From positions 496,001 to 560,000 of the forward strand of contig NZ_JAHVJQ010000002.1 in NCBI RefSeq assembly GCF_019801145.1: 64,000 nt of DNA, given 5' to 3'. Below, in pieces: positions 1-64,000 of the stretch. Made by a program: the position numbers and the translations under genes. The first letter of the stretch is position 1, and each line of letters opens with the position of its first letter. This stretch comes from Leisingera aquaemixtae (GTDB lineage: Bacteria > Pseudomonadota > Alphaproteobacteria > Rhodobacterales > Rhodobacteraceae). The notes beneath the pieces are model-generated. The model was not told the origin of the DNA, ran no database searches, and saw only the letters and a list, made by a program, of their open reading frames with translations.

Positions 1-224
1 TCGGCGGCTTCCACCACCGAATAGCCCGACAGCGGATTGGCACCGCCATTGTCCGCCACCCCGCCGGCGCTGACGGTCTTGGACAGGCCGACCGGCGCGC
101 CCGGCACCTTCAGGGCATCCCCCATCGCCCCCATCCAGTCCTTCCAGGCCTGCATGACCTTGGCGCCCTCTTCCTCGCTCTCCGGAGTTTTGCCGCCGTG
201 ATAAGCAAAAATGAACTGTGGCAT
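1..224 (-). CDS. YCII-related (DGPF-type) protein, 3' end outside window
   Basis: Reading leftward from an ATG at 222-224, the frame stays open to the window edge, giving 74 residues that begin MPQFIFAYHGGKTPESEEEG and include a WKDWMGAMGDALK stretch and GLSKTVSAGG. This is the look of the small YCII/DGPF family, one-domain ferredoxin-like proteins of uncertain function. It is the third gene of a compact minus-strand operon behind an ArsR regulator and an SRPBCC protein, a combination often seen for this family. A purine-rich stretch (GGGAGAAGA, complement of 228-236) precedes the ATG. The C-terminus is missing only because the window stops. Family assignment is fairly firm; biochemical function is unknown. 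Confidence 0.75.
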   Translation of the reverse strand, partial: MPQFIFAYHGGKTPESEEEGAKVMQAWKDWMGAMGDALKVPGAPVGLSKTVSAGGVADNGGANPLSGYSVVEAA

Positions 225-257
225 TGGTCTTCTCCCTTGGTTGCGGTGAAACCCTGT

Positions 258-695
258 TCAGGAACTCTTGGCCAGCTCCGCTTCCAGCTTGCGCAGGGTG
301 GAGGTCCAGCCTTCCTCGTGGCGCGCGGCAATGCCGTCGTCACCCAGATCGCGGTGATCAACCACCAGCATGGCGCCATCCCCGGCGGCCGCGATGGTTA
401 AGGTCACATGGCTTTCGGCGCCGCGGCTGCCGTCCTCCTCATGCCAGGCCCAGGTGAAACCGACGGATTTCGGCACATCCACATGGGTCACCTGGCCGGA
501 AACATGGAACCGCTGGCCGTCGCTGTTCTGCATGACCGAATACCAGGGGCCGGTGCGGCTCAGGTCGAGGTCATGCTCCGGAATGGAAACTCCTTCCGGC
601 CCCCACCATTTCAGCAGCTTGTCCGGCGTGGTCACCCAGCCGAACAGTTTCTCCGGGCTGACCGGAAAGGTCCGTCTCAGCTGCAGGTCGCTCAT
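258..695 (-). CDS. SRPBCC / AHSA1-like domain protein
   Basis: A 145-residue protein made almost wholly of one SRPBCC (START-like, Activator of Hsp90 ATPase homologue 1-like) domain. The typical N-terminal block RRTFPVSPEKLFGWVTTPDK followed by KWWGPEG is visible, and the C-terminal helix includes GWTSTLRKLEAELA. These domains form a hydrophobic cavity for small ligands; no substrate can be named here. Its ATG overlaps the stop of the upstream ArsR gene by 4 bp (ATGA, 692-695), so the two are translationally coupled. ArsR-SRPBCC pairs are common and the regulator usually controls its neighbour. Length is normal for the family. Confidence 0.85.
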   Translation of the reverse strand: MSDLQLRRTFPVSPEKLFGWVTTPDKLLKWWGPEGVSIPEHDLDLSRTGPWYSVMQNSDGQRFHVSGQVTHVDVPKSVGFTWAWHEEDGSRGAESHVTLTIAAAGDGAMLVVDHRDLGDDGIAARHEEGWTSTLRKLEAELAKSS

Positions 696-1027
696 GCATC
701 ATCCTCCATCAGGGCCGCTTCCAGCCGGTCCAGGCTGCGTTCCCAGAAGGCACGGCGCGATTGTGTCCACTCAGCAATCATCCGCAACCCTTCGGGGCGG
801 GCGGAATACAGCCGCCGGGTGCCTTCCGCCCGCTGCGAGATCAGCCCCGCCTCGCGCAGGACTTTCAAATGGCGTGATATGGCGGGGGCCGAAATACCGG
901 CGCCTGGCGCCAGATCGCCTGCAGGCAATTCGCCTTGGGAAATCAGCTGGTCCACAATTGAAAGGCGGGTCTCGTCCGACAGGGCGGCAAAGGACTTCAG
1001 AATCGGTGTCATGCCCATTTTTAGCAT
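692..1027 (-). CDS. ArsR-family transcriptional regulator
   Basis: A winged-helix repressor of up to 111 residues. The start LKSFAALSDETRLSIVDQLI and the recognition helix region SAPAISRHLKVLREAGLI are textbook ArsR/SmtB features. No CxC metal-binding motif is visible, so it is more like the non-metal ArsR regulators found beside SRPBCC genes. Three in-frame ATGs lie close together (1025-1027, 1016-1018, 1010-1012); none has a good ribosome-binding site, and an AT-rich inverted repeat sits only 5 bp upstream of the first, so the third (protein starting MTPILKSF) may be the true start or the mRNA may be nearly leaderless. It leads the operon with the SRPBCC and YCII-like genes and is probably autoregulated. 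Confidence 0.88.
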   Translation of the reverse strand: MLKMGMTPILKSFAALSDETRLSIVDQLISQGELPAGDLAPGAGISAPAISRHLKVLREAGLISQRAEGTRRLYSARPEGLRMIAEWTQSRRAFWERSLDRLEAALMEDDA

Positions 1028-1031
1028 GATT

Positions 1032-1053
1032 GTTAATTAATAAAAAGGTTAAC
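1032..1053. promoter_or_regulatory. AT-rich inverted repeat, candidate ArsR operator/promoter
   Basis: GTTAA (1032-1036) and TTAAC (1049-1053) form an inverted repeat around a 12-bp A/T spacer, just upstream of the arsR-like gene. In this GC-rich setting such a tract is conspicuous. ArsR regulators commonly bind imperfect inverted repeats overlapping their own promoter; binding here is inferred only. Confidence 0.45.
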
Positions 1054-1077
1054 TACTGGTGAGGCTGCAACCAGCCG

Positions 1078-1836
1078 TCACACCATGTCCCACAGCAGCT
1101 TGGCAGCCAGCGATACGGACGTCACCACCAGCAGCGGCTTGATCACCCTGGCGCCCTGTTTCTTTGCCAGCCCCGCGCCCGCCCGTGCCCCGGCGATCTG
1201 GGCACAGCCCATCAGCAGGCCGGTGATCCACCAGGGGGTCGCAAAGAAGGAAAACGCAACCAGCCCGCCCGCGTTGGAGGCGAAATTCAGCAGCTTGGTA
1301 TGCGCCGTGGCCTTGAGAATGCCGTAGCCCGCCAGCGACACAAAGGCGAGCATGTAAAAACTGCCAGCCCCCGGGCCCAGCAGCCCGTCATAGGCGCCGC
1401 ACAAGGGGATCATGGTGGCGGTGAACAGGGCAGGGGACAGGCGCCGGTGCCGGTCCAGATCGCCCAGCCCCTTCTTCAGGGCAAAGAAGACCGCAATGGC
1501 GATCAGCAGCACCGGCAGGATCATCCTGATCCATTCGGTGGGCAGGTAGGCGACCAGAAACGCGCCCGCAACTGCCGCCGCAAAGGCAATCAGCGCAGGC
1601 CCGACCTGGGCCTTCAGGTCAACATGCCCGGCGCGGGCATATGTGGCCGCCGCAGTTGCCGCGCCGAACAAACCTTGTATCTTGTTGGTCGACAGCGCAG
1701 TGACCGGATTGGCCCCGGCCAGCAGCAGAACCGGCACGGTGATCAGCCCGCCGCCGCCGGCAATCGCGTCGATGAACCCGGCGGCAAACCCCGCTGCCAG
1801 CAACAGCAGCAGGGTTTCAATACCCACTTCCAGCAT
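1078..1836 (-). CDS. TSUP (TauE/SafE-type) membrane permease
   Basis: A 252-residue polytopic inner-membrane protein of the TSUP family (formerly DUF81), whose characterised members export or import sulfite, sulfoacetate or related organosulfur anions. The family signature AAGFIDAIAGGGGLITVPVLL is split here as AGFAAGFIDAIAGGGG followed by ITVPVLLLAG, and a second repeat carries GAGSFYMLAFVSLAGYG. About eight hydrophobic segments are apparent. The start chosen is the ATG at 1834-1836, which gives the usual N-terminus (MLEVGIETLLLLL); a longer frame reaches back into serB and is unlikely. It begins 8 bp after the serB stop, so the two are probably cotranscribed. The substrate cannot be read from sequence. 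Confidence 0.88.
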   Translation of the reverse strand: MLEVGIETLLLLLAAGFAAGFIDAIAGGGGLITVPVLLLAGANPVTALSTNKIQGLFGAATAAATYARAGHVDLKAQVGPALIAFAAAVAGAFLVAYLPTEWIRMILPVLLIAIAVFFALKKGLGDLDRHRRLSPALFTATMIPLCGAYDGLLGPGAGSFYMLAFVSLAGYGILKATAHTKLLNFASNAGGLVAFSFFATPWWITGLLMGCAQIAGARAGAGLAKKQGARVIKPLLVVTSVSLAAKLLWDMV

Positions 1837-1844
1837 GCGGTCGA

Positions 1845-2720
1845 TCAGCCCTTGAAGTCGTCCTGGGCATAACCCTGAATGTACAGCAGCGCCGTCAGAT
1901 CGCCGTGGTTGATGCGGATATCGCATTCCGCTGCGACAGAGGGCTTGGCGTGCAGCGCCACCCCCGCGCCCGCGCGCTTCAGCATGCCCAGGTCATTGGC
2001 GCCGTCACCCACCGCGATCACATCTGCCTCCGCAATCCCCAGCCGGGCAGTGATCTGCTCCAGCGCCTCCACCTTGGCCTCGCGGCCCAGGATCGGGCGC
2101 GCGGCCTCGCCGGTCAGCTGGCCGTCCTCCGCCAGCAGCGTATTGGCGCGATTCTCGTCAAAGCCCAGCTCTGCCGCGACCCGTGCGGTGAACGCCGTGA
2201 ACCCGCCGGAAACCAGCGCCGCATAGGCGCCATCGGCCTTCATCGTTGCCAGCAATTGCTTGCCGCCAGGCATCAGCGTGATGCGCTCCTCCAGCACCTT
2301 GCCAATTACCGATTCCGGCAGCCCCTTCAGCAGCCCGACCCGCTCAGTCAGCGCGCCTTCGAAATCCAGCTCGCCGTTCATCGCCCGTGCGGTGATGTCC
2401 TTCACGCGCGCGCCGACGCCCGCCTCCTCGGCCAGCTCGTCGATGCATTCCTGCTGGATCATGGTGGAATCCATGTCGGCCAGCAGCATCTTCTTTTTCC
2501 GCTCGGCGCTGGGCTGGATCACCAGGTCGGCGCCCATTTTCTGAATATCCGCCCAGGCGTCCCAGCGATTGTCCGGCATCCGCTCCAGCGGAAACTCAGC
2601 CGCCACTCCCGGCGCCAGCCAGGCTGCCTCGCCGCCGCCCCAGGCATTGCGCAGCGATTCGATCAGCGCGGGTTCCAGCACCGGTCGGGCAGGGTTGCAA
2701 AGCAGGGTGGCGGTGTACAT
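1845..2720 (-). CDS. serB: phosphoserine phosphatase
   Basis: SerB catalyses the last step of serine biosynthesis, hydrolysing O-phospho-L-serine. The 291-residue protein has a degenerate N-terminal extension (about residues 1-75) and a HAD-superfamily core. HAD motif I is DMDST (D82 nucleophile, D84 acid/base), motif II is the serine of VSGGF (S171), the lysine of GREAKVEAL is near 216, and motif III is [10 protein letters not shown] (D239, D243). It is divergent from serC-serA across a 280-bp region, so all three dedicated serine-pathway enzymes sit together. A TSUP permease follows closely. Length and motifs are normal. Confidence 0.96.
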
Positions 2721-2916
2721 CGGCGGGCTCCGTTCCGGCGCTATCTGCCCCTGTCATAACGCCGCCGCGGCGGAACAGCCAGACGGCAAAAAACTGCTGA
2801 AACCAGGGGGCATCATAAGGAACAGCCAATTGCGCCATTTCAGCGCGGCTGTTTCCGATGGTGGAAATTCATGTCGCAAAAAACAGATGAACAGCCGCAT
2901 TATTTCAAAATATCTG

Positions 2917-2945
2917 TTGCGTGCCGCGCTGCAGCACACTAGCTC
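2917..2945 (+). promoter_or_regulatory. putative serC promoter
   Basis: TTGCGT (2917-2922), a 17-bp spacer and TAGCTC (2940-2945) make a plausible sigma70-type promoter. Transcription would then begin near 2950, right at the start of the serC leader hairpin. The -10 match is weak, so this is inference supported mainly by spacing and position. Confidence 0.4.
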
Positions 2946-2950
2946 TGATG

Positions 2951-3000
2951 GCGGGACACCCCTCCCCAACGAGGGGCGCTTATCTGGAAGGGTAGCATTT
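2951..3000 (+). ncRNA. serC leader: hairpin before serC
   Basis: The 50 bases before serC hold a 6-bp hairpin, CCCCTC (2959-2964) with GAGGGG (2971-2976) around loop CCCAAC, followed by GCGCTTATC and a Shine-Dalgarno-like GGAAGG (2986-2991). A short hairpin motif immediately upstream of serC is known in alphaproteobacteria as the serC leader (Rfam serC family), and this has the right position and shape. The ligand or regulatory mechanism of that motif is not established. The Rfam match was not computed. Confidence 0.6.
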
Positions 3001-4155
3001 ATGGCTATTGAACAACCTGCCGCGCGGCCGGCCAATCCGCGCTTTTCGTCCGGCCCCTGTGCCAAACCCCCCGTCTTCGATCTGAGCAAACTTGCAGGCG
3101 CGCCGCTGGGCCGCTCGCACCGCGCTGCGGTGGGCAAGGAGAAGCTGAAGGCGGCGATCGAAGGCACCCGCGAAATCCTGAACATCCCCGCCGGTTACAA
3201 GATCGGCATCGTGCCCGCCTCCGACACCGGAGCGGTGGAAATGGCGATGTGGAACCTCTTGGGCGCCCGCGGCGTCGAGATGCTGGCCTGGGAAAGCTTC
3301 GGCTCCGGCTGGGTGACCGACGCGGTGAAGCAGCTGAAGCTGGACGCCACCGTCAAGACCGCCGACTACGGCCAGATTGTGGACCTCTCGACCGTCGATT
3401 TCACCAACGATGTCGTTTTCACCTGGAACGGCACCACCTCCGGCGTGCGCGTCCCAAATGGCGACTGGATTCCGGCGGACCGCGACGGGCTGACCATCTG
3501 CGACGCCACCTCGGCCGCCTTTGCCCAGTACCTGCCCTGGGACAAGCTGGATGTGACCACCTTCTCCTGGCAGAAGGTGCTGGGCGGTGAAGCCGCGCAC
3601 GGCATGATCATCCTCAGCCCCCGCGCAGTGGAGCGGCTGGAAAGCTACACCCCGGCCTGGCCGCTGCCCAAGATCTTCCGCCTGACCAAGGGCGGCAAGC
3701 TGATCGACGGCATTTTCCAGGGCGCCACCATCAACACGCCTTCGATGCTGGCGGTCGAGGACTACCTGCTGGCGCTGGACTGGGCCCGCTCCGTCGGCGG
3801 CATGGAAGGCCTGCGCGAACGCGCCTATGCCAACCTGGCCGCGGTGCAAAGCTTTGTGCAGGACAATCCCTGGATCGCCTTCCTGGCCGAGCAGCCGGAA
3901 TACCGCTCGAACACCTCGGTCTGCCTCAAGTTCACGGACGAGCGCATCAAGGACGGCGCCGCCTTTGCCAAGGCCGTGGCCAAGCGCCTGGAAGCCGAAG
4001 GCGTGGCGTATGACATCGGCGCCTACCGCGACGCGCCTCCGGGCCTGCGCATCTGGTGCGGCGGCACGGTTGAGGCCGCCGATGTGGCCGCGCTGATGCC
4101 CTGGATCAAATGGGCCTTTGAGGCCGAGATCGCCGCCCAGACCGAAGCGGCCTGA
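3001..4155 (+). CDS. serC: phosphoserine aminotransferase
   Basis: SerC is a PLP enzyme that converts 3-phosphohydroxypyruvate plus glutamate to phosphoserine. The start is the ATG at 3001 behind GGAAGG (384 residues); a longer open frame beginning near 2569 overlaps the serB promoter region and leader and is not credible. The protein opens [20 protein letters not shown], as alphaproteobacterial SerC proteins do. The PLP lysine is in [15 protein letters not shown] (K192), and [15 protein letters not shown] is a conserved family block. It is followed by serA in the same direction after 137 bp, and is divergent from serB. Confidence 0.96.
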
Positions 4156-4163
4156 TAGTTGTA

Positions 4164-4187
4164 CTGCCCGGCGGCACCGCCGGGCAG
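4164..4187 (+). repeat. 10-bp perfect hairpin in the serC-serA spacer
   Basis: CTGCCCGGCG (4164-4173) pairs perfectly with CGCCGGGCAG (4178-4187) around loop GCAC. There is no T tract, so it is not a standard terminator; it may attenuate, stabilise serC mRNA, or be part of a dispersed intergenic repeat. Confidence 0.6.
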
Positions 4188-4194
4188 CGCCCGA

Positions 4195-4216
4195 CCCTCC
4201 CCACGGGAGGGCGCTT
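4195..4216 (+). repeat. second hairpin in serC-serA spacer, similar to the serC leader hairpin
   Basis: CCCTCCC (4195-4201) pairs with GGGAGGG (4205-4211) around a CAC triloop and is followed by CGCTT, echoing the serC leader, whose CCCCTC/GAGGGG stem is also followed by CGCTT. Either a related RNA element precedes both genes or this is a common intergenic repeat that only looks alike. Confidence 0.5.
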
Positions 4217-4292
4217 CGCACCCACCCAGGGCCGGGCGCAGCCCTTCTCAAAACAAATGGCCGCACAGGCCCCCGCAAAAGGACCCTAACCC

Positions 4293-5888
4293 ATGGCTCC
4301 CAAAGTTCTCATCTCCGACAAGCTTTCCGAAGCTGCCGTCCAGATCTTCCGCGACCGCGGCATCGACGTCGACTTCCTGCCCGACGTGGGCAAGGACAAG
4401 GACAAGCTGGCGGAAATCATCGGCCAGTACGACGGCCTCGCGATCCGCTCCGCCACCAAGGTGACGGAAAAGATCCTGGAAAACGCCGAAAACCTCAAGG
4501 TGATCGGCCGCGCCGGCATCGGCACCGACAACATCGACAAGGAAGCCGCCTCCAAGCGCGGCGTCATTGTGATGAACACCCCGTTCGGCAACATGATCAC
4601 CACTGCCGAACACGCCATCGCGATGATGTTCGCGGTTGCCCGCCAGCTGCCGGAGGCCTCGGCCTCCACCCATGCCGGCAAGTGGGAAAAGTCCAAGTTC
4701 ATGGGCGTTGAACTGACCAGCAAGACCCTAGGCGTGATCGGCGCCGGCAATATCGGCGGCATCGTCTGCGACCGCGCCCGCGGCCTGAAGATGAAAGTGG
4801 TCGCTTACGATCCCTTCCTCAGCAACGACAAGGCTGACAAGATGGGCATCGAAAAGGTCGAGCTGGACGAGCTGCTGGCACGCGCCGACTTCATCACCCT
4901 GCATGTGCCGCTGACTGACCAGACCCGCAACATCCTGTCCAAGGAAAACCTGGAAAAGACCAAGAAGGGCGTGCGCATCATCAACTGCGCCCGCGGCGGC
5001 CTGGTGGACGAAGCCGCACTGGCGGAGCTGCTGACCTCCGGCCATGTGGCAGGCGCTGCCTTTGACGTGTTCTCGGTGGAACCGGCCAAGGAAAACGCCC
5101 TGTTTGGCCTGCCCAACGTGGTCTGCACCCCGCACTTGGGCGCCGCCACAACCGAGGCGCAGGAGAACGTTGCCCTGCAGGTGGCGGAGCAGATGTCCAA
5201 CTACCTGCTGACCGGTGCGGTTGAGAACGCGCTCAACATGCCCAGCGTCACCGCCGAGGAAGCCAAGGTCATGGGCCCGTGGATCAAGCTGGCCGACCAC
5301 CTGGGTTCCTTCGTGGGCCAGATGACCGACGAGCCGCTGCGGGCGATCAACATCCTCTACGACGGGGTTGCGGCCGGCATGAACCTGGACGCGCTGAACT
5401 GCGCGGTGATCGCGGGCATCATGAAACGCTCCAATCCGGAAGTGAACCTGGTCTCCGCCCCGGTTGTCGCCAAGGAGCGCGGTGTTCAGATTTCCACCAC
5501 CAACCAGGATAAATCCGGCTCCTTTGACGGCTACATCAAGGTGACCGCGGTGACTTCCAAGCGCGAGCGCTCGGTGGCTGGCACCGTGTTCTCCGACGGC
5601 AAGCCGCGGTTCATCCAGATCAAGGGCATCAACATCGAGGCGGATGTGGGCGCGCATATGCTCTACACCACCAACGAGGACGTGCCCGGCATCATCGGCA
5701 CCCTGGGCCACACCCTGGGCGATCACGGCGTCAACATCGCCAACTTCACCCTGGGCCGGTCCGAGGCAGGCGGCGAAGCCATCGCGCTCCTTTATGTGGA
5801 TGACGAGGTCCCGGCAGAGGTGCGTGCCAAGCTTGCCGAAACCGGGCTGTTCAACCAGATTAAGCCGCTGGCATTCGACGTCATCTGA
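4293..5888 (+). CDS. serA: D-3-phosphoglycerate dehydrogenase
   Basis: SerA catalyses the first step of serine biosynthesis, NAD-dependent oxidation of 3-phosphoglycerate. At 531 residues it is the long form: split substrate-binding domain, Rossmann domain with GVIGAGNIGGIV, active-site arginine in NCARGGLVDEAAL, glutamate region, and catalytic histidine in CTPHLGAATTEAQ, then an intervening (ASB-like) domain and a C-terminal ACT domain beginning around YTTNEDVPGIIGTLG. The ACT domain normally confers serine feedback inhibition. ATG at 4293 gives MAPKVLISDKLSE, the usual start. It lies downstream of serC and ends at a clear rho-independent terminator. Confidence 0.97.
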   Translation: MAPKVLISDKLSEAAVQIFRDRGIDVDFLPDVGKDKDKLAEIIGQYDGLAIRSATKVTEKILENAENLKVIGRAGIGTDNIDKEAASKRGVIVMNTPFGNMITTAEHAIAMMFAVARQLPEASASTHAGKWEKSKFMGVELTSKTLGVIGAGNIGGIVCDRARGLKMKVVAYDPFLSNDKADKMGIEKVELDELLARADFITLHVPLTDQTRNILSKENLEKTKKGVRIINCARGGLVDEAALAELLTSGHVAGAAFDVFSVEPAKENALFGLPNVVCTPHLGAATTEAQENVALQVAEQMSNYLLTGAVENALNMPSVTAEEAKVMGPWIKLADHLGSFVGQMTDEPLRAINILYDGVAAGMNLDALNCAVIAGIMKRSNPEVNLVSAPVVAKERGVQISTTNQDKSGSFDGYIKVTAVTSKRERSVAGTVFSDGKPRFIQIKGINIEADVGAHMLYTTNEDVPGIIGTLGHTLGDHGVNIANFTLGRSEAGGEAIALLYVDDEVPAEVRAKLAETGLFNQIKPLAFDVI

Positions 5889-5929
5889 CGACCGGGCCCT
5901 AGTGCTGAACTTGTAAACGGTTCAATCGG

Positions 5930-5967
5930 AAACGCCGCCCGGCTATAAGGGCGGCGTTTTCATTTTT
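5930..5967 (+). terminator. rho-independent terminator of serC-serA
   Basis: AACGCCGCCC (5930-5939) pairs over 10 bp with GGGCGGCGTT (5948-5957), followed by a T-rich tail TTCATTTTTT. It lies 41 bp after the serA stop. Confidence 0.88.
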
Positions 5968-5996
5968 TCGGCGCCTTTCCGGCAAAGGATCCTGAC

Positions 5997-6725
5997 ATGA
6001 CCAGCCCAATCTACGCCATTGGCGATATCCACGGACAGCTTGAGATGCTGGAACAGGCGCTGGCGCTGATCGAAGCCGATGGCGGCCCGGACGCCCGCAT
6101 TGTCTTTCTTGGCGATTATACCGACCGCGGGCCTGACAGCTGCGGCGTGATTGACCGGTTGATGCAGGGCCAGTCCGAGGGCCGCAACTGGATCTGCCTC
6201 AAGGGCAACCACGACCGCATGTTCTCGATGTTCCTGGAGGACTACCCGCGCAACGACGCCCGGCTGCTGGTCGGCTACCACTGGCTGCACGACCGTATCG
6301 GTGGCATGGAGACCCTGCAATCCTACGGCGTTGGCGTGGAGGAGGGCGACCGCATCTACCAGACCCACGCCCGCGCCCGCGCCGCAGTGCCACAGGCGCA
6401 TCTGGACTTCCTGGCAGGCCTCAAACCCCACCACCAGGAGGGCGAACTTCTGTTCGTCCACGCAGGCATCCGCCCCGGCCTGCCGCTGGAGAGCCAAAGC
6501 GAGGACGACCTGATCTGGATCCGGCAGGAATTCCTCAATGACGAGCGCGCCCACTCCTGGCTGGTGGTGCATGGCCACACCCCCGGAAAACGGGCGGAGC
6601 ACCACGTGAACCGCATCAACCTCGACAGCGGTGCCGGCTACGGCCGCCCGCTCACCGCCGCCGTTCTCGAAGGCCGCGACTGCTGGCTGCTGACGGAAAC
6701 GGGCAGGGTGCCGCTGGAACCCTGA
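5997..6725 (+). CDS. PPP-type metallophosphoesterase (protein phosphatase-like)
   Basis: A 242-residue calcineurin-like phosphoesterase of the PPP group. All metal-binding blocks are present: GDIHG (residues 9-13), GDYTDRGPDS, KGNHDRM, FVHAGIRPG and VVHGHTP. Bacterial members act as Ser/Thr protein phosphatases or as Ap4A/RNA-cap hydrolases; the sequence alone does not choose between them. It stands alone on the plus strand, 30 bp past the serA terminator. Its stop is followed by a 133-bp spacer with repeat-like sequence and then the 3' end of the minus-strand tdh gene. Confidence 0.85.
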   Translation: MTSPIYAIGDIHGQLEMLEQALALIEADGGPDARIVFLGDYTDRGPDSCGVIDRLMQGQSEGRNWICLKGNHDRMFSMFLEDYPRNDARLLVGYHWLHDRIGGMETLQSYGVGVEEGDRIYQTHARARAAVPQAHLDFLAGLKPHHQEGELLFVHAGIRPGLPLESQSEDDLIWIRQEFLNDERAHSWLVVHGHTPGKRAEHHVNRINLDSGAGYGRPLTAAVLEGRDCWLLTETGRVPLEP

Positions 6726-6858
6726 TCCCCTCTTTCATCTTTCCGGAAATACTCTGGGGGTGAGGGTCATCCCGGAAACGATCCGGAGGATCATTTCAGA
6801 CCCGAACGGGCGAAGCCCAGCTGGAAGGCCGAGGGGGCAAAGCCCCCTCAAATAACCG
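6726..6858. repeat. repeat-like convergent spacer with GGGGGC hairpin
   Basis: No gene. The text TTTCCGGAAATACTCTGGGG, then several CCGGA copies, and an 8-bp hairpin GAGGGGGC (6831-6838) / GCCCCCTC (6842-6849) resemble the recurring intergenic sequences of roseobacters (recollection, not searched). The hairpin may end the minus-strand kbl-tdh transcript, though it lacks a good T run. Confidence 0.4.
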
Positions 6859-7905
6859 TCACGTCCAGTCCAGCACCACCTTGCCGCTGGAACCTGATTT
6901 CATCGCCGCAAAGCCTTCGGCGAAATCATCCACGCCGAAGCGGTGGGTGATGACCCGGCTCACATCCAGCCCGTTCTGCAGCATCGCGATCATCTTGTAC
7001 CAGGTCTCGAACATCTCGCGCCCGTAGACGCCCTTGATGGTGATCGCCTTGAACACGATGCGGGACCAGTCGACCGGCGATTTGCCCGGCGGAATGCCCA
7101 GCAGGGCAATCTTGCCGCCCATCACCAGCGCCTCCACCATCTGATCCAGAGCCGCCTGGCTGCCGGACATTTCCAGTCCGACGTCGAACCCCTGTTTCAT
7201 GCCCAGTTCGCGCACCACATCCCGCAGCTCTTCCTGGGCCACATTCACCGTGCGCACCGCCGGCACCACATGCCGGGCCAGCGTCAGGCGGTCCGGGTTG
7301 ATGTCGGTGATCACCACATGCCGGGCGCCTGCGTGCTTCGCCACGGCTGCCGCCATGATGCCAATGGGGCCGGCCCCGGTAATCAGCACGTCCTCGCCCA
7401 GCAGGTCAAAGCTGAGCGCGGTATGCACCGCGTTGCCCAGCGGGTCGAGGATGGCGCCGATCTCGTCCGGGATATCATCCGGCAGCGGCACCACATTGAA
7501 GGCCGGCAGTTTCAGATACTGGGCAAAGGCGCCCTGCTCGTTCACCCCGATGCCGCGGGTGCCGGGGTCGAGGTGGAACTTGCCGGCGCGGCTCTGGCGC
7601 GAGTCCGTCTTGATCAGATGCCCCTCCCCGGAGCAGCGCTGCCCGACCGCCAGATCCTCCACATTGCGGCCGATCTCGACGATCTCGCCCGCGAACTCAT
7701 GCCCGGTGATCATCGGCACCGGCACGGTGTGCGATGCCCATTCGTCCCAGTTCCAGATATGGATGTCGGTGCCGCAGATGCCGGTCTTCTTGACCTTGAT
7801 CAGCACCTCGTCGGGGCCGATTTCCGGCACCGGCGCCTGCACCATCCACAGGCCCTCCTGCGGATGGCTTTTCTCCAGCGCCTTCATCGTGTTCGGACGG
7901 CTCAT
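6859..7905 (-). CDS. tdh: L-threonine 3-dehydrogenase
   Basis: Tdh oxidises threonine to 2-amino-3-ketobutyrate, which Kbl splits to glycine and acetyl-CoA. The 348-residue zinc-type medium-chain dehydrogenase has the catalytic zinc region [18 protein letters not shown] and GHEFAGEI, and the NAD-binding [11 protein letters not shown] notable feature is the structural-zinc loop: where E. coli Tdh has four cysteines (CGHCRNCRGGRTHLC), this protein reads [15 protein letters not shown], so all four ligands are replaced. The start ATG shares one base with the kbl stop (TGATG), showing tight coupling in a kbl-tdh operon. Confidence 0.95.
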
Positions 7906-9089
7906 CAGATCACCCCCAGTTCCTTGCCCACCTTGCCGAATGCCGCCAGCGCCCGGTCCAGCTCATCCCGCGTCAGCGCCGCATTCATCTGGGTGCGGAT
8001 GCGGGCCTGGCCGCGCGGCACCACCGGGAAGAAGAAGCCGGAGACATAAACGCCCTCGTCGAATAGCCGGGCTGCCATGTCCTGCGCCAGCTGCGCCTCG
8101 CCCAGCATCACCGGGATGATCGGATGCTCACCCGGCAGCAGGTCAAAGCCCAGCTTTTCCAGCCCCGCGCGCCAGTATTTCGCATTTTCGAACAGCTGCG
8201 CCCGCAGGCCGTCCCCTTCCTCCACCAGCCGGATCGCCTCCAGCCCGGCAGCAACAATCGATGGCGGCAGCGAATTGGAGAACAGATAGGGCCGCGCCCG
8301 CTGCCGCAGCAGGTCGATCACTGGCTGCGGCCCGGCGATGTAACCGCCGATGGCCCCCCCAAGTGCTTTGCCCAAGGTTCCCGTCAGGATGTCCACGTCC
8401 ACCCCGAAATGCTCTGGCGTGCCGGCCCCCGTCGCCCCCATGAAGCCGGTGGCGTGGCAGTCATCCACCATCACCACCGCATCGTATTTGTCGGCGAGCG
8501 CCCGGATCTCCGGCAGCTTGGCCAGATAGCCGTCCATCGAGAACACGCCGTCGGTGGCGATCATGATATGCCGTGCGCCGTCCTCGCGGGCCTGCTTCAG
8601 CCAGGCCTCCAGGTCGTTCATATCGCTGTTCAGGTAGCGGTAGCGCTTGGCCTTGCACAGCCGGATGCCGTCGATGATCGAGGCATGGTTCAGGCTGTCG
8701 GAGATGATCGCATCCTCCGGCCCCAACAGCGGCTCGAACAGCCCGCCATTAGCGTCGAAACAGGCCGCGAACAGAATCGCGTCATCCTTGCCAAGGAACT
8801 TTGCCAGCCTTTGCTCCAGCTCCCGGTGAATGTCCTGGGTGCCGCAGATGAATCGGACAGAGGCCATGCCGAACCCCTTCGGCTCCATCGCGTCCTTGGC
8901 GGCTTTGATCAGGGCGGGGTGGTCGGCCAGACCCAGATAGTTGTTGGCGCACAGGTTGATAACTTCCCGGCCGCCAACCGTGATCTCGCCCCCCTGCGGG
9001 GAGGTGATCATTCGCTCGCGCTTGTACAGCCCCTCGGCCTCGATCTGGGCCAGCGTGTTGGAGATGTCGGTCAGAAAAGCAGTGGACAT
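7905..9089 (-). CDS. kbl: glycine C-acetyltransferase (2-amino-3-ketobutyrate CoA ligase)
   Basis: Kbl is a PLP enzyme of the alpha-oxoamine synthase family that cleaves 2-amino-3-ketobutyrate with CoA to glycine and acetyl-CoA, the second step of threonine breakdown. The 394-residue protein has the DDCHATGF block and the PLP lysine in [17 protein letters not shown]. The start is the ATG at 9087-9089: AAGGGAG on the minus strand (9097-9103) lies 7 nt upstream, whereas a TTG two codons earlier would sit on top of it. It is first in the operon with tdh. Confidence 0.95.
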
Positions 9090-9250
9090 GCGCAAACTCC
9101 CTTGGTGTCTCGAGTCGCGTGTCTATCATAGCGGATACGTTTCCGGAATACAGGATTTCAGGATTGCGGAAAAAAATCCGTGAAACTGGACGCCGTGGGT
9201 GGAAATCCGCCAGCCCGGGCTATCTGCCCCTGCAAAAGGGAGGACGCGGA

Positions 9251-9652
9251 ATGGCAAAGGTCACTGGCATCGGCGGGGTATTCATCAAGGCGCGCGGCGA
9301 CGCCAAGGCGCTGGCCGCATGGTACCGCGACCACCTCGGGCTGGAATTGGAGGAGTTCGGCGGCGCTGTCCTCAATTGGAAGGACGACACGGCAGAGGAC
9401 GGCGGCCTCACCGTCTGGGGCACCGCCGATGCGGACGGCACTTGGTTTGATCCCAGCACCGCCGGTTTCATGATCAACTACCGGATCGACGATATGGACG
9501 GGATGATCGCGCAGCTCACGGACGCAGGTATTTCCGTCCTGAAAGGGCCGGACGCCTATGAGAACGGCCGTTTTGCCTGGATCATGGACCCGGAGGGCAA
9601 CAAGGTGGAGCTGTGGGAGCCGAAGCTTTGGGACGAGAGCAACAAGGGCTGA
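9251..9652 (+). CDS. VOC (glyoxalase/bleomycin-resistance) family protein
   Basis: A 133-residue single-subunit VOC protein made of two beta-alpha-beta-beta-beta modules. It starts MAKVTGIGGVFIKARGD at 9251 behind GGGAGGA. Recognisable blocks are LAAWYRDHLGLELEEFGG, GFMINYRIDDMDGMIAQL and AWIMDPEGNKVELWEP; the last carries the usual metal-ligand glutamate near the C-terminus. VOC proteins include glyoxalases, dioxygenases and binding proteins, so the reaction is unknown. It is monocistronic and converges on the cold-shock gene. Confidence 0.8.
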   Translation: MAKVTGIGGVFIKARGDAKALAAWYRDHLGLELEEFGGAVLNWKDDTAEDGGLTVWGTADADGTWFDPSTAGFMINYRIDDMDGMIAQLTDAGISVLKGPDAYENGRFAWIMDPEGNKVELWEPKLWDESNKG

Positions 9653-9671
9653 CTTCCCGAAAGAAACCGCC

Positions 9672-9708
9672 CAAAAGAAAACGCGGCCCCCTCCCGGGGA
9701 CCGCGCTT
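9672..9708 (-). terminator. rho-independent terminator of the cold-shock gene
   Basis: On the minus strand GCGGTCCCC and GGGGGCCGC pair around GGGA and are followed by TTTTCTTTT. It lies about 20 bp beyond the csp stop and just past the convergent VOC gene. Confidence 0.8.
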
Positions 9709-9730
9709 CCAATCAGCAAAGCTGCCTGGC

Positions 9731-9937
9731 TTATGCCAGTTCCAGATTCACCGCCGACTCGCGGCCGTCACGGCCGGGCTCGATGTCGAAGGTGACTTTC
9801 TGGTTGTCGGCGAGGCCGGTCAGGCCGGAACGCTCAACAGCGGAAATGTGCACGAACACATCCTTGCTGCCGCCCTCGGGCGCGATGAAGCCGTAGCCTT
9901 TGGTGGTGTTGAACCATTTTACGGTGCCGGTGGCCAT
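9731..9937 (-). CDS. CspA-family cold-shock protein
   Basis: A 68-residue single cold-shock domain, an OB-fold that binds single-stranded RNA or DNA. RNP1 KGYGFI and RNP2 VFVHIS are both present, in MATGTVKWFNTTKGYGFIAP and GSKDVFVHISAVERSGL. A strong AGGAG (complement of 9948-9952) precedes the ATG. About 300 bp without a gene lie upstream, enough for the long structured 5' leader typical of csp mRNAs. Bacteria usually carry several paralogues, so a gene letter is not given. Confidence 0.95.
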   Translation of the reverse strand: MATGTVKWFNTTKGYGFIAPEGGSKDVFVHISAVERSGLTGLADNQKVTFDIEPGRDGRESAVNLELA

Positions 9938-10236
9938 ATCCGTAGTCTCCTAGAGTTTTTGCTGCCCGCGGAAGTGCGGCAGCCTGGCGTAGTCGGTCTG
10001 GATCGAGAGACTGAAAGCGCCGGTAAACGGGAGACAGTGGATCGACAAGAATAACGTTAGCGGACCACATATGGGCCGGTCCCCCGAGTCGTTCAAGGGG
10101 AATGTGCATAAAAGGCACAAGGTGGGGATTTCCTGCCGAAGGATGCCGGGGCGGTCTCAAGACGCAGGACGGTCACAGCAATACCTGAGCGCGTGTGCCC
10201 GCTTGACGAATGCCACAGCACACGCTGAATTCAATG
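9938..10236. promoter_or_regulatory. csp upstream region
   Basis: A 299-bp stretch with no convincing gene between the csp start and the 3' end of the AT-rich ORF. It must hold the csp promoter and leader. I could not define -35/-10 boxes with confidence, and composition shifts from GC-rich to AT-rich near 10190. Confidence 0.4.
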
Positions 10237-10443
10237 TTAGATGTGTTTGAAATGATTAAAAAGGTGAAAGCCAGAGTAAGCGAACCAAATACCGTAAGCC
10301 CACACAGCGGTTATAGCTGCGGCCGCGCTGAAGGATTGGTCCAGCTCCCATACGACAGGCACAAATGAAAAGTATGTCAGCACAGTAACCACAAGTGTAG
10401 TTGCAGGGCGTCTCTTTAAAGTGCGAGGATAAAAACCAACCAT
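10237..10443 (-). CDS. hypothetical small membrane protein, AT-rich
   Basis: I do not recognise this 68-residue product. It has a basic N-terminus (MVGFYPRTLKRRP), a hydrophobic segment TTLVVTVLTYFSFVPVVW, a short charged turn (ELDQS), a second hydrophobic stretch AAAAITAVWAYGIWFAYSGF and a His-rich tail (HLFNHFKHI), suggesting a two-helix membrane hairpin. GGTGAAA lies just before the ATG. The surrounding 10190-10540 bases are clearly poorer in GC than the neighbours, hinting at recent acquisition. It could be spurious, but the segment pattern and start context make a real gene plausible. Confidence 0.5.
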   Translation of the reverse strand: MVGFYPRTLKRRPATTLVVTVLTYFSFVPVVWELDQSFSAAAAITAVWAYGIWFAYSGFHLFNHFKHI

Positions 10444-10543
10444 GTTTTCACCATTTTAAAGCAACTTTGAGTATCGAATTTTAGTTTTAGACTGAGACAC
10501 ATAACTCAATTTAGCCTGAAGATGCTTGGCGGCATTCGTCACC

Positions 10544-11110
10544 TCAAGCATTCTTCACAATCAAAAACACCCGCGCAGGCCCCTCGGGCGCGGTGATCGA
10601 GTGGGCCACATCGGCGGCATAGCGGGCGGTGTCGCCTGCCTGCAGCTGGTCCCTGGCGTTGCCGGAACTCACCGCGATCTTGCCTTCCAGCACCGTCAGC
10701 TGCTCCACCGCGCCGCGGGTGTGGGGCTGGCTGACCAGCGCGCCGCCCTGGTCGAACCGGATGTCATAGACCTCATGCCCGCCGGCCTCCTCCGGCGGCG
10801 ACAGGATGCGGATGCGGCAGCCCTGGCCCATGTTCTCGATCTTGGGCACGTCCGCCGCGCGCAGCACCTCGATCCGGTCCTGCATGTCGCCCGCTTCCAA
10901 GAGACCCGCAAAATCCACCTGCAGCGCGCGGGTGAGGTTCCACAGCGTCGCAATGGTGGGGGAGCTTTCGCCGCGCTCGATCTGGCTCACCATCGAGCGG
11001 CTGACGCCCGACAGGTTGGCGACCGCCTCCAGGCTCAGGCCTTGGGCGCGGCGCGCCTCCTTCAGGCGGGCGGGCAGCAGGGTCAGGATATCGTCTGTGT
11101 TTTCCGTCAT
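10544..11110 (-). CDS. XRE-family regulator with C-terminal cupin domain
   Basis: A 188-residue regulator: an XRE helix-turn-helix at about residues 12-68 (LKEARRAQGLSLEAVANLSG, SRSMVSQIERGESSPTIATL) and a small cupin-2 domain at about 105-188 (PHTRGAVEQLTVLEGKIAVS, GDTARYAADVAHSITAPEG). This architecture often senses a small metabolite. The start is the ATG at 11108-11110; longer frames run into the promoter. It is divergent from the thiolase gene, and three phased direct repeats sit between them at 11181-11209, a likely binding site. Confidence 0.88.
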   Translation of the reverse strand: MTENTDDILTLLPARLKEARRAQGLSLEAVANLSGVSRSMVSQIERGESSPTIATLWNLTRALQVDFAGLLEAGDMQDRIEVLRAADVPKIENMGQGCRIRILSPPEEAGGHEVYDIRFDQGGALVSQPHTRGAVEQLTVLEGKIAVSSGNARDQLQAGDTARYAADVAHSITAPEGPARVFLIVKNA

Positions 11111-11180
11111 GACGGATTCTCTGCGCCGATGGGCGGCATTTGTCAATTGATCCGGCAAACTGCGGATGCTGCGCCGCGGC

Positions 11181-11209
11181 GGTGCACAGGGGGTGTACAA
11201 GGGGTGCAC
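11181..11209. promoter_or_regulatory. three direct repeats GGTG(C/T)AC at 11-bp spacing
   Basis: GGTGCAC (11181-11187), GGTGTAC (11192-11198) and GGTGCAC (11203-11209) start exactly 11 bp apart, one helical turn, and are separated by G-rich 4-bp linkers. They lie between the XRE-cupin regulator and the thiolase, 99 bp before the latter's ATG. Phased repeats suit cooperative binding of an XRE protein on one face of the helix. Confidence 0.55.
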
Positions 11210-11308
11210 GGGGAGTGACGCCGCGTTTCTATGACGGCACGTCCCGGCAGACAGGTCCATGCTGCGGGCGCATAATGGCGCCAACGCAGGAGTTGAGGAG
11301 AAAAAACA

Positions 11309-12484
11309 ATGACTGACATCGTGATTCTGGACGGCGCCCGCACCGCCATCGGCACCTTTGGCGGCGCGCTGGCAAACACCGCGCCGATCGACCTGGCAGC
11401 CACCGTGTCCAAGGCGGCGCTGGAACGCTCAGGGGTGGAGGGCGGCCAGATCGGCCATGTGGTGTTTGGCCACATCATCAACACCGAACCCCGCGACATG
11501 TACCTGAGCCGGGTTGCCGCCATGCAGGCAGGTGTTCCGGACGTGGTGCCGGCAATGAACGTGAACCGCCTCTGCGGCTCCGGCGTTCAGGCAATTGTGT
11601 CAGCTTATCAGTCGCTTGCCTTGGGGGACGCAGAGTTCGCCCTGGCCGGCGGCGCCGAGAACATGTCGCGCAGCCCCTACATCATCCAGCAAAGCCGCTG
11701 GGGCGCCAAGATGGGCGATGTGAAATCGCTCGACATGATGCTGGGCGCGCTGAACTGCCCGTTCGGCACCGGCCATATGGGGGTGACGGCTGAGAATGTC
11801 GCCGACGAGCACGGCATCACCCGCGAGCAGATGGATGACTTTGCCCTGACCAGCCAGAGCCGCGCCGCGGCGGCGATTGAGGCGGGTCATTTCAAGTCCC
11901 AGATCACCCCGGTCGAGGTCAAGGTCAAGCGCGACCTGGTGCCCTTTGAAGTGGACGAGCACCCCAAGGCCACCACGCCGGAGGCGCTGGCGGGCCTGAA
12001 GGCGGTATTCCAGAAAGACGGCCGGGTAACTGCCGGGAATGCCAGCGGAATCAACGACGGCGCTGCGGCTGTTGTGCTGGCCACGGCGGTGGCGGCTGAA
12101 CGGGCCGGGCTGAAACCGAAGGCCCGCATTCTGGGCTATGCCCATGCGGGTGTCCGCCCTGAGGTCATGGGCATCGGCCCGGTGCCTGCCGTGCGCAACC
12201 TGCTGGAGAAGACCGGCCTTTCTGCCAGCGACTTCGACGTGATCGAGTCGAACGAGGCCTTCGCCTCCCAAGCCTTGGCCGTGAACAAGGAACTGGGGCT
12301 GGATCCGGCCAAGGTGAACCCCAACGGCGGCGCCATCGCGCTGGGTCACCCCGTGGGGGCAACAGGAGCCATCATTACCCTGAAGGCCCTTTATGAACTG
12401 GAACGGACCCGCGGCTCCAAAGGGCTGATCACAATGTGCATCGGCGGCGGTCAGGGCATTGCCTTGGCCATCGAACGTCTTTGA
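11309..12484 (+). CDS. acetyl-CoA C-acetyltransferase (thiolase)
   Basis: A 391-residue thiolase II. The nucleophilic cysteine is in NVNRLCGSG (C89), and the other active-site blocks NEAFA, GGAIALGHPVGATGA and CIGGGQG are intact. It condenses two acetyl-CoA to acetoacetyl-CoA or performs the reverse; PhaA/BktB-like roles in polyhydroxyalkanoate synthesis or fatty-acid/amino-acid breakdown are possible, but no phaB or other pathway gene is adjacent. GAGTTGAGGAG precedes the ATG. The divergent XRE-cupin regulator is the probable controller. Confidence 0.93.
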   Translation: MTDIVILDGARTAIGTFGGALANTAPIDLAATVSKAALERSGVEGGQIGHVVFGHIINTEPRDMYLSRVAAMQAGVPDVVPAMNVNRLCGSGVQAIVSAYQSLALGDAEFALAGGAENMSRSPYIIQQSRWGAKMGDVKSLDMMLGALNCPFGTGHMGVTAENVADEHGITREQMDDFALTSQSRAAAAIEAGHFKSQITPVEVKVKRDLVPFEVDEHPKATTPEALAGLKAVFQKDGRVTAGNASGINDGAAAVVLATAVAAERAGLKPKARILGYAHAGVRPEVMGIGPVPAVRNLLEKTGLSASDFDVIESNEAFASQALAVNKELGLDPAKVNPNGGAIALGHPVGATGAIITLKALYELERTRGSKGLITMCIGGGQGIALAIERL

Positions 12485-12493
12485 TTTCAACAG

Positions 12494-12524
12494 GCTGGGG
12501 GCTGGTTCGCGACTTGCCCCCAGC
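12494..12524 (+). terminator. hairpin after the thiolase gene
   Basis: GCTGGGGGC (12494-12502) pairs perfectly with GCCCCCAGC (12516-12524), 10 bp past the stop. No T tract follows, so it may end or protect the transcript rather than act as a classical terminator. Confidence 0.5.
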
Positions 12525-12733
12525 TGCGGAGCAGAATGCAACAGCTCAGGAATTTGCCGATAAATTTTTACGCTACCATATCCGTCATACGCAATTTAAA
12601 GTAGTAATTAGAATACCCAGCGAGTGGGAGCCGACTCGCCGGGACTGCCCGGTTCGGTGCGCGGCCGCATCGTCTTGGGGATTTGAGGGCTGGCAGGACA
12701 GATTACACTTAGCGTGATCCCGGGGCAGCCTTC
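12525..12733. promoter_or_regulatory. AT-rich region before the response regulator
   Basis: No gene seen. An AT-rich tract at about 12550-12615 (ATAAATTTTTACGCTACC and following bases) stands out and probably holds the promoter of the downstream response regulator; boxes could not be assigned securely. Confidence 0.35.
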
Positions 12734-13141
12734 ATGTGCGATAAGGGGATTGCTGTGGCGGTCAAGGTTTTGCTTCTGGAAGATGACGATGGGGTAAGAT
12801 TTACCTTCAGCATGGCTTTGCAGGATGCCGGGTATGATGTACGGCCCGTCTCCAGTTGTGCAGAAGCAATTGCCGCGCTGGCCGACTTTGAGCCGGGCAT
12901 CCTGATCCTGGATCTGAAGATTGGTGAAGAAACCTCGCTTCCAGTAGCGGATTACGCTGCCCTTCTGCGCCCGGATATTCCCGTCGTCTACATCACCGGC
13001 AGCCGGCTGTTCACCGGCGGAGAGCTCTTCGGGCTGAGCCGCAACATCCGCTGGGTGCTGCACAAGCCGGTTAACCTGACCGACCTTCTCAGCATGGTTG
13101 ATTACGTGACGAGCAAGGCGGTTTCCGCGGAAGCGAGCTGA
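12734..13141 (+). CDS. single-domain response regulator
   Basis: A stand-alone receiver (REC) of 135 residues, or 128 if translation begins at the GTG at 12755, which has AAGGGGA five bases upstream and gives MAVKVLLLEDD. The acidic pocket (EDDD), the phospho-acceptor aspartate in ILILDLKIG (D60 in the longer form), the threonine of YITG and the lysine of LHKPV (K111) are all present, so it should be phosphorylatable. No output domain. It ends 20 bp from the 3' end of the convergent PAS histidine kinase, its most likely partner. Confidence 0.88.
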   Translation: MCDKGIAVAVKVLLLEDDDGVRFTFSMALQDAGYDVRPVSSCAEAIAALADFEPGILILDLKIGEETSLPVADYAALLRPDIPVVYITGSRLFTGGELFGLSRNIRWVLHKPVNLTDLLSMVDYVTSKAVSAEAS

Positions 13142-13161
13142 TCGGCGCAGGCGGCGGCCGG

Positions 13162-14307
13162 TCAGCTGAAGGAAATGGTGAAGACAGCGCCTTTTCCGGG
13201 TTCCCCATCGGCAAGGAATTTCCAATTGTGCCGGCGGCAAATTTCGGCGCAGGTCGAAAGCCCGATGCCGCTGCCCTCGATTTCGCGGTGGGCACGATGG
13301 AAAGGCTGGAGGATAAGCTGCTTGTCCTCTGGCGCGAAGCCGGTCCCATTGTCGGCAACCGAAAGCTCCCACCGGTCCCGCTCTGCACCATTCATCCGGA
13401 TCGAAATTTCAAGAACCCGCTCCGGGTGCCTGTACTTGATCGCATTGGACAGCAGGTTGGTCAGGACCAGATGCAGCAGGGTCGGGTCCGCATGGAGCCT
13501 GAAACCGTCGCCTATGACCCGGAACTTTCCGCCGCAGGCTTCGAGCTCCTGCGCCAGGCTCGTGCAGGCCTCAGAAACCGCGTCCTGAACGGTGATTTCC
13601 TGAATGTTGATCCCGGCGGATGTGGAGACCGAATGCTCCAGCAGTTCGGTTGTCAGCCGGTCGATCTGACCGGTGGCCCGGGTCATGTGCTGCAAGAACT
13701 CCCGCGCCGTGTCAGGCAGCCCTGCGGCGTAGTGTTCGGAGAAGAACTGCAAGGAGCCAGCCAGAGTGTTGATCGGTGTGCGCAGATCATGAGAGGCCGC
13801 ATGGGCAAAGGCCTCCATGGACAGGAGTGTTTCCTGCAGCTTCAGGTTGGCATCCTTGGCGTTGCGCAATTCACCGCGCAACTGGCTGCGCAGTTCGTTC
13901 ATATGCCGCAGGGAGTCCACGGTGACCCGCAGCTGGTCGTGTGTCAGCAGGATGAGCCGTTCACCCCGGGTGTCGGCCCGCAGCAGGGAGACGCGGAATT
14001 CCGTTTCCGATGATCCATTCGTCCGGATGCCGCTTGCCATCGGCAATGTTGCAACGCCGTTAGCCGTGCCATGCCGGAGCCTTTCGATCACGCGGTCCGG
14101 TTCCAGCAAGGTCAGGCTGCTGATGCAGCTGCCGCTAAGTGCCCCGCTGTCTGGCGCTATTGCGGGTGCAAAGCTGCGCTCAGCCCGCCGGTTGCAGACC
14201 AGGATGCGGCCGTACCAGTCAAGGATGAAAGAGGCATAGGGGGATGCCAGAAAGGCGCTCGCAAGGAGGTTGGAGGCCGGGCTGTTCACCTCTGCAGTCA
14301 CTGGCAT
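13162..14307 (-). CDS. PAS-domain sensor histidine kinase (soluble)
   Basis: A 381-residue kinase without membrane segments: N-terminal PAS-like sensor (about residues 10-115), a short coiled linker (LRSQLRGELRNAKDANLKLQ), a HisKA dimerisation domain with the phospho-accepting histidine in ASHDLRTPIN (H173), and a HATPase_c domain with N box NLLSNAIKYR, G1 DNGTGFA and G2 GSGIGLSTC. The start is the ATG at 14305-14307; a GTG 93 bp upstream would add an unconvincing Cys/Arg-rich leader. It follows the CheR-PAS gene by 129 bp. Unlike its upstream neighbours it appears intact. Confidence 0.88.
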   Translation of the reverse strand: MPVTAEVNSPASNLLASAFLASPYASFILDWYGRILVCNRRAERSFAPAIAPDSGALSGSCISSLTLLEPDRVIERLRHGTANGVATLPMASGIRTNGSSETEFRVSLLRADTRGERLILLTHDQLRVTVDSLRHMNELRSQLRGELRNAKDANLKLQETLLSMEAFAHAASHDLRTPINTLAGSLQFFSEHYAAGLPDTAREFLQHMTRATGQIDRLTTELLEHSVSTSAGINIQEITVQDAVSEACTSLAQELEACGGKFRVIGDGFRLHADPTLLHLVLTNLLSNAIKYRHPERVLEISIRMNGAERDRWELSVADNGTGFAPEDKQLILQPFHRAHREIEGSGIGLSTCAEICRRHNWKFLADGEPGKGAVFTISFS

Positions 14308-14436
14308 GCACCCGCAGGATGCATGCCGTCTGGCTGCAGACAGCGGCAGGCGGCACAGAGCGGGTCCTGCTGGGGTGACGGTGCCCGGCTCAGGCGCCAC
14401 TGCAGCAAGCGCTTTCCTTTACCGTACACCCGCGGC

Positions 14437-17175
14437 TCACTCCGGTCCGCTGCGGTAGAGCTGCAGTCCGCCGAAGACATGTGTCGTACGGCCCGCTTTG
14501 TCCCGCCTTGCCCGTGCGAACAGCTCCCCGCTTGCGTAGCTGCCGTCGCTGGTGCGCAGCCGCAACTGGTAGTGGAAGGACTGCCCTATCGTCAGCACAT
14601 CTTGCAGTCCGTCTTTTATGAAGTCCCGGTCCTCCTCGTGAACACGCTCCAGCAGTTTTTCCACCGACGGAACGTCTGTGCCTTGTTTATAGCCCAGCAG
14701 GCCGTACATCGGCGGGTTCCAGACCGGCACGTTGTTCATCACGTCGAAGGAGAAAATACCGACGGACAGATGGTTCTGCACCGCAACGCTGCATCCGAGC
14801 ATCAGGTCGCGCTCGTCGAATTTGGCCTTGTCCCAGCACACACCGATCAGCTGGATGTTTTCGCCATGCGAATCCTGGAACACCATCAAGCTGCCGGCAA
14901 TGTTCAGGGTGTTGCCGGTATCGTCAAAGAACCGCGCCTCGAATTCGAAGGAGCCGCCGTCGACAAACAGCCGGTCCAGTCTTGATTGCAGGCTTGTGCG
15001 GTCCTCGGGGTGGACCCTGGCCAGCAGGCCGTCGAGGCTCAGGCCGGCTGTTTCATCGTCGATGCCGAGAATGGCGTGGGATTCGGGGGAGAGATATGTT
15101 TCGTCGGTTTGCAGGTTCTGGGTCCAGAAGCCAACCCGCGTGACCTTGCTGACCAGCCGCAGGACGTCATTGAAGGGCTCATTGTCGAACCGGGTCACCG
15201 TAATGGAGAGGCCAATCAGCTTTTGGTGCAGGTCCAGGACCGGGGAGAGGATCAGAGTATAGTAATCGCTGCCGGACAGGACCGGAATGCGCCGGGTTTC
15301 CTGCAGCCGAAGCACTGTATTTGCGATCGGCGCCAGGGCCGGAAAACCGCTGGGCAGATGGCAGTGGCTAAGGTGCAGGCCGGTTGGAGGAAGTTCGCCA
15401 ATGCCGAACACATCCTGCGCCACGCGCGACAGCCGCCGGATGATCAATGCCTGATCAGCCAGGGCCACGGCATAAGGCGAAGATGCCAGCATCGCTTCCA
15501 GCTCGGACGCCAGCGCCTGGCGCTCTGCCGAGCTGATCTGCAATTCCTCGTTGACGGTCAGCAATTCCTCATTGGTGGATTGCAGCTCTTCGTTGGAGGT
15601 TTCCAGCTCTTCATTGGTGGCCTGGAACTCCTCGTTGGTGGATTGCAGCTCCTCGTTTGAAGACTGCAGCTCCTCGTTGGCGGTCTGAAGTTCCTCAATC
15701 GTCTGTTGCAGCGCCTCCTGAGTGGAGCGGATTTCCAGCTCCATCCGCTCGACATACTCGCGCTGATCGCGGTCGGAGATTTCCTCGAATTTGAGTTCTT
15801 TTTCTTCCTCGAACTTGGAGTTGATTGCCAGCAGGCAATGCACCTCGCCGCCCTTGTGGTTGAGGAAGGGGAACGCCTGGAGCTGAACCCGGTTGCCGGT
15901 GGGCAGGGAAACGCTATGCCAGCGCCCATCGCGGCGCTCTTCGTTTCGGATAGACACCGCGATCAGGCTGGAGGCCTCGCTGCGCAGCGGGTCGATCAGC
16001 ATCTTCACGTTCAGCGAGGTCGACATTCCGGCCCGGATCTCGCTGTAGACGCTGATATCGCCCAGGACCTCGATGATGTCGCCATTGCGGGTGCAGATCA
16101 GCCCGTTGGGCGCCACGGACCGCGCAAGAGAGAGTTCAGCCTGCGCAGCCTGCTCTGCCGCTGCCTGTGCCGCAGACTTCCGCAGGGTGCGGGTTCGCAG
16201 GTAGGAGGTTCCGGGTGAGCTCGAGGAAACGGTCAGTTCGCCGGAAATGCCGCGGCGCTTGCCGAAGATCTTGTCCGCACCCTGACGGGCTTCGAAATAG
16301 ATACCCATCTCGCCCACGGTTTCGGACGTGCCCAGGAACAGCAAACCGCCCGGGGCCATCGAATAATGCAGCCTGGTGAGCACCCGTTCCTGCAGCGCCA
16401 GGTTGAAATAGATCAGAACGTTGCGGATGGTGACCAGGTTGACATTGATGAAGGGCGGATCCTGGAACACGTTGTGGCGCGAAAACAGTGTCACGCTGCG
16501 CAGTTCCTGCCGCACCGTGATTTCGTTCTCGCCAAGGACAAAATACTCCTTCAGGTAGTTGGGAGGAATATCCTGGGCCGCGGAGATCGGGTAAATCCCC
16601 TTCCTCGCCACTTCGATGGCGTTCTGGTCGATGTCGGTGGCAAAGATCTGAACGTTGTTCTTGGTCAACGCGTGAAGGCCGCCCAGATACTCTGCTATGA
16701 GAATGGCAATCGAATAGGCTTCTTCACCGGTGGCGCAGCCAACCACCCAAACCCGGATCGGGCCAGGGCCGTGGTTTACCAGCTGCTTCTCCAGATGCTC
16801 ATTCAGCTTGCGGAATTGTTCCGGGTCGCGGAAAAACTGGGTGACCGAGATCAGCAGATCGCGGTGCAGAGCGTCGACCTCGTCGAGGTTCGTCCGGCAA
16901 AAATCGACATAGCTCTCATAGTCTTCGATACCCAGCGCCGTCATCCGCCGGGCAATCCGGCGGTTCAGGGTGTTTTCCTTGTAATTGGCAAAATCAACCC
17001 GGGTGCGGGCCTGGAGGATGCCGAACAATTCGCTAAGCTTGCTGGGTTCGCCGGCAGCGGGCCGCAACTGGTCCAAGTTGCGGGGCTGGGCAAGAATCTT
17101 CTCAGTATGCTCGCCAATCTGTTCCGGTGTCAGGGTCAGATCGATGCAGCCGGTTTCAATGGCCGAGACCGGCAT
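14437..17175 (-). CDS. CheR methyltransferase - coiled coil - PAS protein (downstream part of a broken CheB-CheR fusion)
   Basis: From the first ATG after an upstream stop codon (17173-17175), this frame encodes 912 residues. Contents: the tail of a CheB domain (residues 1-20, MPVSAIETGCIDLTLTPEQI), a complete CheR-type SAM methyltransferase (about 45-310; SVTQFFRDPEQF, VWVVGCATGEEAYSIAIL), an eight-heptad EELQxxN coiled coil (about 493-545), and PAS-like segments to the C-terminus. CheB-CheR-PAS fusions are usually sensory proteins tied to histidine kinases, and here a kinase follows. The upstream CheB part is in the same reading frame but separated by TAA at 17248-17250. The ATG has only GACGGA directly in front, a poor ribosome site, so expression depends on reinitiation or readthrough. 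Confidence 0.85.
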   Translation of the reverse strand: MPVSAIETGCIDLTLTPEQIGEHTEKILAQPRNLDQLRPAAGEPSKLSELFGILQARTRVDFANYKENTLNRRIARRMTALGIEDYESYVDFCRTNLDEVDALHRDLLISVTQFFRDPEQFRKLNEHLEKQLVNHGPGPIRVWVVGCATGEEAYSIAILIAEYLGGLHALTKNNVQIFATDIDQNAIEVARKGIYPISAAQDIPPNYLKEYFVLGENEITVRQELRSVTLFSRHNVFQDPPFINVNLVTIRNVLIYFNLALQERVLTRLHYSMAPGGLLFLGTSETVGEMGIYFEARQGADKIFGKRRGISGELTVSSSSPGTSYLRTRTLRKSAAQAAAEQAAQAELSLARSVAPNGLICTRNGDIIEVLGDISVYSEIRAGMSTSLNVKMLIDPLRSEASSLIAVSIRNEERRDGRWHSVSLPTGNRVQLQAFPFLNHKGGEVHCLLAINSKFEEEKELKFEEISDRDQREYVERMELEIRSTQEALQQTIEELQTANEELQSSNEELQSTNEEFQATNEELETSNEELQSTNEELLTVNEELQISSAERQALASELEAMLASSPYAVALADQALIIRRLSRVAQDVFGIGELPPTGLHLSHCHLPSGFPALAPIANTVLRLQETRRIPVLSGSDYYTLILSPVLDLHQKLIGLSITVTRFDNEPFNDVLRLVSKVTRVGFWTQNLQTDETYLSPESHAILGIDDETAGLSLDGLLARVHPEDRTSLQSRLDRLFVDGGSFEFEARFFDDTGNTLNIAGSLMVFQDSHGENIQLIGVCWDKAKFDERDLMLGCSVAVQNHLSVGIFSFDVMNNVPVWNPPMYGLLGYKQGTDVPSVEKLLERVHEEDRDFIKDGLQDVLTIGQSFHYQLRLRTSDGSYASGELFARARRDKAGRTTHVFGGLQLYRSGPE
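15541..15696 (-). repeat. 21-bp tandem coding repeats (EELQSTN heptads)
   Basis: About seven to eight degenerate 21-bp units encode heptads such as EELQTAN, EELQSSN, EELQSTN, EEFQATN, EELETSN and EELLTVN. This is the signalling coiled coil between the CheR and PAS parts and is characteristic of the CheB-CheR fusion family. Confidence 0.9.
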
Positions 17176-17247
17176 TCCGTCGTATTTCGCAGAACCTGGC
17201 TCTTGTGCAATGGTAATCCCGCCGCCTTCGCGGATTGACGGTAAGCT

Positions 17248-17691
17248 TTAGCTGTCATCACTGCCGGTGCCTGCCAGAACGATGCTAACGCAGCGTTCTC
17301 CGCACTCTTCGGCAATGCTTTTGAACAGGGGGTCGGCGAATGGCTTTGCAGATGCCGGGTGCTCTGCGGGATCGCGCAGACGCAGCTTGCTGCCCTCAAA
17401 CGCCACATCATTGTCTGGCGGCGCGATGTAAATGGTGCCCGGAACGGGGTCGGTTTCGCCGTCCAGTTCCACCACCGGCAGTGTTGCTTCGCGGGCAATC
17501 AGCGAAGTCAGATCGCTTTTTTGGGAGGGCGAAATTTGCTGGGCGATCACATAGATGGTGTTGTCTGTACGGGGGAGATTCTTTACCAGAAGCAACAGCG
17601 CCTCCAGACCGTCAGCGGAGGAGGCAATACAGGCTACATGGAGACTGCTGTTGTCCGCACCGGCTTTTGTGTCCTGTTCCAGGTCTTCCAT
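17248..17691 (-). pseudogene. truncated, degenerate CheB methylesterase domain
   Basis: The 147-residue piece starts MEDLEQDTKAGADNSS at the ATG 17689-17691 and ends at TAA. It is recognisable as CheB: IASSADGLEALLLLVKNLP corresponds to the GASAGGLEAL serine block, IAQQISPSQKSDLTSLIAR to the VQHLSPDHKSLLAELLAR block, and IVLAGTGSD to the aspartate block. The serine and aspartate remain, but the catalytic histidine (QH) is glutamine (QQ), so the esterase triad is broken even before the premature stop removes the last strands. It lies between the frameshifted receiver gene and the CheR-PAS frame. Confidence 0.75.
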
Positions 17692-17718
17692 GCGATTAAC
17701 GGTCTTCTTATTTGGGCT

Positions 17719-18159
17719 TCAAGCACACCTATCCTGCCTGCAGCTTTCCGCCGACGGCTCCAGCCAAGCTATGCGGTGGCGCAATAATTGTCGATCATCT
17801 TCAGCAGTTGGCCCTTGTGTCACCGGCTTGGGAGCAAACCCGTTCATGCCCAGCCCCTTGACAATAGCATCGTCGTGATAGGCTACATCAGCGGTCACCG
17901 CAACGATCGGCAGACTGCTGGGGGGATCGACCGGAGCAGCGCGAATTTGCCGAGTCGCCTCGACCCCGGACACCCGCGGCATGTGCAGGTCCATAAGCAC
18001 CAGACCGTATTCGTTCGGCGCGCTGCTGAGCATGTCGATGCTGGCTTGACCATCTTCGGCAATTTCAACGTCAACCCCAAGCGCCACAATGATTTCTCGC
18101 ATCATGTATCGCGTGAATTCGTCATTTTCGACGAGCAGGACTTTCCGCGGGTTGTTCAT
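17719..18159 (-). CDS. single-domain response regulator with frameshifted C-terminus
   Basis: A receiver domain of 146 residues as it stands. Key residues are present: acidic pair in VENDEF, phospho-acceptor D57 in LMDLHMPRVSG, T in AVTAD and K111 in APKPVT. After T114 the expected last helix is missing and an odd tail (QGPTAEDDRQLL and onward) is read instead. Removing one base at 17817 restores KGQLLKMIDNYCATA and a stop at 17769-17771, a normal REC ending of about 129 residues. A one-base insertion in the ACAC run is therefore likely. It heads the minus-strand signalling cluster with the CheB/CheR gene and the kinase. Confidence 0.75.
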   Translation of the reverse strand: MNNPRKVLLVENDEFTRYMMREIIVALGVDVEIAEDGQASIDMLSSAPNEYGLVLMDLHMPRVSGVEATRQIRAAPVDPPSSLPIVAVTADVAYHDDAIVKGLGMNGFAPKPVTQGPTAEDDRQLLRHRIAWLEPSAESCRQDRCA

Positions 18160-18431
18160 CAGCTGGTTCCGTCTGTGCTGCGGCTGCGATCAGAAACAGG
18201 TATCCGGTCACGGCATTGTCTCGAGGGTGACCAAGCCGGCTCCTCAGTGGTTCCGCAAAGTCAGGTGTTTCAGCGGGATGGCCGACCTTGGGTCCCACTG
18301 GCATCATGGGACTCTTTCAACCTGCGGCCAACGTGTCCGAGCCGGCCGCAGATCTTCTTTTGGGTGATTTGTAGCCCGTAACACACTTTTGGCGGTATTG
18401 TTCTGGTAAGCCCTTCAATCCGCGGCGTTTA
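18160..18431. other. gene-free spacer between the signalling island and ubiB
   Basis: About 270 bp with no supported gene. It should contain the promoter for the leftward signalling cluster and the 3' end of the ubiE-ubiB transcript; I see no strong terminator hairpin or promoter boxes. Confidence 0.4.
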
Positions 18432-19961
18432 TCAGGTCAGCAAGGCGATGACGGCAAAGATCCCGGTGGCGCCGGCCGCGCCCAGAACGGCAGGAGCCAC
18501 CCAGCTTCTGTTGCTGACAGGCCGTATGCCATTCTGCGCGGCCTGCGCGATCAGCGCCTGTTCCACCAGTGCGGGCAGGCGGGGACCAAAGCGGGCCATC
18601 ACCTTGGCGGTGTCCAGCAGGTCGGTGACGACAGCGCGGGGGCCGATGGATTTCTTGATATAATCCTCGACCACCGGCCGGGCCGCCTCCCAGATGTTGA
18701 TACGCGGATCGAGCGAGCGGGCGACGCCCTCGACCACCACCATGGTGCGCTGCAAGAGGATCAGCTCGGTGCGGGTTTCCATGCCAAAGCGTTCGGTCAC
18801 TTCGAACAGGTAGTTCAGCAGGCGGCCCATCGAGATCTGCGAAGCGTCCATGCCGAAGATCGGCTCACCCACCGCGCGCAGGGCGCGGGCGAATTCGTCG
18901 ACGTCCCGGTTTGCGGGCACATAGCCGGCCTCGAAATGAACCTCGGCCACGCGTTTGTAGTCGCGCTTGATGAAGCCATAGAGAATTTCGGCATAAACCC
19001 GGCGGGTGTATTCGTCGATGTGGCCCATGATGCCGAAGTCGTAGGCAATGATATCGCCGTTGGCCGCCACCTTGAGGTTGCCCTGGTGCATGTCGGCGTG
19101 GAAGAAGCCGTCGCGCAGCGCATGGCGCAGGAACAGAGACAGGACACGGTCAGCCAGCAGCTTGCGGTCATGGCCCGCCGCATCCAGCGCCTCATTGTCG
19201 CCGAGCGGAATGCCGTCGGCCCAGCCCATAGTCATCACCCTGCGGGCGGAATAGGCCCAGCGGATTTCGGGCAGCTGGAAGCCTTCGTCCTTGGCTGTAT
19301 TGGCAGCAAATTCCGAAGCTGCAGCGCTTTCCAGCCGCAGGTCCAGCTCGCCCTGCACAACGCCGTCGAAATGCTCGATCACATCCATCGGCTTCAGGCG
19401 GCGGGCGCCGGGCGCGAACAGGTCAACAATGCGGGCGGCAAAGTAGAAGGCATCGACGTCCTTGTTAAAGGCGCGCTCAATGCCGGGGCGCAGCACCTTG
19501 ACGGCCACTTCCTCGCCGGTTTCCTTCAGCGTTGCCCGGTGCACCTGGGCGATGGAAGCGGCGGCGATCGGGTCGCTGAAGTCAGAGAATATCTCGGAGA
19601 CCGGGCGGCCCAGCTCCTTTTCCACTTCGGCCAGCGCCGCGGCGCGAGAGAACGGCGGCAGCTTGTCCTGCAGGACACGCAGCTGGTTGGCCAGATCCTT
19701 GCCCACAACGTCGGGCCGCGTCGAAAGCACCTGGCCGAACTTGATGTAGGCAGGCCCCAGCGCGTTCAGCGCGCGGGTTTCGGGCGGCATCAGCGGATCG
19801 CCCTTGTAGCCCAGCCATTTGAACGGCCAGCCCAGCAGCCGGGCCAGCACCCGGATCGGCTTTGGCGCCTCGAACGCCTCCAGCACCGAATGCATGGCCC
19901 CGGTGCGCTCGAAAGTGGCGCCTGTGCGGATCAGGCGCAGAATATTATGAGGGCCGCGCAT
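18432..19961 (-). CDS. ubiB: UbiB-family atypical kinase (ubiquinone biosynthesis)
   Basis: UbiB is a membrane-associated ABC1/ADCK-type protein kinase-like ATPase needed for ubiquinone synthesis. The 509-residue protein contains the KxGQ signature in AYIKFGQVLSTRPD, the alanine-rich nucleotide loop AAASIAQVH, the catalytic block FFHADMHQGNL and the metal-binding DFGIMG, and ends with a hydrophobic pair (WVAPAVLGAAGATGIFAVIA). The ATG lies 3 bp beyond the ubiE stop, so ubiE-ubiB is one operon. Length is normal. Confidence 0.95.
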   Translation of the reverse strand: MRGPHNILRLIRTGATFERTGAMHSVLEAFEAPKPIRVLARLLGWPFKWLGYKGDPLMPPETRALNALGPAYIKFGQVLSTRPDVVGKDLANQLRVLQDKLPPFSRAAALAEVEKELGRPVSEIFSDFSDPIAAASIAQVHRATLKETGEEVAVKVLRPGIERAFNKDVDAFYFAARIVDLFAPGARRLKPMDVIEHFDGVVQGELDLRLESAAASEFAANTAKDEGFQLPEIRWAYSARRVMTMGWADGIPLGDNEALDAAGHDRKLLADRVLSLFLRHALRDGFFHADMHQGNLKVAANGDIIAYDFGIMGHIDEYTRRVYAEILYGFIKRDYKRVAEVHFEAGYVPANRDVDEFARALRAVGEPIFGMDASQISMGRLLNYLFEVTERFGMETRTELILLQRTMVVVEGVARSLDPRINIWEAARPVVEDYIKKSIGPRAVVTDLLDTAKVMARFGPRLPALVEQALIAQAAQNGIRPVSNRSWVAPAVLGAAGATGIFAVIALLT

Positions 19962-19964
19962 GGA

Positions 19965-20717
19965 TTAGATCTTCCAGCCCGAGTGCAGGCAGGCAATGCC
20001 CATCGACAGGTTGCGGTACTTGGCGTTCCCGAACCCCGCCTGCTTTACCATGCCCAGGAAGGTTTCCTGATCCGGAAACTTGCGGATCGATTCCACCAGG
20101 TACTGGTAGCTGTCGTAATCGCCGGCAATCATCTGCCCCATCCTTGGGATCACGTTGAAGGAATAGAGGTCGTAGAGCTTCTGCAGACCGTCATTCGGAA
20201 GCTGCGAGAACTCCAGCACCATCAGCCGGCCGCCGGGGCGCAGCACCCGGTAGGCTTCATTCAGCGCTTCCTGCGGTCGGGTGACGTTCCGGATGCCGAA
20301 GGAGATGGTGTAGACGTCGAATGTGTTGTCCTTGAACGGCAGCTTCATGGCGTCGCCGGTGACCCAGTCGAGGCTGTCGGCCATCTGTTCGGCCTCGGCG
20401 CGCTTGCGGCCCTCCTCCAGCATCGGGCGGGTGAGGTCCAGCACGGTGGAGTGGCCGTGCCCTGCGCGTTTCAGAAATCGGAAGGAAATGTCGCCGGTGC
20501 CGCCCGCCACATCCAGCAGCCGCTGGCCGGGGCGCGGTGCCAGCCAGTCCATCATCGCGTCTTTCCAGACCCGGTGGATGCCGACGCTCATCACATCATT
20601 CATGATGTCGTATTTCGAGGCGACCGAGTTGAAGACCCCCTGCACGCGGCCTGCCTTCTCCTCCTCGCGGACGGTTTCGAACCCGAAATGGGTGGTGTTG
20701 TCGCTGGTGTTGCTCAT
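19965..20717 (-). CDS. ubiE: ubiquinone/menaquinone C-methyltransferase
   Basis: UbiE is the SAM-dependent C-methyltransferase converting 2-methoxy-6-polyprenyl-benzoquinol to its 3-methyl form. The 250-residue protein has the SAM motif [16 protein letters not shown], then [14 protein letters not shown] and the family signatures [18 protein letters not shown] and [20 protein letters not shown]. It is followed immediately by ubiB and is divergent from mutM. Confidence 0.96.
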
Positions 20718-20803
20718 CAGGCTTGCCGTTTGCTGAGTTTGGCCCTTGTTATAAGGCGCTGTGGGGCAGGCACAATGCGGCCCGTTGGTTCAGGAGGGGT
20801 GTA

Positions 20804-21655
20804 ATGCCAGAATTGCCCGAGGTCGAGACGGTGAAACGCGGTTTGGCGCCTGCGATGGAAGGCGCGGTCATTGTGAAGGCCGCTGTGAACCGCCCGGATC
20901 TGCGCTGGCCGTTTCCGGAGCGGATGGCGGAGCGGCTCACCGGCGCAAGGGTCAAAGGCCTTAGACGGCGGTCGAAATACATACTGGCCGATCTGGATAC
21001 CGATGAAACCCTTCTGATTCATCTGGGCATGTCCGGGCGGATGACCGTCTCAGGGGACCCGCTGGGGCAGTTCGCGCATGAGCACCCGCAGGCAGAAAAG
21101 CACGACCATGTGGTGCTGGACATGGACAATGGCGCCCGCATCACCTTCAACGACCCGCGCCGGTTCGGGGCGATGGACCTGCTGGAGACGGCGACGGCAG
21201 ATGCTCACAAGCTGCTGGCGGTGCTGGGGCCGGAACCCTTGGGCAATGATTTTCACGAGGACCATCTGATTGCGGCTTTCAAGGGGCGCAACACGCCGGT
21301 GAAATCTGCATTACTGGATCAGGGAATCATCGCAGGGCTTGGTAACATCTATGTCTGCGAAGCGCTCTTCCGTGCGGGAATTTCGCCACGCCGCAAGGCC
21401 GGGCAGATTGCCGCGCACAGGGTTGCGGCCCTTGTGCCGATCATCCGTAACGTGCTGCAGGACGCCATCCGCGCGGGTGGGTCATCGCTCAAGGATTTCA
21501 GGCAAGCCTCTGGTGAACTTGGATATTTTCAGCATAGTTTTGATGCCTACGGGCGCGAGGGAGAGCCCTGCCGGCGCGAAGGTTGCGCCGGGTCAATTGC
21601 CAGAATCACCCAATCGGGGCGCTCCACCTTCTACTGTGTAAAGTGCCAAAGATAG
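20804..21655 (+). CDS. mutM: formamidopyrimidine-DNA glycosylase
   Basis: MutM (Fpg) excises 8-oxoguanine and formamidopyrimidines. The catalytic N-terminus PELPEVETV (P1/E2 after Met removal) fixes the start at 20804, behind an excellent AGGAGGGG; the longer frame from 20723 would bury the catalytic proline and must be wrong. The 283-residue protein also carries the H2TH region with [18 protein letters not shown] and a C-terminal zinc finger with cysteines in CRREGCAGS and FYCVKCQ. It is divergent from ubiE and followed by an enoyl-CoA hydratase. Confidence 0.97.
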
Positions 21656-21718
21656 CTTGATCAAAGGGACCCTTTTGGTAAGGACTCGGATCTGAACGGA
21701 ACAACCGAAAGAGAAATC

Positions 21719-22495
21719 ATGGCCTACGAGACGATCAACGTCGATGTGCAGGACCACGTTTGCCTTATTAAACTGAACCGCCCGGAGGCGATGAACGCGC
21801 TCAACCAGGAACTTCTCGGCGAGCTGTGTGACGCTTTGGAAGAGGCTGACGCCAGCGACAAGGTGCGCTGCATTGTGCTGACCGGTTCGGAAAAGGCTTT
21901 CGCCGCGGGTGCCGACATCAAGGAGATGTCGGAGATGACTTTCACCGAGGTGTTTTCCATCAATCTGTTTGCCGATGCCAATGACCGCATCTCGGCAATC
22001 CGCAAGCCCATCATCGCGGCTGTGGCCGGTTATGCGCTGGGCGGCGGCTGTGAGCTTGCGATGCTGTGCGATTTCATCATCGCGGCGGAAACCGCCAAGT
22101 TCGGCCAGCCTGAGATCAACCTGGGGGTCGTTGCGGGCATCGGCGGGACGCAGCGCCTGACCCGCTATGTGGGCAAATCCAAATCCATGGACATGAACCT
22201 GACCGGCCGCTTCATGAACGCTGAGGAAGCAGAGCGCGCGGGCCTGGTGTCGCGGGTGGTGCCGGCCAAGAAGCTGATTGAGGAAGCGACTGCGGCAGCC
22301 CAGAAGATCGCGGAGAAATCTCTTCTGACCGCGATGGCCGTCAAGGAAGCGGTGAACCGCTCCTACGAGCTGCCGCTGAACGAAGGCATTCTGTTCGAGC
22401 GCCGGGTATTCCACTCGATGTTTGCCACCGAAGACCAGAAAGAAGGCATGGCTGCCTTCCTGGAAAAACGCGAGGCGCAGTTCCGGGACAAGTGA
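21719..22495 (+). CDS. enoyl-CoA hydratase
   Basis: A 258-residue crotonase-fold hydratase. The oxyanion-hole blocks [12 protein letters not shown] and [15 protein letters not shown] are intact, and both catalytic glutamates are in place (the GCELAM glutamate and that of [20 protein letters not shown]). It hydrates trans-2-enoyl-CoA in beta-oxidation or amino-acid breakdown; exact chain-length preference is unknown. AAAGAGAAATC precedes the ATG at 21719. A GC-rich hairpin follows at 22522-22545, and rpsT comes next. Confidence 0.93.
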
Positions 22496-22521
22496 ACCCG
22501 GTATTTGGCGAAGACGATCAA

Positions 22522-22545
22522 GCGGCGGGCCGGACAGCCCGCCGC
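22522..22545 (+). terminator. hairpin after enoyl-CoA hydratase
   Basis: GCGGCGGGC (22522-22530) pairs with GCCCGCCGC (22537-22545) around CGGACA, 26 bp past the stop, followed only by ATTTGC. A probable but weak terminator. Confidence 0.55.
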
Positions 22546-22713
22546 ATTTGCATTCCGGGACGGTGCGCTTGCATTTCCGCGCAGAGTTGGATAAACGCCG
22601 CCCTCATACATGCGCGTGCAGCCCGCTCAGGCTAGAATCACACCGGTGGTCCGACCCGGGGTTGGCTGGCATTGCGTCCGATTGAAACAGAACCCGAGAT
22701 AAGGTCAGACACC

Positions 22714-22977
22714 ATGGCAAATTCGCCCCAGGCCAAGAAGCGCGCACGTCAGAACGAGAAGCGCTTTGCCGTCAACAAAGCCCGTCGTTCGCGCATCCGC
22801 ACCTTCCTGCGTAAAGTTGAAGAAGCCATCGCTTCCGGCGACAAAGAAGCTGCAACCGCTGCTCTGCGCGCGGCTCAGCCCGAACTGATGCGCGGCGTCA
22901 CCAAGGGTGTGTATCACAAAAACACCGCTTCCCGGAAAATCTCGCGCCTGTCCGCGCGCGTGAAGGCGCTGGGCTGA
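22714..22977 (+). CDS. rpsT: 30S ribosomal protein S20
   Basis: An 87-residue, very basic primary 16S rRNA-binding protein. It starts [17 protein letters not shown], diagnostic for bS20, and ends SARVKALG. The ATG at 22714 follows AGATAAGGT; an upstream in-frame start at 22672 adds a non-homologous leader. The gene is followed by a strong terminator and then the dnaA promoter region, an arrangement (rpsT-dnaA) also known from other alphaproteobacteria. Confidence 0.98.
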
Positions 22978-23023
22978 GATTCGCTCTGCTGAGCAGGCTC
23001 ACGAGCCATTGAAAAGTTGTCAG

Positions 23024-23053
23024 GGCGCTGCAAATTGCAGCGCCTTGTTTTTT
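23024..23053 (+). terminator. rho-independent terminator of rpsT
   Basis: GGCGCTGC (23024-23031) and GCAGCGCC (23037-23044) pair around AAATT, followed by TTGTTTTTT. Confidence 0.92.
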
Positions 23054-23526
23054 AGGAAAAGCCTTGGCTGACTGCGGTGGGCGCAGGAGATTCTTTGCCG
23101 CCAAAGACAGAGTCAACATCATAGTTTCGTTGCCGCTCCCCCCCTCAAATTGCTACCACTGTTTCAGCGATTCACTCGCTGGGGGGACAGGCTGCTTGCG
23201 GCAATCTTGACGGGCATCAAGGTTGCCAGGTTGCTCGGCACAGGGCGCATATTCATGCGCGGTACTGGCCGGGATCCACTGCTGTATCGGTTATGGTCAG
23301 CAGCCTTGTCTCAATTGTGTGCGATACTGTTCGTAACGGCATATCCGCCGCGTGCTGCGGCTGTTTTTGCTGTTTTCAGCGAACGTCAAGCCTCCGGGCA
23401 ATGCGGCCTACTGCTGGTCCGCACACGATAGCCCTGTGCGTGAATGCCCCCCGGGTGGTTGGGGGTAAGAATAGAATTGGCCCGGCAAAGGGGCCGCTGC
23501 TTTTTTGGGGATGCGTGAGGCGCAGC
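23054..23526. promoter_or_regulatory. dnaA upstream region (no gene)
   Basis: About 470 bp without a supported gene. It contains small inverted repeats, for example CTTGA/TCAAG near 23206-23221 and GCGCAT/ATGCGC (23245-23260), and presumably the dnaA promoter. I looked for canonical DnaA boxes (TTATCCACA and close variants) on both strands and found none, so there is no direct evidence that oriC lies here. Confidence 0.45.
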
Positions 23527-24942
23527 ATGACAGAAGAAAAATGGGGACAGCTCAGAAACCGGCTGTTGAAGACGGTTGGTCAGAACAATTTCAAGACCTG
23601 GATTGAGCCCCTTGAATTTGACACCGTGGACGGCGGCGTTGCCGTCTTTAAGGTGCCTACAAATTTCATGGGAAATTACGTCAGCCAGAACTTTGCAGAT
23701 CTGATTCTGCATGAGCTCAGCATGTCGGGCGAGCATGTGCAGCGCTTGGCCTTCCGGGTCGCGGCCAACAGCCCGTCCCGTCCGGCGGGCCCTGCTGCCT
23801 CTGCTGAGGCCTATGGCGATGCTGAGGGCGATGTGGCGGTCATGGCTGCACCTGCGGCATCGGCAGCAGCCTCTGCTGCTGGCAAGGACACGCTGGAAGC
23901 GCTGCAGGCGGCGCCGCTGGATCCGCGCTTCACCTTTGACAGCTTTGTGGTCGGCAAGCCGAACGAACTGGCGCATGCTGCCGCGCGCCGCGTCGGCGAG
24001 GGTGGTCCTGTCACTTTCAATCCGCTGGTTCTGTATGGCGGCGTGGGCCTGGGTAAAACCCACCTGATGCACGCCATCGCCTGGGAGCTGAAGGAAAAGA
24101 ATCCGTCGCTGAACGTGCTGTACCTGTCGGCGGAACAGTTCATGTACCGGTTCGTGCAGGCCCTGCGCGAGCGCAAGATGATGGACTTCAAGCACCTGTT
24201 CCGCTCGGTCGACGTGCTGATGGTGGATGACGTCCAGTTCATCGCAGGCAAGGACTCCACCCAGGAAGAATTCTTCCATACTTTCAATGCGCTGGTAGAT
24301 CAGAACAAGCAGATCATCATCTCTGCCGACCGCGCCCCAGGCGAGATCAAGGATCTGGAGGAGCGGGTGAAGTCGCGCCTGCAGTGCGGCCTGGTGGTGG
24401 ACCTGCACCCGACCGACTATGAACTGCGTCTGGGCATCCTGCAGACCAAGGTGCAGCAGCAGCGCGAGACCTACCCGGACCTGCGTATCGCAGACGGCGT
24501 GCTGGAGTTCCTGGCGCATCGGATCTCGACCAACGTGCGCGTGCTCGAAGGCGCGCTGACCCGGCTGTTCGCCTTTGCCTCGCTGGTGGGCCGCGAGATC
24601 GACATGGACCTGACCCAGGACTGCCTGGCAGACGTGCTGCGCGCCTCGGAGCGCAAGATCACCGTCGAGGAAATCCAGCGCAAGGTCTCCGAGTACTACA
24701 ACATCCGCATGTCCGACATCATCGGCCCCAAGCGCCTGCGCTCCTATGCGCGCCCGCGCCAGGTGGCGATGTACCTGTGCAAGCAGCTCACCAGCCGCTC
24801 TCTGCCCGAGATCGGCCGCCGGTTCGGCGGGCGCGACCACACCACCGTGATGCACGGTGTCAAGCGTATCGAGGAGCTGAAGCTGACCGACGGCCAGATT
24901 GCCGAGGACGTCGAAATGCTGCGCCGGTCGCTGGAAGCCTGA
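23527..24942 (+). CDS. dnaA: chromosomal replication initiator DnaA
   Basis: DnaA binds and melts the replication origin. The 471-residue protein has domain I (MTEEKWGQLRNRLLKTVGQN), a short low-complexity domain II (Ala/Pro-rich, about 85-130), the AAA+ domain with Walker A GGVGLGKTH and Walker B VLMVDDVQF, and the C-terminal DNA-binding domain with GRDHTTVMHGVKRIEEL. GAGG six bases before the ATG supports 23527; a GTG four codons earlier is an alternative. It is preceded by rpsT and followed by a terminator; dnaN is not in the window. Confidence 0.98.
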   Translation: MTEEKWGQLRNRLLKTVGQNNFKTWIEPLEFDTVDGGVAVFKVPTNFMGNYVSQNFADLILHELSMSGEHVQRLAFRVAANSPSRPAGPAASAEAYGDAEGDVAVMAAPAASAAASAAGKDTLEALQAAPLDPRFTFDSFVVGKPNELAHAAARRVGEGGPVTFNPLVLYGGVGLGKTHLMHAIAWELKEKNPSLNVLYLSAEQFMYRFVQALRERKMMDFKHLFRSVDVLMVDDVQFIAGKDSTQEEFFHTFNALVDQNKQIIISADRAPGEIKDLEERVKSRLQCGLVVDLHPTDYELRLGILQTKVQQQRETYPDLRIADGVLEFLAHRISTNVRVLEGALTRLFAFASLVGREIDMDLTQDCLADVLRASERKITVEEIQRKVSEYYNIRMSDIIGPKRLRSYARPRQVAMYLCKQLTSRSLPEIGRRFGGRDHTTVMHGVKRIEELKLTDGQIAEDVEMLRRSLEA

Positions 24943-24981
24943 CGCGCGCATAGCTGAAGCTGCAAACCCCAAATTGCACTG

Positions 24982-25009
24982 CGGCCCCGGTTTCCGGGGC
25001 CGTTTTTTT
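24982..25009 (+). terminator. rho-independent terminator of dnaA
   Basis: CGGCCCCGG (24982-24990) pairs with CCGGGGCCG (24994-25002) around TTT and is followed by seven T residues. Confidence 0.93.
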
Positions 25010-25127
25010 GTTGACTCAACGGCGGCCGCGCAGACCCATAACAGCGGTGAATGCCGGGTATCACAGAAAACGAAGTTTCATGGCTCGTAAAACCGGTCAT
25101 AACGGCGCCCTGGATGAGGAGCGCGGC

Positions 25128-26030
25128 ATGACAGATCAGACGCCTAACAACATGGACACGCCCCGCGGGCTTGCCTTTGCCATCACCGCCTACCTGCTGT
25201 GGGGATTTTTGCCACTCTACATGAAGGCGTTGTCGCACATTCCGGCGGCTGAGGTCGTCACTCACCGGGTGATCTGGTCGGTGCCGGTGGCTGGCGCGCT
25301 GCTGATCATCCTGCGCCGCACCAAGGAACTGCGGGCAGCGCTGAAAAATCCGCGGATGCTGGGAATGGCCTGCATCACCGCGGTGCTGATTTCTGTCAAC
25401 TGGGGTATCTACGTCTGGTCTATTGCAGCCGGACGGGCGCTGGATGCCGCGCTTGGCTACTACATCAACCCGCTGTTCAGCATCGCTCTCGGCGCCATCC
25501 TGCTGCGCGAACCGCTCGGCAAGGCGCAAATAGCTGCTGTTGCGCTGGCGGCGGCGGCTGTGCTGGTGCTGACACTGGAAGCGGGACGGGTGCCTTGGGT
25601 GGCGGTCGGGCTGACCCTGACCTGGGGGTTCTACGCCTTTTTCAAGAAATCCCTGCCGATCGGCCCCAATCAGGGCTTCCTGCTGGAGGTGCTGATCCTG
25701 CTGGCACCTGCGCTTGGCTATTTCGCTTACCTGACCGCCACCGGCAGCAGCAACTTTGGTGCCTCACTGACGGACACCTGGCTTCTCCTGGGCTGCGGCG
25801 TGGTTACGGCGGTGCCGCTGATCGTCTATGCCAACGGTGCCAAGCTGGTGCGGCTCTCGACCATGGGGATCCTGCAATACATTGCCCCGACGATGATCAT
25901 GCTGGCCGCTGTGCTGCTGTTCGGCGAGGAATTCGGCCGCGCCCGGATGATTGCCTTCCCGATGATTTGGGCCGCGCTGGTGATCTACTCAGTGCCGATG
26001 ATCCGGCAGATGCGCAAACGCCCCGGCTGA
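25128..26030 (+). CDS. rarD: RarD-type EamA/DMT superfamily transporter
   Basis: A 300-residue inner-membrane protein of the drug/metabolite transporter superfamily, RarD branch, with about ten hydrophobic helices in two EamA repeats. The start block GLAFAITAYLLWGFLPLYMK and the conserved NWGIYVWSIAAGRALDAALG and ALGYYINPLFSIALG segments are characteristic. The ATG at 25128 has GAGGAG seven bases upstream; the longer frame from 25008 overlaps the dnaA terminator. RarD was named for chloramphenicol resistance, but its substrate is uncertain. Its last codons form a hairpin with the 3' end of the convergent gene. Confidence 0.88.
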   Translation: MTDQTPNNMDTPRGLAFAITAYLLWGFLPLYMKALSHIPAAEVVTHRVIWSVPVAGALLIILRRTKELRAALKNPRMLGMACITAVLISVNWGIYVWSIAAGRALDAALGYYINPLFSIALGAILLREPLGKAQIAAVALAAAAVLVLTLEAGRVPWVAVGLTLTWGFYAFFKKSLPIGPNQGFLLEVLILLAPALGYFAYLTATGSSNFGASLTDTWLLLGCGVVTAVPLIVYANGAKLVRLSTMGILQYIAPTMIMLAAVLLFGEEFGRARMIAFPMIWAALVIYSVPMIRQMRKRPG

Positions 26031-26043
26031 AAGAGGTTCAGCC
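26025..26043. terminator. hairpin spanning both convergent stop codons
   Basis: GGCTGAA (26025-26031) and TTCAGCC (26037-26043) pair around AGAGG. The left arm contains the rarD TGA and the right arm the stop of the minus-strand DUF2233 gene. No T tracts; possibly a minimal bidirectional end. Confidence 0.45.
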
Positions 26044-26787
26044 GTCTGACTGGGCGCCCTCGACCACACCTACGATCGGCCCCATCATGAACCCGGCATC
26101 ACTGCGGCCCAGCTGCGGCGCGTGCAGGCGCGAGATATTGCCATCGAAGTAGAGCGCATTCGGCAGCTTCAGATGGTCACGGAAAAGGCTGCCGAACTGG
26201 TGAAACGTCACCGCATTGCGCGAGATCGCAAAGACCGCGCGCGTGCCATCTGCCGAGGTGCCGACACCGTTGCGGATGTAATAGCTGTCCGAATCGGGCA
26301 GGAAGCGCGGATGCAGCTCGCCGTCAATCACCAGCATTGGTCCGGATTGGGTTGCATAGGTGCAGGCGGGGGCGGCCTTCTCGAACGCAAGGGTTTCAAA
26401 CACATCCGCCCGGCCGTCACGGATGCACAGTACGCCGTTCGGCAGCAAGCCGAAATTGCCGGGACCGGCGTTGGTCACCAGCCGCATTTCCTCACCGCTT
26501 TCATCGACATAGAGGCCGACGGGGGAGCGGTCGCTGTGGTACATGCCGGCGTTGGTTGCAAAGGCCAGCGTCTTGCCGTCCCCTGCCAGCGCTTCTTCCA
26601 GCTTCGAGAAATGGCCGTAGACTTGGCCGTTGCCGTCGCGCAGGAACAGCTGCAGCTGCTCCTTGACGGCGTCGACCTCGCAGATGGTGAACCGGCTGCC
26701 CTCAAAGGCCACATCGCTGCATTCGACCGCGCCGGCCGCCGGAGCGGTCCAAATCGCGGCCAGCAGCAAGGCAGCCTTGCGGATCAC
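26038..26787 (-). CDS. phosphodiester glycosidase family (DUF2233/NAGPA-like) exported protein
   Basis: A 249-residue protein with a cleavable signal peptide ([20 protein letters not shown]) and a NAGPA-type phosphodiester glycosidase domain. Visible conserved parts are [66 protein letters not shown] and [15 protein letters not shown]. The family includes the mammalian uncovering enzyme that removes GlcNAc from phosphodiesters; bacterial substrates are largely unknown. Its ATG overlaps the rbfA stop by 4 bp, so it is coupled to a ribosome maturation gene, probably only by operon convenience. Confidence 0.85.
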
Positions 26788-27179
26788 TCTTCCACGTCGC
26801 GGCGCACCGCGTCCTGGCTCAGCATTCGGCGGGTTTCGTCCATCTGGTCGAAGGTTTCGTCCAACCGGAACCGCAGATCCGGAGTGAACTTCAGCCCCAG
26901 TTTCTTGCCGACCATCCGGCGCAGTTCGCCCTTGTTGCGGGCCAGGAGCTTCAGCACGTCTTCCTGCCCCTTGCCGCCCAAGGGCAGCACAAAGGCGGTG
27001 GCGATTTTCAGATCGGGTGAGGTGCGCACCTCACCCACGGTGATCGACATGCGGTTCAGGTCCGGGTCATGCACGTCGCCGCGCGCCAGCACTTCAGAAA
27101 GCGAGCGGCGGATCAGTTCGCCGACGCGAAGCTGGCGCTGGGACGGGCCGGGGCCATCGTGGAATTTGTTCTTTGCCAT
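26784..27179 (-). CDS. rbfA: 30S ribosome-binding factor A
   Basis: RbfA is a KH-like factor needed for late 16S rRNA processing and cold growth. The 131-residue protein shows [20 protein letters not shown] at the start and ISITVGEV-type and [26 protein letters not shown] blocks near the end. It is divergent from dapB with an 86-bp gap. In many bacteria rbfA is adjacent to truB; here truB is about 20 kb away. Confidence 0.95.
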
Positions 27180-27265
27180 AGTTCCGATCTATGCCGGATC
27201 GCAGGCTTTGCCAAGCGCTGCCCGGCGATGTAGGACAAAACCAGCTTGAACAAGGGAATGGGCCA

Positions 27266-28075
27266 ATGACTCACAAACCAGGGATCGTGATTACCGGCGC
27301 ATCGGGCCGCATGGGGCAGATGCTGATCAAGACGGTGCTGGAGAGCGACAAGGCCACGCTGGCGGGCGCAGTGGAACGCGAAGGCCACGCGTGGGTCGGC
27401 CGCGACGTGGGCGAGATGATAGGCGGCCAGCCGGTCGGCGTCACCGTGACCGCCGACGCGCTGGAGGCGTTTTCCAAGGCCCAGGCCGTGATCGACTTCA
27501 CCGCGCCGGAGGCAACGCTGGCGTTTTCCAAGCTGGCGGCGCAGGCCCGCGCGGTGCATGTGATCGGCACCACCGGCATGAGCGATGAGCAGATTGCCCA
27601 GCTGGAACCGGCATCGCGCCACGCGGTGATCATCCGCGCGGGCAACATGAGCCTGGGTGTTAACCTGCTGGTGCAGCTGACCAAGAAGGTCGCCGCCGCG
27701 CTGGATGAGGATTTCGACATCGAAGTGATCGAGGCGCATCACCACCACAAGGTCGACGCGCCTTCCGGCACTGCGCTGATGCTGGGTGAAGCTGCCGCCG
27801 AGGGCCGCGGTGTGAAACTGGCGGATGTGCGCGATTCCGGTCGCGATGGCATTACCGGCGCCCGCAAGCGCGGCGACATCGGCTTCACCGCCATCCGCGG
27901 CGGCGACATCGTTGGCGAGCATGACGTGCTGTTTGCCGCTGCCGGAGAGCGGATCGTGCTTCGCCACCTGGCCACTGACCGCGCCATTTTTGCCCGCGGT
28001 GCGCTGAAGGCCGCGCTTTGGGGCCAGGACAAGGGGCCGGGCCAGTACGATATGGTGGACGTTCTGGGGCTATGA
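27266..28075 (+). CDS. dapB: 4-hydroxy-tetrahydrodipicolinate reductase
   Basis: DapB reduces 4-hydroxy-tetrahydrodipicolinate in the lysine/diaminopimelate pathway. The 269-residue protein has the nucleotide-binding GASGRMGQ, the signature [19 protein letters not shown] (active-site His and Lys), and the ending [13 protein letters not shown]. The ATG at 27266 has AAGGGA eight bases upstream; an earlier in-frame start is unlikely. Its stop directly abuts the stop of the convergent NIPSNAP gene. Confidence 0.96.
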
Positions 28076-28408
28076 TTACAGCTCGGGGGTTCCCTTGAAC
28101 CCCTCAAAACCTTCAGTGGTTGAGACAACGGAAGCCTCGAAATGCGCAATCAGGGGCATGACCACTGGCTCAACCTCATCCGCCCAAACCGGGCCGCCAT
28201 AGAATGCTTCTTTGATCCGTTCGCGTTCTTCCATGGTCTGGAAGGCCCGCAGCCAGTGAACCTTGTCCTGATCCTCGGTATCGCGCATAGGGCCAAAAAC
28301 CAGCATTCCAGCGGCCTTCAATGCGGGACGGTTCACCGCTTCGAAAAATTGGATGAACTCTTCGCGTTTTCCGGGGTGCAGGGTGTACCTGCGGATTTCC
28401 AGGATCAT
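28076..28408 (-). CDS. NIPSNAP family protein
   Basis: A 110-residue NIPSNAP protein, a dimeric alpha/beta-barrel fold of unknown molecular role. It opens MILEIRRYTLHPGKREEFIQ and contains VHWLRAFQTMEERERIKEAF and YGGPVWADEVEPVVM, all typical. The TAA is immediately adjacent to the dapB stop. A small hairpin (GGGGTTC 28086-28092 / GAACCCC 28097-28103) inside its 3' end might help end dapB transcription. It lies 21 bp after the SdhAF4-like gene in the same direction, probably cotranscribed. Confidence 0.85.
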   Translation of the reverse strand: MILEIRRYTLHPGKREEFIQFFEAVNRPALKAAGMLVFGPMRDTEDQDKVHWLRAFQTMEERERIKEAFYGGPVWADEVEPVVMPLIAHFEASVVSTTEGFEGFKGTPEL

Positions 28409-28429
28409 GGTGTTTCAGGCTCCGGCTGC

Positions 28430-28621
28430 TCAGAAATCGACGGCGATGCCCTTTTTCTCCCAGTCACCGTACCGTGCCGGGTCTGGGCCATCGCGGCCGC
28501 CCAGTTCCTTGGGGCGCGGCTCCTGGGCCTCAGCAGCTTTGCGGCGTTCCTCTGCCTCCGCCAGGGCGCGCAGGGCGGCGGGCGGCAGGTCTTTCTTTAC
28601 AGGCGCGGTATCGTCGCTCAT
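28430..28621 (-). CDS. DUF1674 protein (SdhAF4-like succinate dehydrogenase assembly factor)
   Basis: A 63-residue protein with a charged alanine-rich N-terminus (PPAALRALAEAEERRKAAEA) and the DUF1674 ending DPARYGDWEKKGIAVDF. The family is homologous to mitochondrial SdhAF4, which protects flavinylated SdhA; that role is inferred for bacterial members. The start ATG (28619-28621) gives the normal length; a longer frame continues into rsmB sequence on the other strand and is unlikely. Confidence 0.85.
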   Translation of the reverse strand: MSDDTAPVKKDLPPAALRALAEAEERRKAAEAQEPRPKELGGRDGPDPARYGDWEKKGIAVDF

Positions 28622-28698
28622 CGCGGGTTCCTTTATGCTCTGCCCATGATATACGCCCCTGTCCCGCGCAAACAAGCCGCGCCTTTTGGAGTTGCCAG

Positions 28699-29961
28699 AT
28701 GTCCGATGCCAATCACGCCCGCCGCACCGCGGTTTACCTGCTGGATCAGGTTCTGGGAGAGGGGCGGCTATTGGCGGAATGCTATGCTGCAGGGGCTTTG
28801 GAGAAGCTGGTGCCGGAAGACCGTGCGCGGGCGCAGAGGCTGGCATCGGAAACCCTGCGGAGCCTGGAACGCGCTGACCGGATTCTGAAGAAACATCTGA
28901 AGAAGTCACCGCCGCTGACGGTGATGAACGCCTTGCGGCTGGGCACGGTGGAACTGTGCTCCGGCGGTGCGGCGCACGGGGTGGTGAATGCAATGGTGGC
29001 GATTGTCTCCAAACACCGCCGTCACGGGCAGCTCAAGGGGCTGGTCAATGCGGTGCTGCGCAAAGTGGCAGAAGACGGCCCGGCGGAGTGGGCAAAACTG
29101 CGCACCCCGCGCCTGCCGAACTGGCTGCGCAAACCCCTGGTGCAGGCCTGGGGTGCTGAGGCGATGCTGGCGATGGAGGCCGCGCATAGCGCTGGCGCGC
29201 CGCTGGACATTACCGGAAAGCCGGATTCTGATCTGAGCGCGCTTGGCGGAGAGATACTGCCCACCGGGTCGGTGCGGCTTGCTAATGCCGGGCAGGTATC
29301 TTCGCTGCCCGGTTTCGGGTCCGGCGGCTGGTGGGTGCAGGATGCAGCTGCTGCGCTGCCCGCCCGCATTCTGAACGTCCAGCCCGGAGAGCAGGTACTT
29401 GAGCTCTGTGCCGCACCGGGGGGCAAGACCATGCAGATGGCCGCCGCAGGTGCCAGGGTGACAGCGGTGGATGTCTCGGAAGGCCGCATTGCCCGGCTCA
29501 GGGAAAACTTGGAGCGCACCGGGCTGCAGGCGGAGCTGATTACCGGCGACGCGCTGGAGCAGACCGGCCAGTATGATGCCGTGCTGCTGGACGCGCCCTG
29601 TTCCGCCACTGGCACCATCCGCCGCCATCCCGACCTGCCGCATGCGAAGGACGGCAGTGAGTTTGGTCAGCTCATCGAGCTTCAGGCGCAGATGCTGGCC
29701 CATGCCTGGACATTGGTGAAACCCGGCGGGCGGCTGATGTTCTGCACCTGCTCGCTGCTGCCGGATGAGGGCGAATGCCAGGTCGAGGAGGCGCTGGAGA
29801 TGTTCCCGGACATGGAAGCCGACCGCGCGGCGCTGAGGGTGCCGGGTGTGGAGCCCGATTGGATAACCGAGGAAGGCGGCCTGCGCCTGCGCCCGGATTA
29901 CTGGCCTGACCGCGGCGGCATGGACGGCTTCTATATGGCCCTTTTGCGCAAATCCGCGTGA
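28699..29961 (+). CDS. rsmB: 16S rRNA m5C967 methyltransferase family (RsmB/Sun)
   Basis: A 420-residue RNA m5C methyltransferase. It has an N-terminal NusB-like domain (about 1-130, starting SDANHARRTAVYLLDQVLGE) and a C-terminal SAM domain with LELCAAPGGKTMQMA, the motif IV cysteine in DAPCSATGTIRRHPD and the catalytic motif VI cysteine in MFCTCSLLPDEGE. The start at 28699 follows TTGGAGTT. It is the first of the rsmB - heparinase-like - purH - lspA series on the plus strand. Confidence 0.93.
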   Translation: MSDANHARRTAVYLLDQVLGEGRLLAECYAAGALEKLVPEDRARAQRLASETLRSLERADRILKKHLKKSPPLTVMNALRLGTVELCSGGAAHGVVNAMVAIVSKHRRHGQLKGLVNAVLRKVAEDGPAEWAKLRTPRLPNWLRKPLVQAWGAEAMLAMEAAHSAGAPLDITGKPDSDLSALGGEILPTGSVRLANAGQVSSLPGFGSGGWWVQDAAAALPARILNVQPGEQVLELCAAPGGKTMQMAAAGARVTAVDVSEGRIARLRENLERTGLQAELITGDALEQTGQYDAVLLDAPCSATGTIRRHPDLPHAKDGSEFGQLIELQAQMLAHAWTLVKPGGRLMFCTCSLLPDEGECQVEEALEMFPDMEADRAALRVPGVEPDWITEEGGLRLRPDYWPDRGGMDGFYMALLRKSA

Positions 29962-30061
29962 CCCCTGGGCGTTCCCGGCATTCGCCGGTGACTTGAGCCG
30001 CACCTCGGGTTATGCTCGCGCCAAAACGCCCCGGTTAAAATACGGCGTGAGGCAACAGAGC

Positions 30062-31804
30062 ATGTCCACTTATGACAGAATGGCAGGCCGCGGCACCCGC
30101 CTGCTGAACCGCTATTACGCCTGGCGGGCGCGCAGCCAGCCTGCGGCGACCGGTTTCGTCTCGCAGCCCGAACCGCGCACCATCGGCAGTTATGCCCGGG
30201 GGCGCCAGCTGGTGGCGGGCAACCTGCTGTTTGCCGGCTATCTGGTCGAATCGCCGGATACCGGGCTGTGGGAGGTTGCGGCGCCTGACGCTGCCTTTGA
30301 CGCGGAGCGGCATGGGTTTGCCTGGCTCGACGATCTGGCGGCTGTTGGGGATTTCAAGGCCCGGTTGAAGGCGCAGAAATGGGTCTGGGGCTGGATTGCG
30401 CAGCACGGGCGCGGCAGCGGTTTGGCCTGGCTGCCGGACCTGACCGGGCGGCGGGTGATCCGCTGGATCAACCACGCGCTGTTCCTGCTGAGCGGCAAGG
30501 AAAAGGACGAGACCGAAGCCTTCTATGGCTCCCTGGCGCAGCAGACCTGGTATCTGGCGCAACGCTGGCAGGGGGCTGCGCCCGGCCTGCCACGGTTCGA
30601 AGCGCTGTGCGGGCTGATCTATGCGGGCCTTTCCTTGCAAGGCCGCGAGGAACTGGCCGATCCGGCGGTCAAGGCGCTGGCGGCGGAATGCGACTCCCAA
30701 ATCGACGAACAGGGCGGCTTGCCGACCCGCAACCCGGAAGAACTACTGGAGGTGTTCACCCTTCTGACCTGGGCCGCCGCTGCTTTGCATGAGGCAGGGC
30801 GAATGGTGCCGCCCGCCCATATCGCCGCCATTGAACGGATTGCGCCTACCTTGCGCACCCTGCGCCACAGCGACGGCGGACTGGCACGGTTCCACGGCGG
30901 CGGCCGCGGGCTGGAGGGACGGCTGGACCATTCGCTGGCTGCCAGCCACGTGGCCGAGCGGCACGCAGACGGGCTGGCGATGGGTTTTGCCCGGCTGTCG
31001 GCGCGGCGCACCTCGGTGATCGTGGACGCCTCGGCGCCGCCCAAGGGCAAAGCCTCCTATAACGGCCATGCCTCGACCCTGGCGTTTGAGCTGACTTCGG
31101 GGCGGCGCCCGCTAGTCGTGAACTGCGGTTCGGGCGAATCCTTTGGGGTGGAGTGGCGCCGCGCCGGGCGGGCGACGCCGTCGCACAGCACGTTGTGCAT
31201 CGAAGGCCATTCCAGCGCCCGGCTGTCGGCGCCGCAGAAAACCACCGGCCATGAAGAGCTGATCGAAGCGCCGGACGACGTGCCCTTGGACATCATGGAC
31301 CTGTCCGACGGTTTCCGGTTTCAGGGCGGCCACAATGGTTATGCCGCGCATTTCGGCCTGACCCATGCCCGCACCCTTGATCTGTCCTTTGACGGCCGCG
31401 CCCTGGCCGGAGAGGACATGCTGCTGGCGCTGGAAGACGCGGCCAAGGCCCGCTTTGACAAGGCCAGCAGCAGCAACCCGGATGGCGGAGTCAGCTTTGA
31501 TATCCGCCTGCATCTGCACCCTGAAGTCGATGCAACCCTTGACTTGGGCGGCGCAGCAGTATCCATGGCGCTTAAGAGCGGGGAAATCTGGGTGTTCCGT
31601 CATGACGGCGCCTGCCATCTGCGGCTGGAGCCAAGCGTTTTCCTGGAAAAGACCCGCTTGAAGCCGCGTGCGGCAAAGCAGATCGTTTTATCCGGGCGGG
31701 CGATGGGATATGCCACCCGCGTCCGGTGGACGCTCAGCAAAGCGCAGGAGACTGCCATTGCCGTGCGAGACCTGAACCGGGACGAACCCGAGACGTTTGA
31801 CTGA
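30062..31804 (+). CDS. heparinase II/III family protein
   Basis: A 580-residue protein with an N-terminal helical (alpha/alpha toroid-like) part and a C-terminal heparinase II/III-like beta domain (about 330-560; YNGHASTLAFELTSGRRPLV, NCGSGESFGVEW, PSHSTLCIEG). Members cleave uronic-acid polysaccharides, but this housekeeping-located version in roseobacters may act on an envelope polymer; no substrate is indicated. No obvious signal peptide is present (MSTYDRMAGRGTRLLNRYYA). The start at 30062 has a GAGG at 30049-30052, more distant than ideal. It ends 24 bp before purH. Confidence 0.85.
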   Translation: MSTYDRMAGRGTRLLNRYYAWRARSQPAATGFVSQPEPRTIGSYARGRQLVAGNLLFAGYLVESPDTGLWEVAAPDAAFDAERHGFAWLDDLAAVGDFKARLKAQKWVWGWIAQHGRGSGLAWLPDLTGRRVIRWINHALFLLSGKEKDETEAFYGSLAQQTWYLAQRWQGAAPGLPRFEALCGLIYAGLSLQGREELADPAVKALAAECDSQIDEQGGLPTRNPEELLEVFTLLTWAAAALHEAGRMVPPAHIAAIERIAPTLRTLRHSDGGLARFHGGGRGLEGRLDHSLAASHVAERHADGLAMGFARLSARRTSVIVDASAPPKGKASYNGHASTLAFELTSGRRPLVVNCGSGESFGVEWRRAGRATPSHSTLCIEGHSSARLSAPQKTTGHEELIEAPDDVPLDIMDLSDGFRFQGGHNGYAAHFGLTHARTLDLSFDGRALAGEDMLLALEDAAKARFDKASSSNPDGGVSFDIRLHLHPEVDATLDLGGAAVSMALKSGEIWVFRHDGACHLRLEPSVFLEKTRLKPRAAKQIVLSGRAMGYATRVRWTLSKAQETAIAVRDLNRDEPETFD

Positions 31805-31828
31805 GCCTTTAAAAGGACCTGCCCTGCC

Positions 31829-33418
31829 ATGACCGACCTTCACCCCGTACGCCGTGCGCTGCTTTCCGTATCCGATAAGACCGGCCTGATCGAGCTGGGC
31901 CAGGCGCTGGCCGCGCGCGGTGTCGAGCTGCTCTCGACCGGCGGTTCCGCCAAGGCGCTGCGTGATGCCGGCCTGACGGTCAAAGACGTCTCCGAAGTGA
32001 CAGGTTTTCCGGAAATGATGGACGGCCGCGTCAAAACCCTGCACCCGATGGTGCATGGCGGCCTGCTGGCGCTGCGCGACAATGACACCCACGTCGCCGC
32101 GATGAACGAGCATGGCATCGGCGCCATCGACCTGCTGGTCGTGAATCTTTACCCGTTTGAGGCCACCGTGGCCAAAGGCGCGGACTACGATACTTGCATC
32201 GAGAACATCGACATTGGCGGCCCGGCGATGATCCGCGCGGCGGCCAAGAACCATGCCTTTGTGAACGTGGTCGTGGATGTCGAGGATTACGAGAAACTGC
32301 TGGGCGACATGGACCAGCACGACGGCGCGACCTGCCCGCGGTTCCGCCGCAAGCTGGCGCAGAAGGCCTATGCCCGCACGGCCGCCTATGACGCTGCTGT
32401 GTCCAACTGGCTGGCGGGCGAGCTGGAACTGCAAGCGCCCAAGCGCCGCGCCTTTGCCGGCGAGCTGAAGCAGACCCTGCGCTATGGCGAAAACAGCCAC
32501 CAGACCGCGGCCTTCTACACCGACGGCTCCAACCGTCCTGGCGTGGCCACCGCTGTGCAGCTGCAGGGCAAGGAACTGAGCTACAACAACATCAACGACA
32601 CCGATGCGGCTTATGAGCTGGTGGCGGAATTCGATCCGGCCGAAAGCCCCGCAGTTGCGATCATCAAACACGCCAACCCCTGCGGCGTCGCCAAGGGCGC
32701 AACCCTGGCAGAAGCCTATCAGAAGGCGTTTGACTGCGACCGTACCTCGGCCTTCGGCGGTATCGTGGCGCTGAACCAGCCGCTGGACGCGGACACCGCT
32801 GCCAAGATCACCGAGATCTTCACCGAGGTGGTGATCGCGCCGGGGGCGTCTGATGAAGCCAAGGAAATCTTTGCCGCCAAGAAGAACCTGCGCCTGCTGC
32901 TGACCGACAGCCTGCCGGATCCGCGCAAGCCCATCGTGGCCTACAAGCAGGTGGCCGGCGGTATGCTGGTGCAGGACAAGGACGTCGGCTATGTCGGCAT
33001 GGACGACCTGAAAGTGGTGACCGAGAAGGCGCCGTCCGACGCCCAGATGCAGGACCTGCTGTTTGCCTGGAAAGTCGCCAAGCACGTCAAGTCCAATGCC
33101 ATCGTTTATGTGAAGGACAACGCAACTGTCGGCGTCGGTGCTGGCCAGATGAGCCGTCTTGACAGCGCCAATGTCGCTGCCGCCAAGGCCGGCCGCATGG
33201 CCGCGGAACTGGGTTTGGAAGAAAGCCTCGCCAAGGGCTGCGCCGTGGCTTCGGATGCGTTTTTCCCCTTCGCGGATGGCCTGCTGGAAGCAGCCGCCGC
33301 GGGCGGTGCCTGCGTGATCCAGCCGGGCGGCTCGATGCGCGATGACGAGGTGATCAAGGCGGCCAACGAGAAAGGCCTCGCCATGGTCTTCACCGGCATG
33401 CGCCACTTCCGCCACTAA
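31829..33418 (+). CDS. purH: bifunctional AICAR transformylase / IMP cyclohydrolase
   Basis: PurH performs the last two steps of IMP synthesis. The 529-residue protein has the N-terminal cyclohydrolase (MGS-like) domain ([47 protein letters not shown]) and the C-terminal transformylase with [23 protein letters not shown] and the catalytic lysine-histidine of that block. AAAGGA precedes the ATG at 31829. It is followed 16 bp later by lspA. Confidence 0.97.
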
Positions 33419-33434
33419 GCAGGGCAGCTAAAAC

Positions 33435-33917
33435 ATGGCAGCACGTTGGATGATCTGGGGCGCGGTCCTCTCCTTCCTGGCGGATCAGGCCAGCAAATAC
33501 CTGGTGGTCCACTGGATGGGGCTGGATCAGCGCCACCGGATCGACGTGCTGCCGCCGTTCCTCAATTTCCGCTACGGAGAGAACACCGGCATCAATTTCG
33601 GCCTGTTCGGCGGCGGCGACGAAGCGTCGCGCTGGATCCTGATCGGGCTGTCAGTGGCGATCTGTATTGCCGTGGCTGTGTGGATCCTTCGGGCGCAAAA
33701 AGCGTCATGGGGCATGCAGCTGTCCGCCGGGCTGGTGATCGGCGGCGCGCTGGGCAATGTCGCGGACCGGCTTTTGTACGGCTATGTGCTGGATTTCCTC
33801 AACACATCCTGCTGCGGCATCCAGAACCCGTTTGTGTTCAATGTCGCGGATATCTTCATCTTTGGCGGTGCGGCCGGGCTTATCTTCTTTGACGGGCGCA
33901 GCAAAAAGCCTGCGTAG
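33435..33917 (+). CDS. lspA: lipoprotein signal peptidase
   Basis: LspA is the aspartyl protease that removes signal peptides from diacylglyceryl-prolipoproteins. The 160-residue protein has four hydrophobic segments and both catalytic aspartates in GGALGNVADRLLYG and FNVADIFIFGG, plus the early DQASKYLVV block. It follows purH and precedes a lipoprotein gene whose product would be one of its substrates. Confidence 0.95.
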   Translation: MAARWMIWGAVLSFLADQASKYLVVHWMGLDQRHRIDVLPPFLNFRYGENTGINFGLFGGGDEASRWILIGLSVAICIAVAVWILRAQKASWGMQLSAGLVIGGALGNVADRLLYGYVLDFLNTSCCGIQNPFVFNVADIFIFGGAAGLIFFDGRSKKPA

Positions 33918-33972
33918 ACCTTGCCGGGCAATTGCGTTACAAGCGCTGGGAAACAGGCAGGAGTTTGGGGCA

Positions 33973-34494
33973 ATGCGGATCCCGTTCGGAGTGATCGTTC
34001 TGGCTGGCGCGCTGGCAGTGTCTGGCTGCGCGCAAAAAGGGCTGCGCGTGCTTCAGAAGCCGGGGACCGGTCCGGATGAGTTTCTGGTCCTTCCGGGCAA
34101 GCCGCTGAGCACGCCGGAAAGCTATGCCTCGCTTCCCGTGCCGACTCCGGGCGGCAGCAACCTGACTGATCCCAATCCGCAGGCTGATGCGGTTGCCGCG
34201 CTGGGCGGAAAGCCGGGCGCCCTGGTGCCCGCAACCGGTGTGCCGTCAGGCGATGCGGCGCTGGTCACCGCCTCCAGCCGCTATGGTGTGGAACCGGGCG
34301 TGCGCGAGACGCTGGCGTCGGAGGATGCAAAGTTCCGTCACCGCAACCGCCATCTGGGACGGATCAAGATCGTGCCTGTGGACCGCTACGAGCAGCTGTA
34401 CCGCAAGCAGAGCATTGATCCCTTTGCCGTCAGCGACCAGTTCCGCAAGGCGGGCGCGGCCACGCCCTCTTCACCGCCTGAAGAAGAATCCTGA
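33973..34494 (+). CDS. DUF3035 domain lipoprotein
   Basis: A 173-residue predicted lipoprotein. The signal MRIPFGVIVLAGALAVSGCA has a good lipobox (AVSGC, Cys at residue 19). The rest is proline- and acid-rich, matching the alphaproteobacterial DUF3035 family (GPDEFLVLPGKPLSTPESYA, LPVPTPGGSNLTDPNPQADA). Function unknown. It lies between lspA and two M16 peptidase genes, a conserved order in roseobacters as far as I recall, which may point to envelope maintenance. The start at 33973 is preceded by GGAGTTTGGGG. Confidence 0.82.
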   Translation: MRIPFGVIVLAGALAVSGCAQKGLRVLQKPGTGPDEFLVLPGKPLSTPESYASLPVPTPGGSNLTDPNPQADAVAALGGKPGALVPATGVPSGDAALVTASSRYGVEPGVRETLASEDAKFRHRNRHLGRIKIVPVDRYEQLYRKQSIDPFAVSDQFRKAGAATPSSPPEEES

Positions 34495-34669
34495 TCTCTC
34501 ACTTTTCTGCCAGCCGGCCTTGCAAGACGCCGGCGGCAACGTAGGTTGACAGCAGTCTTTCTGCTGGCAATGGACGGCGAATTGTGGCTGCATTGATCAA
34601 AATGAACAAAAGAGCAGTAAACGCACCGTGCCGGGCGATGGCAGAGGTGCAGAATTTGGAGGATGCCAG

Positions 34670-36013
34670 ATGATCCAGAGGATCACATTGGCCGCCGCAG
34701 CGTTGAGCGCTGCCTTGTCCGTCCCGGCACGGGCTGAAGATGAGGCGGTGACCGCGTTCACCTTGGACAATGGCATGGATGTGGTGGTGATCGAGGATCA
34801 CCGCGTCCCGGTCGTGCAGCAGATGGTCTGGTACCGGGCCGGCTCCGCGGATGAGCCGCCGGGCCAGTCCGGCGTAGCCCATTTCCTCGAGCATCTCCTC
34901 TTCAAGGGCACCGACAAGCTGGCTCCGGGCGAGCTGTCTGCCACCGTCCGGGCCAATGGCGGCCAGGACAACGCGTTCACCAGCTATGATTACACCGCCT
35001 ATTTCCAGCGTGTTGCCGCCGACCGGCTGGAGCTGATGATGCAGATGGAAAGCGACCGGATGACCAACCTCCGGCTCAGCGAGGAGGATATTGCCACCGA
35101 GCGCGAGGTCATTCTGGAGGAGCGAAACCAGCGCACAGACAACGACCCGGTTGCGCTGTTCCGCGAGCAGCTGCAAGCGGTGCAATACCTTAATCACCGT
35201 TACGGCCAGCCGGTGATCGGCTGGCGCCACGAGATGGAAAGCCTGGACATGGAGGACGCGCTGTCCTTCTACCACACCTATTACGCACCCAATAATGCAA
35301 TCCTGGTAGTGTCCGGCGATGTCCAGCCGGATGAGGTGAAGGCGCTGGCTGAACAGTACTACGGCGTGATCCCTGCCAATCCGGACCTGCCGGAACGCTT
35401 CCGCAGCCAGGAGCCGCCGCAGACCGCCGCGCGCCGTGTGACGTTCGAAGATCCGCGCGTGGCGCAGCCCTATGTGCAGCGCTCCTATTTGGCACCGGAG
35501 CGTGACAGCGGCGACCAGCAAAAGGCCGCGGCGCTTTACCTGCTGGCGGAGCTTCTGGGTGGCGGCAACACCTCTTATCTGGCAAACGCGCTGCAATTTG
35601 ACCAGCAGGTCGCGGTCTACACGGGCGCTTTCTATTCTGGCAGCACGCTGGACGACACGTCATTCACCCTGCTGATCGTGCCTGCCGAGGGCACCAGCAT
35701 GGAGCAAGCTGAGGCAGCTCTGGACTCAACCATCGCCCGGTTCCTGGAGGAGGGCGTGGACGAGGCCCAGCTGGAGCGGATCAAGCTGCAATTGCGCGCC
35801 GCTGAAATCTACGACCGCGACAACGTGAACGGCATTGCCAACCGCTACGGCCAGGCGCTCAGCATCGGGCTGACGGTGAAGGATGTGCAGGACTGGCCGA
35901 AGATCCTGCAATCGGTGACCGCGGATGAGATCATCGCCGCCGCAAATGAGGTCTTGCGGCCGCAAACATCAGTCACGGGCTGGATGACGCGCAGCCAGGA
36001 GGTGACCCAATGA
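34670..36013 (+). CDS. M16 family zinc metallopeptidase, exported, active subunit
   Basis: A 447-residue pitrilysin/processing-peptidase-like protein with a signal peptide (MIQRITLAAAALSAALSVPA RAE). The inverted zinc motif HxxEH is intact as HFLEH (H71, E74, H75), and the third ligand lies in TEREVILEE (about E151). GGAGG precedes the ATG at 34670. It overlaps the next gene by 4 bp (ATGA), and that gene encodes a related protein without the zinc motif, so the pair probably forms a periplasmic heterodimer like mitochondrial processing peptidase alpha/beta. Confidence 0.92.
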   Translation: MIQRITLAAAALSAALSVPARAEDEAVTAFTLDNGMDVVVIEDHRVPVVQQMVWYRAGSADEPPGQSGVAHFLEHLLFKGTDKLAPGELSATVRANGGQDNAFTSYDYTAYFQRVAADRLELMMQMESDRMTNLRLSEEDIATEREVILEERNQRTDNDPVALFREQLQAVQYLNHRYGQPVIGWRHEMESLDMEDALSFYHTYYAPNNAILVVSGDVQPDEVKALAEQYYGVIPANPDLPERFRSQEPPQTAARRVTFEDPRVAQPYVQRSYLAPERDSGDQQKAAALYLLAELLGGGNTSYLANALQFDQQVAVYTGAFYSGSTLDDTSFTLLIVPAEGTSMEQAEAALDSTIARFLEEGVDEAQLERIKLQLRAAEIYDRDNVNGIANRYGQALSIGLTVKDVQDWPKILQSVTADEIIAAANEVLRPQTSVTGWMTRSQEVTQ

Positions 36014-37329
36014 CTGTGCTGAAATTTCTTGCCGCTGCTCTGACAGCCTGGTTTCTGGTGCTGCCGGCCTGGGCCGGGATCAAAATTCAGGAAGTGACCT
36101 CGCCCGGCGGCATCACAGCCTGGCTGGTGGAGGATCACGCGATCCCTTTCTCTGCCCTTGAACTGCGTTTCCGCGGAGGCACGTCCCTGGATGCGCCCGG
36201 AAAGCGGGGCGGGGTCTATTTGATGACAGGCTTGCTGGAGGAGGGCTCCGGCGACCTGCGCGCGCAGGACTATGCACGGGCACTGCAGTCTCTGGCGGCG
36301 GAGTTCAGCTATGACGCCGACAAGGATTCGGTGTCCATATCCGCCCGCTTTCTGACCGAAAACCGTGCGGATGCGGTGGCGCTGCTGCGTCAGACTCTGT
36401 TTGAACCGCGGTTCGACCAGGATGCGCTGGACCGAGTGCGGGCGCAGGTGCTGGCGGGACTGCGCTCCGATGCCAAGAACCCAAACAATATCGCCGGCTT
36501 GGCCTTCGCCAAAATGGCCTATGGCGATCACCCCTATGGCAGTGACGGCAAGGGCACCTTGGAGTCGGTTGCCGCGCTCAGCCGTCAGGACATTTTCGAC
36601 GCCTATGAGGCGGTGTTTGCCCGCGACAGGCTCTATGTCAGCGCTGTTGGCGACATCACCGCGGATGAGCTTGGCATCCTGCTGGACGATCTTCTGGGGG
36701 CGCTGCCGGCCAAGGGCGCGCCTATTCCCGGCCCGGCAAAGGTGAACATCGAGGGCGGGGTGACCGTGGTCGATTTCGACACGCCGCAGTCGGTGGCGCT
36801 GTTTGGCCAAAAGGGCATCAAGCGCGAGGATCCGGATTTCTTCACCGCCTATGTGATGAACCAGATCCTGGGCGGCGGCTCCTTTGAAACAAGGCTGATG
36901 ACGGAAGTGCGGGAGAAACGCGGGCTGACCTACGGTGTTTACTCCTACTTGGTGCCGCGTGATCTGGCGGCGGTTTACATGGGGTCTGTGGCGTCCGCCA
37001 ACGGCAAGATGGCAGAGGCGGTGGAAGTGATCCGCAACGAATGGCGCCGCATGGCCGAGGAGGGCGTGACCGAAAAAGAGCTGAAGGACGCCCAAACCTA
37101 TCTGACCGGTGCCTACCCGCTGCGCTTTGACGGCAACAGCCGCATTGCCTCGATCCTTTCGGGAATGCAGATGGACAATCTGCCTGTCAGCTATGTGGAG
37201 ACCCGCAAAGACCGCATTAACGCCGTCACACTGGAAGATGTGAAGCGTTTTGCGGCGGAGTTCCTGGACCCCGACGGGCTGCATTTCACAATTGCGGGCC
37301 GCCCGGAAGGCCTGGAAACCACCAATTGA
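36010..37329 (+). CDS. M16 family peptidase-like protein, non-catalytic partner
   Basis: A 439-residue M16 protein with a signal peptide (MTVLKFLAAALTAWFLVLPAWA). At the position of HxxEH it reads GKRGGVYLMTGLLEEGSGDL, so the zinc ligands are missing, whereas the C-terminal M16 domain is conserved (GGGSFETRLMTEVREKRGLTYGVYSYL). It is translationally coupled to the active subunit upstream. Such inactive subunits usually complete the substrate chamber. Substrate unknown. Confidence 0.9.
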   Translation: MTVLKFLAAALTAWFLVLPAWAGIKIQEVTSPGGITAWLVEDHAIPFSALELRFRGGTSLDAPGKRGGVYLMTGLLEEGSGDLRAQDYARALQSLAAEFSYDADKDSVSISARFLTENRADAVALLRQTLFEPRFDQDALDRVRAQVLAGLRSDAKNPNNIAGLAFAKMAYGDHPYGSDGKGTLESVAALSRQDIFDAYEAVFARDRLYVSAVGDITADELGILLDDLLGALPAKGAPIPGPAKVNIEGGVTVVDFDTPQSVALFGQKGIKREDPDFFTAYVMNQILGGGSFETRLMTEVREKRGLTYGVYSYLVPRDLAAVYMGSVASANGKMAEAVEVIRNEWRRMAEEGVTEKELKDAQTYLTGAYPLRFDGNSRIASILSGMQMDNLPVSYVETRKDRINAVTLEDVKRFAAEFLDPDGLHFTIAGRPEGLETTN

Positions 37330-37335
37330 CCCGGG

Positions 37336-37406
37336 GCAGGCGCGGTTTCGCCGTCCGCCTGCAGCCTAACCACAGCGTGCCGCCGCCCACTGCGGCGGCG
37401 CGCTGC
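37336..37406 (+). terminator. tandem hairpins after the M16 operon
   Basis: GCAGGCG (37336-37342) can pair with CGCCTGC (from 37356), and GCCGCCGC (37379-37386) pairs perfectly with GCGGCGGC (37392-37399), followed by a pyrimidine run containing CTTTCCCTTTC. Likely ends the upstream transcript; the tail is not a clean T run. Confidence 0.5.
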
Positions 37407-37504
37407 CGCTTTCCCTTTCATTTTGCCTGAAACTCCTGTATGGGCGGGCCTGTCTGAGACGATGTGCCAAGGCCCCGGCACGCGAAAGAAAGATAGATGG
37501 GGCC

Positions 37505-37522
37505 GGCGGCAATGGGGCCGCC
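37505..37522 (+). promoter_or_regulatory. hairpin in the pnp leader
   Basis: GGCGGC (37505-37510) pairs with GCCGCC (37517-37522) around AATGGG, 53 bp before the pnp start. In enterobacteria a leader hairpin cut by RNase III lets PNPase autoregulate; a similar role here is only a possibility. Confidence 0.35.
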
Positions 37523-37575
37523 ACGCAAACGGGAGACCCGGAGGGCCGGGAGTGCTCCCAATTAGGATACGCTAG

Positions 37576-39723
37576 ATGTTTAACGTCACCAAAAAATCGA
37601 TGCAGTGGGGCGAAGAGACGCTCACACTGGAAACCGGTAAGGTTGCCCGCCAGGCTGATGGCTCCGTGATTGCCACGCTGGGCGAAACCTCGGTCATGGC
37701 CAACGTGACCTTTGCCCGTCAGCAGAAGCCCGGCCAGGACTTCTTCCCGCTGACCGTGCACTACCAGGAAAAATACTATGCTGCGGGCAAGGTGCCCGGC
37801 GGCTTCTTCAAGCGCGAAGCGCGCCCGACCGAAAAAGAAACCCTGACCGCGCGTCTGATCGACCGTCCGATCCGCCCGCTGTTCGTCCCCGGCTTCAAGA
37901 ACGAAGTGCTGGTGATGTGCACCGTGCTGAGCCACGACCTGGTCAACGACCCGGACATCGTCGCAATGATCGCGGCATCCGCTGCCCTGACCATCTCCGG
38001 CGCGCCGTTCATGGGCCCGATCGCCGGTGCCCGCGTCGGCTTTGTTGATGGCGAATACGTTCTGAACCCGACCGTCGACGACATGCAGGATCTGCGCCTC
38101 AACCCCGAGCAGCGCCTGGACCTGGTTGTGGCCGGCACCAAGAACGCCGTGATGATGGTGGAATCGGAAGCTTACGAGCTGACCGAGGCCGAAATGCTGG
38201 GCGCGGTGAACTTTGCGCATGAGCAGATCCAGCCGGTGATCGACCTGATCATCTCGCTGGCCGAAGAAGCCGCCAAAGAACCTTTCGACTTCGAGGCGCC
38301 GGACTACTCCGAGCTGTATGAGGCGGTCAAGGCGGCGGGCGAAACCGACATGCGCGCGGCCTTTGCGATCACCGACAAGCAGGAGCGCACCGCCGCTGTT
38401 GCCGCTGCCCGCGAGACCATCAAGGCCGCCCTGTCCGAAGAGCAGCTGGAAGATGCCAACCTGGGTTCCGCACTGAAGAAGCTGGAAGCCGGCATCCTGC
38501 GCGGCGACGTGGTGAAAACCGGCAAGCGGATCGACGGCCGCAAGACCGACGAAATCCGCGATATCGTGGCTGAAACCGGCATGCTGCCGCGGACCCACGG
38601 CTCGGCGCTGTTCACCCGCGGTGAAACCCAGGGCCTGGTCGTGACCACGCTGGGCACCGGCGACGACGAGCAGTTCATCGACGCGCTGCACGGCAACTTC
38701 AAATCGAACTTCCTGCTGCACTACAACTTCCCGCCGTACTCGGTCGGTGAAGTGGGCCGTGTCGGCTCCCCGGGCCGCCGCGAAATCGGCCACGGCAAGC
38801 TGGCCTGGCGTGCGCTGCAGGCGGTTCTGCCCGCGGCAACCGACTTCCCCTACACCATCCGCGTTGTCTCCGAGATCACCGAATCGAATGGTTCGTCCTC
38901 GATGGCATCCGTCTGCGGCGGCTCGCTGTCGATGATGGACGCAGGTGTTCCGCTGAAGGCGCCGGTGGCCGGCGTTGCCATGGGCCTTATCCTGGAAGAC
39001 GACGGTTCCTACGCGATCCTGTCCGACATCCTGGGTGACGAAGACCACCTGGGCGACATGGACTTCAAGGTGGCAGGCACCGAAAACGGCATCACCTCGC
39101 TGCAGATGGACATCAAGGTCGCCGGCATCACCCCGGAGATCATGGAGAAAGCCCTGGCCCAGGCCAAGGACGGCCGCCTGCACATCCTTGGCGAGATGGG
39201 TAAAGCCCTGACCGAAGCTTCCGAGTTCTCGGTTCACGCGCCGCGCATCGAGACCATGCAGATCCCGACCGACAAGATCCGCGAAGTGATCGGTTCCGGC
39301 GGCAAGGTGATCCGCGAGATCGTCGAAGTGTCCGGTGCCAAAGTCGACATCAACGACGACGGCGTGATCAAGATTGCCAGCCCGAACGGCGAAGCCATCA
39401 AGAAGGCCTATGACATGATCTATTCGATCGTGGCAGAGCCGGAAGAGGGCGCCATCTACACCGGCAAGGTCGTGAAGATCGTCGACTTCGGCGCTTTCGT
39501 GAACTTCTTCGGTAAGCGTGACGGCCTGGTGCACGTCTCCCAGATCGAAAACCGCCGCCTGAACCACCCTTCGGACGTTCTGAAGGAAGGCCAGGAAGTG
39601 AAGGTGAAACTGCTGGGCTTCGACGACCGCGGCAAGGTCCGCCTGTCGATGAAGGTTGTCGACCAGGAAACCGGCGAGGAAGTCCAGCCGGAGAAAAAAG
39701 AAAAGGCCCAAGCCGAGGATTAA
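37576..39723 (+). CDS. pnp: polyribonucleotide nucleotidyltransferase
   Basis: PNPase is the phosphate-dependent 3'-5' exoribonuclease of mRNA decay. The 715-residue protein has two RNase PH domains ([40 protein letters not shown]), a KH domain ([17 protein letters not shown]) and a C-terminal S1 domain ([19 protein letters not shown]). The start [19 protein letters not shown] is usual. It ends at a strong terminator. In many bacteria pnp directly follows rpsO; here rpsO lies 13 kb further on. Confidence 0.97.
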
Positions 39724-39743
39724 TCTCCGGCGGCAGGCACAAG

Positions 39744-39776
39744 AAAGCCCCGGCATTCAGCCGGGGCTTTTTCTTT
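39744..39776. terminator. strong bidirectional-type terminator after pnp
   Basis: AAAGCCCCGG (39744-39753) pairs over 10 bp with CCGGGGCTTT (39761-39770) around CATTCAG, with T-rich sequence on the right and A-rich on the left, so it can serve both pnp and the convergent glycosyltransferase gene. Confidence 0.9.
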
Positions 39777-39795
39777 GGGGTAAAGGCTTTTCAGA

Positions 39796-40674
39796 TCAGC
39801 GGCGTTCGTGCGTGCCGCGCAGCCAGGTCAGCCGCATCTGTTCGGCGATCATGGCCAGCCGCAGCCGGTAGGCACAGCCCCAGACCTGAAAAACCTGCCG
39901 GGAGCTCAGTTCAGGATCCTTGATGGCTCGCCGAAGGAGCTTGGTGGGAGGGATGATTTTCTTGATTGGCGGAATGTAGTAGCGGAACCGGAAGTTTCCG
40001 GCGCTGCGGATTTTTGCACCCAGAATACGCCGGGCTTTTGTCGCCAGCGCATCAAAACTCTCACGGGCAGGGTGCCCGACAATCACGTCCGGCGTATAAA
40101 TCAGTTCAAGTCCGTTGGCTTGCGCCCGCCTGCTCCATTCCATGTCGCCGCCGGACAGCGCTTCGCCATCGAACAATCCGACCTTCTCAAATGCTGCCCG
40201 CCGCACAAAGACGTTGGCAGTGGCAGCCCGGCCTTGGCGTGCATAACGCTCCTGCTGCAAGCAGGTCAGCCGGTCGTAGATTTCGGGCACGGTCCAGTCC
40301 GAACCGGCGGGCTCCAGCTCAACCGCGCCAGAAAAACGCAGGATGCCGGGATGCTCCTTGAACGTGCGCAGCCCGTTTTCGATGTAGCTGCGCCTGGGTG
40401 TGCAGTCAGCATCGGTAAAGAACAGCAGGTCGGTCTGTGCCTCGGCAATTCCTGCATTCCGGGCCGCATACGAGCCTGGCTTCGGCTCCCAGATGACGCG
40501 TGCGTTTTGCGGAAGAACAAGATCCTCCGGAACATCGTCATATTCCGCGTTGTTGACGACAATGATCTCGAAAGCCGATGGCTCTGCTGTCTGATCAGCG
40601 AGATGATCAAGGCAACGCTGCAGCACTGACCAGCTATGGTAGGTCGGAATGATAACGGATGCGGTGAGACTCAA
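39796..40674 (-). CDS. family 2 glycosyltransferase
   Basis: A 292-residue GT2 enzyme with a GT-A fold: ASVIIPTYHSWSVLQRCLDH at the start, the sugar-nucleotide metal-binding DADC (in LLFFTDADCTPRR), and GEALSGGDMEWSRRAQANGL as the acceptor/catalytic region. No membrane helices. The only start available is a TTG (40672-40674) with AGGG seven bases upstream; the frame is closed by an in-frame TAG just above it. It is divergent from a second GT2 gene. Donor and acceptor are unknown; the pair may build an extracellular or surface glycan. Confidence 0.85.
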   Translation of the reverse strand: MSLTASVIIPTYHSWSVLQRCLDHLADQTAEPSAFEIIVVNNAEYDDVPEDLVLPQNARVIWEPKPGSYAARNAGIAEAQTDLLFFTDADCTPRRSYIENGLRTFKEHPGILRFSGAVELEPAGSDWTVPEIYDRLTCLQQERYARQGRAATANVFVRRAAFEKVGLFDGEALSGGDMEWSRRAQANGLELIYTPDVIVGHPARESFDALATKARRILGAKIRSAGNFRFRYYIPPIKKIIPPTKLLRRAIKDPELSSRQVFQVWGCAYRLRLAMIAEQMRLTWLRGTHERR

Positions 40675-40746
40675 CAGACTGCCCTATCTACAGGTGTCCC
40701 GGCGGTGCCGGTTGCGCGGCGAACGTATAGCCATTATTGCTGCCCC

Positions 40747-41724
40747 ATGTCCATATCGGCCCCCTTCAGAATCACGGTTGCTGCGCTGACGCGGCAACGG
40801 CCTGCCATGCTTGCGGCGCTCGTCCGCAGCTGGGGTGAAATGGATATCCCCGAAGGCTGCGAAGTCCGCTGTCTTGTTGTCGAGAACGACACTGTTCCCT
40901 GCAGCGAGTCCGTGGTCCAAGAAGCCGGGTCTATGCCTAACGGTGTTGCGCTTGACTATGTTCTGGAAACAGAACTGGGTATCCCCTTCGGCCGCAACCG
41001 TGCGGCAAAGGAAGCAATCGCCAACGGGTCGGACATTTTGGCGTTTGTGGACGACGATGAGACAGTGGCGCAGGACTGGCTGGTGCGGCTGACCGAAGGG
41101 TTCCGCGCTAGCGGCGCGATGCTGGCCGGCGCGCCGCTTCGGGCCGCTCCGGTTCATGAGGGCGCCAGCCTCGTGCAGCGCCTGATGCACGCAAATATTG
41201 CCAACCGTTATTTGCGGAAAGAGAACCGGGCAGCCCGGAAAGCCAGCCTGCAGGACTCCGGCCCTGTAACCACGGTGACGAACAATTGGATGGCTGATCT
41301 TCGGCTGTTCACGGAACACGGCCTTTGGTTTGACGAAGCGATGCGAATGACAGGCGGCACCGACGCGAAGTTCCACGCCGAAACGCGGGCCAAAGGGCTT
41401 CCCGTCGGCTGGGTCAAGGACGCCTTCGTTTATGAAGAAATTCCGCAGCAGCGCCTGTCGTTCTGGTATCAGGCCCTGCGGGCGCGCGATCAGGTAAACA
41501 CCAACTTGCGGCGGAAATTTGATGAAAGCTTTGGCACTGGCCTAGCGCGGATGATGGCGCTTCCGCTAAAAGCGCTTCTTCTGGTCGGGTTGCTTCTTGT
41601 TCTGCCGTTCCAGCCGCAGCAGCGTCTAATGGACGTGGCGCGCACACTTGGCTGGGTGCTGGGAGCCTTGGGCATTCTGGTTGGATACCGTTCGGAGCTG
41701 TATCACAAGGTGACGGGCACCTGA
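40747..41724 (+). CDS. family 2 glycosyltransferase with C-terminal membrane segments
   Basis: A 325-residue GT2 protein: RITVAALTRQRPAMLAALVR at the start, FVDDDETVAQDWLVRL as the DxD-type motif, and MTGGTDAKFHAETRAKGLPV near the active site. The end carries two hydrophobic stretches (ALPLKALLLVGLLLVLPF; LGWVLGALGILVGY), so it is probably anchored to the inner membrane. The start at 40747 gives the usual N-terminus; a longer frame overlaps the divergent gene. Substrate unknown. Confidence 0.85.
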   Translation: MSISAPFRITVAALTRQRPAMLAALVRSWGEMDIPEGCEVRCLVVENDTVPCSESVVQEAGSMPNGVALDYVLETELGIPFGRNRAAKEAIANGSDILAFVDDDETVAQDWLVRLTEGFRASGAMLAGAPLRAAPVHEGASLVQRLMHANIANRYLRKENRAARKASLQDSGPVTTVTNNWMADLRLFTEHGLWFDEAMRMTGGTDAKFHAETRAKGLPVGWVKDAFVYEEIPQQRLSFWYQALRARDQVNTNLRRKFDESFGTGLARMMALPLKALLLVGLLLVLPFQPQQRLMDVARTLGWVLGALGILVGYRSELYHKVTGT

Positions 41725-41867
41725 TAAGCCGTCACAGGCATTGGCGAAGCTTTCGGACAGGCGCAGTTCATATCGGTCTTGCCGCACTGCAGTTTCTGGA
41801 GAGTTGAGCGCCGTACCAGCGCTATAAGCACTGCCCGGCAGCGTGCATCCAGTCTGCATGCGGAAAG

Positions 41868-41893
41868 TGCGGGCGCAGAGAATAGCGCCCGCA
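41868..41893 (-). terminator. hairpin downstream of peroxiredoxin gene
   Basis: TGCGGGCGC (41868-41876) pairs perfectly with GCGCCCGCA (41885-41893), 22 bp beyond the peroxiredoxin stop on the minus strand. The following minus-strand sequence CTTTCC is only weakly T-rich. Confidence 0.55.
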
Positions 41894-41914
41894 TTGTGTC
41901 TGCAAGGAAAAGCT

Positions 41915-42565
41915 TTATTCCGGCGCCTTCACTTTGCGCAGGTAAGGGAAGATCGTCTCGAACTCGCCAAATTTCTCTTTGGCTTCCTCGTTGGAAACCG
42001 CAGGCGGAATAATCACGTCCTCGCCCGGAACCCAGTTCGCGGGGGTGGCAACGCCCTTGGCGGTCATCTGCAGCCCGTCCAGTGCCCGCAGAATCTCTGC
42101 AAAGTTGCGGCCCACGGTCATCGGATAGGTCATCGACAGTTTCAGCTGCTTGTCCGGGCCGATGATGAAGACCGAGCGCACGGTGGCGCTGTCGGCCGGG
42201 GTGCGGCCGTCGGGCAGATAGGCCTCGGCCGGCAGCATGTCGAACGCTTTGGATACCGTCAGCCCGTCGTCGGCAATGATCGGGAAGCCAGGTGCGGCCT
42301 TGCCGTATTCCTCGATGTCTTTTTTCCACTTGCGGTGATCTTCGGCGCTGTCGACAGAGACGCCGATCACCTTGGTGTTGCGCTTGGCCCATTCGTCGCC
42401 CAGCTGCGCGACGGCCGAGAATTCGGTGGTGCAGACCGGGGTGAAATCCTTGGGATGGGAGAACAGAATCGCCCAGCTGTCGCCGATCCAGTCATGGAAG
42501 GTAATCGTGCCCTGATCCGTTTCCGCGGTAAAATCCGGGACCGTGTCGTTAATGCGCAAACCCAT
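41915..42565 (-). CDS. 1-Cys peroxiredoxin (Prx6-type)
   Basis: A 216-residue peroxiredoxin that reduces hydrogen peroxide and organic hydroperoxides. The peroxidatic cysteine is C45 in HPKDFTPVCTTEFSAV, and the long C-terminal part (TPANWVPGEDVIIPP, FPYLRKVKAPE) marks the Prx6 group, which typically has no resolving cysteine; I see no second cysteine in the listed sequence. AAGGAGATACC precedes the ATG at 42563-42565, excluding a longer frame. It is divergent from an aldehyde dehydrogenase gene. Confidence 0.94.
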   Translation of the reverse strand: MGLRINDTVPDFTAETDQGTITFHDWIGDSWAILFSHPKDFTPVCTTEFSAVAQLGDEWAKRNTKVIGVSVDSAEDHRKWKKDIEEYGKAAPGFPIIADDGLTVSKAFDMLPAEAYLPDGRTPADSATVRSVFIIGPDKQLKLSMTYPMTVGRNFAEILRALDGLQMTAKGVATPANWVPGEDVIIPPAVSNEEAKEKFGEFETIFPYLRKVKAPE

Positions 42566-42727
42566 GGCGGTATCTCCTTGTCGGTTAAGTATTGAGTCGT
42601 TTTGACTGTTATCTAAGTACTCTAACGCAACGAAAAAGCCGACGTGCAAGTAAAGCGCAAAATATCATTGCTTCCCGTGTCGGCAGCCGCCTGCTGCTGC
42701 TGCGGATAGGCATTGACAGTGCCCGCA

Positions 42728-42745
42728 ATAATTTGATCAAATTAT
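42728..42745. promoter_or_regulatory. 18-bp perfect palindrome, candidate operator
   Basis: ATAATTTGATCAAATTAT reads the same on both strands, in an otherwise GC-rich region, 97 bp upstream of the aldehyde dehydrogenase and 162 bp upstream of the peroxiredoxin. It looks like the site of a dimeric repressor such as a MarR- or LacI-type protein; the binding protein is unknown. Confidence 0.6.
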
Positions 42746-42842
42746 GCAGCAAACACCCTTGCCCACTCTGAGGTGCAGTGACAGAGTGGCCGCAAAACCG
42801 GCAAGCCGGTGCCAGACATCCATCTGAATCGGGAGTTCCCAG

Positions 42843-44282
42843 ATGATCGAGAAACGCGACTTTTATATCAACGGCCATTGGGTCGCCCCCTCTGCAGCCA
42901 ACGATTTCGAGGTGATCAATCCTTCGACTGAAGAACCCTGCGCAGTGATCTCGCTGGGATCCGAGGCCGACACCAACGCTGCCGTGGCCGCGGCCAAGGC
43001 GGCGCTGCCGGGCTGGATGGCGACCCCGGTGGAGGAGCGCATCGCGCTGGTGGAGAAACTGATCGACGTCTACGAAGCCCGCGCCGAAGACCTCGCCCAG
43101 GCGATGTCGCTGGAAATGGGCGCGCCCATCGACATGTCGCGCACCTCGCAGGTGGGTGCAGGCAGCTGGCACCTGCGCAACTTCATCACCGCGGCCAAGG
43201 AGTTTCCGTTTGACGCGCCGCTGAACGACCGCAGCCCCAACGACCGCATCATTCATGAGGCAGTGGGCGTTTGCGCTCTGATCACGCCTTGGAACTGGCC
43301 GATGAACCAGGTGACGCTCAAGGTTGGCGCTGCGGCAGTGGCCGGCTGCACCATGGTGCTGAAGCCGTCGGAGCAGAGCCCGCTCAATGCGATGATCTTT
43401 GCCGAGCTTATGGACGAGGCCGGCTTCCCGGCGGGTGTGTTCAATCTGGTGAATGGCGACGGCGCGGGCGTTGGCTCGCAGCTGACCACCCACCCGGATG
43501 TGGACATGATCTCCTTCACCGGCTCCACCCGCGCGGGCATCGCGATCACCCAGGCAGCGGCGCCGACCCTCAAGAAGGTGGATCTGGAGCTGGGCGGCAA
43601 AGGTGCCAACGTGATCTTTGACGACGCCGACGAGAAGGCTGTGAAGCGCGGCGTGCTGCACATGATGCAGAACACCGGCCAGAGCTGCAACGCGCCCAGC
43701 CGCATGCTGGTGCAGAACAGCATCTATGATCGCGTGGTTGCTGAGGCCGCGGAAGTGGCCGCCAAGGTCGAGGTCGGCCCGGCAGATCAGCAGGGCCGCC
43801 ATATAGGCCCGGTCGTGAATGAGATGCAGTGGAACAAGATCCAGGACCTGATCCAGAAGGGTATCGACGAAGGCGCCAAGCTGGTGGCCGGCGGCACCGG
43901 CCGTCCGGATGGCCTGAACAAGGGCTATTATGTGAAGCCCACCGTCTTTGCCGATGTGAACAACCAGATGACCATCGCGCGCGAGGAAATCTTTGGTCCG
44001 GTGCTGTCGATAATTCCTTTCGAGACAGAGGAAGAAGCGATCGAGATCGCCAATGACACGCCCTACGGGCTCACCAACTATGTGCAGACCCAGGACGGCG
44101 CCCGCGCCAATCGTATGGCCCGTGCGCTGCGGTCCGGCATGGTGGAGATGAACGGTAAGTCCCGCTCGGCAGGCTCGCCCTTTGGCGGCATGAAACAGTC
44201 CGGCAAGGGCCGTGAAGGCGGCAAATGGGGTATCGAGGACTTCCTGGAAGTAAAAGCCGTCGGTGGCTGGGCTGCCGAGTAA
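42843..44282 (+). CDS. aldehyde dehydrogenase (NAD(P)+)
   Basis: A 479-residue ALDH-superfamily enzyme oxidising an aldehyde to an acid. Present are the cofactor/substrate block ALITPWNWPMNQVTLK, the general-base glutamate in LELGGKGANVIFDD and the nucleophilic cysteine in NTGQSCNAPSRM. GAATCGGGAGTTCCC precedes the ATG. Substrate is not evident; it stands alone, divergent from a peroxiredoxin, and the AT-rich palindrome upstream suggests induction by a specific compound. Confidence 0.93.
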   Translation: MIEKRDFYINGHWVAPSAANDFEVINPSTEEPCAVISLGSEADTNAAVAAAKAALPGWMATPVEERIALVEKLIDVYEARAEDLAQAMSLEMGAPIDMSRTSQVGAGSWHLRNFITAAKEFPFDAPLNDRSPNDRIIHEAVGVCALITPWNWPMNQVTLKVGAAAVAGCTMVLKPSEQSPLNAMIFAELMDEAGFPAGVFNLVNGDGAGVGSQLTTHPDVDMISFTGSTRAGIAITQAAAPTLKKVDLELGGKGANVIFDDADEKAVKRGVLHMMQNTGQSCNAPSRMLVQNSIYDRVVAEAAEVAAKVEVGPADQQGRHIGPVVNEMQWNKIQDLIQKGIDEGAKLVAGGTGRPDGLNKGYYVKPTVFADVNNQMTIAREEIFGPVLSIIPFETEEEAIEIANDTPYGLTNYVQTQDGARANRMARALRSGMVEMNGKSRSAGSPFGGMKQSGKGREGGKWGIEDFLEVKAVGGWAAE

Positions 44283-44307
44283 GCCCGCTGCTTTCGCAGT
44301 GATGGAG

Positions 44308-44335
44308 AGCCGCCTTTCGGGGCGGCTTTCTTATT
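44308..44335 (+). terminator. terminator after aldehyde dehydrogenase
   Basis: AGCCGCC (44308-44314) pairs with GGCGGCT (44321-44327) around TTTCGG, followed by TTCTTATTT. Confidence 0.75.
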
Positions 44336-44390
44336 TGTGCGGAAAGGGCCGGTGGTGCTCCGGCGCCTGCAAGGCGAAACCTGGAGTAGG

Positions 44391-44684
44391 TTAATAATAG
44401 GCTCTAAGCAGGAAAATGGCAGCGATGCCGGCCGCCATTGTCAGCGGCAGGCTGCGAGAAAGCATCGCCACCACCAGCGCGGTTGCGCCTGCAGCCCATT
44501 CCTGCGGCCCGCCCTGCATCAGCAGATAGGTGACAAGCGACAGGATCAGGCAGCCCGGCAGCGCCTGCAGCCCGCGCGCCCAAGGGCCGTGGTCCGGGAG
44601 ACGCCGGCCCAGCAGGTAGCCCGAGAGGCGCACGGTGAATGTGGCAGCGGCAAGGCCAAGGATCAGGGGCCAGGTTTCAGTCAT
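44391..44684 (-). CDS. azlD: AzlD family branched-chain amino acid exporter subunit
   Basis: A 97-residue membrane protein with about four hydrophobic stretches (WPLILGLAAATFTVRLSGYL; LPGCLILSLVTYLLMQ; GATALVVAMLSRSLPLTMAA). AzlD is the small subunit of the AzlCD exporter, linked in Bacillus to export of branched-chain amino acids. It overlaps azlC by 8 bp, so the two are coupled. The start ATG is at 44682-44684. Confidence 0.9.
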   Translation of the reverse strand: MTETWPLILGLAAATFTVRLSGYLLGRRLPDHGPWARGLQALPGCLILSLVTYLLMQGGPQEWAAGATALVVAMLSRSLPLTMAAGIAAIFLLRAYY

Positions 44685-45390
44685 TGTTCAGCACTCCTGC
44701 AATTGCAGCGCCGCCCAGCCCCCCTAGGATCAGCGTCCAGGTCGGATCAAGCGGGGTGAGCAGTCCGGCCAGCAGAACGATGGCAACGGATCCGCCCCAT
44801 GGCAGCAGCATGGCGCTGCCGCTCCACAGGGAGCGCAGGATGGCGATGAAGGCGGCAGTGAAGGCAAAGTCCATGCCCAAGGCGCGCGGCTCCGGCACTG
44901 CCGTGGCGAAACTCGCCCCCGCCACCGTGGCCAGCACCCAGACAGCCACCAAGCCCAATCCGCCGCCGACCAGGTACCAGTAGCCAACGCTATTGCCGCG
45001 GGCGCGCTTGGCGTGCATCAGCGCCCAGTTCTCATCCGTAGCCAGGTGCACGCCCAAGAGGATCTGCCACCATGGCCGCCCGGCAAGCTCATCCCGCAGC
45101 GAGGCGCTGATCAGCAACAGCCGCAGGTTCAGCGCGAGGCCAGCCAGCAACGCCGCACCGGCGCTCGCCCCAGCCACCAGCCGCTCCACCGCGATGATCT
45201 GAGACGAACCGGCAAAGACGATGGTCCCCATCACCCCGGTCTGCAGCCCGCTCATCTGTGCCTGCGCGGCCAGCAGGCCAAAGGCGAGCCCGTAGACTGC
45301 GACGCCGACCGCAAGCGGAAGAATGTCCTGCAGGCCGGCCATCAGCTGGCTGCGGGCACCTGGATGGGCGGTGATCTCCTGAATGGCCAT
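44677..45390 (-). CDS. azlC: AzlC family branched-chain amino acid exporter subunit
   Basis: A 237-residue polytopic permease. The signature QDILPLAVGVAVYGLAFGLL and GTIVFAGSSQIIAVERL, and NLRLLLISASLRDELAG, are typical AzlC. The ATG at 45388-45390 has GAGGAG six bases upstream; a longer frame would run through the intergenic operator region. It is divergent from an XRE-cupin regulator gene, and paired GTTCG/CGAAC inverted repeats lie between them. Confidence 0.92.
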   Translation of the reverse strand: MAIQEITAHPGARSQLMAGLQDILPLAVGVAVYGLAFGLLAAQAQMSGLQTGVMGTIVFAGSSQIIAVERLVAGASAGAALLAGLALNLRLLLISASLRDELAGRPWWQILLGVHLATDENWALMHAKRARGNSVGYWYLVGGGLGLVAVWVLATVAGASFATAVPEPRALGMDFAFTAAFIAILRSLWSGSAMLLPWGGSVAIVLLAGLLTPLDPTWTLILGGLGGAAIAGVLNND

Positions 45391-45419
45391 TGCACGGCTC
45401 CTCTGGAAACTGGCTGAGT

Positions 45420-45436
45420 GTTCGTCTAGTCCGAAC
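45420..45436. promoter_or_regulatory. inverted repeat site 1 between azlC and its regulator
   Basis: GTTCGTCTAGTCCGAAC is an inverted repeat (GTTCG...CGAAC) 30 bp upstream of azlC. A near copy occurs at 45466-45481, so both are candidate operators for the adjacent XRE-cupin protein. Confidence 0.6.
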
Positions 45437-45451
45437 GTGTGGTTTCTATAT

Positions 45452-45481
45452 CGAACGACTTTACCGTTCGTCAAGTCGAAC
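45452..45481. promoter_or_regulatory. inverted repeat site 2 plus half-site
   Basis: GTTCGTCAAGTCGAAC (45466-45481) repeats site 1 with one base fewer in the spacer, and a further CGAACG (45452-45457) faces CGTTCG (45465-45470), giving an overlapping second inverted repeat. Site 2 abuts the regulator's possible start codons, suggesting autoregulation. Confidence 0.6.
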
Positions 45482-45495
45482 AAATGGGTGAAATA

Positions 45496-46050
45496 ATGAA
45501 CGCTACAGCGCCGCACCAGATGATCGCCGCGGCCATCCAGCGCGAACGCAGCCGGGCGGGCATATCGCTTTCGGCCCTTGCTGCGCGGGCGGGGATAGCC
45601 AAATCAACGCTTTCACAGCTGGAGGCCGGCAATGGCAACCCCAGTGTCGAGACCCTTTGGGCGTTGGCCGCCGCATTGGACGTTCCGCTGAGCCTGCTGT
45701 TTGAAACCGAGGCGCCTGCCACCCGGCTGATCCGTGCGGATGAAGGCGAGGTGCTGGAATCCGAACAGTCGGATTTCGCTGCCGTGCTGCTGTCGCGCTG
45801 TCCGCCGAACGTGCGCCGCGATGTCTACCGGGTAGTGATGCAGCCGGGGCAAATCCGCCGCGCCCAGCCGCATCCGCGCGGCACGGTGGAACATATGCTG
45901 GTCTGTTCCGGTCAGATGCGGGCCGGGCCGGAGGGGCAGGAGGAGACCTTGAAGCCCGGCGATTACTACACCTATCCCGGCGACCGCCCGCACAGCTACG
46001 AGGCGCTGCAGGCGGAGACGCTGTTCATGATGGTGATGGAGGCACCGTAA
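45496..46050 (+). CDS. XRE-family regulator with cupin domain (probable azlCD regulator)
   Basis: A 184-residue protein: XRE helix-turn-helix (about 8-62; ERSRAGISLSALAARAGIAK, STLSQLEAGNGNPSVETLWA) and a cupin-2 domain (about 95-180; HPRGTVEHMLVCSGQMRAGP, LKPGDYYTYPGDRPHSYEAL). XRE-cupin proteins often sit divergently from azlCD and control it. The ATG at 45496 (MNATAPHQM) has GGGTGA just upstream; ATG 45484 (MGEIMNAT) is an alternative that would overlap operator site 2 less comfortably. Confidence 0.87.
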   Translation: MNATAPHQMIAAAIQRERSRAGISLSALAARAGIAKSTLSQLEAGNGNPSVETLWALAAALDVPLSLLFETEAPATRLIRADEGEVLESEQSDFAAVLLSRCPPNVRRDVYRVVMQPGQIRRAQPHPRGTVEHMLVCSGQMRAGPEGQEETLKPGDYYTYPGDRPHSYEALQAETLFMMVMEAP

Positions 46051-46062
46051 GCTCCGCAGGCT

Positions 46063-46716
46063 TCAGAAATCCGGCTTGACCCGGAACTTCAAAGCCTCAC
46101 CGCTGTCCGGGTGCTTGATCCGCAATTCCTCCGAGTGCAGCATCAGGCGCGGATGTTCCAGTGCGGCGCCAGTGGCATAGAGCGGATCGCCCAGGATCGG
46201 GTGGCCCAGCGACAGCATATGCACCCGCAGCTGATGCGAACGCCCGGTCTTGGGGGTCAGCCGCACCCGTGTGGCACCGTCCTCATACTTCATCACCCGC
46301 CAGTCGGTGACGGCAGGCTTGCCGGTCTCGTGGCATACCATTTGTTTGGGCCGGTTCGGCCAGTCGACGATCAGCGGCAGGTCCACGGTGCCGCTGCGCG
46401 GCTCCAGCCTGCCTGCAATCCGCGCTACATAGGCTTTCTTCGCGGTGCGTTTTTCAAACTGCATCGACAGGTGCCGCTGCGCATGCGGGGTGAGACCAAA
46501 CACCATCACGCCGGAGGTGTCGCGGTCCAGCCGGTGCACCAGCAGGGCCTCGGGGAAGGCAGCCTGGATGCGGCTGATCAGGCAATCGGCCAGATGCTCC
46601 CCGCGGCCTGGAACCGACAACAGGCCGGCAGGCTTGTTCACCGCCAAAAGTTCGGCGTCGTGGTGCAGGATTTTCAGCGGGTCCTGCGGAGGAGTGTATT
46701 CGCTTGAAACGGCCAT
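46063..46716 (-). CDS. RluA-family pseudouridine synthase
   Basis: A 217-residue RNA pseudouridine synthase without an S4 domain, like RluA/YciL-type short forms. The catalytic aspartate is in LVHRLDRDTSGVMVFG, and the other family blocks LLAVNKPAGLLSVPG, KKAYVARIAGRLEP and PKTGRSHQLRVHMLSLGHPI are present. The exact rRNA/tRNA target cannot be assigned. It is divergent from truB, another pseudouridine synthase, with 137 bp between. Confidence 0.9.
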   Translation of the reverse strand: MAVSSEYTPPQDPLKILHHDAELLAVNKPAGLLSVPGRGEHLADCLISRIQAAFPEALLVHRLDRDTSGVMVFGLTPHAQRHLSMQFEKRTAKKAYVARIAGRLEPRSGTVDLPLIVDWPNRPKQMVCHETGKPAVTDWRVMKYEDGATRVRLTPKTGRSHQLRVHMLSLGHPILGDPLYATGAALEHPRLMLHSEELRIKHPDSGEALKFRVKPDF

Positions 46717-46853
46717 GGCGGCTTGCCTACTGCGTGATCACGGCAAGGGCAAGCTGCGCAGCGCCGCTTTCCCGCCGCCAGCACCTTTGCTAAATTGACA
46801 CTGTCCCGGCGATCCGGTAACCGGCGCGCCTCACATACACATGGGGACGATGC

Positions 46854-47771
46854 ATGGCACGCAAACGCAAAGGGCGCGATATTTCCGGCTGGCTGGTGGT
46901 GGACAAGCCCGCGGGCCTGACCTCGACGGCGGTCGTGAACAAGGTGCGCTGGGCGCTGGATGCCAAGAAGGCTGGCCATGCGGGCACCCTGGACCCCGAA
47001 GCAACCGGCGTTCTGGCGGTGGCGCTGGGCGAAGCGACCAAGACCGTTCCCTATATCACCGACGCGCTCAAAGCCTATACCTTCACCGTGCGGCTGGGTC
47101 AGGCGACCAACACGGATGATGCCGAGGGCGAGGTGATTGCCGAAAGCACCGAACGTCCGACGGATGAACAGATCAAGGAGGCGCTGATGCCCTTCCTGGG
47201 CGAGATCATGCAGGTGCCGCCAAAGTTCTCTGCTGTGAAAATCGACGGCCAGCGTGCCTACAAGCTGGCCCGCGACGGAGAAGACGTCGAAATCGAAGCC
47301 CGTCCGCTGAGGGTGGAAGAGCTGGTCATGCTGGACCGCCCGGACCAAGACCATGTGGTGCTGGAGATGACTTGCGGCAAGGGCGGCTACGTGCGGTCGA
47401 TCGCCCGCGACCTGGGGGCGGCGCTGGGCTGCCACGGCCATGTGAAGGAACTGCGCCGCATCTGGTCCGGCCCGTTTGATGCAGCCGAAGACGGGATATC
47501 GCTGGAGGAAATCGACCGCCTGGCCCGCACCCCGGAGCTGGACGCATTCCTGCGCCCGCTGGAGGAAGGCCTTGCAGATCTGCCGGAGGTCAAGTGCACC
47601 CCCGAGGGCGCCGTCCGGCTGCGCAATGGCAACCCGGGCATGGTGCTGCCCAATGACGACGTGGAATACGGGGATGAGGCCTGGGCCTCGCATGATGGGC
47701 AGGCAGTGGCCGTTGGCGTATACAAATCCGGCACCCTTCATCCCAGCAGGGTATTTGTGCAGCCGGAGTGA
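46854..47771 (+). CDS. truB: tRNA pseudouridine-55 synthase
   Basis: TruB makes pseudouridine 55 in the T-loop of tRNAs. The 305-residue protein has [20 protein letters not shown] and the catalytic aspartate D47 in [20 protein letters not shown], plus [19 protein letters not shown] and [21 protein letters not shown] lies upstream of the ATG at 46854. In related bacteria truB is commonly close to rpsO; here three RTX genes and a DUF1643 gene intervene. Confidence 0.96.
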
Positions 47772-47804
47772 TCCGGCTGCCAGCAGTACCTTGGGGCCGA
47801 TTCT

Positions 47805-49493
47805 TTAGCCCCGGTAGTTGTGGAAGACGCTCAACTGAATGTGCAGGCCGTTCCGGTTGACCTCGTTGCCTTCCAGATCGTACCAGGTTTCCTCTCCGGT
47901 TTCCGAAGTATGGAGGAAGCCGGCGCTCAGGCCCGTCTGGCCTTGCAGGTTCAGCACCTCGTGACCGTCTACCAGAACGCTTGATCCGCCATCCGCTGTT
48001 TCACTCAGTGTGACCCGGCCGCGCAGGTCGTAGCTGGGGCCATGCGCCACACTGTCCTCTGGCAGAACCGCGCCGCCGGCAATCGAAACCTGCACGCTTT
48101 CCGCGGCAGGGTCAAAATCAGTGATGACCGTGCCGCCCAGCGTGCTGTCAGGGTTCACGTAGGCCCAGAAGCTGTCTGCCCCCTCGCCCCCTGTCACCAG
48201 GTCGCCGCCGGAGGCATAAATCCGGTCCTCCCCTGTTCCGCCATCCAGAGTATCCCGATTTTGGTCGATATACTCGAAGACAGAGGCGCTGTGGTTGGAG
48301 TGATAGCTGTTGTCGTTGCCGTGGATGGTGTCGCTCCCGGCGCCGCCGTGGATACTCTGTGCCCCATCGCCGCCAACCAGAATGTCGTTTCCATCGCCGC
48401 CGTTCAGGGTGCTGTCGCCTTCGGCCCAGGCCGAAACCAGGGCAGCGCCGCCTTCCAGAACCCCGCCGTCGCCATCAAAATACGCGTACAGCCGTTCAAC
48501 CCCGTCTGCAGCCACCACGGTGTCGCCGTCCCCGGCCTCAACAAGCACTGTTGCTGCATTGTCCAGCTGAACCAGGTCGCCTTCGCCGTCACCTGTGGTG
48601 CCGATGAAAACGGAGGCTTCCGCATCTGAAACCCGGATCGTGTCCGTGCCTTCACCGCCAAACAGATTGTGATGCAGGACTTCGGATCCGTGCAGCCAGC
48701 CCTGATCCCGGATCTCATAGAGGGCAGAGCCGGAGCTAACACTTGCCTCGGGCAGGGCGGTTTCGCCATCGCCCGTGACCGTGATCACATCACCCCCTGC
48801 GCCGCCGTCAATCAGCGAGGCATCAGATGAGACGGAAATGGCGTTGTCTCCGCTGCCTGCGATCACCATCCTGTAAAGGTCCCCGGCTGCCGGTTCGGCG
48901 ATAGTGATTTCACTGTCTTCCAACGTCACGGCGTCAAAGGAAACCTCTTCATACTCCCAGCCCTGCACAGGCAGTTGCCCTTCGAAGATGACCGAGCCCT
49001 CCGGCAGCTCCGTCACGCCGGGGAGGGAAAGAACCAGTTCTCCATCACGGGAATAGATCCCCAGGCCTTCTTCGTCCGGCAAGGGGGCAACCTGCATCCC
49101 GGTGCCGAAGTCCTCAAGAACCAGCTGGTCTTCTGACGGGTTGAAATCGGTCAGCCTGATCAGGTTCTCGCCAGCATTGGAGAAATGAGCTCCGTCCACG
49201 GAAAACCGGTCTGCGCCCTCGCCGCCGGTTCCGGTGTTGCCCTGCTGCAGGTGCAGCTGATCATCGCCGTCCCCGCCTAGAAGCACGTCAGTGTCGCCGC
49301 GGTTGCCGGTCAGGGTGTCATTGCCGCTGCCGCCAATAAGGGTGTCATCAAAGTTGACTTCACCTGTCAGCTCACGCGGGTCGTCCAGTTCTGCTGGTTC
49401 TGCCGGTTCGTCCGCTTCGAAGCTGTCATCACCGCCCATTGCCATTGCGGCAGAACCGATTGTTGCAAGCGAGAGTAAGAAAAGAAGTTCCAT
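47805..49493 (-). CDS. RTX (hemolysin-type calcium-binding repeat) protein 1
   Basis: A 562-residue acidic protein. It begins with a short hydrophobic segment lacking basic residues (MELLFLLSLATIGSAAMAMG), then an acidic Glu/Asp/Pro linker, then RTX nonapeptide-type repeats in two main groups (about 50-85: IGGSGNDTLTGNRGDTDVLL; about 365-440: LNGGDGNDILVGGDGAQSIH). Each group ends in a module GADxF...DFxPxEDQL, like serralysin C-terminal sequence. The tail contains ETWYDLEGNEVNRNG, related to the tail of RTX protein 2. RTX repeats bind calcium. Function unknown; a surface or secreted structural, adhesin or enzyme-carrier role is possible. It converges on truB and is the downstream member of a minus-strand RTX pair. 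Confidence 0.85.
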   Translation of the reverse strand: MELLFLLSLATIGSAAMAMGGDDSFEADEPAEPAELDDPRELTGEVNFDDTLIGGSGNDTLTGNRGDTDVLLGGDGDDQLHLQQGNTGTGGEGADRFSVDGAHFSNAGENLIRLTDFNPSEDQLVLEDFGTGMQVAPLPDEEGLGIYSRDGELVLSLPGVTELPEGSVIFEGQLPVQGWEYEEVSFDAVTLEDSEITIAEPAAGDLYRMVIAGSGDNAISVSSDASLIDGGAGGDVITVTGDGETALPEASVSSGSALYEIRDQGWLHGSEVLHHNLFGGEGTDTIRVSDAEASVFIGTTGDGEGDLVQLDNAATVLVEAGDGDTVVAADGVERLYAYFDGDGGVLEGGAALVSAWAEGDSTLNGGDGNDILVGGDGAQSIHGGAGSDTIHGNDNSYHSNHSASVFEYIDQNRDTLDGGTGEDRIYASGGDLVTGGEGADSFWAYVNPDSTLGGTVITDFDPAAESVQVSIAGGAVLPEDSVAHGPSYDLRGRVTLSETADGGSSVLVDGHEVLNLQGQTGLSAGFLHTSETGEETWYDLEGNEVNRNGLHIQLSVFHNYRG

Positions 49494-49677
49494 GGGAATC
49501 TCTTTAGGAGATCAATATCAAGGACAATGTTCAGGTATGAAGTGACTCCACCCTAGGGTGTGAAAAGTGCCTTTGCAATCAGCTGCTAACTTGATCCCGC
49601 CTACCCAAACCGGAACCGCGCTGCTTTGGCGGCAGCTCTCGCAAGAGCCGGCAGTCAGGCGGCTGTTCGCCTTTTCC
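49494..49677. promoter_or_regulatory. spacer between the two minus-strand RTX genes
   Basis: A 184-bp gene-free stretch. It has AGGAG at 49506-49510 on the plus text (its complement is CTCCT, so not the ribosome site), and a 12-bp perfect palindrome CACCCTAGGGTG at 49549-49560, 56 bp upstream of RTX gene 1. The palindrome may be an operator. Confidence 0.4.
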
Positions 49678-50958
49678 TCAGGCAGGTGCGGCCGTTTCGT
49701 TGATTCCGAACACTGAATAATAATCCTGAGCGGTCAGGAGTATGGTGGCATCTGCGCCGTCTTCGGCGCTGATTTCTTCACCCGCAGCATTGCGCCAGCG
49801 GTCTTCGCTGGTGGAATAGTCGTCATGGAATGCAATGCCGACGCCTGACTGGTCGCCGGGCAGGGTGGCGATGCTTACACCGTCCATGGCGATCAGGGTG
49901 CTGTCCTGATCCGCGTCATAGTTGATGCTTAGCCCGGCTATGGCGTCCTCCAAGTGGAAATCCGGAACCCTGCTGTGGCCGGCGACAACAGGGAAATCAA
50001 TCCGCAGCTGATCCTCTGATGGGTCGAAATCGCTGATTTCCGCTGCCGGGGTGCCGGGTTCAAAAACATTGGTGAAGGCGTGGAAGCTGTCTGCTCCAGC
50101 GCCGCCGGCTGCGGTGGTGCCGGGTCCGATCCACAGGTGGTCATCGCCGGCGCCGCCGTCGAGCACATCGCCATCGTCGCCGATCCTGGTCAAGTCGCCT
50201 GGGTAGTGATTGTAAGAGCCCTCGTAAAAGACCGCGCCGCTGCCGCTGAAGAGCCAGTCGTTGCCCGCGCCGCCGGTGAGCGTGTCGGCACCGCGTTCGC
50301 CAAAGATCACATCATCGCCTGCGGTGCCGTCCAGTGTGTCACCGTCCGATGTGCCGCGGATCGCATCCAGAGCGAAGGGGGCGCTGAAGCCGGGATTTTC
50401 AAAGCGCTCTGTTCGTTCAATGTCTCCATTTTCGAGCAGAAAATCCACTTCCAAAACCTCTCCCTCTGCGAGCGAAACGCCTGGCAGGGTCAGGATCGTC
50501 TTGTTGTTGAGGGTGTCGATAAAGCGGAGGCCGCCGCCGTCTTCGGTCTCGATCAGCCTAACGTAACCGGAGTGATAGGGAGTCAGTGCAAGCAGGTCGG
50601 TGCCCAGTTCAAAATCCTCGATCACCGTTTCACGGCTGCCCTGATCGCCCAGGATGAAGCGGTCTGCGCCCTCGCCGCCCTGGGCGGAGTTGCCCGCGCT
50701 CAAGTGCAGTTCGTCGTCGCCGCCGCCGCCTGCCAGCAGGTCCCGGTCGCCGGCATTGCCCGTCAGCGTGTCGTTTCCATCTCCGCCTTCCAGAACGTCA
50801 TTAGTACCGGCGGTACCGGAGACTTCTATGGCTTGAACCGGCTGGTCTGGTTCTTCTGGCCCCTCCGTTTCGGATGATCCTTCAGAAGCAGCATCTGAGC
50901 CGTCATAGCCAACCGCTATGGCCGAACCTGCAAGTGCAAGAAAAATGAGAAGTTCCAT
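49678..50958 (-). CDS. RTX (hemolysin-type calcium-binding repeat) protein 2
   Basis: A 426-residue acidic protein, paralogue of RTX protein 1. It starts MELLIFLALAGSAIAVGYDG, again a hydrophobic stretch with no basic residue before it, followed by an acidic linker. Repeats occur near 55-85 (VLEGGDGNDTLTGNAGDRDL) and 215-270 (LDGTAGDDVIFGERGADTLT, GGAGNDWLFSGS). Modules GADRF and GADSF each lead to a DFxxGTD or DFDPSEDQL strand. The tail has EDRWRNAAGEEISAEDG, resembling the tail of protein 1. The ATG at 50956-50958 is chosen because it yields the MELL start shared with protein 1; a frame reaching 51099 overlaps the divergent gene. Function unknown. Confidence 0.83.
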   Translation of the reverse strand: MELLIFLALAGSAIAVGYDGSDAASEGSSETEGPEEPDQPVQAIEVSGTAGTNDVLEGGDGNDTLTGNAGDRDLLAGGGGDDELHLSAGNSAQGGEGADRFILGDQGSRETVIEDFELGTDLLALTPYHSGYVRLIETEDGGGLRFIDTLNNKTILTLPGVSLAEGEVLEVDFLLENGDIERTERFENPGFSAPFALDAIRGTSDGDTLDGTAGDDVIFGERGADTLTGGAGNDWLFSGSGAVFYEGSYNHYPGDLTRIGDDGDVLDGGAGDDHLWIGPGTTAAGGAGADSFHAFTNVFEPGTPAAEISDFDPSEDQLRIDFPVVAGHSRVPDFHLEDAIAGLSINYDADQDSTLIAMDGVSIATLPGDQSGVGIAFHDDYSTSEDRWRNAAGEEISAEDGADATILLTAQDYYSVFGINETAAPA

Positions 50959-51076
50959 ATCACTCTGACTATTCGAACCGGTCAAAATCATAGCGGCAGA
51001 AATGCGCCCGCCCTTCGACTTCAGGTTGCGCGAAGACCGCTTGGAACGCAACCCCGGCCGCAGTAGAACCAGCCGC

Positions 51077-51601
51077 ATGATCATTCGCAGCCACACCAAG
51101 GGCGACGCGCCCTCAACCGCGGTCTATTCAGATTGCGAGACCTACCGCTACAGCCTGACCCGGATCTGGGATCCGGACGGGCGGAAGGTGATGTTCGTGA
51201 TGCTGAACCCCTCCACCGCCACCGAGGTGCAGAACGATCCGACAATCGAACGCTGCGAGCGCCGCGCCCGGGCGCTGGGGTTTGGCGGTTTCCGGGCCAC
51301 CAACATCTTTGCCTGCCGTGTGACCGACCCGCGCGAGATGCGCCGTCTGGATGCGCCGGAAGGGCCGGGCAATATGGCGGCCATCCTGGAGGGCATGGAG
51401 TGGGCGGACATGGTGATCTGCGCCTGGGGCACCCATGGCGAACATCGCGGTCAGGGCGCGCGGGTGGCAGCTGCACTGCGGGCCACTGGCATGCTGCTCC
51501 ATCATCTCGGTCTCAGCAAGGCGGGACATCCCAAGCATCCGCTGTATATCGCCTACAGCCAGCAGCCGCAGTTGTGGAAGGCGGAGGAGCGCTGTCATTA
51601 A
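51077..51601 (+). CDS. DUF1643 domain protein
   Basis: A 174-residue protein of the DUF1643 family, small cytosolic proteins of unknown function. Family hallmarks are YRYSLTRIWDPDGRKVMFVM, LNPSTATEVQNDPTIERCER and ICAWGTHGEHRGQGARV. The start is the ATG at 51077 (MIIRSHTKGD). Its stop lies inside a tandem GTCATTAACC duplication. It sits between the divergent RTX gene 2 and the co-directional RTX gene 3, though nothing indicates a shared function. Confidence 0.85.
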   Translation: MIIRSHTKGDAPSTAVYSDCETYRYSLTRIWDPDGRKVMFVMLNPSTATEVQNDPTIERCERRARALGFGGFRATNIFACRVTDPREMRRLDAPEGPGNMAAILEGMEWADMVICAWGTHGEHRGQGARVAAALRATGMLLHHLGLSKAGHPKHPLYIAYSQQPQLWKAEERCH

Positions 51602-51613
51602 CCGTCATTAACC
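51594..51613. repeat. tandem 10-bp duplication GTCATTAACC
   Basis: GTCATTAACC occurs twice head to tail (51594-51603 and 51604-51613), covering the DUF1643 stop codon and lying 84 bp before RTX gene 3. It may be a recent slip duplication or part of a control region. Confidence 0.6.
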
Positions 51614-51696
51614 GATGTTCTTGTTTTGTTTTGCTTGGCGCGGGTCTTTGTACAATTGTGGCGTGAGAGTTTCGTTCCTCTTGGGTTGAGTTGGCA

Positions 51697-52734
51697 ATGT
51701 TGTGGTTGGCAAGTTTATTGGGTTTGGTTGCGGTCGGTGGCGCGGTTCTGGTTGAGACCGAGCCCGAAGAAGAAGAGGACATCAGCGCGCAGGCTGATCC
51801 GGAGATGACGGGCGGCGGCCTTGACGGCGGATATATCGAGCCGGGCGGAGAGACTGCGGCTGCGGACGAAAGCGAGGCATTGACCCCTGAGGGCAGCGGG
51901 GCCGTGACCGGCACCGAGGACGGCGACGTTCTGGCGGGCAGCGCGCTGGAGGACAGCATCAACGGCGGCGGCGGAGACGATCAGATCGGCGGCTACGGCG
52001 GCAATGACTGGCTGGAGGGCGGCTCCGGCAGCGATGTCCTGCATGGCGGCGGCGGTGACGACAGTCTTTTGGGCGGCGAAGATGAGGATCTGCTGCATGG
52101 TGAAGACGGCGATGACGCCCTGCAAGGCGGGGACGGCGGCGACAGTCTGTTCGGGCATTTCGGCAATGACAGCCTGCTGGGCGGCGGCGGTGCGGATGTG
52201 CTGCACGGCGGCCGTGATGAAGACTGGCTTGCGGGCGGCGACGGCGCCGACTCACTGCACGGCAATGACGGCGATGACAGCCTGCTGGGCGGCGGCGGCG
52301 AAGATGCGCTGTTCGGCGGCACCGGCAATGACGTGGTGTCCGGCGCCGGGGATGGAACTGAGCAGGACTATGTAAATGGCGGCGATGGCGATGACACCCT
52401 GATTGCGGGGGCTGGGGATGTGCTGACCGGCGGCGCGGGCGCAGACCAATTCACGGCGGGCAACTGGACCGGCACCGCGGAAGGTGTACAGCTGATGGAT
52501 TATGACCCGGGCGAGGACCAATTGGTGCTGGTCTGGGACTTTTCGATTGGCGAAGAACCCGCGGTCGAGGTGCAGCAAAACCCGGATGCCGAAGAGGAAC
52601 ATCTGATCCTTGTTGACGGCGAACCGGCCCTGCGGGTTGTCGGCGCTGAGGGGCTGACGGCTGCGGATCTCGTTCTGATCGATACCGCTTCTGCCGCTGC
52701 CGCCGGGATGCTGCCGCCGCAGACAGGAGTATGA
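51697..52734 (+). CDS. RTX (hemolysin-type calcium-binding repeat) protein 3
   Basis: A 345-residue very acidic protein. The N-terminus MLWLASLLGLVAVGGAVLVE is again a hydrophobic stretch without basic residues, followed by an acidic linker (ETEPEEEEDISAQADPE). Residues about 75-250 are a nearly continuous array of GGxGxDxLx nonapeptides (LEGGSGSDVLHGGGGDDSLL and many more), then GADQFTAGNW leading to MDYDPGEDQLVLVWDFS. The C-terminus differs from proteins 1 and 2. The ATG at 51697 is preferred to a TTG two codons earlier. Same strand as rpsO, 152 bp before it. Function unknown. Confidence 0.83.
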   Translation: MLWLASLLGLVAVGGAVLVETEPEEEEDISAQADPEMTGGGLDGGYIEPGGETAAADESEALTPEGSGAVTGTEDGDVLAGSALEDSINGGGGDDQIGGYGGNDWLEGGSGSDVLHGGGGDDSLLGGEDEDLLHGEDGDDALQGGDGGDSLFGHFGNDSLLGGGGADVLHGGRDEDWLAGGDGADSLHGNDGDDSLLGGGGEDALFGGTGNDVVSGAGDGTEQDYVNGGDGDDTLIAGAGDVLTGGAGADQFTAGNWTGTAEGVQLMDYDPGEDQLVLVWDFSIGEEPAVEVQQNPDAEEEHLILVDGEPALRVVGAEGLTAADLVLIDTASAAAAGMLPPQTGV

Positions 52735-52886
52735 CACCAGGCGGCTGGCAGTTATCCTTTGCCTTTATGGCGTAAACATCATATACGCCCGCATCTGCCG
52801 CGATTCTGCGGCAGGTTTCTCCACGGGCCTGTGCTGGACGACATCCCGGCCTGCGCCATCCACTCTAACCTATGAAGGAGACCCCG

Positions 52887-53156
52887 ATGTCGATCACTGC
52901 GGAAGAAAAAGCGCGCCTGATGAAAGAATTCGCAACCAAAGAAGGCGACACCGGTTCCCCGGAAGTCCAGGTTGCAATCCTGACCTCGCGCATTAACACC
53001 CTGACTGAGCACTTCAAAACCCACAAGAAGGACAACCACGGCCGCCGTGGCCTCCTGAAAATGGTTGCTCAGCGCCGCAAGCTGCTGGACTACACCAAAG
53101 GCAAGGATGAGGCCCGCTACCAGGACCTGATCAAACGCCTGGGTATCCGCCGCTAA
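52887..53156 (+). CDS. rpsO: 30S ribosomal protein S15
   Basis: An 89-residue primary rRNA-binding protein (uS15). It begins [20 protein letters not shown] and contains [20 protein letters not shown] and [27 protein letters not shown] lies six bases before the ATG at 52887. It has its own strong terminator and is not followed by pnp, unlike the classic rpsO-pnp operon. Confidence 0.98.
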
Positions 53157-53179
53157 TCCGCGCATATCCGGATTTTCAG

Positions 53180-53214
53180 CGCCCGTTCCAAAAGGAGCGG
53201 GCGTTTTCTTTTTT
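53180..53214 (+). terminator. rho-independent terminator of rpsO
   Basis: CGCCCGTTCC (53180-53189) pairs with GGAGCGGGCG (53194-53203; one T-G pair) around AAAA, followed by TTTTCTTTTTT. Confidence 0.92.
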
Positions 53215-53366
53215 ATCTGCGATCTCAAGCCAAGGAGCGCTCCCGCGCCCCCAGGCCCCCCGGCTGCGCAGGGCTGCCTTTGGTCTTGGGCGTGGCCCGT
53301 GCTGCGCACGGGTGGCTCCTGCCTGCGCGGCGGGCTTTCGCGGACCGGCTGCAGATCGAAAAAGAA
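53215..53366. other. spacer between rpsO and ALDH16 terminators
   Basis: No gene recognised. GC-rich, with GCGCAGGG- and GCGCGGCGGG-type strings, but no ORF with coding character. Confidence 0.4.
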
Positions 53367-53390
53367 ACGCCGCCCCGGACGGAGCGGCGT
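53362..53390 (-). terminator. rho-independent terminator of deoC-ALDH16 operon
   Basis: On the minus strand ACGCCGCTCC and GGGGCGGCGT pair over ten positions (one T-G) around GTCC and are followed by TTTCTTTTT. It lies 29 bp past the ALDH stop. Confidence 0.88.
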
Positions 53391-53418
53391 CTTGATTCTT
53401 GCCGGATGCAGTTCGGGC

Positions 53419-55755
53419 TTACTCGCCGTAGGGCACCCAGATGTTCTTCACCTCTGTGGCCTCCTGCAGGAAGCGCTTGGTCTGGTCCTGCATCCAGTCG
53501 GTTGCAGTGCCGTTGTTGACCCAGGTGCGCTTCAAGTTGCCTGCCGAGGCCGCTTCGATTGCCGCAGACAGATCGGTGGAGGAGAAGCTCCAGACCGCGT
53601 CCACGTTCAGATGCGAGGCCAGCGGTTTTGCCATCTCCGCGTGGCTGCCGGTCAGGATGTTCACCACGCCACCGGGCACGTCCGACGTGTCCAGCACCTG
53701 GTAGAAATCCGTCGCCGCCAGCGGGAACGGCTCGGAGGCAGCCAGCACCACCCGGTTGCCCATGGCAATGGCCGGTGCCATCACCGAGACCAGACCCAGG
53801 AGCGGCGCCTCATCCGCGCAGAGCGCGCCGATCACGCCAACCGGCTCTTTCATCGCAAGCGCCACGCCGCGGATCGGTACGCCGTGGACTTGGCCGTCGT
53901 ATTTGTCGGCCCAGGCAGCGGCGGAGAACAGCCGCTGGATCGAGGCCTCGACTTCTGCCGCGCCGGTTTTCTTGCCGGTCATCGCGTCAATGCGGGCCGC
54001 GAACTCGTCTGCACGGGCAGAGAGGTTTTCGCCGATGTAATAGAGGATCTGCGCCCGCAGGTGGCCGGTGGTCTTGGACCACTTGCTTGCGCCCGCCGCG
54101 GCTTCAACTGCATTGCGCACGTCCTTGCGGTTGGCAAGTCCGGCATGGCCCAGCAAAGTGCCGGACTTGCCGTAGATGGCCTGGGAATAACCGCCGTCCG
54201 GGCGCGCCTGCTTGCCGCCGACATAGAGCTTGGCAGTACGGTCCAGCGTGTCCGCCGGGGCACCGGAGCCTTCAAACGCTTCCACCTTGGCAAGCGGTTT
54301 GGCCTTGGCTTTGGGCCGGGTATAGGCGGCAAGGCCTTCCCAGCCGCCTTCGCGGCCGAAGCCGCTTTCGCGCACGCCGCCAAAGCCTGCAGCGGCATCG
54401 AACATGTTGGTTCCGTTGACCCACACCACGCCGGCCGCCAGTTTCGGCGCCATGTCCAGGGCCAGGTTCACGTTTTCGGTCCAGACAGTCGCAGCCAGCC
54501 CGTAACGGGTGTTGCTGGCCAGCTCCACCGCTTCTTCGGGGGTGCGGAACGTGCAGGAGACCAGGACAGGGCCAAAGATCTCCTCCTGCATCAGCGGATC
54601 GGCAGGCGACAGGCCTTCGATCAGTGTCGGCGGGTAGAAGCAGCCCTCCGCGGGCATTTCGACCCGTGCCTGGTGCATGCTGCCCGCGGTGTTGGCCGCG
54701 ACCATGCTGCTGATGGTGTCCAGCTGCACCGGGTCCACCACCGCACCGACGTCGATGCATTTGTCCAGCGGGTTGCCGACGCGCAGGCCGTCCATGCGGG
54801 CCTTCAGCTTGGTGTGGAAGCGGTCTGCGATGCCCTCTTGCACCAGGAGCCGGGAACCGGCGCAGCAGACTTGGCCTTGGTTGAACCAGATTGCGTCCAC
54901 CAGGCCTTCTATGGCGGAATCAATATCCGCGTCGTCAAACACGATGTAGGGCGACTTGCCGCCCAGCTCCAGCGTCAGCGCCTTGCCACTGCCTGCGGTG
55001 GCTTCGCGGATCCTGCGGCCGACGGAGGTGGAGCCGGTAAAGGCAATCTTGTCCACGTCCGCGGCGGTGATCATCTGGCCCACGGCGCCGTCGCCGGTCA
55101 CGATGTTGACGACGCCCTTGGGCAGGCCTGCCTGGCGGCAGATGTCAGCAAACAGCAGTGCGGTCAGCGAGGTGTATTCCGCGGGCTTCAGCACCACGGT
55201 GTTGCCCATGGCAATGGCCGGCGCAATTTTCCACGCCAGCATCAGGAGCGGGAAGTTCCAGGGGATGATCTGGCCGCAGACACCCAAGGCTTCGGCATCC
55301 GGCAGCTCGCTGTCCATCAGCTGGGCCATCCCGGCGTGGTAGTAGAAATGCCGCTGCGCCAGGGGGATGTCGATGTCGCGGCTCTCACGGATCGGCTTGC
55401 CGTTGTCCAGCGTTTCCAGGACGGCAAACAGGCGGGCGTGCTTTTGCAGCAGACGCGCGATGGCATAAAGGTATTTGGCACGGCCTGCGCCGCCAAGACC
55501 GGCCCAGGCGCCCTGCGCCTTGCGGGCGGCCTCAACCGCTGCATCCACATCGGCTTGCGTGGCTTGAGTCAGCGTGGCCAGCACCTCGCCGGTAGCCGGG
55601 TTCTTGCTGTCGAAACCGTCGCCGGGGGCAGTGAATTCACCGTTGATGAAATGGCCGAACCGGCTGCCCTGGTCAACCAGCCAGGCCAGAGCCTCGGCAG
55701 CGCTTTCGGGGGCGGGACCGTATTCCATGGTGTCGAAGATCTCTTTGATGGTCAT
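53419..55755 (-). CDS. ALDH16-type double-domain aldehyde dehydrogenase
   Basis: A 778-residue fusion of a complete aldehyde dehydrogenase (about 1-490) and a second, degenerate ALDH-like half. The first half has QIIPWNFPLLMLAWK, the base glutamate in LELGGKSPYIVFDDAD and the nucleophile in FNQGQVCCAGSRLL. The second half (from about LYVGGKQARPDGGY) has VIGALCADEAPLLGLVSVMA and AIAMGNRVVLAASEPFPLAA but no LELGGK or GQxC block, so it is non-catalytic. This is the ALDH16 plan; a bacterial member was characterised from Loktanella, a relative. It lies 11 bp after deoC, so it probably oxidises acetaldehyde released by DeoC. Confidence 0.92.
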   Translation of the reverse strand: MTIKEIFDTMEYGPAPESAAEALAWLVDQGSRFGHFINGEFTAPGDGFDSKNPATGEVLATLTQATQADVDAAVEAARKAQGAWAGLGGAGRAKYLYAIARLLQKHARLFAVLETLDNGKPIRESRDIDIPLAQRHFYYHAGMAQLMDSELPDAEALGVCGQIIPWNFPLLMLAWKIAPAIAMGNTVVLKPAEYTSLTALLFADICRQAGLPKGVVNIVTGDGAVGQMITAADVDKIAFTGSTSVGRRIREATAGSGKALTLELGGKSPYIVFDDADIDSAIEGLVDAIWFNQGQVCCAGSRLLVQEGIADRFHTKLKARMDGLRVGNPLDKCIDVGAVVDPVQLDTISSMVAANTAGSMHQARVEMPAEGCFYPPTLIEGLSPADPLMQEEIFGPVLVSCTFRTPEEAVELASNTRYGLAATVWTENVNLALDMAPKLAAGVVWVNGTNMFDAAAGFGGVRESGFGREGGWEGLAAYTRPKAKAKPLAKVEAFEGSGAPADTLDRTAKLYVGGKQARPDGGYSQAIYGKSGTLLGHAGLANRKDVRNAVEAAAGASKWSKTTGHLRAQILYYIGENLSARADEFAARIDAMTGKKTGAAEVEASIQRLFSAAAWADKYDGQVHGVPIRGVALAMKEPVGVIGALCADEAPLLGLVSVMAPAIAMGNRVVLAASEPFPLAATDFYQVLDTSDVPGGVVNILTGSHAEMAKPLASHLNVDAVWSFSSTDLSAAIEAASAGNLKRTWVNNGTATDWMQDQTKRFLQEATEVKNIWVPYGE

Positions 55756-55766
55756 CTGTTCAGCCC

Positions 55767-56756
55767 TCAGCCCATCGCGTGGCGGTAGCCGGCGGAGTAT
55801 GCCCCGGTGACATGGTGTTCCAGCTGGCGCTCGATATCGCCCAAGAGCGACGAGGCGCCAAAACGGAACAGGTCGGGCTGCAGCCAGCGGTCGCCCAGCT
55901 CATCCTTCATCAGCGCCAGATAGACCAGCGCGTCCTTGGCCTTGGAAATGCCGCCTGCGGGCTTGTAACCGACGCGGTATCCGGTGCGGTCGTAGTAATC
56001 GCGGATGGCGCGGATCATCACCAGCGACACCGGCAGCGTGGCGTTGACGCTTTCCTTGCCGGTGGAGGTCTTGATGAAGTCGGCGCCAGCCATCATGCAG
56101 ACCAGCGAGGCGCGCGCGACGTTCCGCAGGCTGCCCAACTCGCCGGTCGCGAGGATTGCCTTCACATGGGCATCGCCGCAGGCTTGGCGGAAGGCTTTCA
56201 TCTCGTCATACAGCGCCTGCCAGTTGCCCTGCAGCACATGGCGGCGGGTGATCACGATGTCGATCTCCTCGGCGCCATCCTTGACGCTCTCCTCGATCTC
56301 CGCGACCCGCAGGTGGAACGGCGACAGGCCGGCCGGGAAGCCGGTGGAGACGGCGGCAACCGGGATGCCGGTGCCTTCCAGCGCCTTGACCGCGGTCGGG
56401 ATCATGTCGTGATAAACGCAGACCGCACCGGTGGTGAGGCCCTCCATCCCCAGCGTGCGCAGAAGGCCTGCGCTTACCGGCTGGCGCGCCTTGGCGCACA
56501 GACGGCGGACACGGCCCTCGGTGTCGTCACCGGACAGGGTCGTGAGGTCGATCAGGCTGATCGCCTTCAAGAGCCAGGCGGCCTGGTGGTCCTTCTTGAC
56601 GCTGCGGCGGCCCGGCAGGGTGGCGCAGCGGCGTTCAATGGCCGACGTATTGGCCTGCACGGCAGCGACCCAGTCCAGGTCCAGATCCATGCCCGGATTG
56701 CGCGGCTCGGCCAGCTGCGGCAGCTGCGCGCTTCGTTCAGCGGTTTGGCTATCCAT
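55767..56756 (-). CDS. deoC: deoxyribose-phosphate aldolase
   Basis: DeoC splits 2-deoxyribose-5-phosphate to glyceraldehyde-3-phosphate and acetaldehyde. The 329-residue protein has the Schiff-base lysine in ADFIKTSTGKESVNATL, a second lysine in GYRVGYKPAGGISKAKDALV, and IDLTTLSGDDTEGRVRRLC near the start. It is longer than E. coli DeoC (about 259), like the eukaryotic-type form. GAGGAATTCC precedes the ATG at 56754-56756. It leads an operon with the ALDH16 gene. An inverted repeat 80-106 bp upstream may be its operator. Confidence 0.94.
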   Translation of the reverse strand: MDSQTAERSAQLPQLAEPRNPGMDLDLDWVAAVQANTSAIERRCATLPGRRSVKKDHQAAWLLKAISLIDLTTLSGDDTEGRVRRLCAKARQPVSAGLLRTLGMEGLTTGAVCVYHDMIPTAVKALEGTGIPVAAVSTGFPAGLSPFHLRVAEIEESVKDGAEEIDIVITRRHVLQGNWQALYDEMKAFRQACGDAHVKAILATGELGSLRNVARASLVCMMAGADFIKTSTGKESVNATLPVSLVMIRAIRDYYDRTGYRVGYKPAGGISKAKDALVYLALMKDELGDRWLQPDLFRFGASSLLGDIERQLEHHVTGAYSAGYRHAMG

Positions 56757-56836
56757 TGGAATTCCTCGGAAGAGTTCCGTGCGAAAATCGCACGGGTGCG
56801 GCATATTGGCAAGCGAGCGGCCCCGCAGACGGGCAT

Positions 56837-56862
56837 ATTTTTTGACTAAATGGACAAAAAAT
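56837..56862. promoter_or_regulatory. AT-rich inverted repeat, candidate deoC operator
   Basis: ATTTTTTG (56837-56844) and CAAAAAAT (56855-56862) are exact inverted repeats with a 10-bp spacer, in the deoC-mutL divergent region. The arrangement TTTTG-N-CAAAA suits a dimeric repressor of the DeoR/SorC or LacI kind; no regulator gene is adjacent. Confidence 0.5.
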
Positions 56863-57000
56863 CAAGGGGCAGGGCCTGTGCCCGCGCGGAAAGCCGCTGG
56901 GGTCTGGCTCTATTGGGCGACTTTTCTAATTATTATCACTGCTGAGGAGCGGCTGCGCATTCCGGTGGCAGAATCGGCCATACATGCTAAATTTAGCGGT

Positions 57001-58947
57001 ATGAGCAGTGCAGAACCCCATATCCGCGAAAAATCGGCGTCAGACGTCCGGCCGGTCATCCGCCAGCTGGACGACAGCGCCATCAACCGGATTGCCGCGG
57101 GCGAGGTGGTGGAGCGCCCCGCATCCGCCGTGAAGGAACTGGTGGAAAACGCCATTGACGCCGGGGCCACGCGGATCACGGTGGAGATTGCCGATGGCGG
57201 CAAGACGCTGATCCGGGTCACTGACGATGGCTGCGGAATGACGCCGGAGGACCTGCCGCTGGCGCTGAGCCGCCATGCGACCTCCAAGATCGACGGCACG
57301 GATCTGCTGAACATCCACACTTTCGGCTTCCGGGGCGAGGCGTTGCCCTCGCTTGGCGCTGTCGGGCGGCTGACCATCACCAGCCGTGCGCCGGGGCATG
57401 AGGCGGCGCAGATCCGGGTTTCAGGCGGCAAGCTGGAGCCGGTGAAGCCTGCTGCCCTTCGGGCAGGCACCATTGTCGAACTGCGCGACCTGTTCTTTGC
57501 CACGCCTGCGCGGCTCAAGTTCATGCGCACCGACCGGGCGGAGGCGCAGGCAATCGGGGACACGGTAAAGCGCCTGGCGATGGCTGAGCCTTCGGTTGGC
57601 TTCACCCTGCGCGATGTCTCCGGCGGCGGCGAGGGGCGGGTGACCTTTCGCGCCGATCCCTTGTCAGGCGACCTTTTCGATGCGCTGCACGGGCGTCTGG
57701 CTTCTGTGCTGGGACGGGAATTTGCCGAAAACGCGCTGAAGATCGACGCCAGCCGCGAGGGAATCCGGCTTTATGGCTATGCGGCGCTGCCGACCTATTC
57801 CCGCGGCGCGGCGGTGGCGCAGTTCCTGTTTGTGAACACAAGGCCGGTTAGGGACAAAATGCTGACCGGCGCGCTCAGGGCGGCCTATTTCGATTTCCTC
57901 AGCCGCGACCGGCACCCGGCGGCGGCGCTGTTCATCGATTGTGATCCGCAATTGGTGGACGTGAACGTGCATCCGGCGAAATCCGAGGTGCGGTTCAGGG
58001 ATCCCGGTCTGGCACGCGGGCTGATCGTCTCTTCCCTGCGCCATGCGCTGGCAGAGGCCGGGCACCGCGCCTCGACCACCGTGGCTGGTGCCACGCTCGG
58101 AGCAATGAAGGTAGAACAGCCCACCGCGAGCGGTGCCCCCCGGATCTATCAGATGGACCGGCCCTCCTATGGCGCACGGGCGGCATCTTATACAGCGCAG
58201 CAGCCAGAGAGCTTTGCGCCCGCACCCGCCTACCAGCCCCCGGCGTCTCCGGGTTTTGCCGAGCTGGCCGGTGCCTACAGCGGCCGGGTGACAGAACCGC
58301 CCGAGGCCCCGATGGCCCCGGGTCAGCCCTCGGATGCGACTGAGGGCACCGCGCCCGGGGCCGAAGCCCTGCCGCTGGGCGCGGCGCGCGGCCAGGTGCA
58401 TGAGAACTACATCATCGCCCAGACCGCCGACGGCATGGTGATTGTAGACCAGCACGCCGCGCATGAGCGGCTGGTCTATGAAAAGCTGAAACGCCAGATG
58501 GCCGAAAACGGCGTCGCGGCGCAGGCGCTGCTGATCCCAGAAATCATCGAGCTCAGCGACAACGACTGCGCCTGCCTCTTGGGGGTGGCCGATGATCTGG
58601 CGAAATTCGGCCTTGGCATCGAGGCGTTCGGCGGCAACGCTATTGCCGTGCGGGAAACCCCGGCGATCCTGGGCGAAGTGAATGCCGAGGCGATGATCAA
58701 GGACATCCTGGATGAGCTGTCGGACCAGGGCGAAAGCCAGCTGGTGCAGGCGCGGGTTGAGGCGATCCTGAGCCGGGTTGCCTGCCATGGCTCGATCCGC
58801 TCCGGCCGCCGGATGCGGGGTGAGGAGATGAACGCGCTGCTGCGGGAGATGGAGGCGACCCCCCATTCCGGCCAGTGCAACCATGGCCGGCCTACCTATG
58901 TGGAATTGAAACTGGCAGATATCGAGCGCCTGTTCGGGCGCAGCTGA
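57001..58947 (+). CDS. mutL: DNA mismatch repair protein MutL
   Basis: MutL couples mismatch recognition to strand incision. The 648-residue protein has the GHKL ATPase N-terminus (RIAAGEVVERPASAVKELVE, NAIDAGATRI, VTDDGCGM, FGFRGEALPSL), a proline/alanine-rich linker (about 355-455) and the C-terminal dimerisation domain with IVDQHAAHERLVYEKLK, DQHAAHERL being part of the endonuclease-type site, and ACHGSIRSG and HSGQCNHGRPT. The start at 57001 is preferred over a far upstream frame. It is followed by rmuC 31 bp later. Confidence 0.96.
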   Translation: MSSAEPHIREKSASDVRPVIRQLDDSAINRIAAGEVVERPASAVKELVENAIDAGATRITVEIADGGKTLIRVTDDGCGMTPEDLPLALSRHATSKIDGTDLLNIHTFGFRGEALPSLGAVGRLTITSRAPGHEAAQIRVSGGKLEPVKPAALRAGTIVELRDLFFATPARLKFMRTDRAEAQAIGDTVKRLAMAEPSVGFTLRDVSGGGEGRVTFRADPLSGDLFDALHGRLASVLGREFAENALKIDASREGIRLYGYAALPTYSRGAAVAQFLFVNTRPVRDKMLTGALRAAYFDFLSRDRHPAAALFIDCDPQLVDVNVHPAKSEVRFRDPGLARGLIVSSLRHALAEAGHRASTTVAGATLGAMKVEQPTASGAPRIYQMDRPSYGARAASYTAQQPESFAPAPAYQPPASPGFAELAGAYSGRVTEPPEAPMAPGQPSDATEGTAPGAEALPLGAARGQVHENYIIAQTADGMVIVDQHAAHERLVYEKLKRQMAENGVAAQALLIPEIIELSDNDCACLLGVADDLAKFGLGIEAFGGNAIAVRETPAILGEVNAEAMIKDILDELSDQGESQLVQARVEAILSRVACHGSIRSGRRMRGEEMNALLREMEATPHSGQCNHGRPTYVELKLADIERLFGRS

Positions 58948-58978
58948 ACTATAACCCCCGGTAAACGGAGGACGAGCA

Positions 58979-60361
58979 GTGACATTGGAACAGGCCCAAT
59001 GGGCGATCTACGCGCTGGCCGGATTGGTCGCGCTTCTGGCGCTGGCGGGGCTGCGTCTGCGCGGCACGGCACGGCAGCTCGAACACGTGAACGCAGACCA
59101 GCGCAGCCATATTGCCGGGCTGAGGGCCGAGGCGGCCCGGTTGCCGGAGTTGATGGATGAGCTGGCCACCCTGCGCCGCACCAGCGAGAACGAGCGGGCG
59201 GCCCGCTATCAGGCGGAAGCGCAGGTGCAGGCGCTGAAGGCGGAGCACGCGGCGCGGCTGGAAGAACTGCAGCACATGAACCAGCAGATGGAGCACAAGT
59301 TTGCCTCGCTGGCCTCGGGCGTTTTGAAGCAGAACTCCGAGAGCTTCCTGAGCCTGGTCAGCGAGCGGTTTCAGGCCCACAGCAAGACAGCAGATGAGGA
59401 TCTGGCCAAGCGCCACGCCGCGATCGAAGGCCTGGTGAAACCGCTGGACCAGAAGCTGGGCCAGTTCGGCGAGCGGATCAAGGAGATCGAGCAGGCCCGC
59501 AACGAGGCCTACGGCGCGATCAAGGCGCAGGTGAAACACTTGGCAGATGGGCAGGCCGCGCTGGGCGGCGAAACCCGCAAGCTGGTGCAGGCCCTGCGGG
59601 CGCCGAAAACCCGCGGCCGCTGGGGCGAGATGCAGCTGCGGCAGGTGTTCGAGATGGCTGGCATGGCCGAGCATGTGGACTACGAACTGGAGAAGAGCGT
59701 CGGCACCGATGAGGGCCTGCGCCGCCCCGACGCGGTGGTGCGCATTCCCGGCGGCAAAAGCATCGTGGTGGATGCAAAGACTCCGCTGGAGGCCTATCTG
59801 GATGCGCTGGAAGCGGAAACGCCGGATCAGCAGCAGGCGGCGCTGGCGCGGCATGCCAGCCACGTGAAAACCCATGTGCGGCAGCTGGCCTCCAAATCCT
59901 ATCAAAGCGCGCTGGGCGAGACGCCGGATTTCGTGGTGATGTTCATCCCCGGTGAAACCTTCGTGTCGGCCGCGGCGGAAGCGGACCCGGGCCTGATCGA
60001 ATACGCCTTTGAGAACAAGGTTCTGATCGCCACTCCGACCACGCTGATGGCCCTGGTCAAGTCGATTGCCTATGGCTGGCAGCAGGAGAAGATGGCAGAA
60101 AACGCGGTTGAAGTTCAGAAGACCGCCAAGGAGCTATATGACCGGCTGGCGACCTTCTCCAAGAACTTGGCGTCGGTAGGGCGGTCGCTGTCTTCCTCGG
60201 TGAACAACTACAACAAGGCGGTGGGCTCTCTGGAAGCGCGGGTGCTGCCGTCGGCCCGAAGGTTTGAGGCGATGGGCGTAGTCGCCAACGGGGCTGAGCT
60301 GGAGGACCCTGGCCAGGTGGAGGTCGAGCCGCGCCAGGTGGCGCTTTTGGCGGATGAGTAG
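58979..60361 (+). CDS. rmuC: DNA recombination protein RmuC
   Basis: A 460-residue RmuC protein: N-terminal membrane helix (AIYALAGLVALLALAGL), long coiled coil (about 30-180) and the C-terminal RmuC domain (GRWGEMQLRQVFEMAGM, VDAKTPLEAYLDALEA, FVVMFIPGETFVSAA). RmuC limits inversion rearrangements in E. coli and is nuclease-like in fold. Translation starts at a GTG (58979-58981) with GGAGG about eight bases upstream. Its TAG is immediately followed by the ATG of the adenylate cyclase. Confidence 0.93.
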   Translation: MTLEQAQWAIYALAGLVALLALAGLRLRGTARQLEHVNADQRSHIAGLRAEAARLPELMDELATLRRTSENERAARYQAEAQVQALKAEHAARLEELQHMNQQMEHKFASLASGVLKQNSESFLSLVSERFQAHSKTADEDLAKRHAAIEGLVKPLDQKLGQFGERIKEIEQARNEAYGAIKAQVKHLADGQAALGGETRKLVQALRAPKTRGRWGEMQLRQVFEMAGMAEHVDYELEKSVGTDEGLRRPDAVVRIPGGKSIVVDAKTPLEAYLDALEAETPDQQQAALARHASHVKTHVRQLASKSYQSALGETPDFVVMFIPGETFVSAAAEADPGLIEYAFENKVLIATPTTLMALVKSIAYGWQQEKMAENAVEVQKTAKELYDRLATFSKNLASVGRSLSSSVNNYNKAVGSLEARVLPSARRFEAMGVVANGAELEDPGQVEVEPRQVALLADE

Positions 60362-61666
60362 ATGCGGCTGCTGCCGGCTCTGAAAGCTCTGAGGCCGGAA
60401 GAGTCGGCCCTGCTGAGCGCTGCGGAGGTCGAGGCCGAGCGCATCGTCGCGCTTTTGCGGATTGCGGTGGCGCTGGGCCTGATGATGGCAATGATGCTGG
60501 CCGTTGAGTCCGTACGGGTGATTGACGAGCCGCATTTGCGGCGCCAGGTCGGGCTGGCGGCAGTCACCATGCTGTCTTACCTGGCGGTCGGCGTGCTGAT
60601 CTATTGGGCAATCGGCAAGGGGCTGTTCAAAGCCTGGATGATCTGGCCGGCGGTTTTGGCGGATTGCTCCTTTCTGCTGCTGAACACCTTTCTTTCGCTG
60701 CTGAACACAGGTGTGCCCGGCGGCGCAGTCTTTGTCATGCCCGCTGTTTGGATGGCGCCCGTCGTGCTGGCTTTCGGAGTGCTGCGGCTGAGCCCCTTGC
60801 GGCTTGCAGTGATGGTGGTTCTGGTGGCCGTTGGGTTCGGCTGGATGATCCTGTGGCAGCCGCCTGCAACCACGCCGGATCTGGTCGGAAGGATCAGGCT
60901 TTCCCTGGATTCACCTCCGAACTTCATGCGGCTGGTTATGCTGTGCCTGGCAGGCGTGGTTCTGGTTGTGGCCGCGGTGCGGATGCGGGCCCTTCTGCAC
61001 AGGTCCATCGAAGAAGCCCGCCAAAAGGCAAATCTGACCCGTTACCTGCCGTCTCAGTTGGCTGACCGCCTGGCAGGCGGCGGGCTGGAGGCGATGCAGG
61101 AGGGCCGCCAGCAGCAGATGGCGATCCTGTTCATCGACATCCGCGGCTTCACCAGCTGGTGCGAGGGCCGCGAGCCGCAGGAGGTGAGCCGCCTGATTAC
61201 CGAATTCAGGGGCCGGGTCGAGGAGGTGGCGGCCCGGACTGGCGGACTGATCGACAAATATATCGGCGACGCGGCGATGATCCTGTTTGATGGCGAGCGG
61301 GCGGCGGCGCGGGCGCTGGATTGCGCGGAAGGCCTGCTGGCGCACATGGAGGACTGGCGGAAGACGCGGGAGCAGGCCGGGGACACCGGTTTGGGTGTCG
61401 GGGTTGGGGTGCATTGGGGAGAGGTGTTCTCGGGTGTGACCGGCACCTCGGCGCGGCTGGAGTATTCCGTCTTCGGCGACACGGTGAACACCGCGGCGCG
61501 GCTGGAGCAGCTGACCAAGGCGCAAGGCATGCCGCTGATAGTTTCAGCCGATCTGCTGGCGGAGGCCGGGGCAGAGCCCGCGCGCGAGGGCTGGACCGCG
61601 CTGCCGGCGGAGGTCTTGCGCGGGCGCAGCAAGGGGCTTGCACTCTTCGGCAAGGCGCAGGGCTAG
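60362..61666 (+). CDS. membrane-anchored class III adenylate/guanylate cyclase
   Basis: A 434-residue protein with an N-terminal membrane part of about five to six helices (IAVALGLMMAMMLAVESV, MLSYLAVGVLIYWAIG, VVLVAVGFGWMILW, LVMLCLAGVVLVVAAV) and a C-terminal class III cyclase domain (about 240-430). Metal-binding aspartates are in FIDIRGFTSW and DKYIGDAAM, and the NTAARLEQL block supplies the catalytic Asn/Arg. It should therefore be active and make cAMP (or cGMP). It is directly joined to rmuC (0 bp). The sensed signal is unknown. Confidence 0.9.
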   Translation: MRLLPALKALRPEESALLSAAEVEAERIVALLRIAVALGLMMAMMLAVESVRVIDEPHLRRQVGLAAVTMLSYLAVGVLIYWAIGKGLFKAWMIWPAVLADCSFLLLNTFLSLLNTGVPGGAVFVMPAVWMAPVVLAFGVLRLSPLRLAVMVVLVAVGFGWMILWQPPATTPDLVGRIRLSLDSPPNFMRLVMLCLAGVVLVVAAVRMRALLHRSIEEARQKANLTRYLPSQLADRLAGGGLEAMQEGRQQQMAILFIDIRGFTSWCEGREPQEVSRLITEFRGRVEEVAARTGGLIDKYIGDAAMILFDGERAAARALDCAEGLLAHMEDWRKTREQAGDTGLGVGVGVHWGEVFSGVTGTSARLEYSVFGDTVNTAARLEQLTKAQGMPLIVSADLLAEAGAEPAREGWTALPAEVLRGRSKGLALFGKAQG

Positions 61667-61753
61667 CCGCCTCTCCATTTGCCCCAGATCAAAGACTTAG
61701 GTGTTTTCTTGACTGTTTGATATGCTGAGGCTGCGAACAGAAGGAATGGAGCA

Positions 61754-62077
61754 ATGCTGGAGATCTCAGTCCGCAAGGTGGCACAGGTGGCGATGATGGC
61801 CCGGGAGCTAGGCCGGGCCGAGGGTGAGCTGCGCGCCTTTATCGACCGGATGAGCGAGGACCAGCAATCCGAACTGGTCGGCATCATGTGGGTCGGCCGC
61901 GGAAGTTTCGAACCGGAGGAGCTGGCCGAGGCGATTTATACCGCCCGGCAGGAAGCGACCACACCGACTGTGGACTACCTGCTCGGCACGCCGCATCTGG
62001 CCGACAACCTGGAAGCCGGCCTGGAGGCGCTGGGCATTGACGTGAACGACGTCGAGGATGATGTGATCGGCCGCTGA
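61754..62077 (+). CDS. DUF3775 domain protein
   Basis: A 107-residue acidic, helical protein: MLEISVRKVAQVAMMARELG, then MSEDQQSELVGIMWVGRGSF and VDYLLGTPHLADNLEAGLEA. This matches the DUF3775 family found mainly in alphaproteobacteria; function unknown. Purine-rich GGAATGGAGC precedes the ATG at 61754. It stands alone between the adenylate cyclase and a terminator. Confidence 0.8.
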   Translation: MLEISVRKVAQVAMMARELGRAEGELRAFIDRMSEDQQSELVGIMWVGRGSFEPEELAEAIYTARQEATTPTVDYLLGTPHLADNLEAGLEALGIDVNDVEDDVIGR

Positions 62078-62103
62078 GGCTGCTGCACCGGTTCACTACG
62101 AAA

Positions 62104-62135
62104 AAGGGCGCCGCAACCGGGCGCCCTTGGTTTTT
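62104..62135. terminator. terminator between DUF3775 gene and saccharopine operon
   Basis: AAGGGCGCC (62104-62112) pairs with GGCGCCCTT (62120-62128), followed by GGTTTTT on the plus strand and preceded by a run of A, so it may work in both directions. Confidence 0.85.
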
Positions 62136-62145
62136 CAGCCCGCAG

Positions 62146-63288
62146 TCAGGCCTTGCTGTCGACAATCTCGAGATGCTGGGCAAGCTTGCCGATCTCACCC
62201 ATCCACTTTGCGACCAGTTCCGGGTCGCTGGGCGCGGCGTGCACACCGGCGGGGATCTTGCCGTTCATGGCGGCCTCGATGGCAAAGGACACGGGATACG
62301 AGACCAGACGCGCCATGGCGGTGCCGCGCTCGTCGCCCCAGGCGTCCATCACATAGGTCTTGTGCCAGACCTCGGCGCCGTCTTTCTCGGCTTTCAGGCC
62401 GACACACAGCACCACCCGGTCCGGCTCGCCTTCGTCATAGGCGTTCTCGGCCCAGAACTGATCCGACATTTCCTTGAGGCGGGCGTCGCCTTCTGGACCG
62501 GAGAGGGTTTCGACCTCCTTGAAGACATCCGCCCAGGCATCGGCCCAGCCGTTGAGGCGCAGGGTGCCGCGGACGAATTCCTTGACCCTCCAGTCTTCGC
62601 CGAATTCGTACTGGGACATGAAGGGGATCGAGTCGCGGTTCGGGTAGACCTCGAAGCTTTCCGGCGCGGGCAGCGGTGCCTCGTAGGAGGAGATCGCATC
62701 CCACGGCCGGGCAACGTCGAGCTCCTTGAAGTCGCGGATCGACTTCGACGGCGAACGCAGCGCTTTCAGCACGCCCAGGGGCGACCAGCTGAACTTGTAG
62801 CGGAACGGGTTCGGGGTCTTGGGGATGCCGCCGCAGTAGGAGATGAAGCTGATCTCGTTTGCCGGGTCGAAGGCACCGGAGGCCTTGTAGTCCGCCACCA
62901 GCGCATGCGCCATCAGGTGGTCGATGCCCGGATCCAGACCCACCTCGTTGATCAGGCAAACGCCAGCGTCCTTGGCCTTCTGGTCCAGCGCGCGCATTTC
63001 CGGCGCGATGTAGGAGGAGGAGACAAAATGCGCGCCGCGCTCGATCGCCAGTTCCGCCAGCGGCACATGCCAGTCGCCCGGCAGCATCGACACGATGACG
63101 TCCTTGGGGCTCAGCATCTGGCCCAGGTTGGCGATGCTGAAGGCGTGAATGTTGGTGGTCAGGTCGCCCACGGCTTCGCGCGCCTTGTCGGTGGTCCGGT
63201 TCCAGACCGCCACGTCGTGGCCCGCTTCCAGCAGACGGCGCAGGCCGGGGATTGCCGACAGGCCGGTGCCGCACCAGTGAATAGTCAT
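62146..63288 (-). CDS. saccharopine dehydrogenase-like protein (glutamate-forming type)
   Basis: A 380-residue NAD(P)-dependent reductase with a Rossmann N-terminus (HWCGTGLSAIPGLRRLLEAG, AVWNRTTDKAREAVGDL) and the saccharopine dehydrogenase core (INEVGLDPGIDHLMAHALV, SYCGGIPKTPNPFRYKFSW). The C-terminal half of the lysine pathway oxidises saccharopine to glutamate and aminoadipate semialdehyde. Together with the neighbouring lysine-forming type gene it suggests a saccharopine route of lysine breakdown. Its ATG overlaps the SemiSWEET stop by 4 bp. Confidence 0.88.
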   Translation of the reverse strand: MTIHWCGTGLSAIPGLRRLLEAGHDVAVWNRTTDKAREAVGDLTTNIHAFSIANLGQMLSPKDVIVSMLPGDWHVPLAELAIERGAHFVSSSYIAPEMRALDQKAKDAGVCLINEVGLDPGIDHLMAHALVADYKASGAFDPANEISFISYCGGIPKTPNPFRYKFSWSPLGVLKALRSPSKSIRDFKELDVARPWDAISSYEAPLPAPESFEVYPNRDSIPFMSQYEFGEDWRVKEFVRGTLRLNGWADAWADVFKEVETLSGPEGDARLKEMSDQFWAENAYDEGEPDRVVLCVGLKAEKDGAEVWHKTYVMDAWGDERGTAMARLVSYPVSFAIEAAMNGKIPAGVHAAPSDPELVAKWMGEIGKLAQHLEIVDSKA

Positions 63289-63551
63289 GTGTCAGTCCCT
63301 TTCTTGTATTTCAGGATTGCCCCGATGATCGCCAGAACGATGACGATTGAGCAGGCATTGGCAAAAATGATGGGCGCATCGCCCACCAGCAGTCCGTAGA
63401 TCAGCCACAGGCTGACGGTTCCGAGAAACATCAGGTTGGCTGGCAGGGACAGACCGGCGGTATCGCGCGTTGCCCAGGCTTTCCAGGCCTGCGGCAGCCA
63501 GCAAACGGTGCCGAGAAGAGCTGCCAGAAATCCGATGTAGGTTGCGGTCAT
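63285..63551 (-). CDS. SemiSWEET (PQ-loop/MtN3) transporter
   Basis: An 88-residue membrane protein with three helices and the PQ-loop motif: TVCWLPQAWKAWATRDTAGL in helix 1, then LMFLGTVSLWLIYGLLVGD and APIIFANACSIVIVLAIIGA. SemiSWEETs dimerise to carry sugars. It overlaps both neighbours by 4 bp (63285-63288 and 63548-63551), so it is translated as part of a lysine-catabolism operon. This makes a substrate other than sugar, for instance an amino acid or keto acid, worth considering, but that is inference. Confidence 0.88.
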   Translation of the reverse strand: MTATYIGFLAALLGTVCWLPQAWKAWATRDTAGLSLPANLMFLGTVSLWLIYGLLVGDAPIIFANACSIVIVLAIIGAILKYKKGTDT

Positions 63552-64000
63552 TCCGGCAGGTGCTCCTGGAATGTGGCCTTGGCCCGGCCCCAGACGCCGC
63601 TGTCCAAATCGGCCAGCGTCAGCAGCGATGGCAGCAGCTGCGCCGCATAATCCTCGGAGCTTTCGACCGGCAGCATTGACGGCAGGTTGTCGATCGCCAT
63701 CACGTCCAGCACCGGGTTTTCGGCGACGCGCAGGGCGGGGGCCTCCCAGGTGGTGGCGCGGTCGTAGACCGGCACCGGGTTGTAGTCGCTGTCCGGATCG
63801 CAGGCGACATCGCCAATGGCGGTGAGCTTGCGGTCCTCGGTCAGCGCCTCTTGCGGGACAAAGACCGGGGTGCCGGGACGTGCAAAGATGCAGTTCAGGA
63901 ACAGGTCATGGGCCAGGATTTCCGGGAAGGGGCCGCCGTGGGCGGTCTCCGCCATGTCCCATTTGGTGACGGCGATGCCCATTGCCTCGCAGAGGTCGGC
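63548..64000 (-). CDS. saccharopine dehydrogenase (lysine-forming type), 5' end outside window
   Basis: The frame is open from the right window edge (residues ADLCEAMGIAVTKWD...) to a TGA-type stop at 63548, giving 150 residues of the C-terminal part. Blocks HDLFLNCIFARPGTPVFVPQ, AIGDVACDPDSDYNPVPVYD and LDVMAIDNLPSMLPVESSED are typical of alanine dehydrogenase/PNT-like saccharopine dehydrogenase (NAD, L-lysine-forming). It heads, as far as visible, the operon with SemiSWEET and the glutamate-forming-type gene. Confidence 0.85.
   Translation of the reverse strand, partial: ADLCEAMGIAVTKWDMAETAHGGPFPEILAHDLFLNCIFARPGTPVFVPQEALTEDRKLTAIGDVACDPDSDYNPVPVYDRATTWEAPALRVAENPVLDVMAIDNLPSMLPVESSEDYAAQLLPSLLTLADLDSGVWGRAKATFQEHLPE

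Follow-up and report, generated by a model that had tools for sequence, protein, structure and literature searches.

Does the single stop codon inside a CheB-CheR-PAS hybrid sensor gene of Leisingera mark the accidental breakage of that gene by one mutation, or does it belong to a longer history? The question is raised by the window, the 64,000-nt stretch of Leisingera DNA analysed here, in which CheB, CheR, coiled-coil and PAS regions occupy one minus-strand frame (17691-14437) interrupted by a lone internal TAA. The piece before the stop encodes 147 residues, and beyond it 936 codons stay open to the stop at 14437-14439. Pfam analysis placed positions 2-123 of the 174-position CheB_methylest profile before the TAA, ending at residue 145, and the remainder (130-172) directly behind it, followed by CheR_N, CheR and PAS. 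The window gene therefore no longer encodes all domains of the hybrid in one chain, since the TAA follows codon 147. The gene belongs to a module located between ubiB and a thiolase gene, in the order RR1, CheB-CheR-PAS, histidine kinase and, on the opposite strand, RR2. The CheR_N and CheR profiles (48.3 and 167.3 bits) are found in one frame together with a GCATGEEAYS motif matching that of relatives, and CheR is a predicted methyltransferase.

Features of the split sensor gene and its module (window positions; strand relative to the window)
Feature	Position	Strand	Evidence or remark
RR1, single-domain receiver	17719..18159	-	+1 frameshift near 17811-17820; ends 27 nt before the CheB* start
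CheB*, truncated CheB esterase domain of 147 aa with Gln instead of the catalytic His	17251..17691	-	Pfam CheB_methylest 88.6 bits, residues 21-145; alignment to 1chd and 1a2o; sister of the SS27 piece
In-frame TAA	17248..17250	-	Aligned codon identical to the TAA closing the SS27 CheB piece
Codons 149-151	17239..17247	-	Three residues invariant in 12 compared taxa, altered in the window; best-supported end of the altered tract (after 151)
Codons 153-172, stretch of the CheB tail that separates the stop from the first usable start	17176..17235	-	Conserved at the amino-acid level, with change at synonymous sites
First ATG downstream of the stop (a conserved Met in the CheB tail)	17173..17175	-	No Shine-Dalgarno-like pairing found
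CheR_N and CheR methyltransferase domains	16282..17031	-	Pfam; omega 0.08 on the window branch, codons 205-470
Coiled-coil stretch	15493..15804	-	EELQ/TNEE repeats in the translation; weak SMC-like match
C-terminal PAS domains	14461..15141	-	Pfam PAS_3 and PAS; FixL-type PAS match
Module histidine kinase, open frame	13162..14400	-	Constrained, omega 0.116
RR2, single-domain receiver, open frame	12734..13141	+	Constrained

The CheB piece, designated CheB* in the form common to the window and strain SS27 (genome G013), scored well above the profile cut-off of 24 bits. At codon 52 (17536-17538) it carries a Gln aligned with the His of the solved structures 1chd and 1a2o, which we take to be CheB of enteric bacteria and whose aligned Ser, His and Asp we take to be the catalytic residues. 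Ser and Asp were retained and His was not, so the piece was considered to be derived from CheB and was not classed as an active esterase. Like the enteric methylesterase, CheB* aligns with residues 2-141 of the 203-residue 1chd chain; unlike it, CheB* has Gln for His and is without the last ~60 domain residues, the domain being incomplete because the final part of the profile falls after the TAA. Of 56 related loci examined, two gave no alignment and the 54 others (in which L041 and L094 are one gene counted twice) had His in 53 cases and Gln in one, that of SS27. Judging from these residues, CheB* is presumably devoid of esterase chemistry. The original prediction had noticed the frame-internal TAA, a gap-free CheB sequence around it and the Gln in place of the catalytic His, and the frame, Pfam and structural alignments confirm all three; the His loss, said to have preceded the stop, is older than a recent accident. 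A search for a CheB* donor on plasmids recovered 224 matching records, every one below 60% identity.

To see whether the gene is natively a fusion, the ubiB-to-thiolase stretch was mapped in 21 genomes of the genus, matches of at least 40% identity being considered. The CheB-CheR-PAS gene, the kinase and RR2 were present in 12 of them; among them, G011 and G015 gave no RR1 match in the stretch. CheB-CheR-PAS formed one open frame of 1,094-1,156 codons, free of internal stops, in nine genomes (G018, G001, G014, G007, G017, G019, G011, G015 and G008), so that nine of the 12 genus genomes matched by CheB have it in a long frame; the gene is broken in the window, in G012 (one TAG) and in SS27. At the family level, CheB was matched at E<=1e-25 in 25 of the 394 genomes searched; leaving the window aside, each of the remaining 24 had it within a frame of at least 842 aa. 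Homologues that are natively two genes, which would have spoken against a broken single gene, were thus encountered neither among these 24 genomes nor among the nine fused orthologues. The fused Leisingera hybrids share with the window the ubiB/thiolase locus, the domain order and 76-85% identity after the stop, and differ from it in having one frame with Ser, His and Asp kept, whereas in the window the frame is split and Gln replaces His. One of the module-bearing records (L041, G008), titled Nocardioides marinus DP1N28-1, grouped within the Leisingera set, and its name is probably wrong.

The module was broken or missing in 12 of the 21 genomes. G004 (L062) has an open RR2 beside a small CheR remnant with several stops and is a later stage of module loss. 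RR1 alone remains in G020 and G009, and six genomes (G016, G005, G006, G010, G002 and G003) have no part of the module in the ubiB-to-thiolase stretch; none of these eight had a match elsewhere at E<=1e-30 for CheR-PAS or E<=1e-6 for CheB. One of the six, G016, is nearest to the window in ubiB (98%), and a tree of ubiB plus thiolase joins the two with weak support (62). The allele of strain ANG1 (G012, L037) resembles that of the window in that one stop interrupts the CheB tail while CheR-PAS stays open downstream. It differs in that its TAG lies 22 codons further on, separated from the conserved ATG by two codons, and in that CheB before the stop is unaltered (omega 0.09). This TAG (L002/L037) arose independently of the window TAA. 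Its bases give a Shine-Dalgarno-like pairing (-4.0) just before the ATG, a stronger pairing than any of the 12 other scanned taxa has.

The history of CheB* was approached through the other carrier found, SS27 (L043/L063). The SS27 CheB piece is 161 aa long and ends in a TAA, both stops falling in the same alignment columns. In trees that took in four Tateyamaria sequences, the window and SS27 CheB were sisters with 99% bootstrap on nucleotides as well as on amino acids, and the approximately unbiased (AU) tests rejected the three alternative trees tried (p<=0.028 for nucleotides, p<=0.003 for amino acids). Eight derived residues (N14, C21, D27, L33, T45, Q52, D60 and P121) occur only in these two and are absent from the 16 other aligned sequences; among 66 genus pairs the next one, the tree sisters G011 and G015, shares six, and the remaining 64 share at most one. 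Third positions alone reject a place of SS27 CheB in the G018 clade (p=0.0019), but do not group it with the window, three trees remaining. At four-fold degenerate sites 19 of 44 are identical between the two.

The rest of SS27 looks different. Behind the stop it resembles G018, with 90-95% identity in six 40-base steps from 17160 to 16921 (after codon ~178), versus 39-78% across the CheB tract (17720-17241), in which SS27 is not close to the window either (50-80%). With CheB* in an otherwise G018-like module, SS27 is a clear mosaic, and its CheB* is a recombined tract. Its allele thus shares with the window the CheB* tract, the Gln, the aligned TAA and a damaged 3' end of RR1, and departs from it in its G018-like CheR-PAS, kinase and RR2, in the absence of the piece from the stop to codon ~178, in a further frameshift in the last PAS and in the additional loss of the Asp. 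In the window, the RR1 frameshift replaces the last residues and extends the frame to 17719; in SS27 the RR1 stop is lost and the frame also continues towards CheB. RR1 is thus damaged at the 3' end in each of the two carriers, as would suit a recombination junction in about that region. No flank in the window shows import directly, CheB four-fold identity to the genus being 0.50 versus 0.51-0.56 for other segments. Since the SS27 junction falls at the stop itself, the common TAA could also be a coincidence.

Selection was studied with codon models, from which G004 and the Tateyamaria sequences were left out throughout, as were G011 and G015 for RR1. In a first analysis on a 13-taxon tree, with SS27 left out of the CheB-to-PAS models, the window branch had an omega of 0.32 (free branch length) or 0.28 (shared) in CheB before the stop, versus a background of 0.065. 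For the part after the stop it was 0.067 versus 0.087, far from neutrality (2dlnL against omega 1, 208.5). Twenty-five positions at which the other 12 taxa are invariant carry a different residue in the window: 17 ahead of the stop, three directly behind it at codons 149-151 and five elsewhere. A changepoint scan on the same alignment without SS27 bounded the altered evolution best after codon 151; a changepoint at the internal ATG was 2.1-3.5 lnL worse and one at the CheB domain boundary (194) 5-9 lnL worse (multipliers 5 and 10), the 1.92-lnL interval with multiplier 5 covering codons 150-170 plus 175-179 and 208-209. When the altered part was modelled as fully neutral, the optimum fell after codon 60, at a smaller gain (12.3 versus 25-28). 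None of the 12 other terminal branches gave such a pattern (largest gain, 2.35). An omega of 1 along the entire window branch was rejected for CheB.

Inclusion of SS27 as sister changed this picture. The omega of window CheB* was then 0.072-0.075, that of SS27 0.41, and most of the 0.28-0.32 signal shifted to the branch shared by the two, so that relaxation of CheB in the window lineage was abandoned. These values assume the sister relation. Window omegas of 0.03-0.15 lay within 2dlnL 3.84 in the likelihood profile and 0.2 lay outside; the estimate was 0.08-0.10 when the shared branch was forced to a lower omega. The shared branch itself, of near-zero length, had a point estimate of 34, which could not be told apart from 1 (2dlnL 2.7) but exceeded the background (2dlnL 24.3), denoting an excess of amino-acid change. 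Almost no synonymous change was fitted there (length 0.01-0.23), which leaves room for convergent amino-acid change. Given common descent, the window CheB is an old dead variant that has been constrained and not now decaying, and a succession of relaxed active site first and nonsense later does not hold as a simple decay: most CheB change belongs to the two-species branch, after which the window evolved at about the background rate. Separate dN/dS values for the two parts, which the original prediction proposed, showed that CheR-PAS has stayed under selection, while the relaxation of CheB disappeared with SS27.

Constraint was also evident in the kinase (0.116 versus a background of 0.139) and in RR2 (omega 0.135 versus 0.094, not different). 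The RR1 values, 0.165 versus 0.084 and not different, speak neither for nor against a change there. Evolution free of constraint, as expected of a pseudogene, was seen neither after the stop (0.067) nor, given SS27 sisterhood, in CheB* (0.075), and loss of gene function may be very recent. A neutral simulation of stop codons gave a probability of 0.32-0.67 of finding no stop, too weak to discriminate.

Taken together, these data favour, with slightly better than an even chance in our judgement, a mosaic and newly split sensor in which an old, dead, stop-terminated CheB* is joined to a normal CheR-PAS. The CheB half of the hybrid would have been replaced by a catalytically dead, truncated allele bringing its own TAA, which would have spread among Leisingera species by homologous recombination, the mosaic being visible in SS27 and its import into the window lineage presumed. 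The tract would be joined at two points, one within or behind the RR1 3' end and one just past the stop. That a lone point mutation broke the gene is too simple, as the CheB piece and its aligned TAA are common to SS27, codons 149-151 are altered as well and RR1 is frameshifted. Normal selection acted until recently on CheR-PAS, the kinase and RR2, so the split is presumably young in the window lineage. Instead of one sensor chain, the cell would make a 147-residue CheB-like fragment and, from a weak internal start, very little CheR-PAS at best, its expression being presumably low, and the probable fate of the module would be silencing or loss, as elsewhere in the genus. What speaks against this account is that CheB* is constrained in the window lineage, as debris would not be.

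Such constraint would be expected if CheB* was a dead esterase domain still fused to CheR-PAS and kept for its structure. The window TAA would then be a recent nonsense mutation of its own, the SS27 stop would have arisen independently at its junction, and the gene would simply be newly broken. Low omega in CheB* (~0.075), in codons 153-172 and in the rest is what a working fused protein predicts, SS27 was re-joined exactly at its stop, and G012 demonstrates that a single TAG can occur with an unaltered CheB. We nevertheless hold this account to be doubtful, since window and SS27 have TAA as their stop at one and the same aligned codon and since codons 149-151 are altered too, the tract ending close to the stop and not where the CheB domain ends.

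The short tail behind the stop bears on the age of the split. Across codons 153-172 the window departs from the other taxa at no invariant column, while synonymous change is present; omega is 0 for codons 157-172, and constraint over codons 153-172 was preferred to a 5- to 10-fold rise by 2.1-3.5 lnL, which is moderate evidence from 20 codons. An old split with a start at 17175 would leave these codons untranslated and eroded, so either the stop or tract is recent or the stop is bypassed; their conservation suggests that the split is probably young in the window lineage, or bypassed. Excerpts of PMC7918605 report in-frame stops with dN/dS below 1 to be widespread among bacteria and, for the most part, short-lived, in keeping with a young split. 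As to bypass, a scan detected no Shine-Dalgarno-like pairing upstream of 17175, an argument weakened by the CheB start at 17691, which itself scores just -1.0. The ATG lies 72 nt after the stop, and in an excerpt of PMC10666635 a distance of ~20 nt nearly abolished termination-reinitiation; 72 nt exceeds what was tolerated there, so reinitiation is little supported. No RNA element or structure was found behind the stop, folding being unremarkable (z 0.11 and -0.06) and Rfam giving no match. Bypass by readthrough or an internal start therefore has little support, and the initial opinion that it would be unusual biology agrees with the missing pairing and, within what the PMC10666635 excerpt covers, the distance.

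These observations bear directly on the idea of a long-lived functional split, in which an old stop is tolerated, CheB* persists as a separate dead CheB and CheR-PAS is made through TAA readthrough or internal initiation. Such an arrangement would explain why both sides of the stop, the kinase and RR2 are constrained and why CheB* is as diverged at four-fold sites as species are, and bacterial genes having in-frame stops and dN/dS below 1 figure in the PMC7918605 excerpts. With no recognisable pairing before the ATG, a distance to it well above that of the PMC10666635 excerpt, no structural or Rfam signal, further damage to the last PAS of SS27 and a frameshifted RR1, we find it rather improbable. 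An elaboration is improbable as well: CheB* would be a long-lived, horizontally exchanged pseudoesterase with its own stop, CheR-PAS being produced by TAA readthrough or from a non-canonical start within codons 153-172, so that fission and esterase loss would have turned a reversible methylation sensor into a methyltransferase-only one. A sequencing or assembly error creating the stop in an intact gene, the dull alternative considered at the outset, is very unlikely despite an assembly in 50 contigs, since another species' assembly has TAA at the same aligned codon, adjacent codons differ, no base run exceeds three at the stop and the contig is 593 kb long.

The locus suggests that an apparently isolated nonsense mutation may mark where a recombined tract ends, and that selection can continue to act on a dead CheB domain. 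If CheR-PAS is still made, it would be a natural test of the need for the esterase half in CheB-CheR hybrids, and Leisingera, with its patchy module (intact, split, remnant or absent), lends itself well to comparative work on a hybrid sensor. The matches listed by an open-access literature search were mostly unrelated, and among them none described a CheB-CheR-PAS hybrid in Leisingera, which is no proof of absence.

Upstream of the CheB* tract, the 5' part of RR1 and the sequence before it (18001-18600) showed 84-96% identity to G012, versus 45-80% for the other ten relatives, which suggests a separate recent exchange with the G012 lineage.
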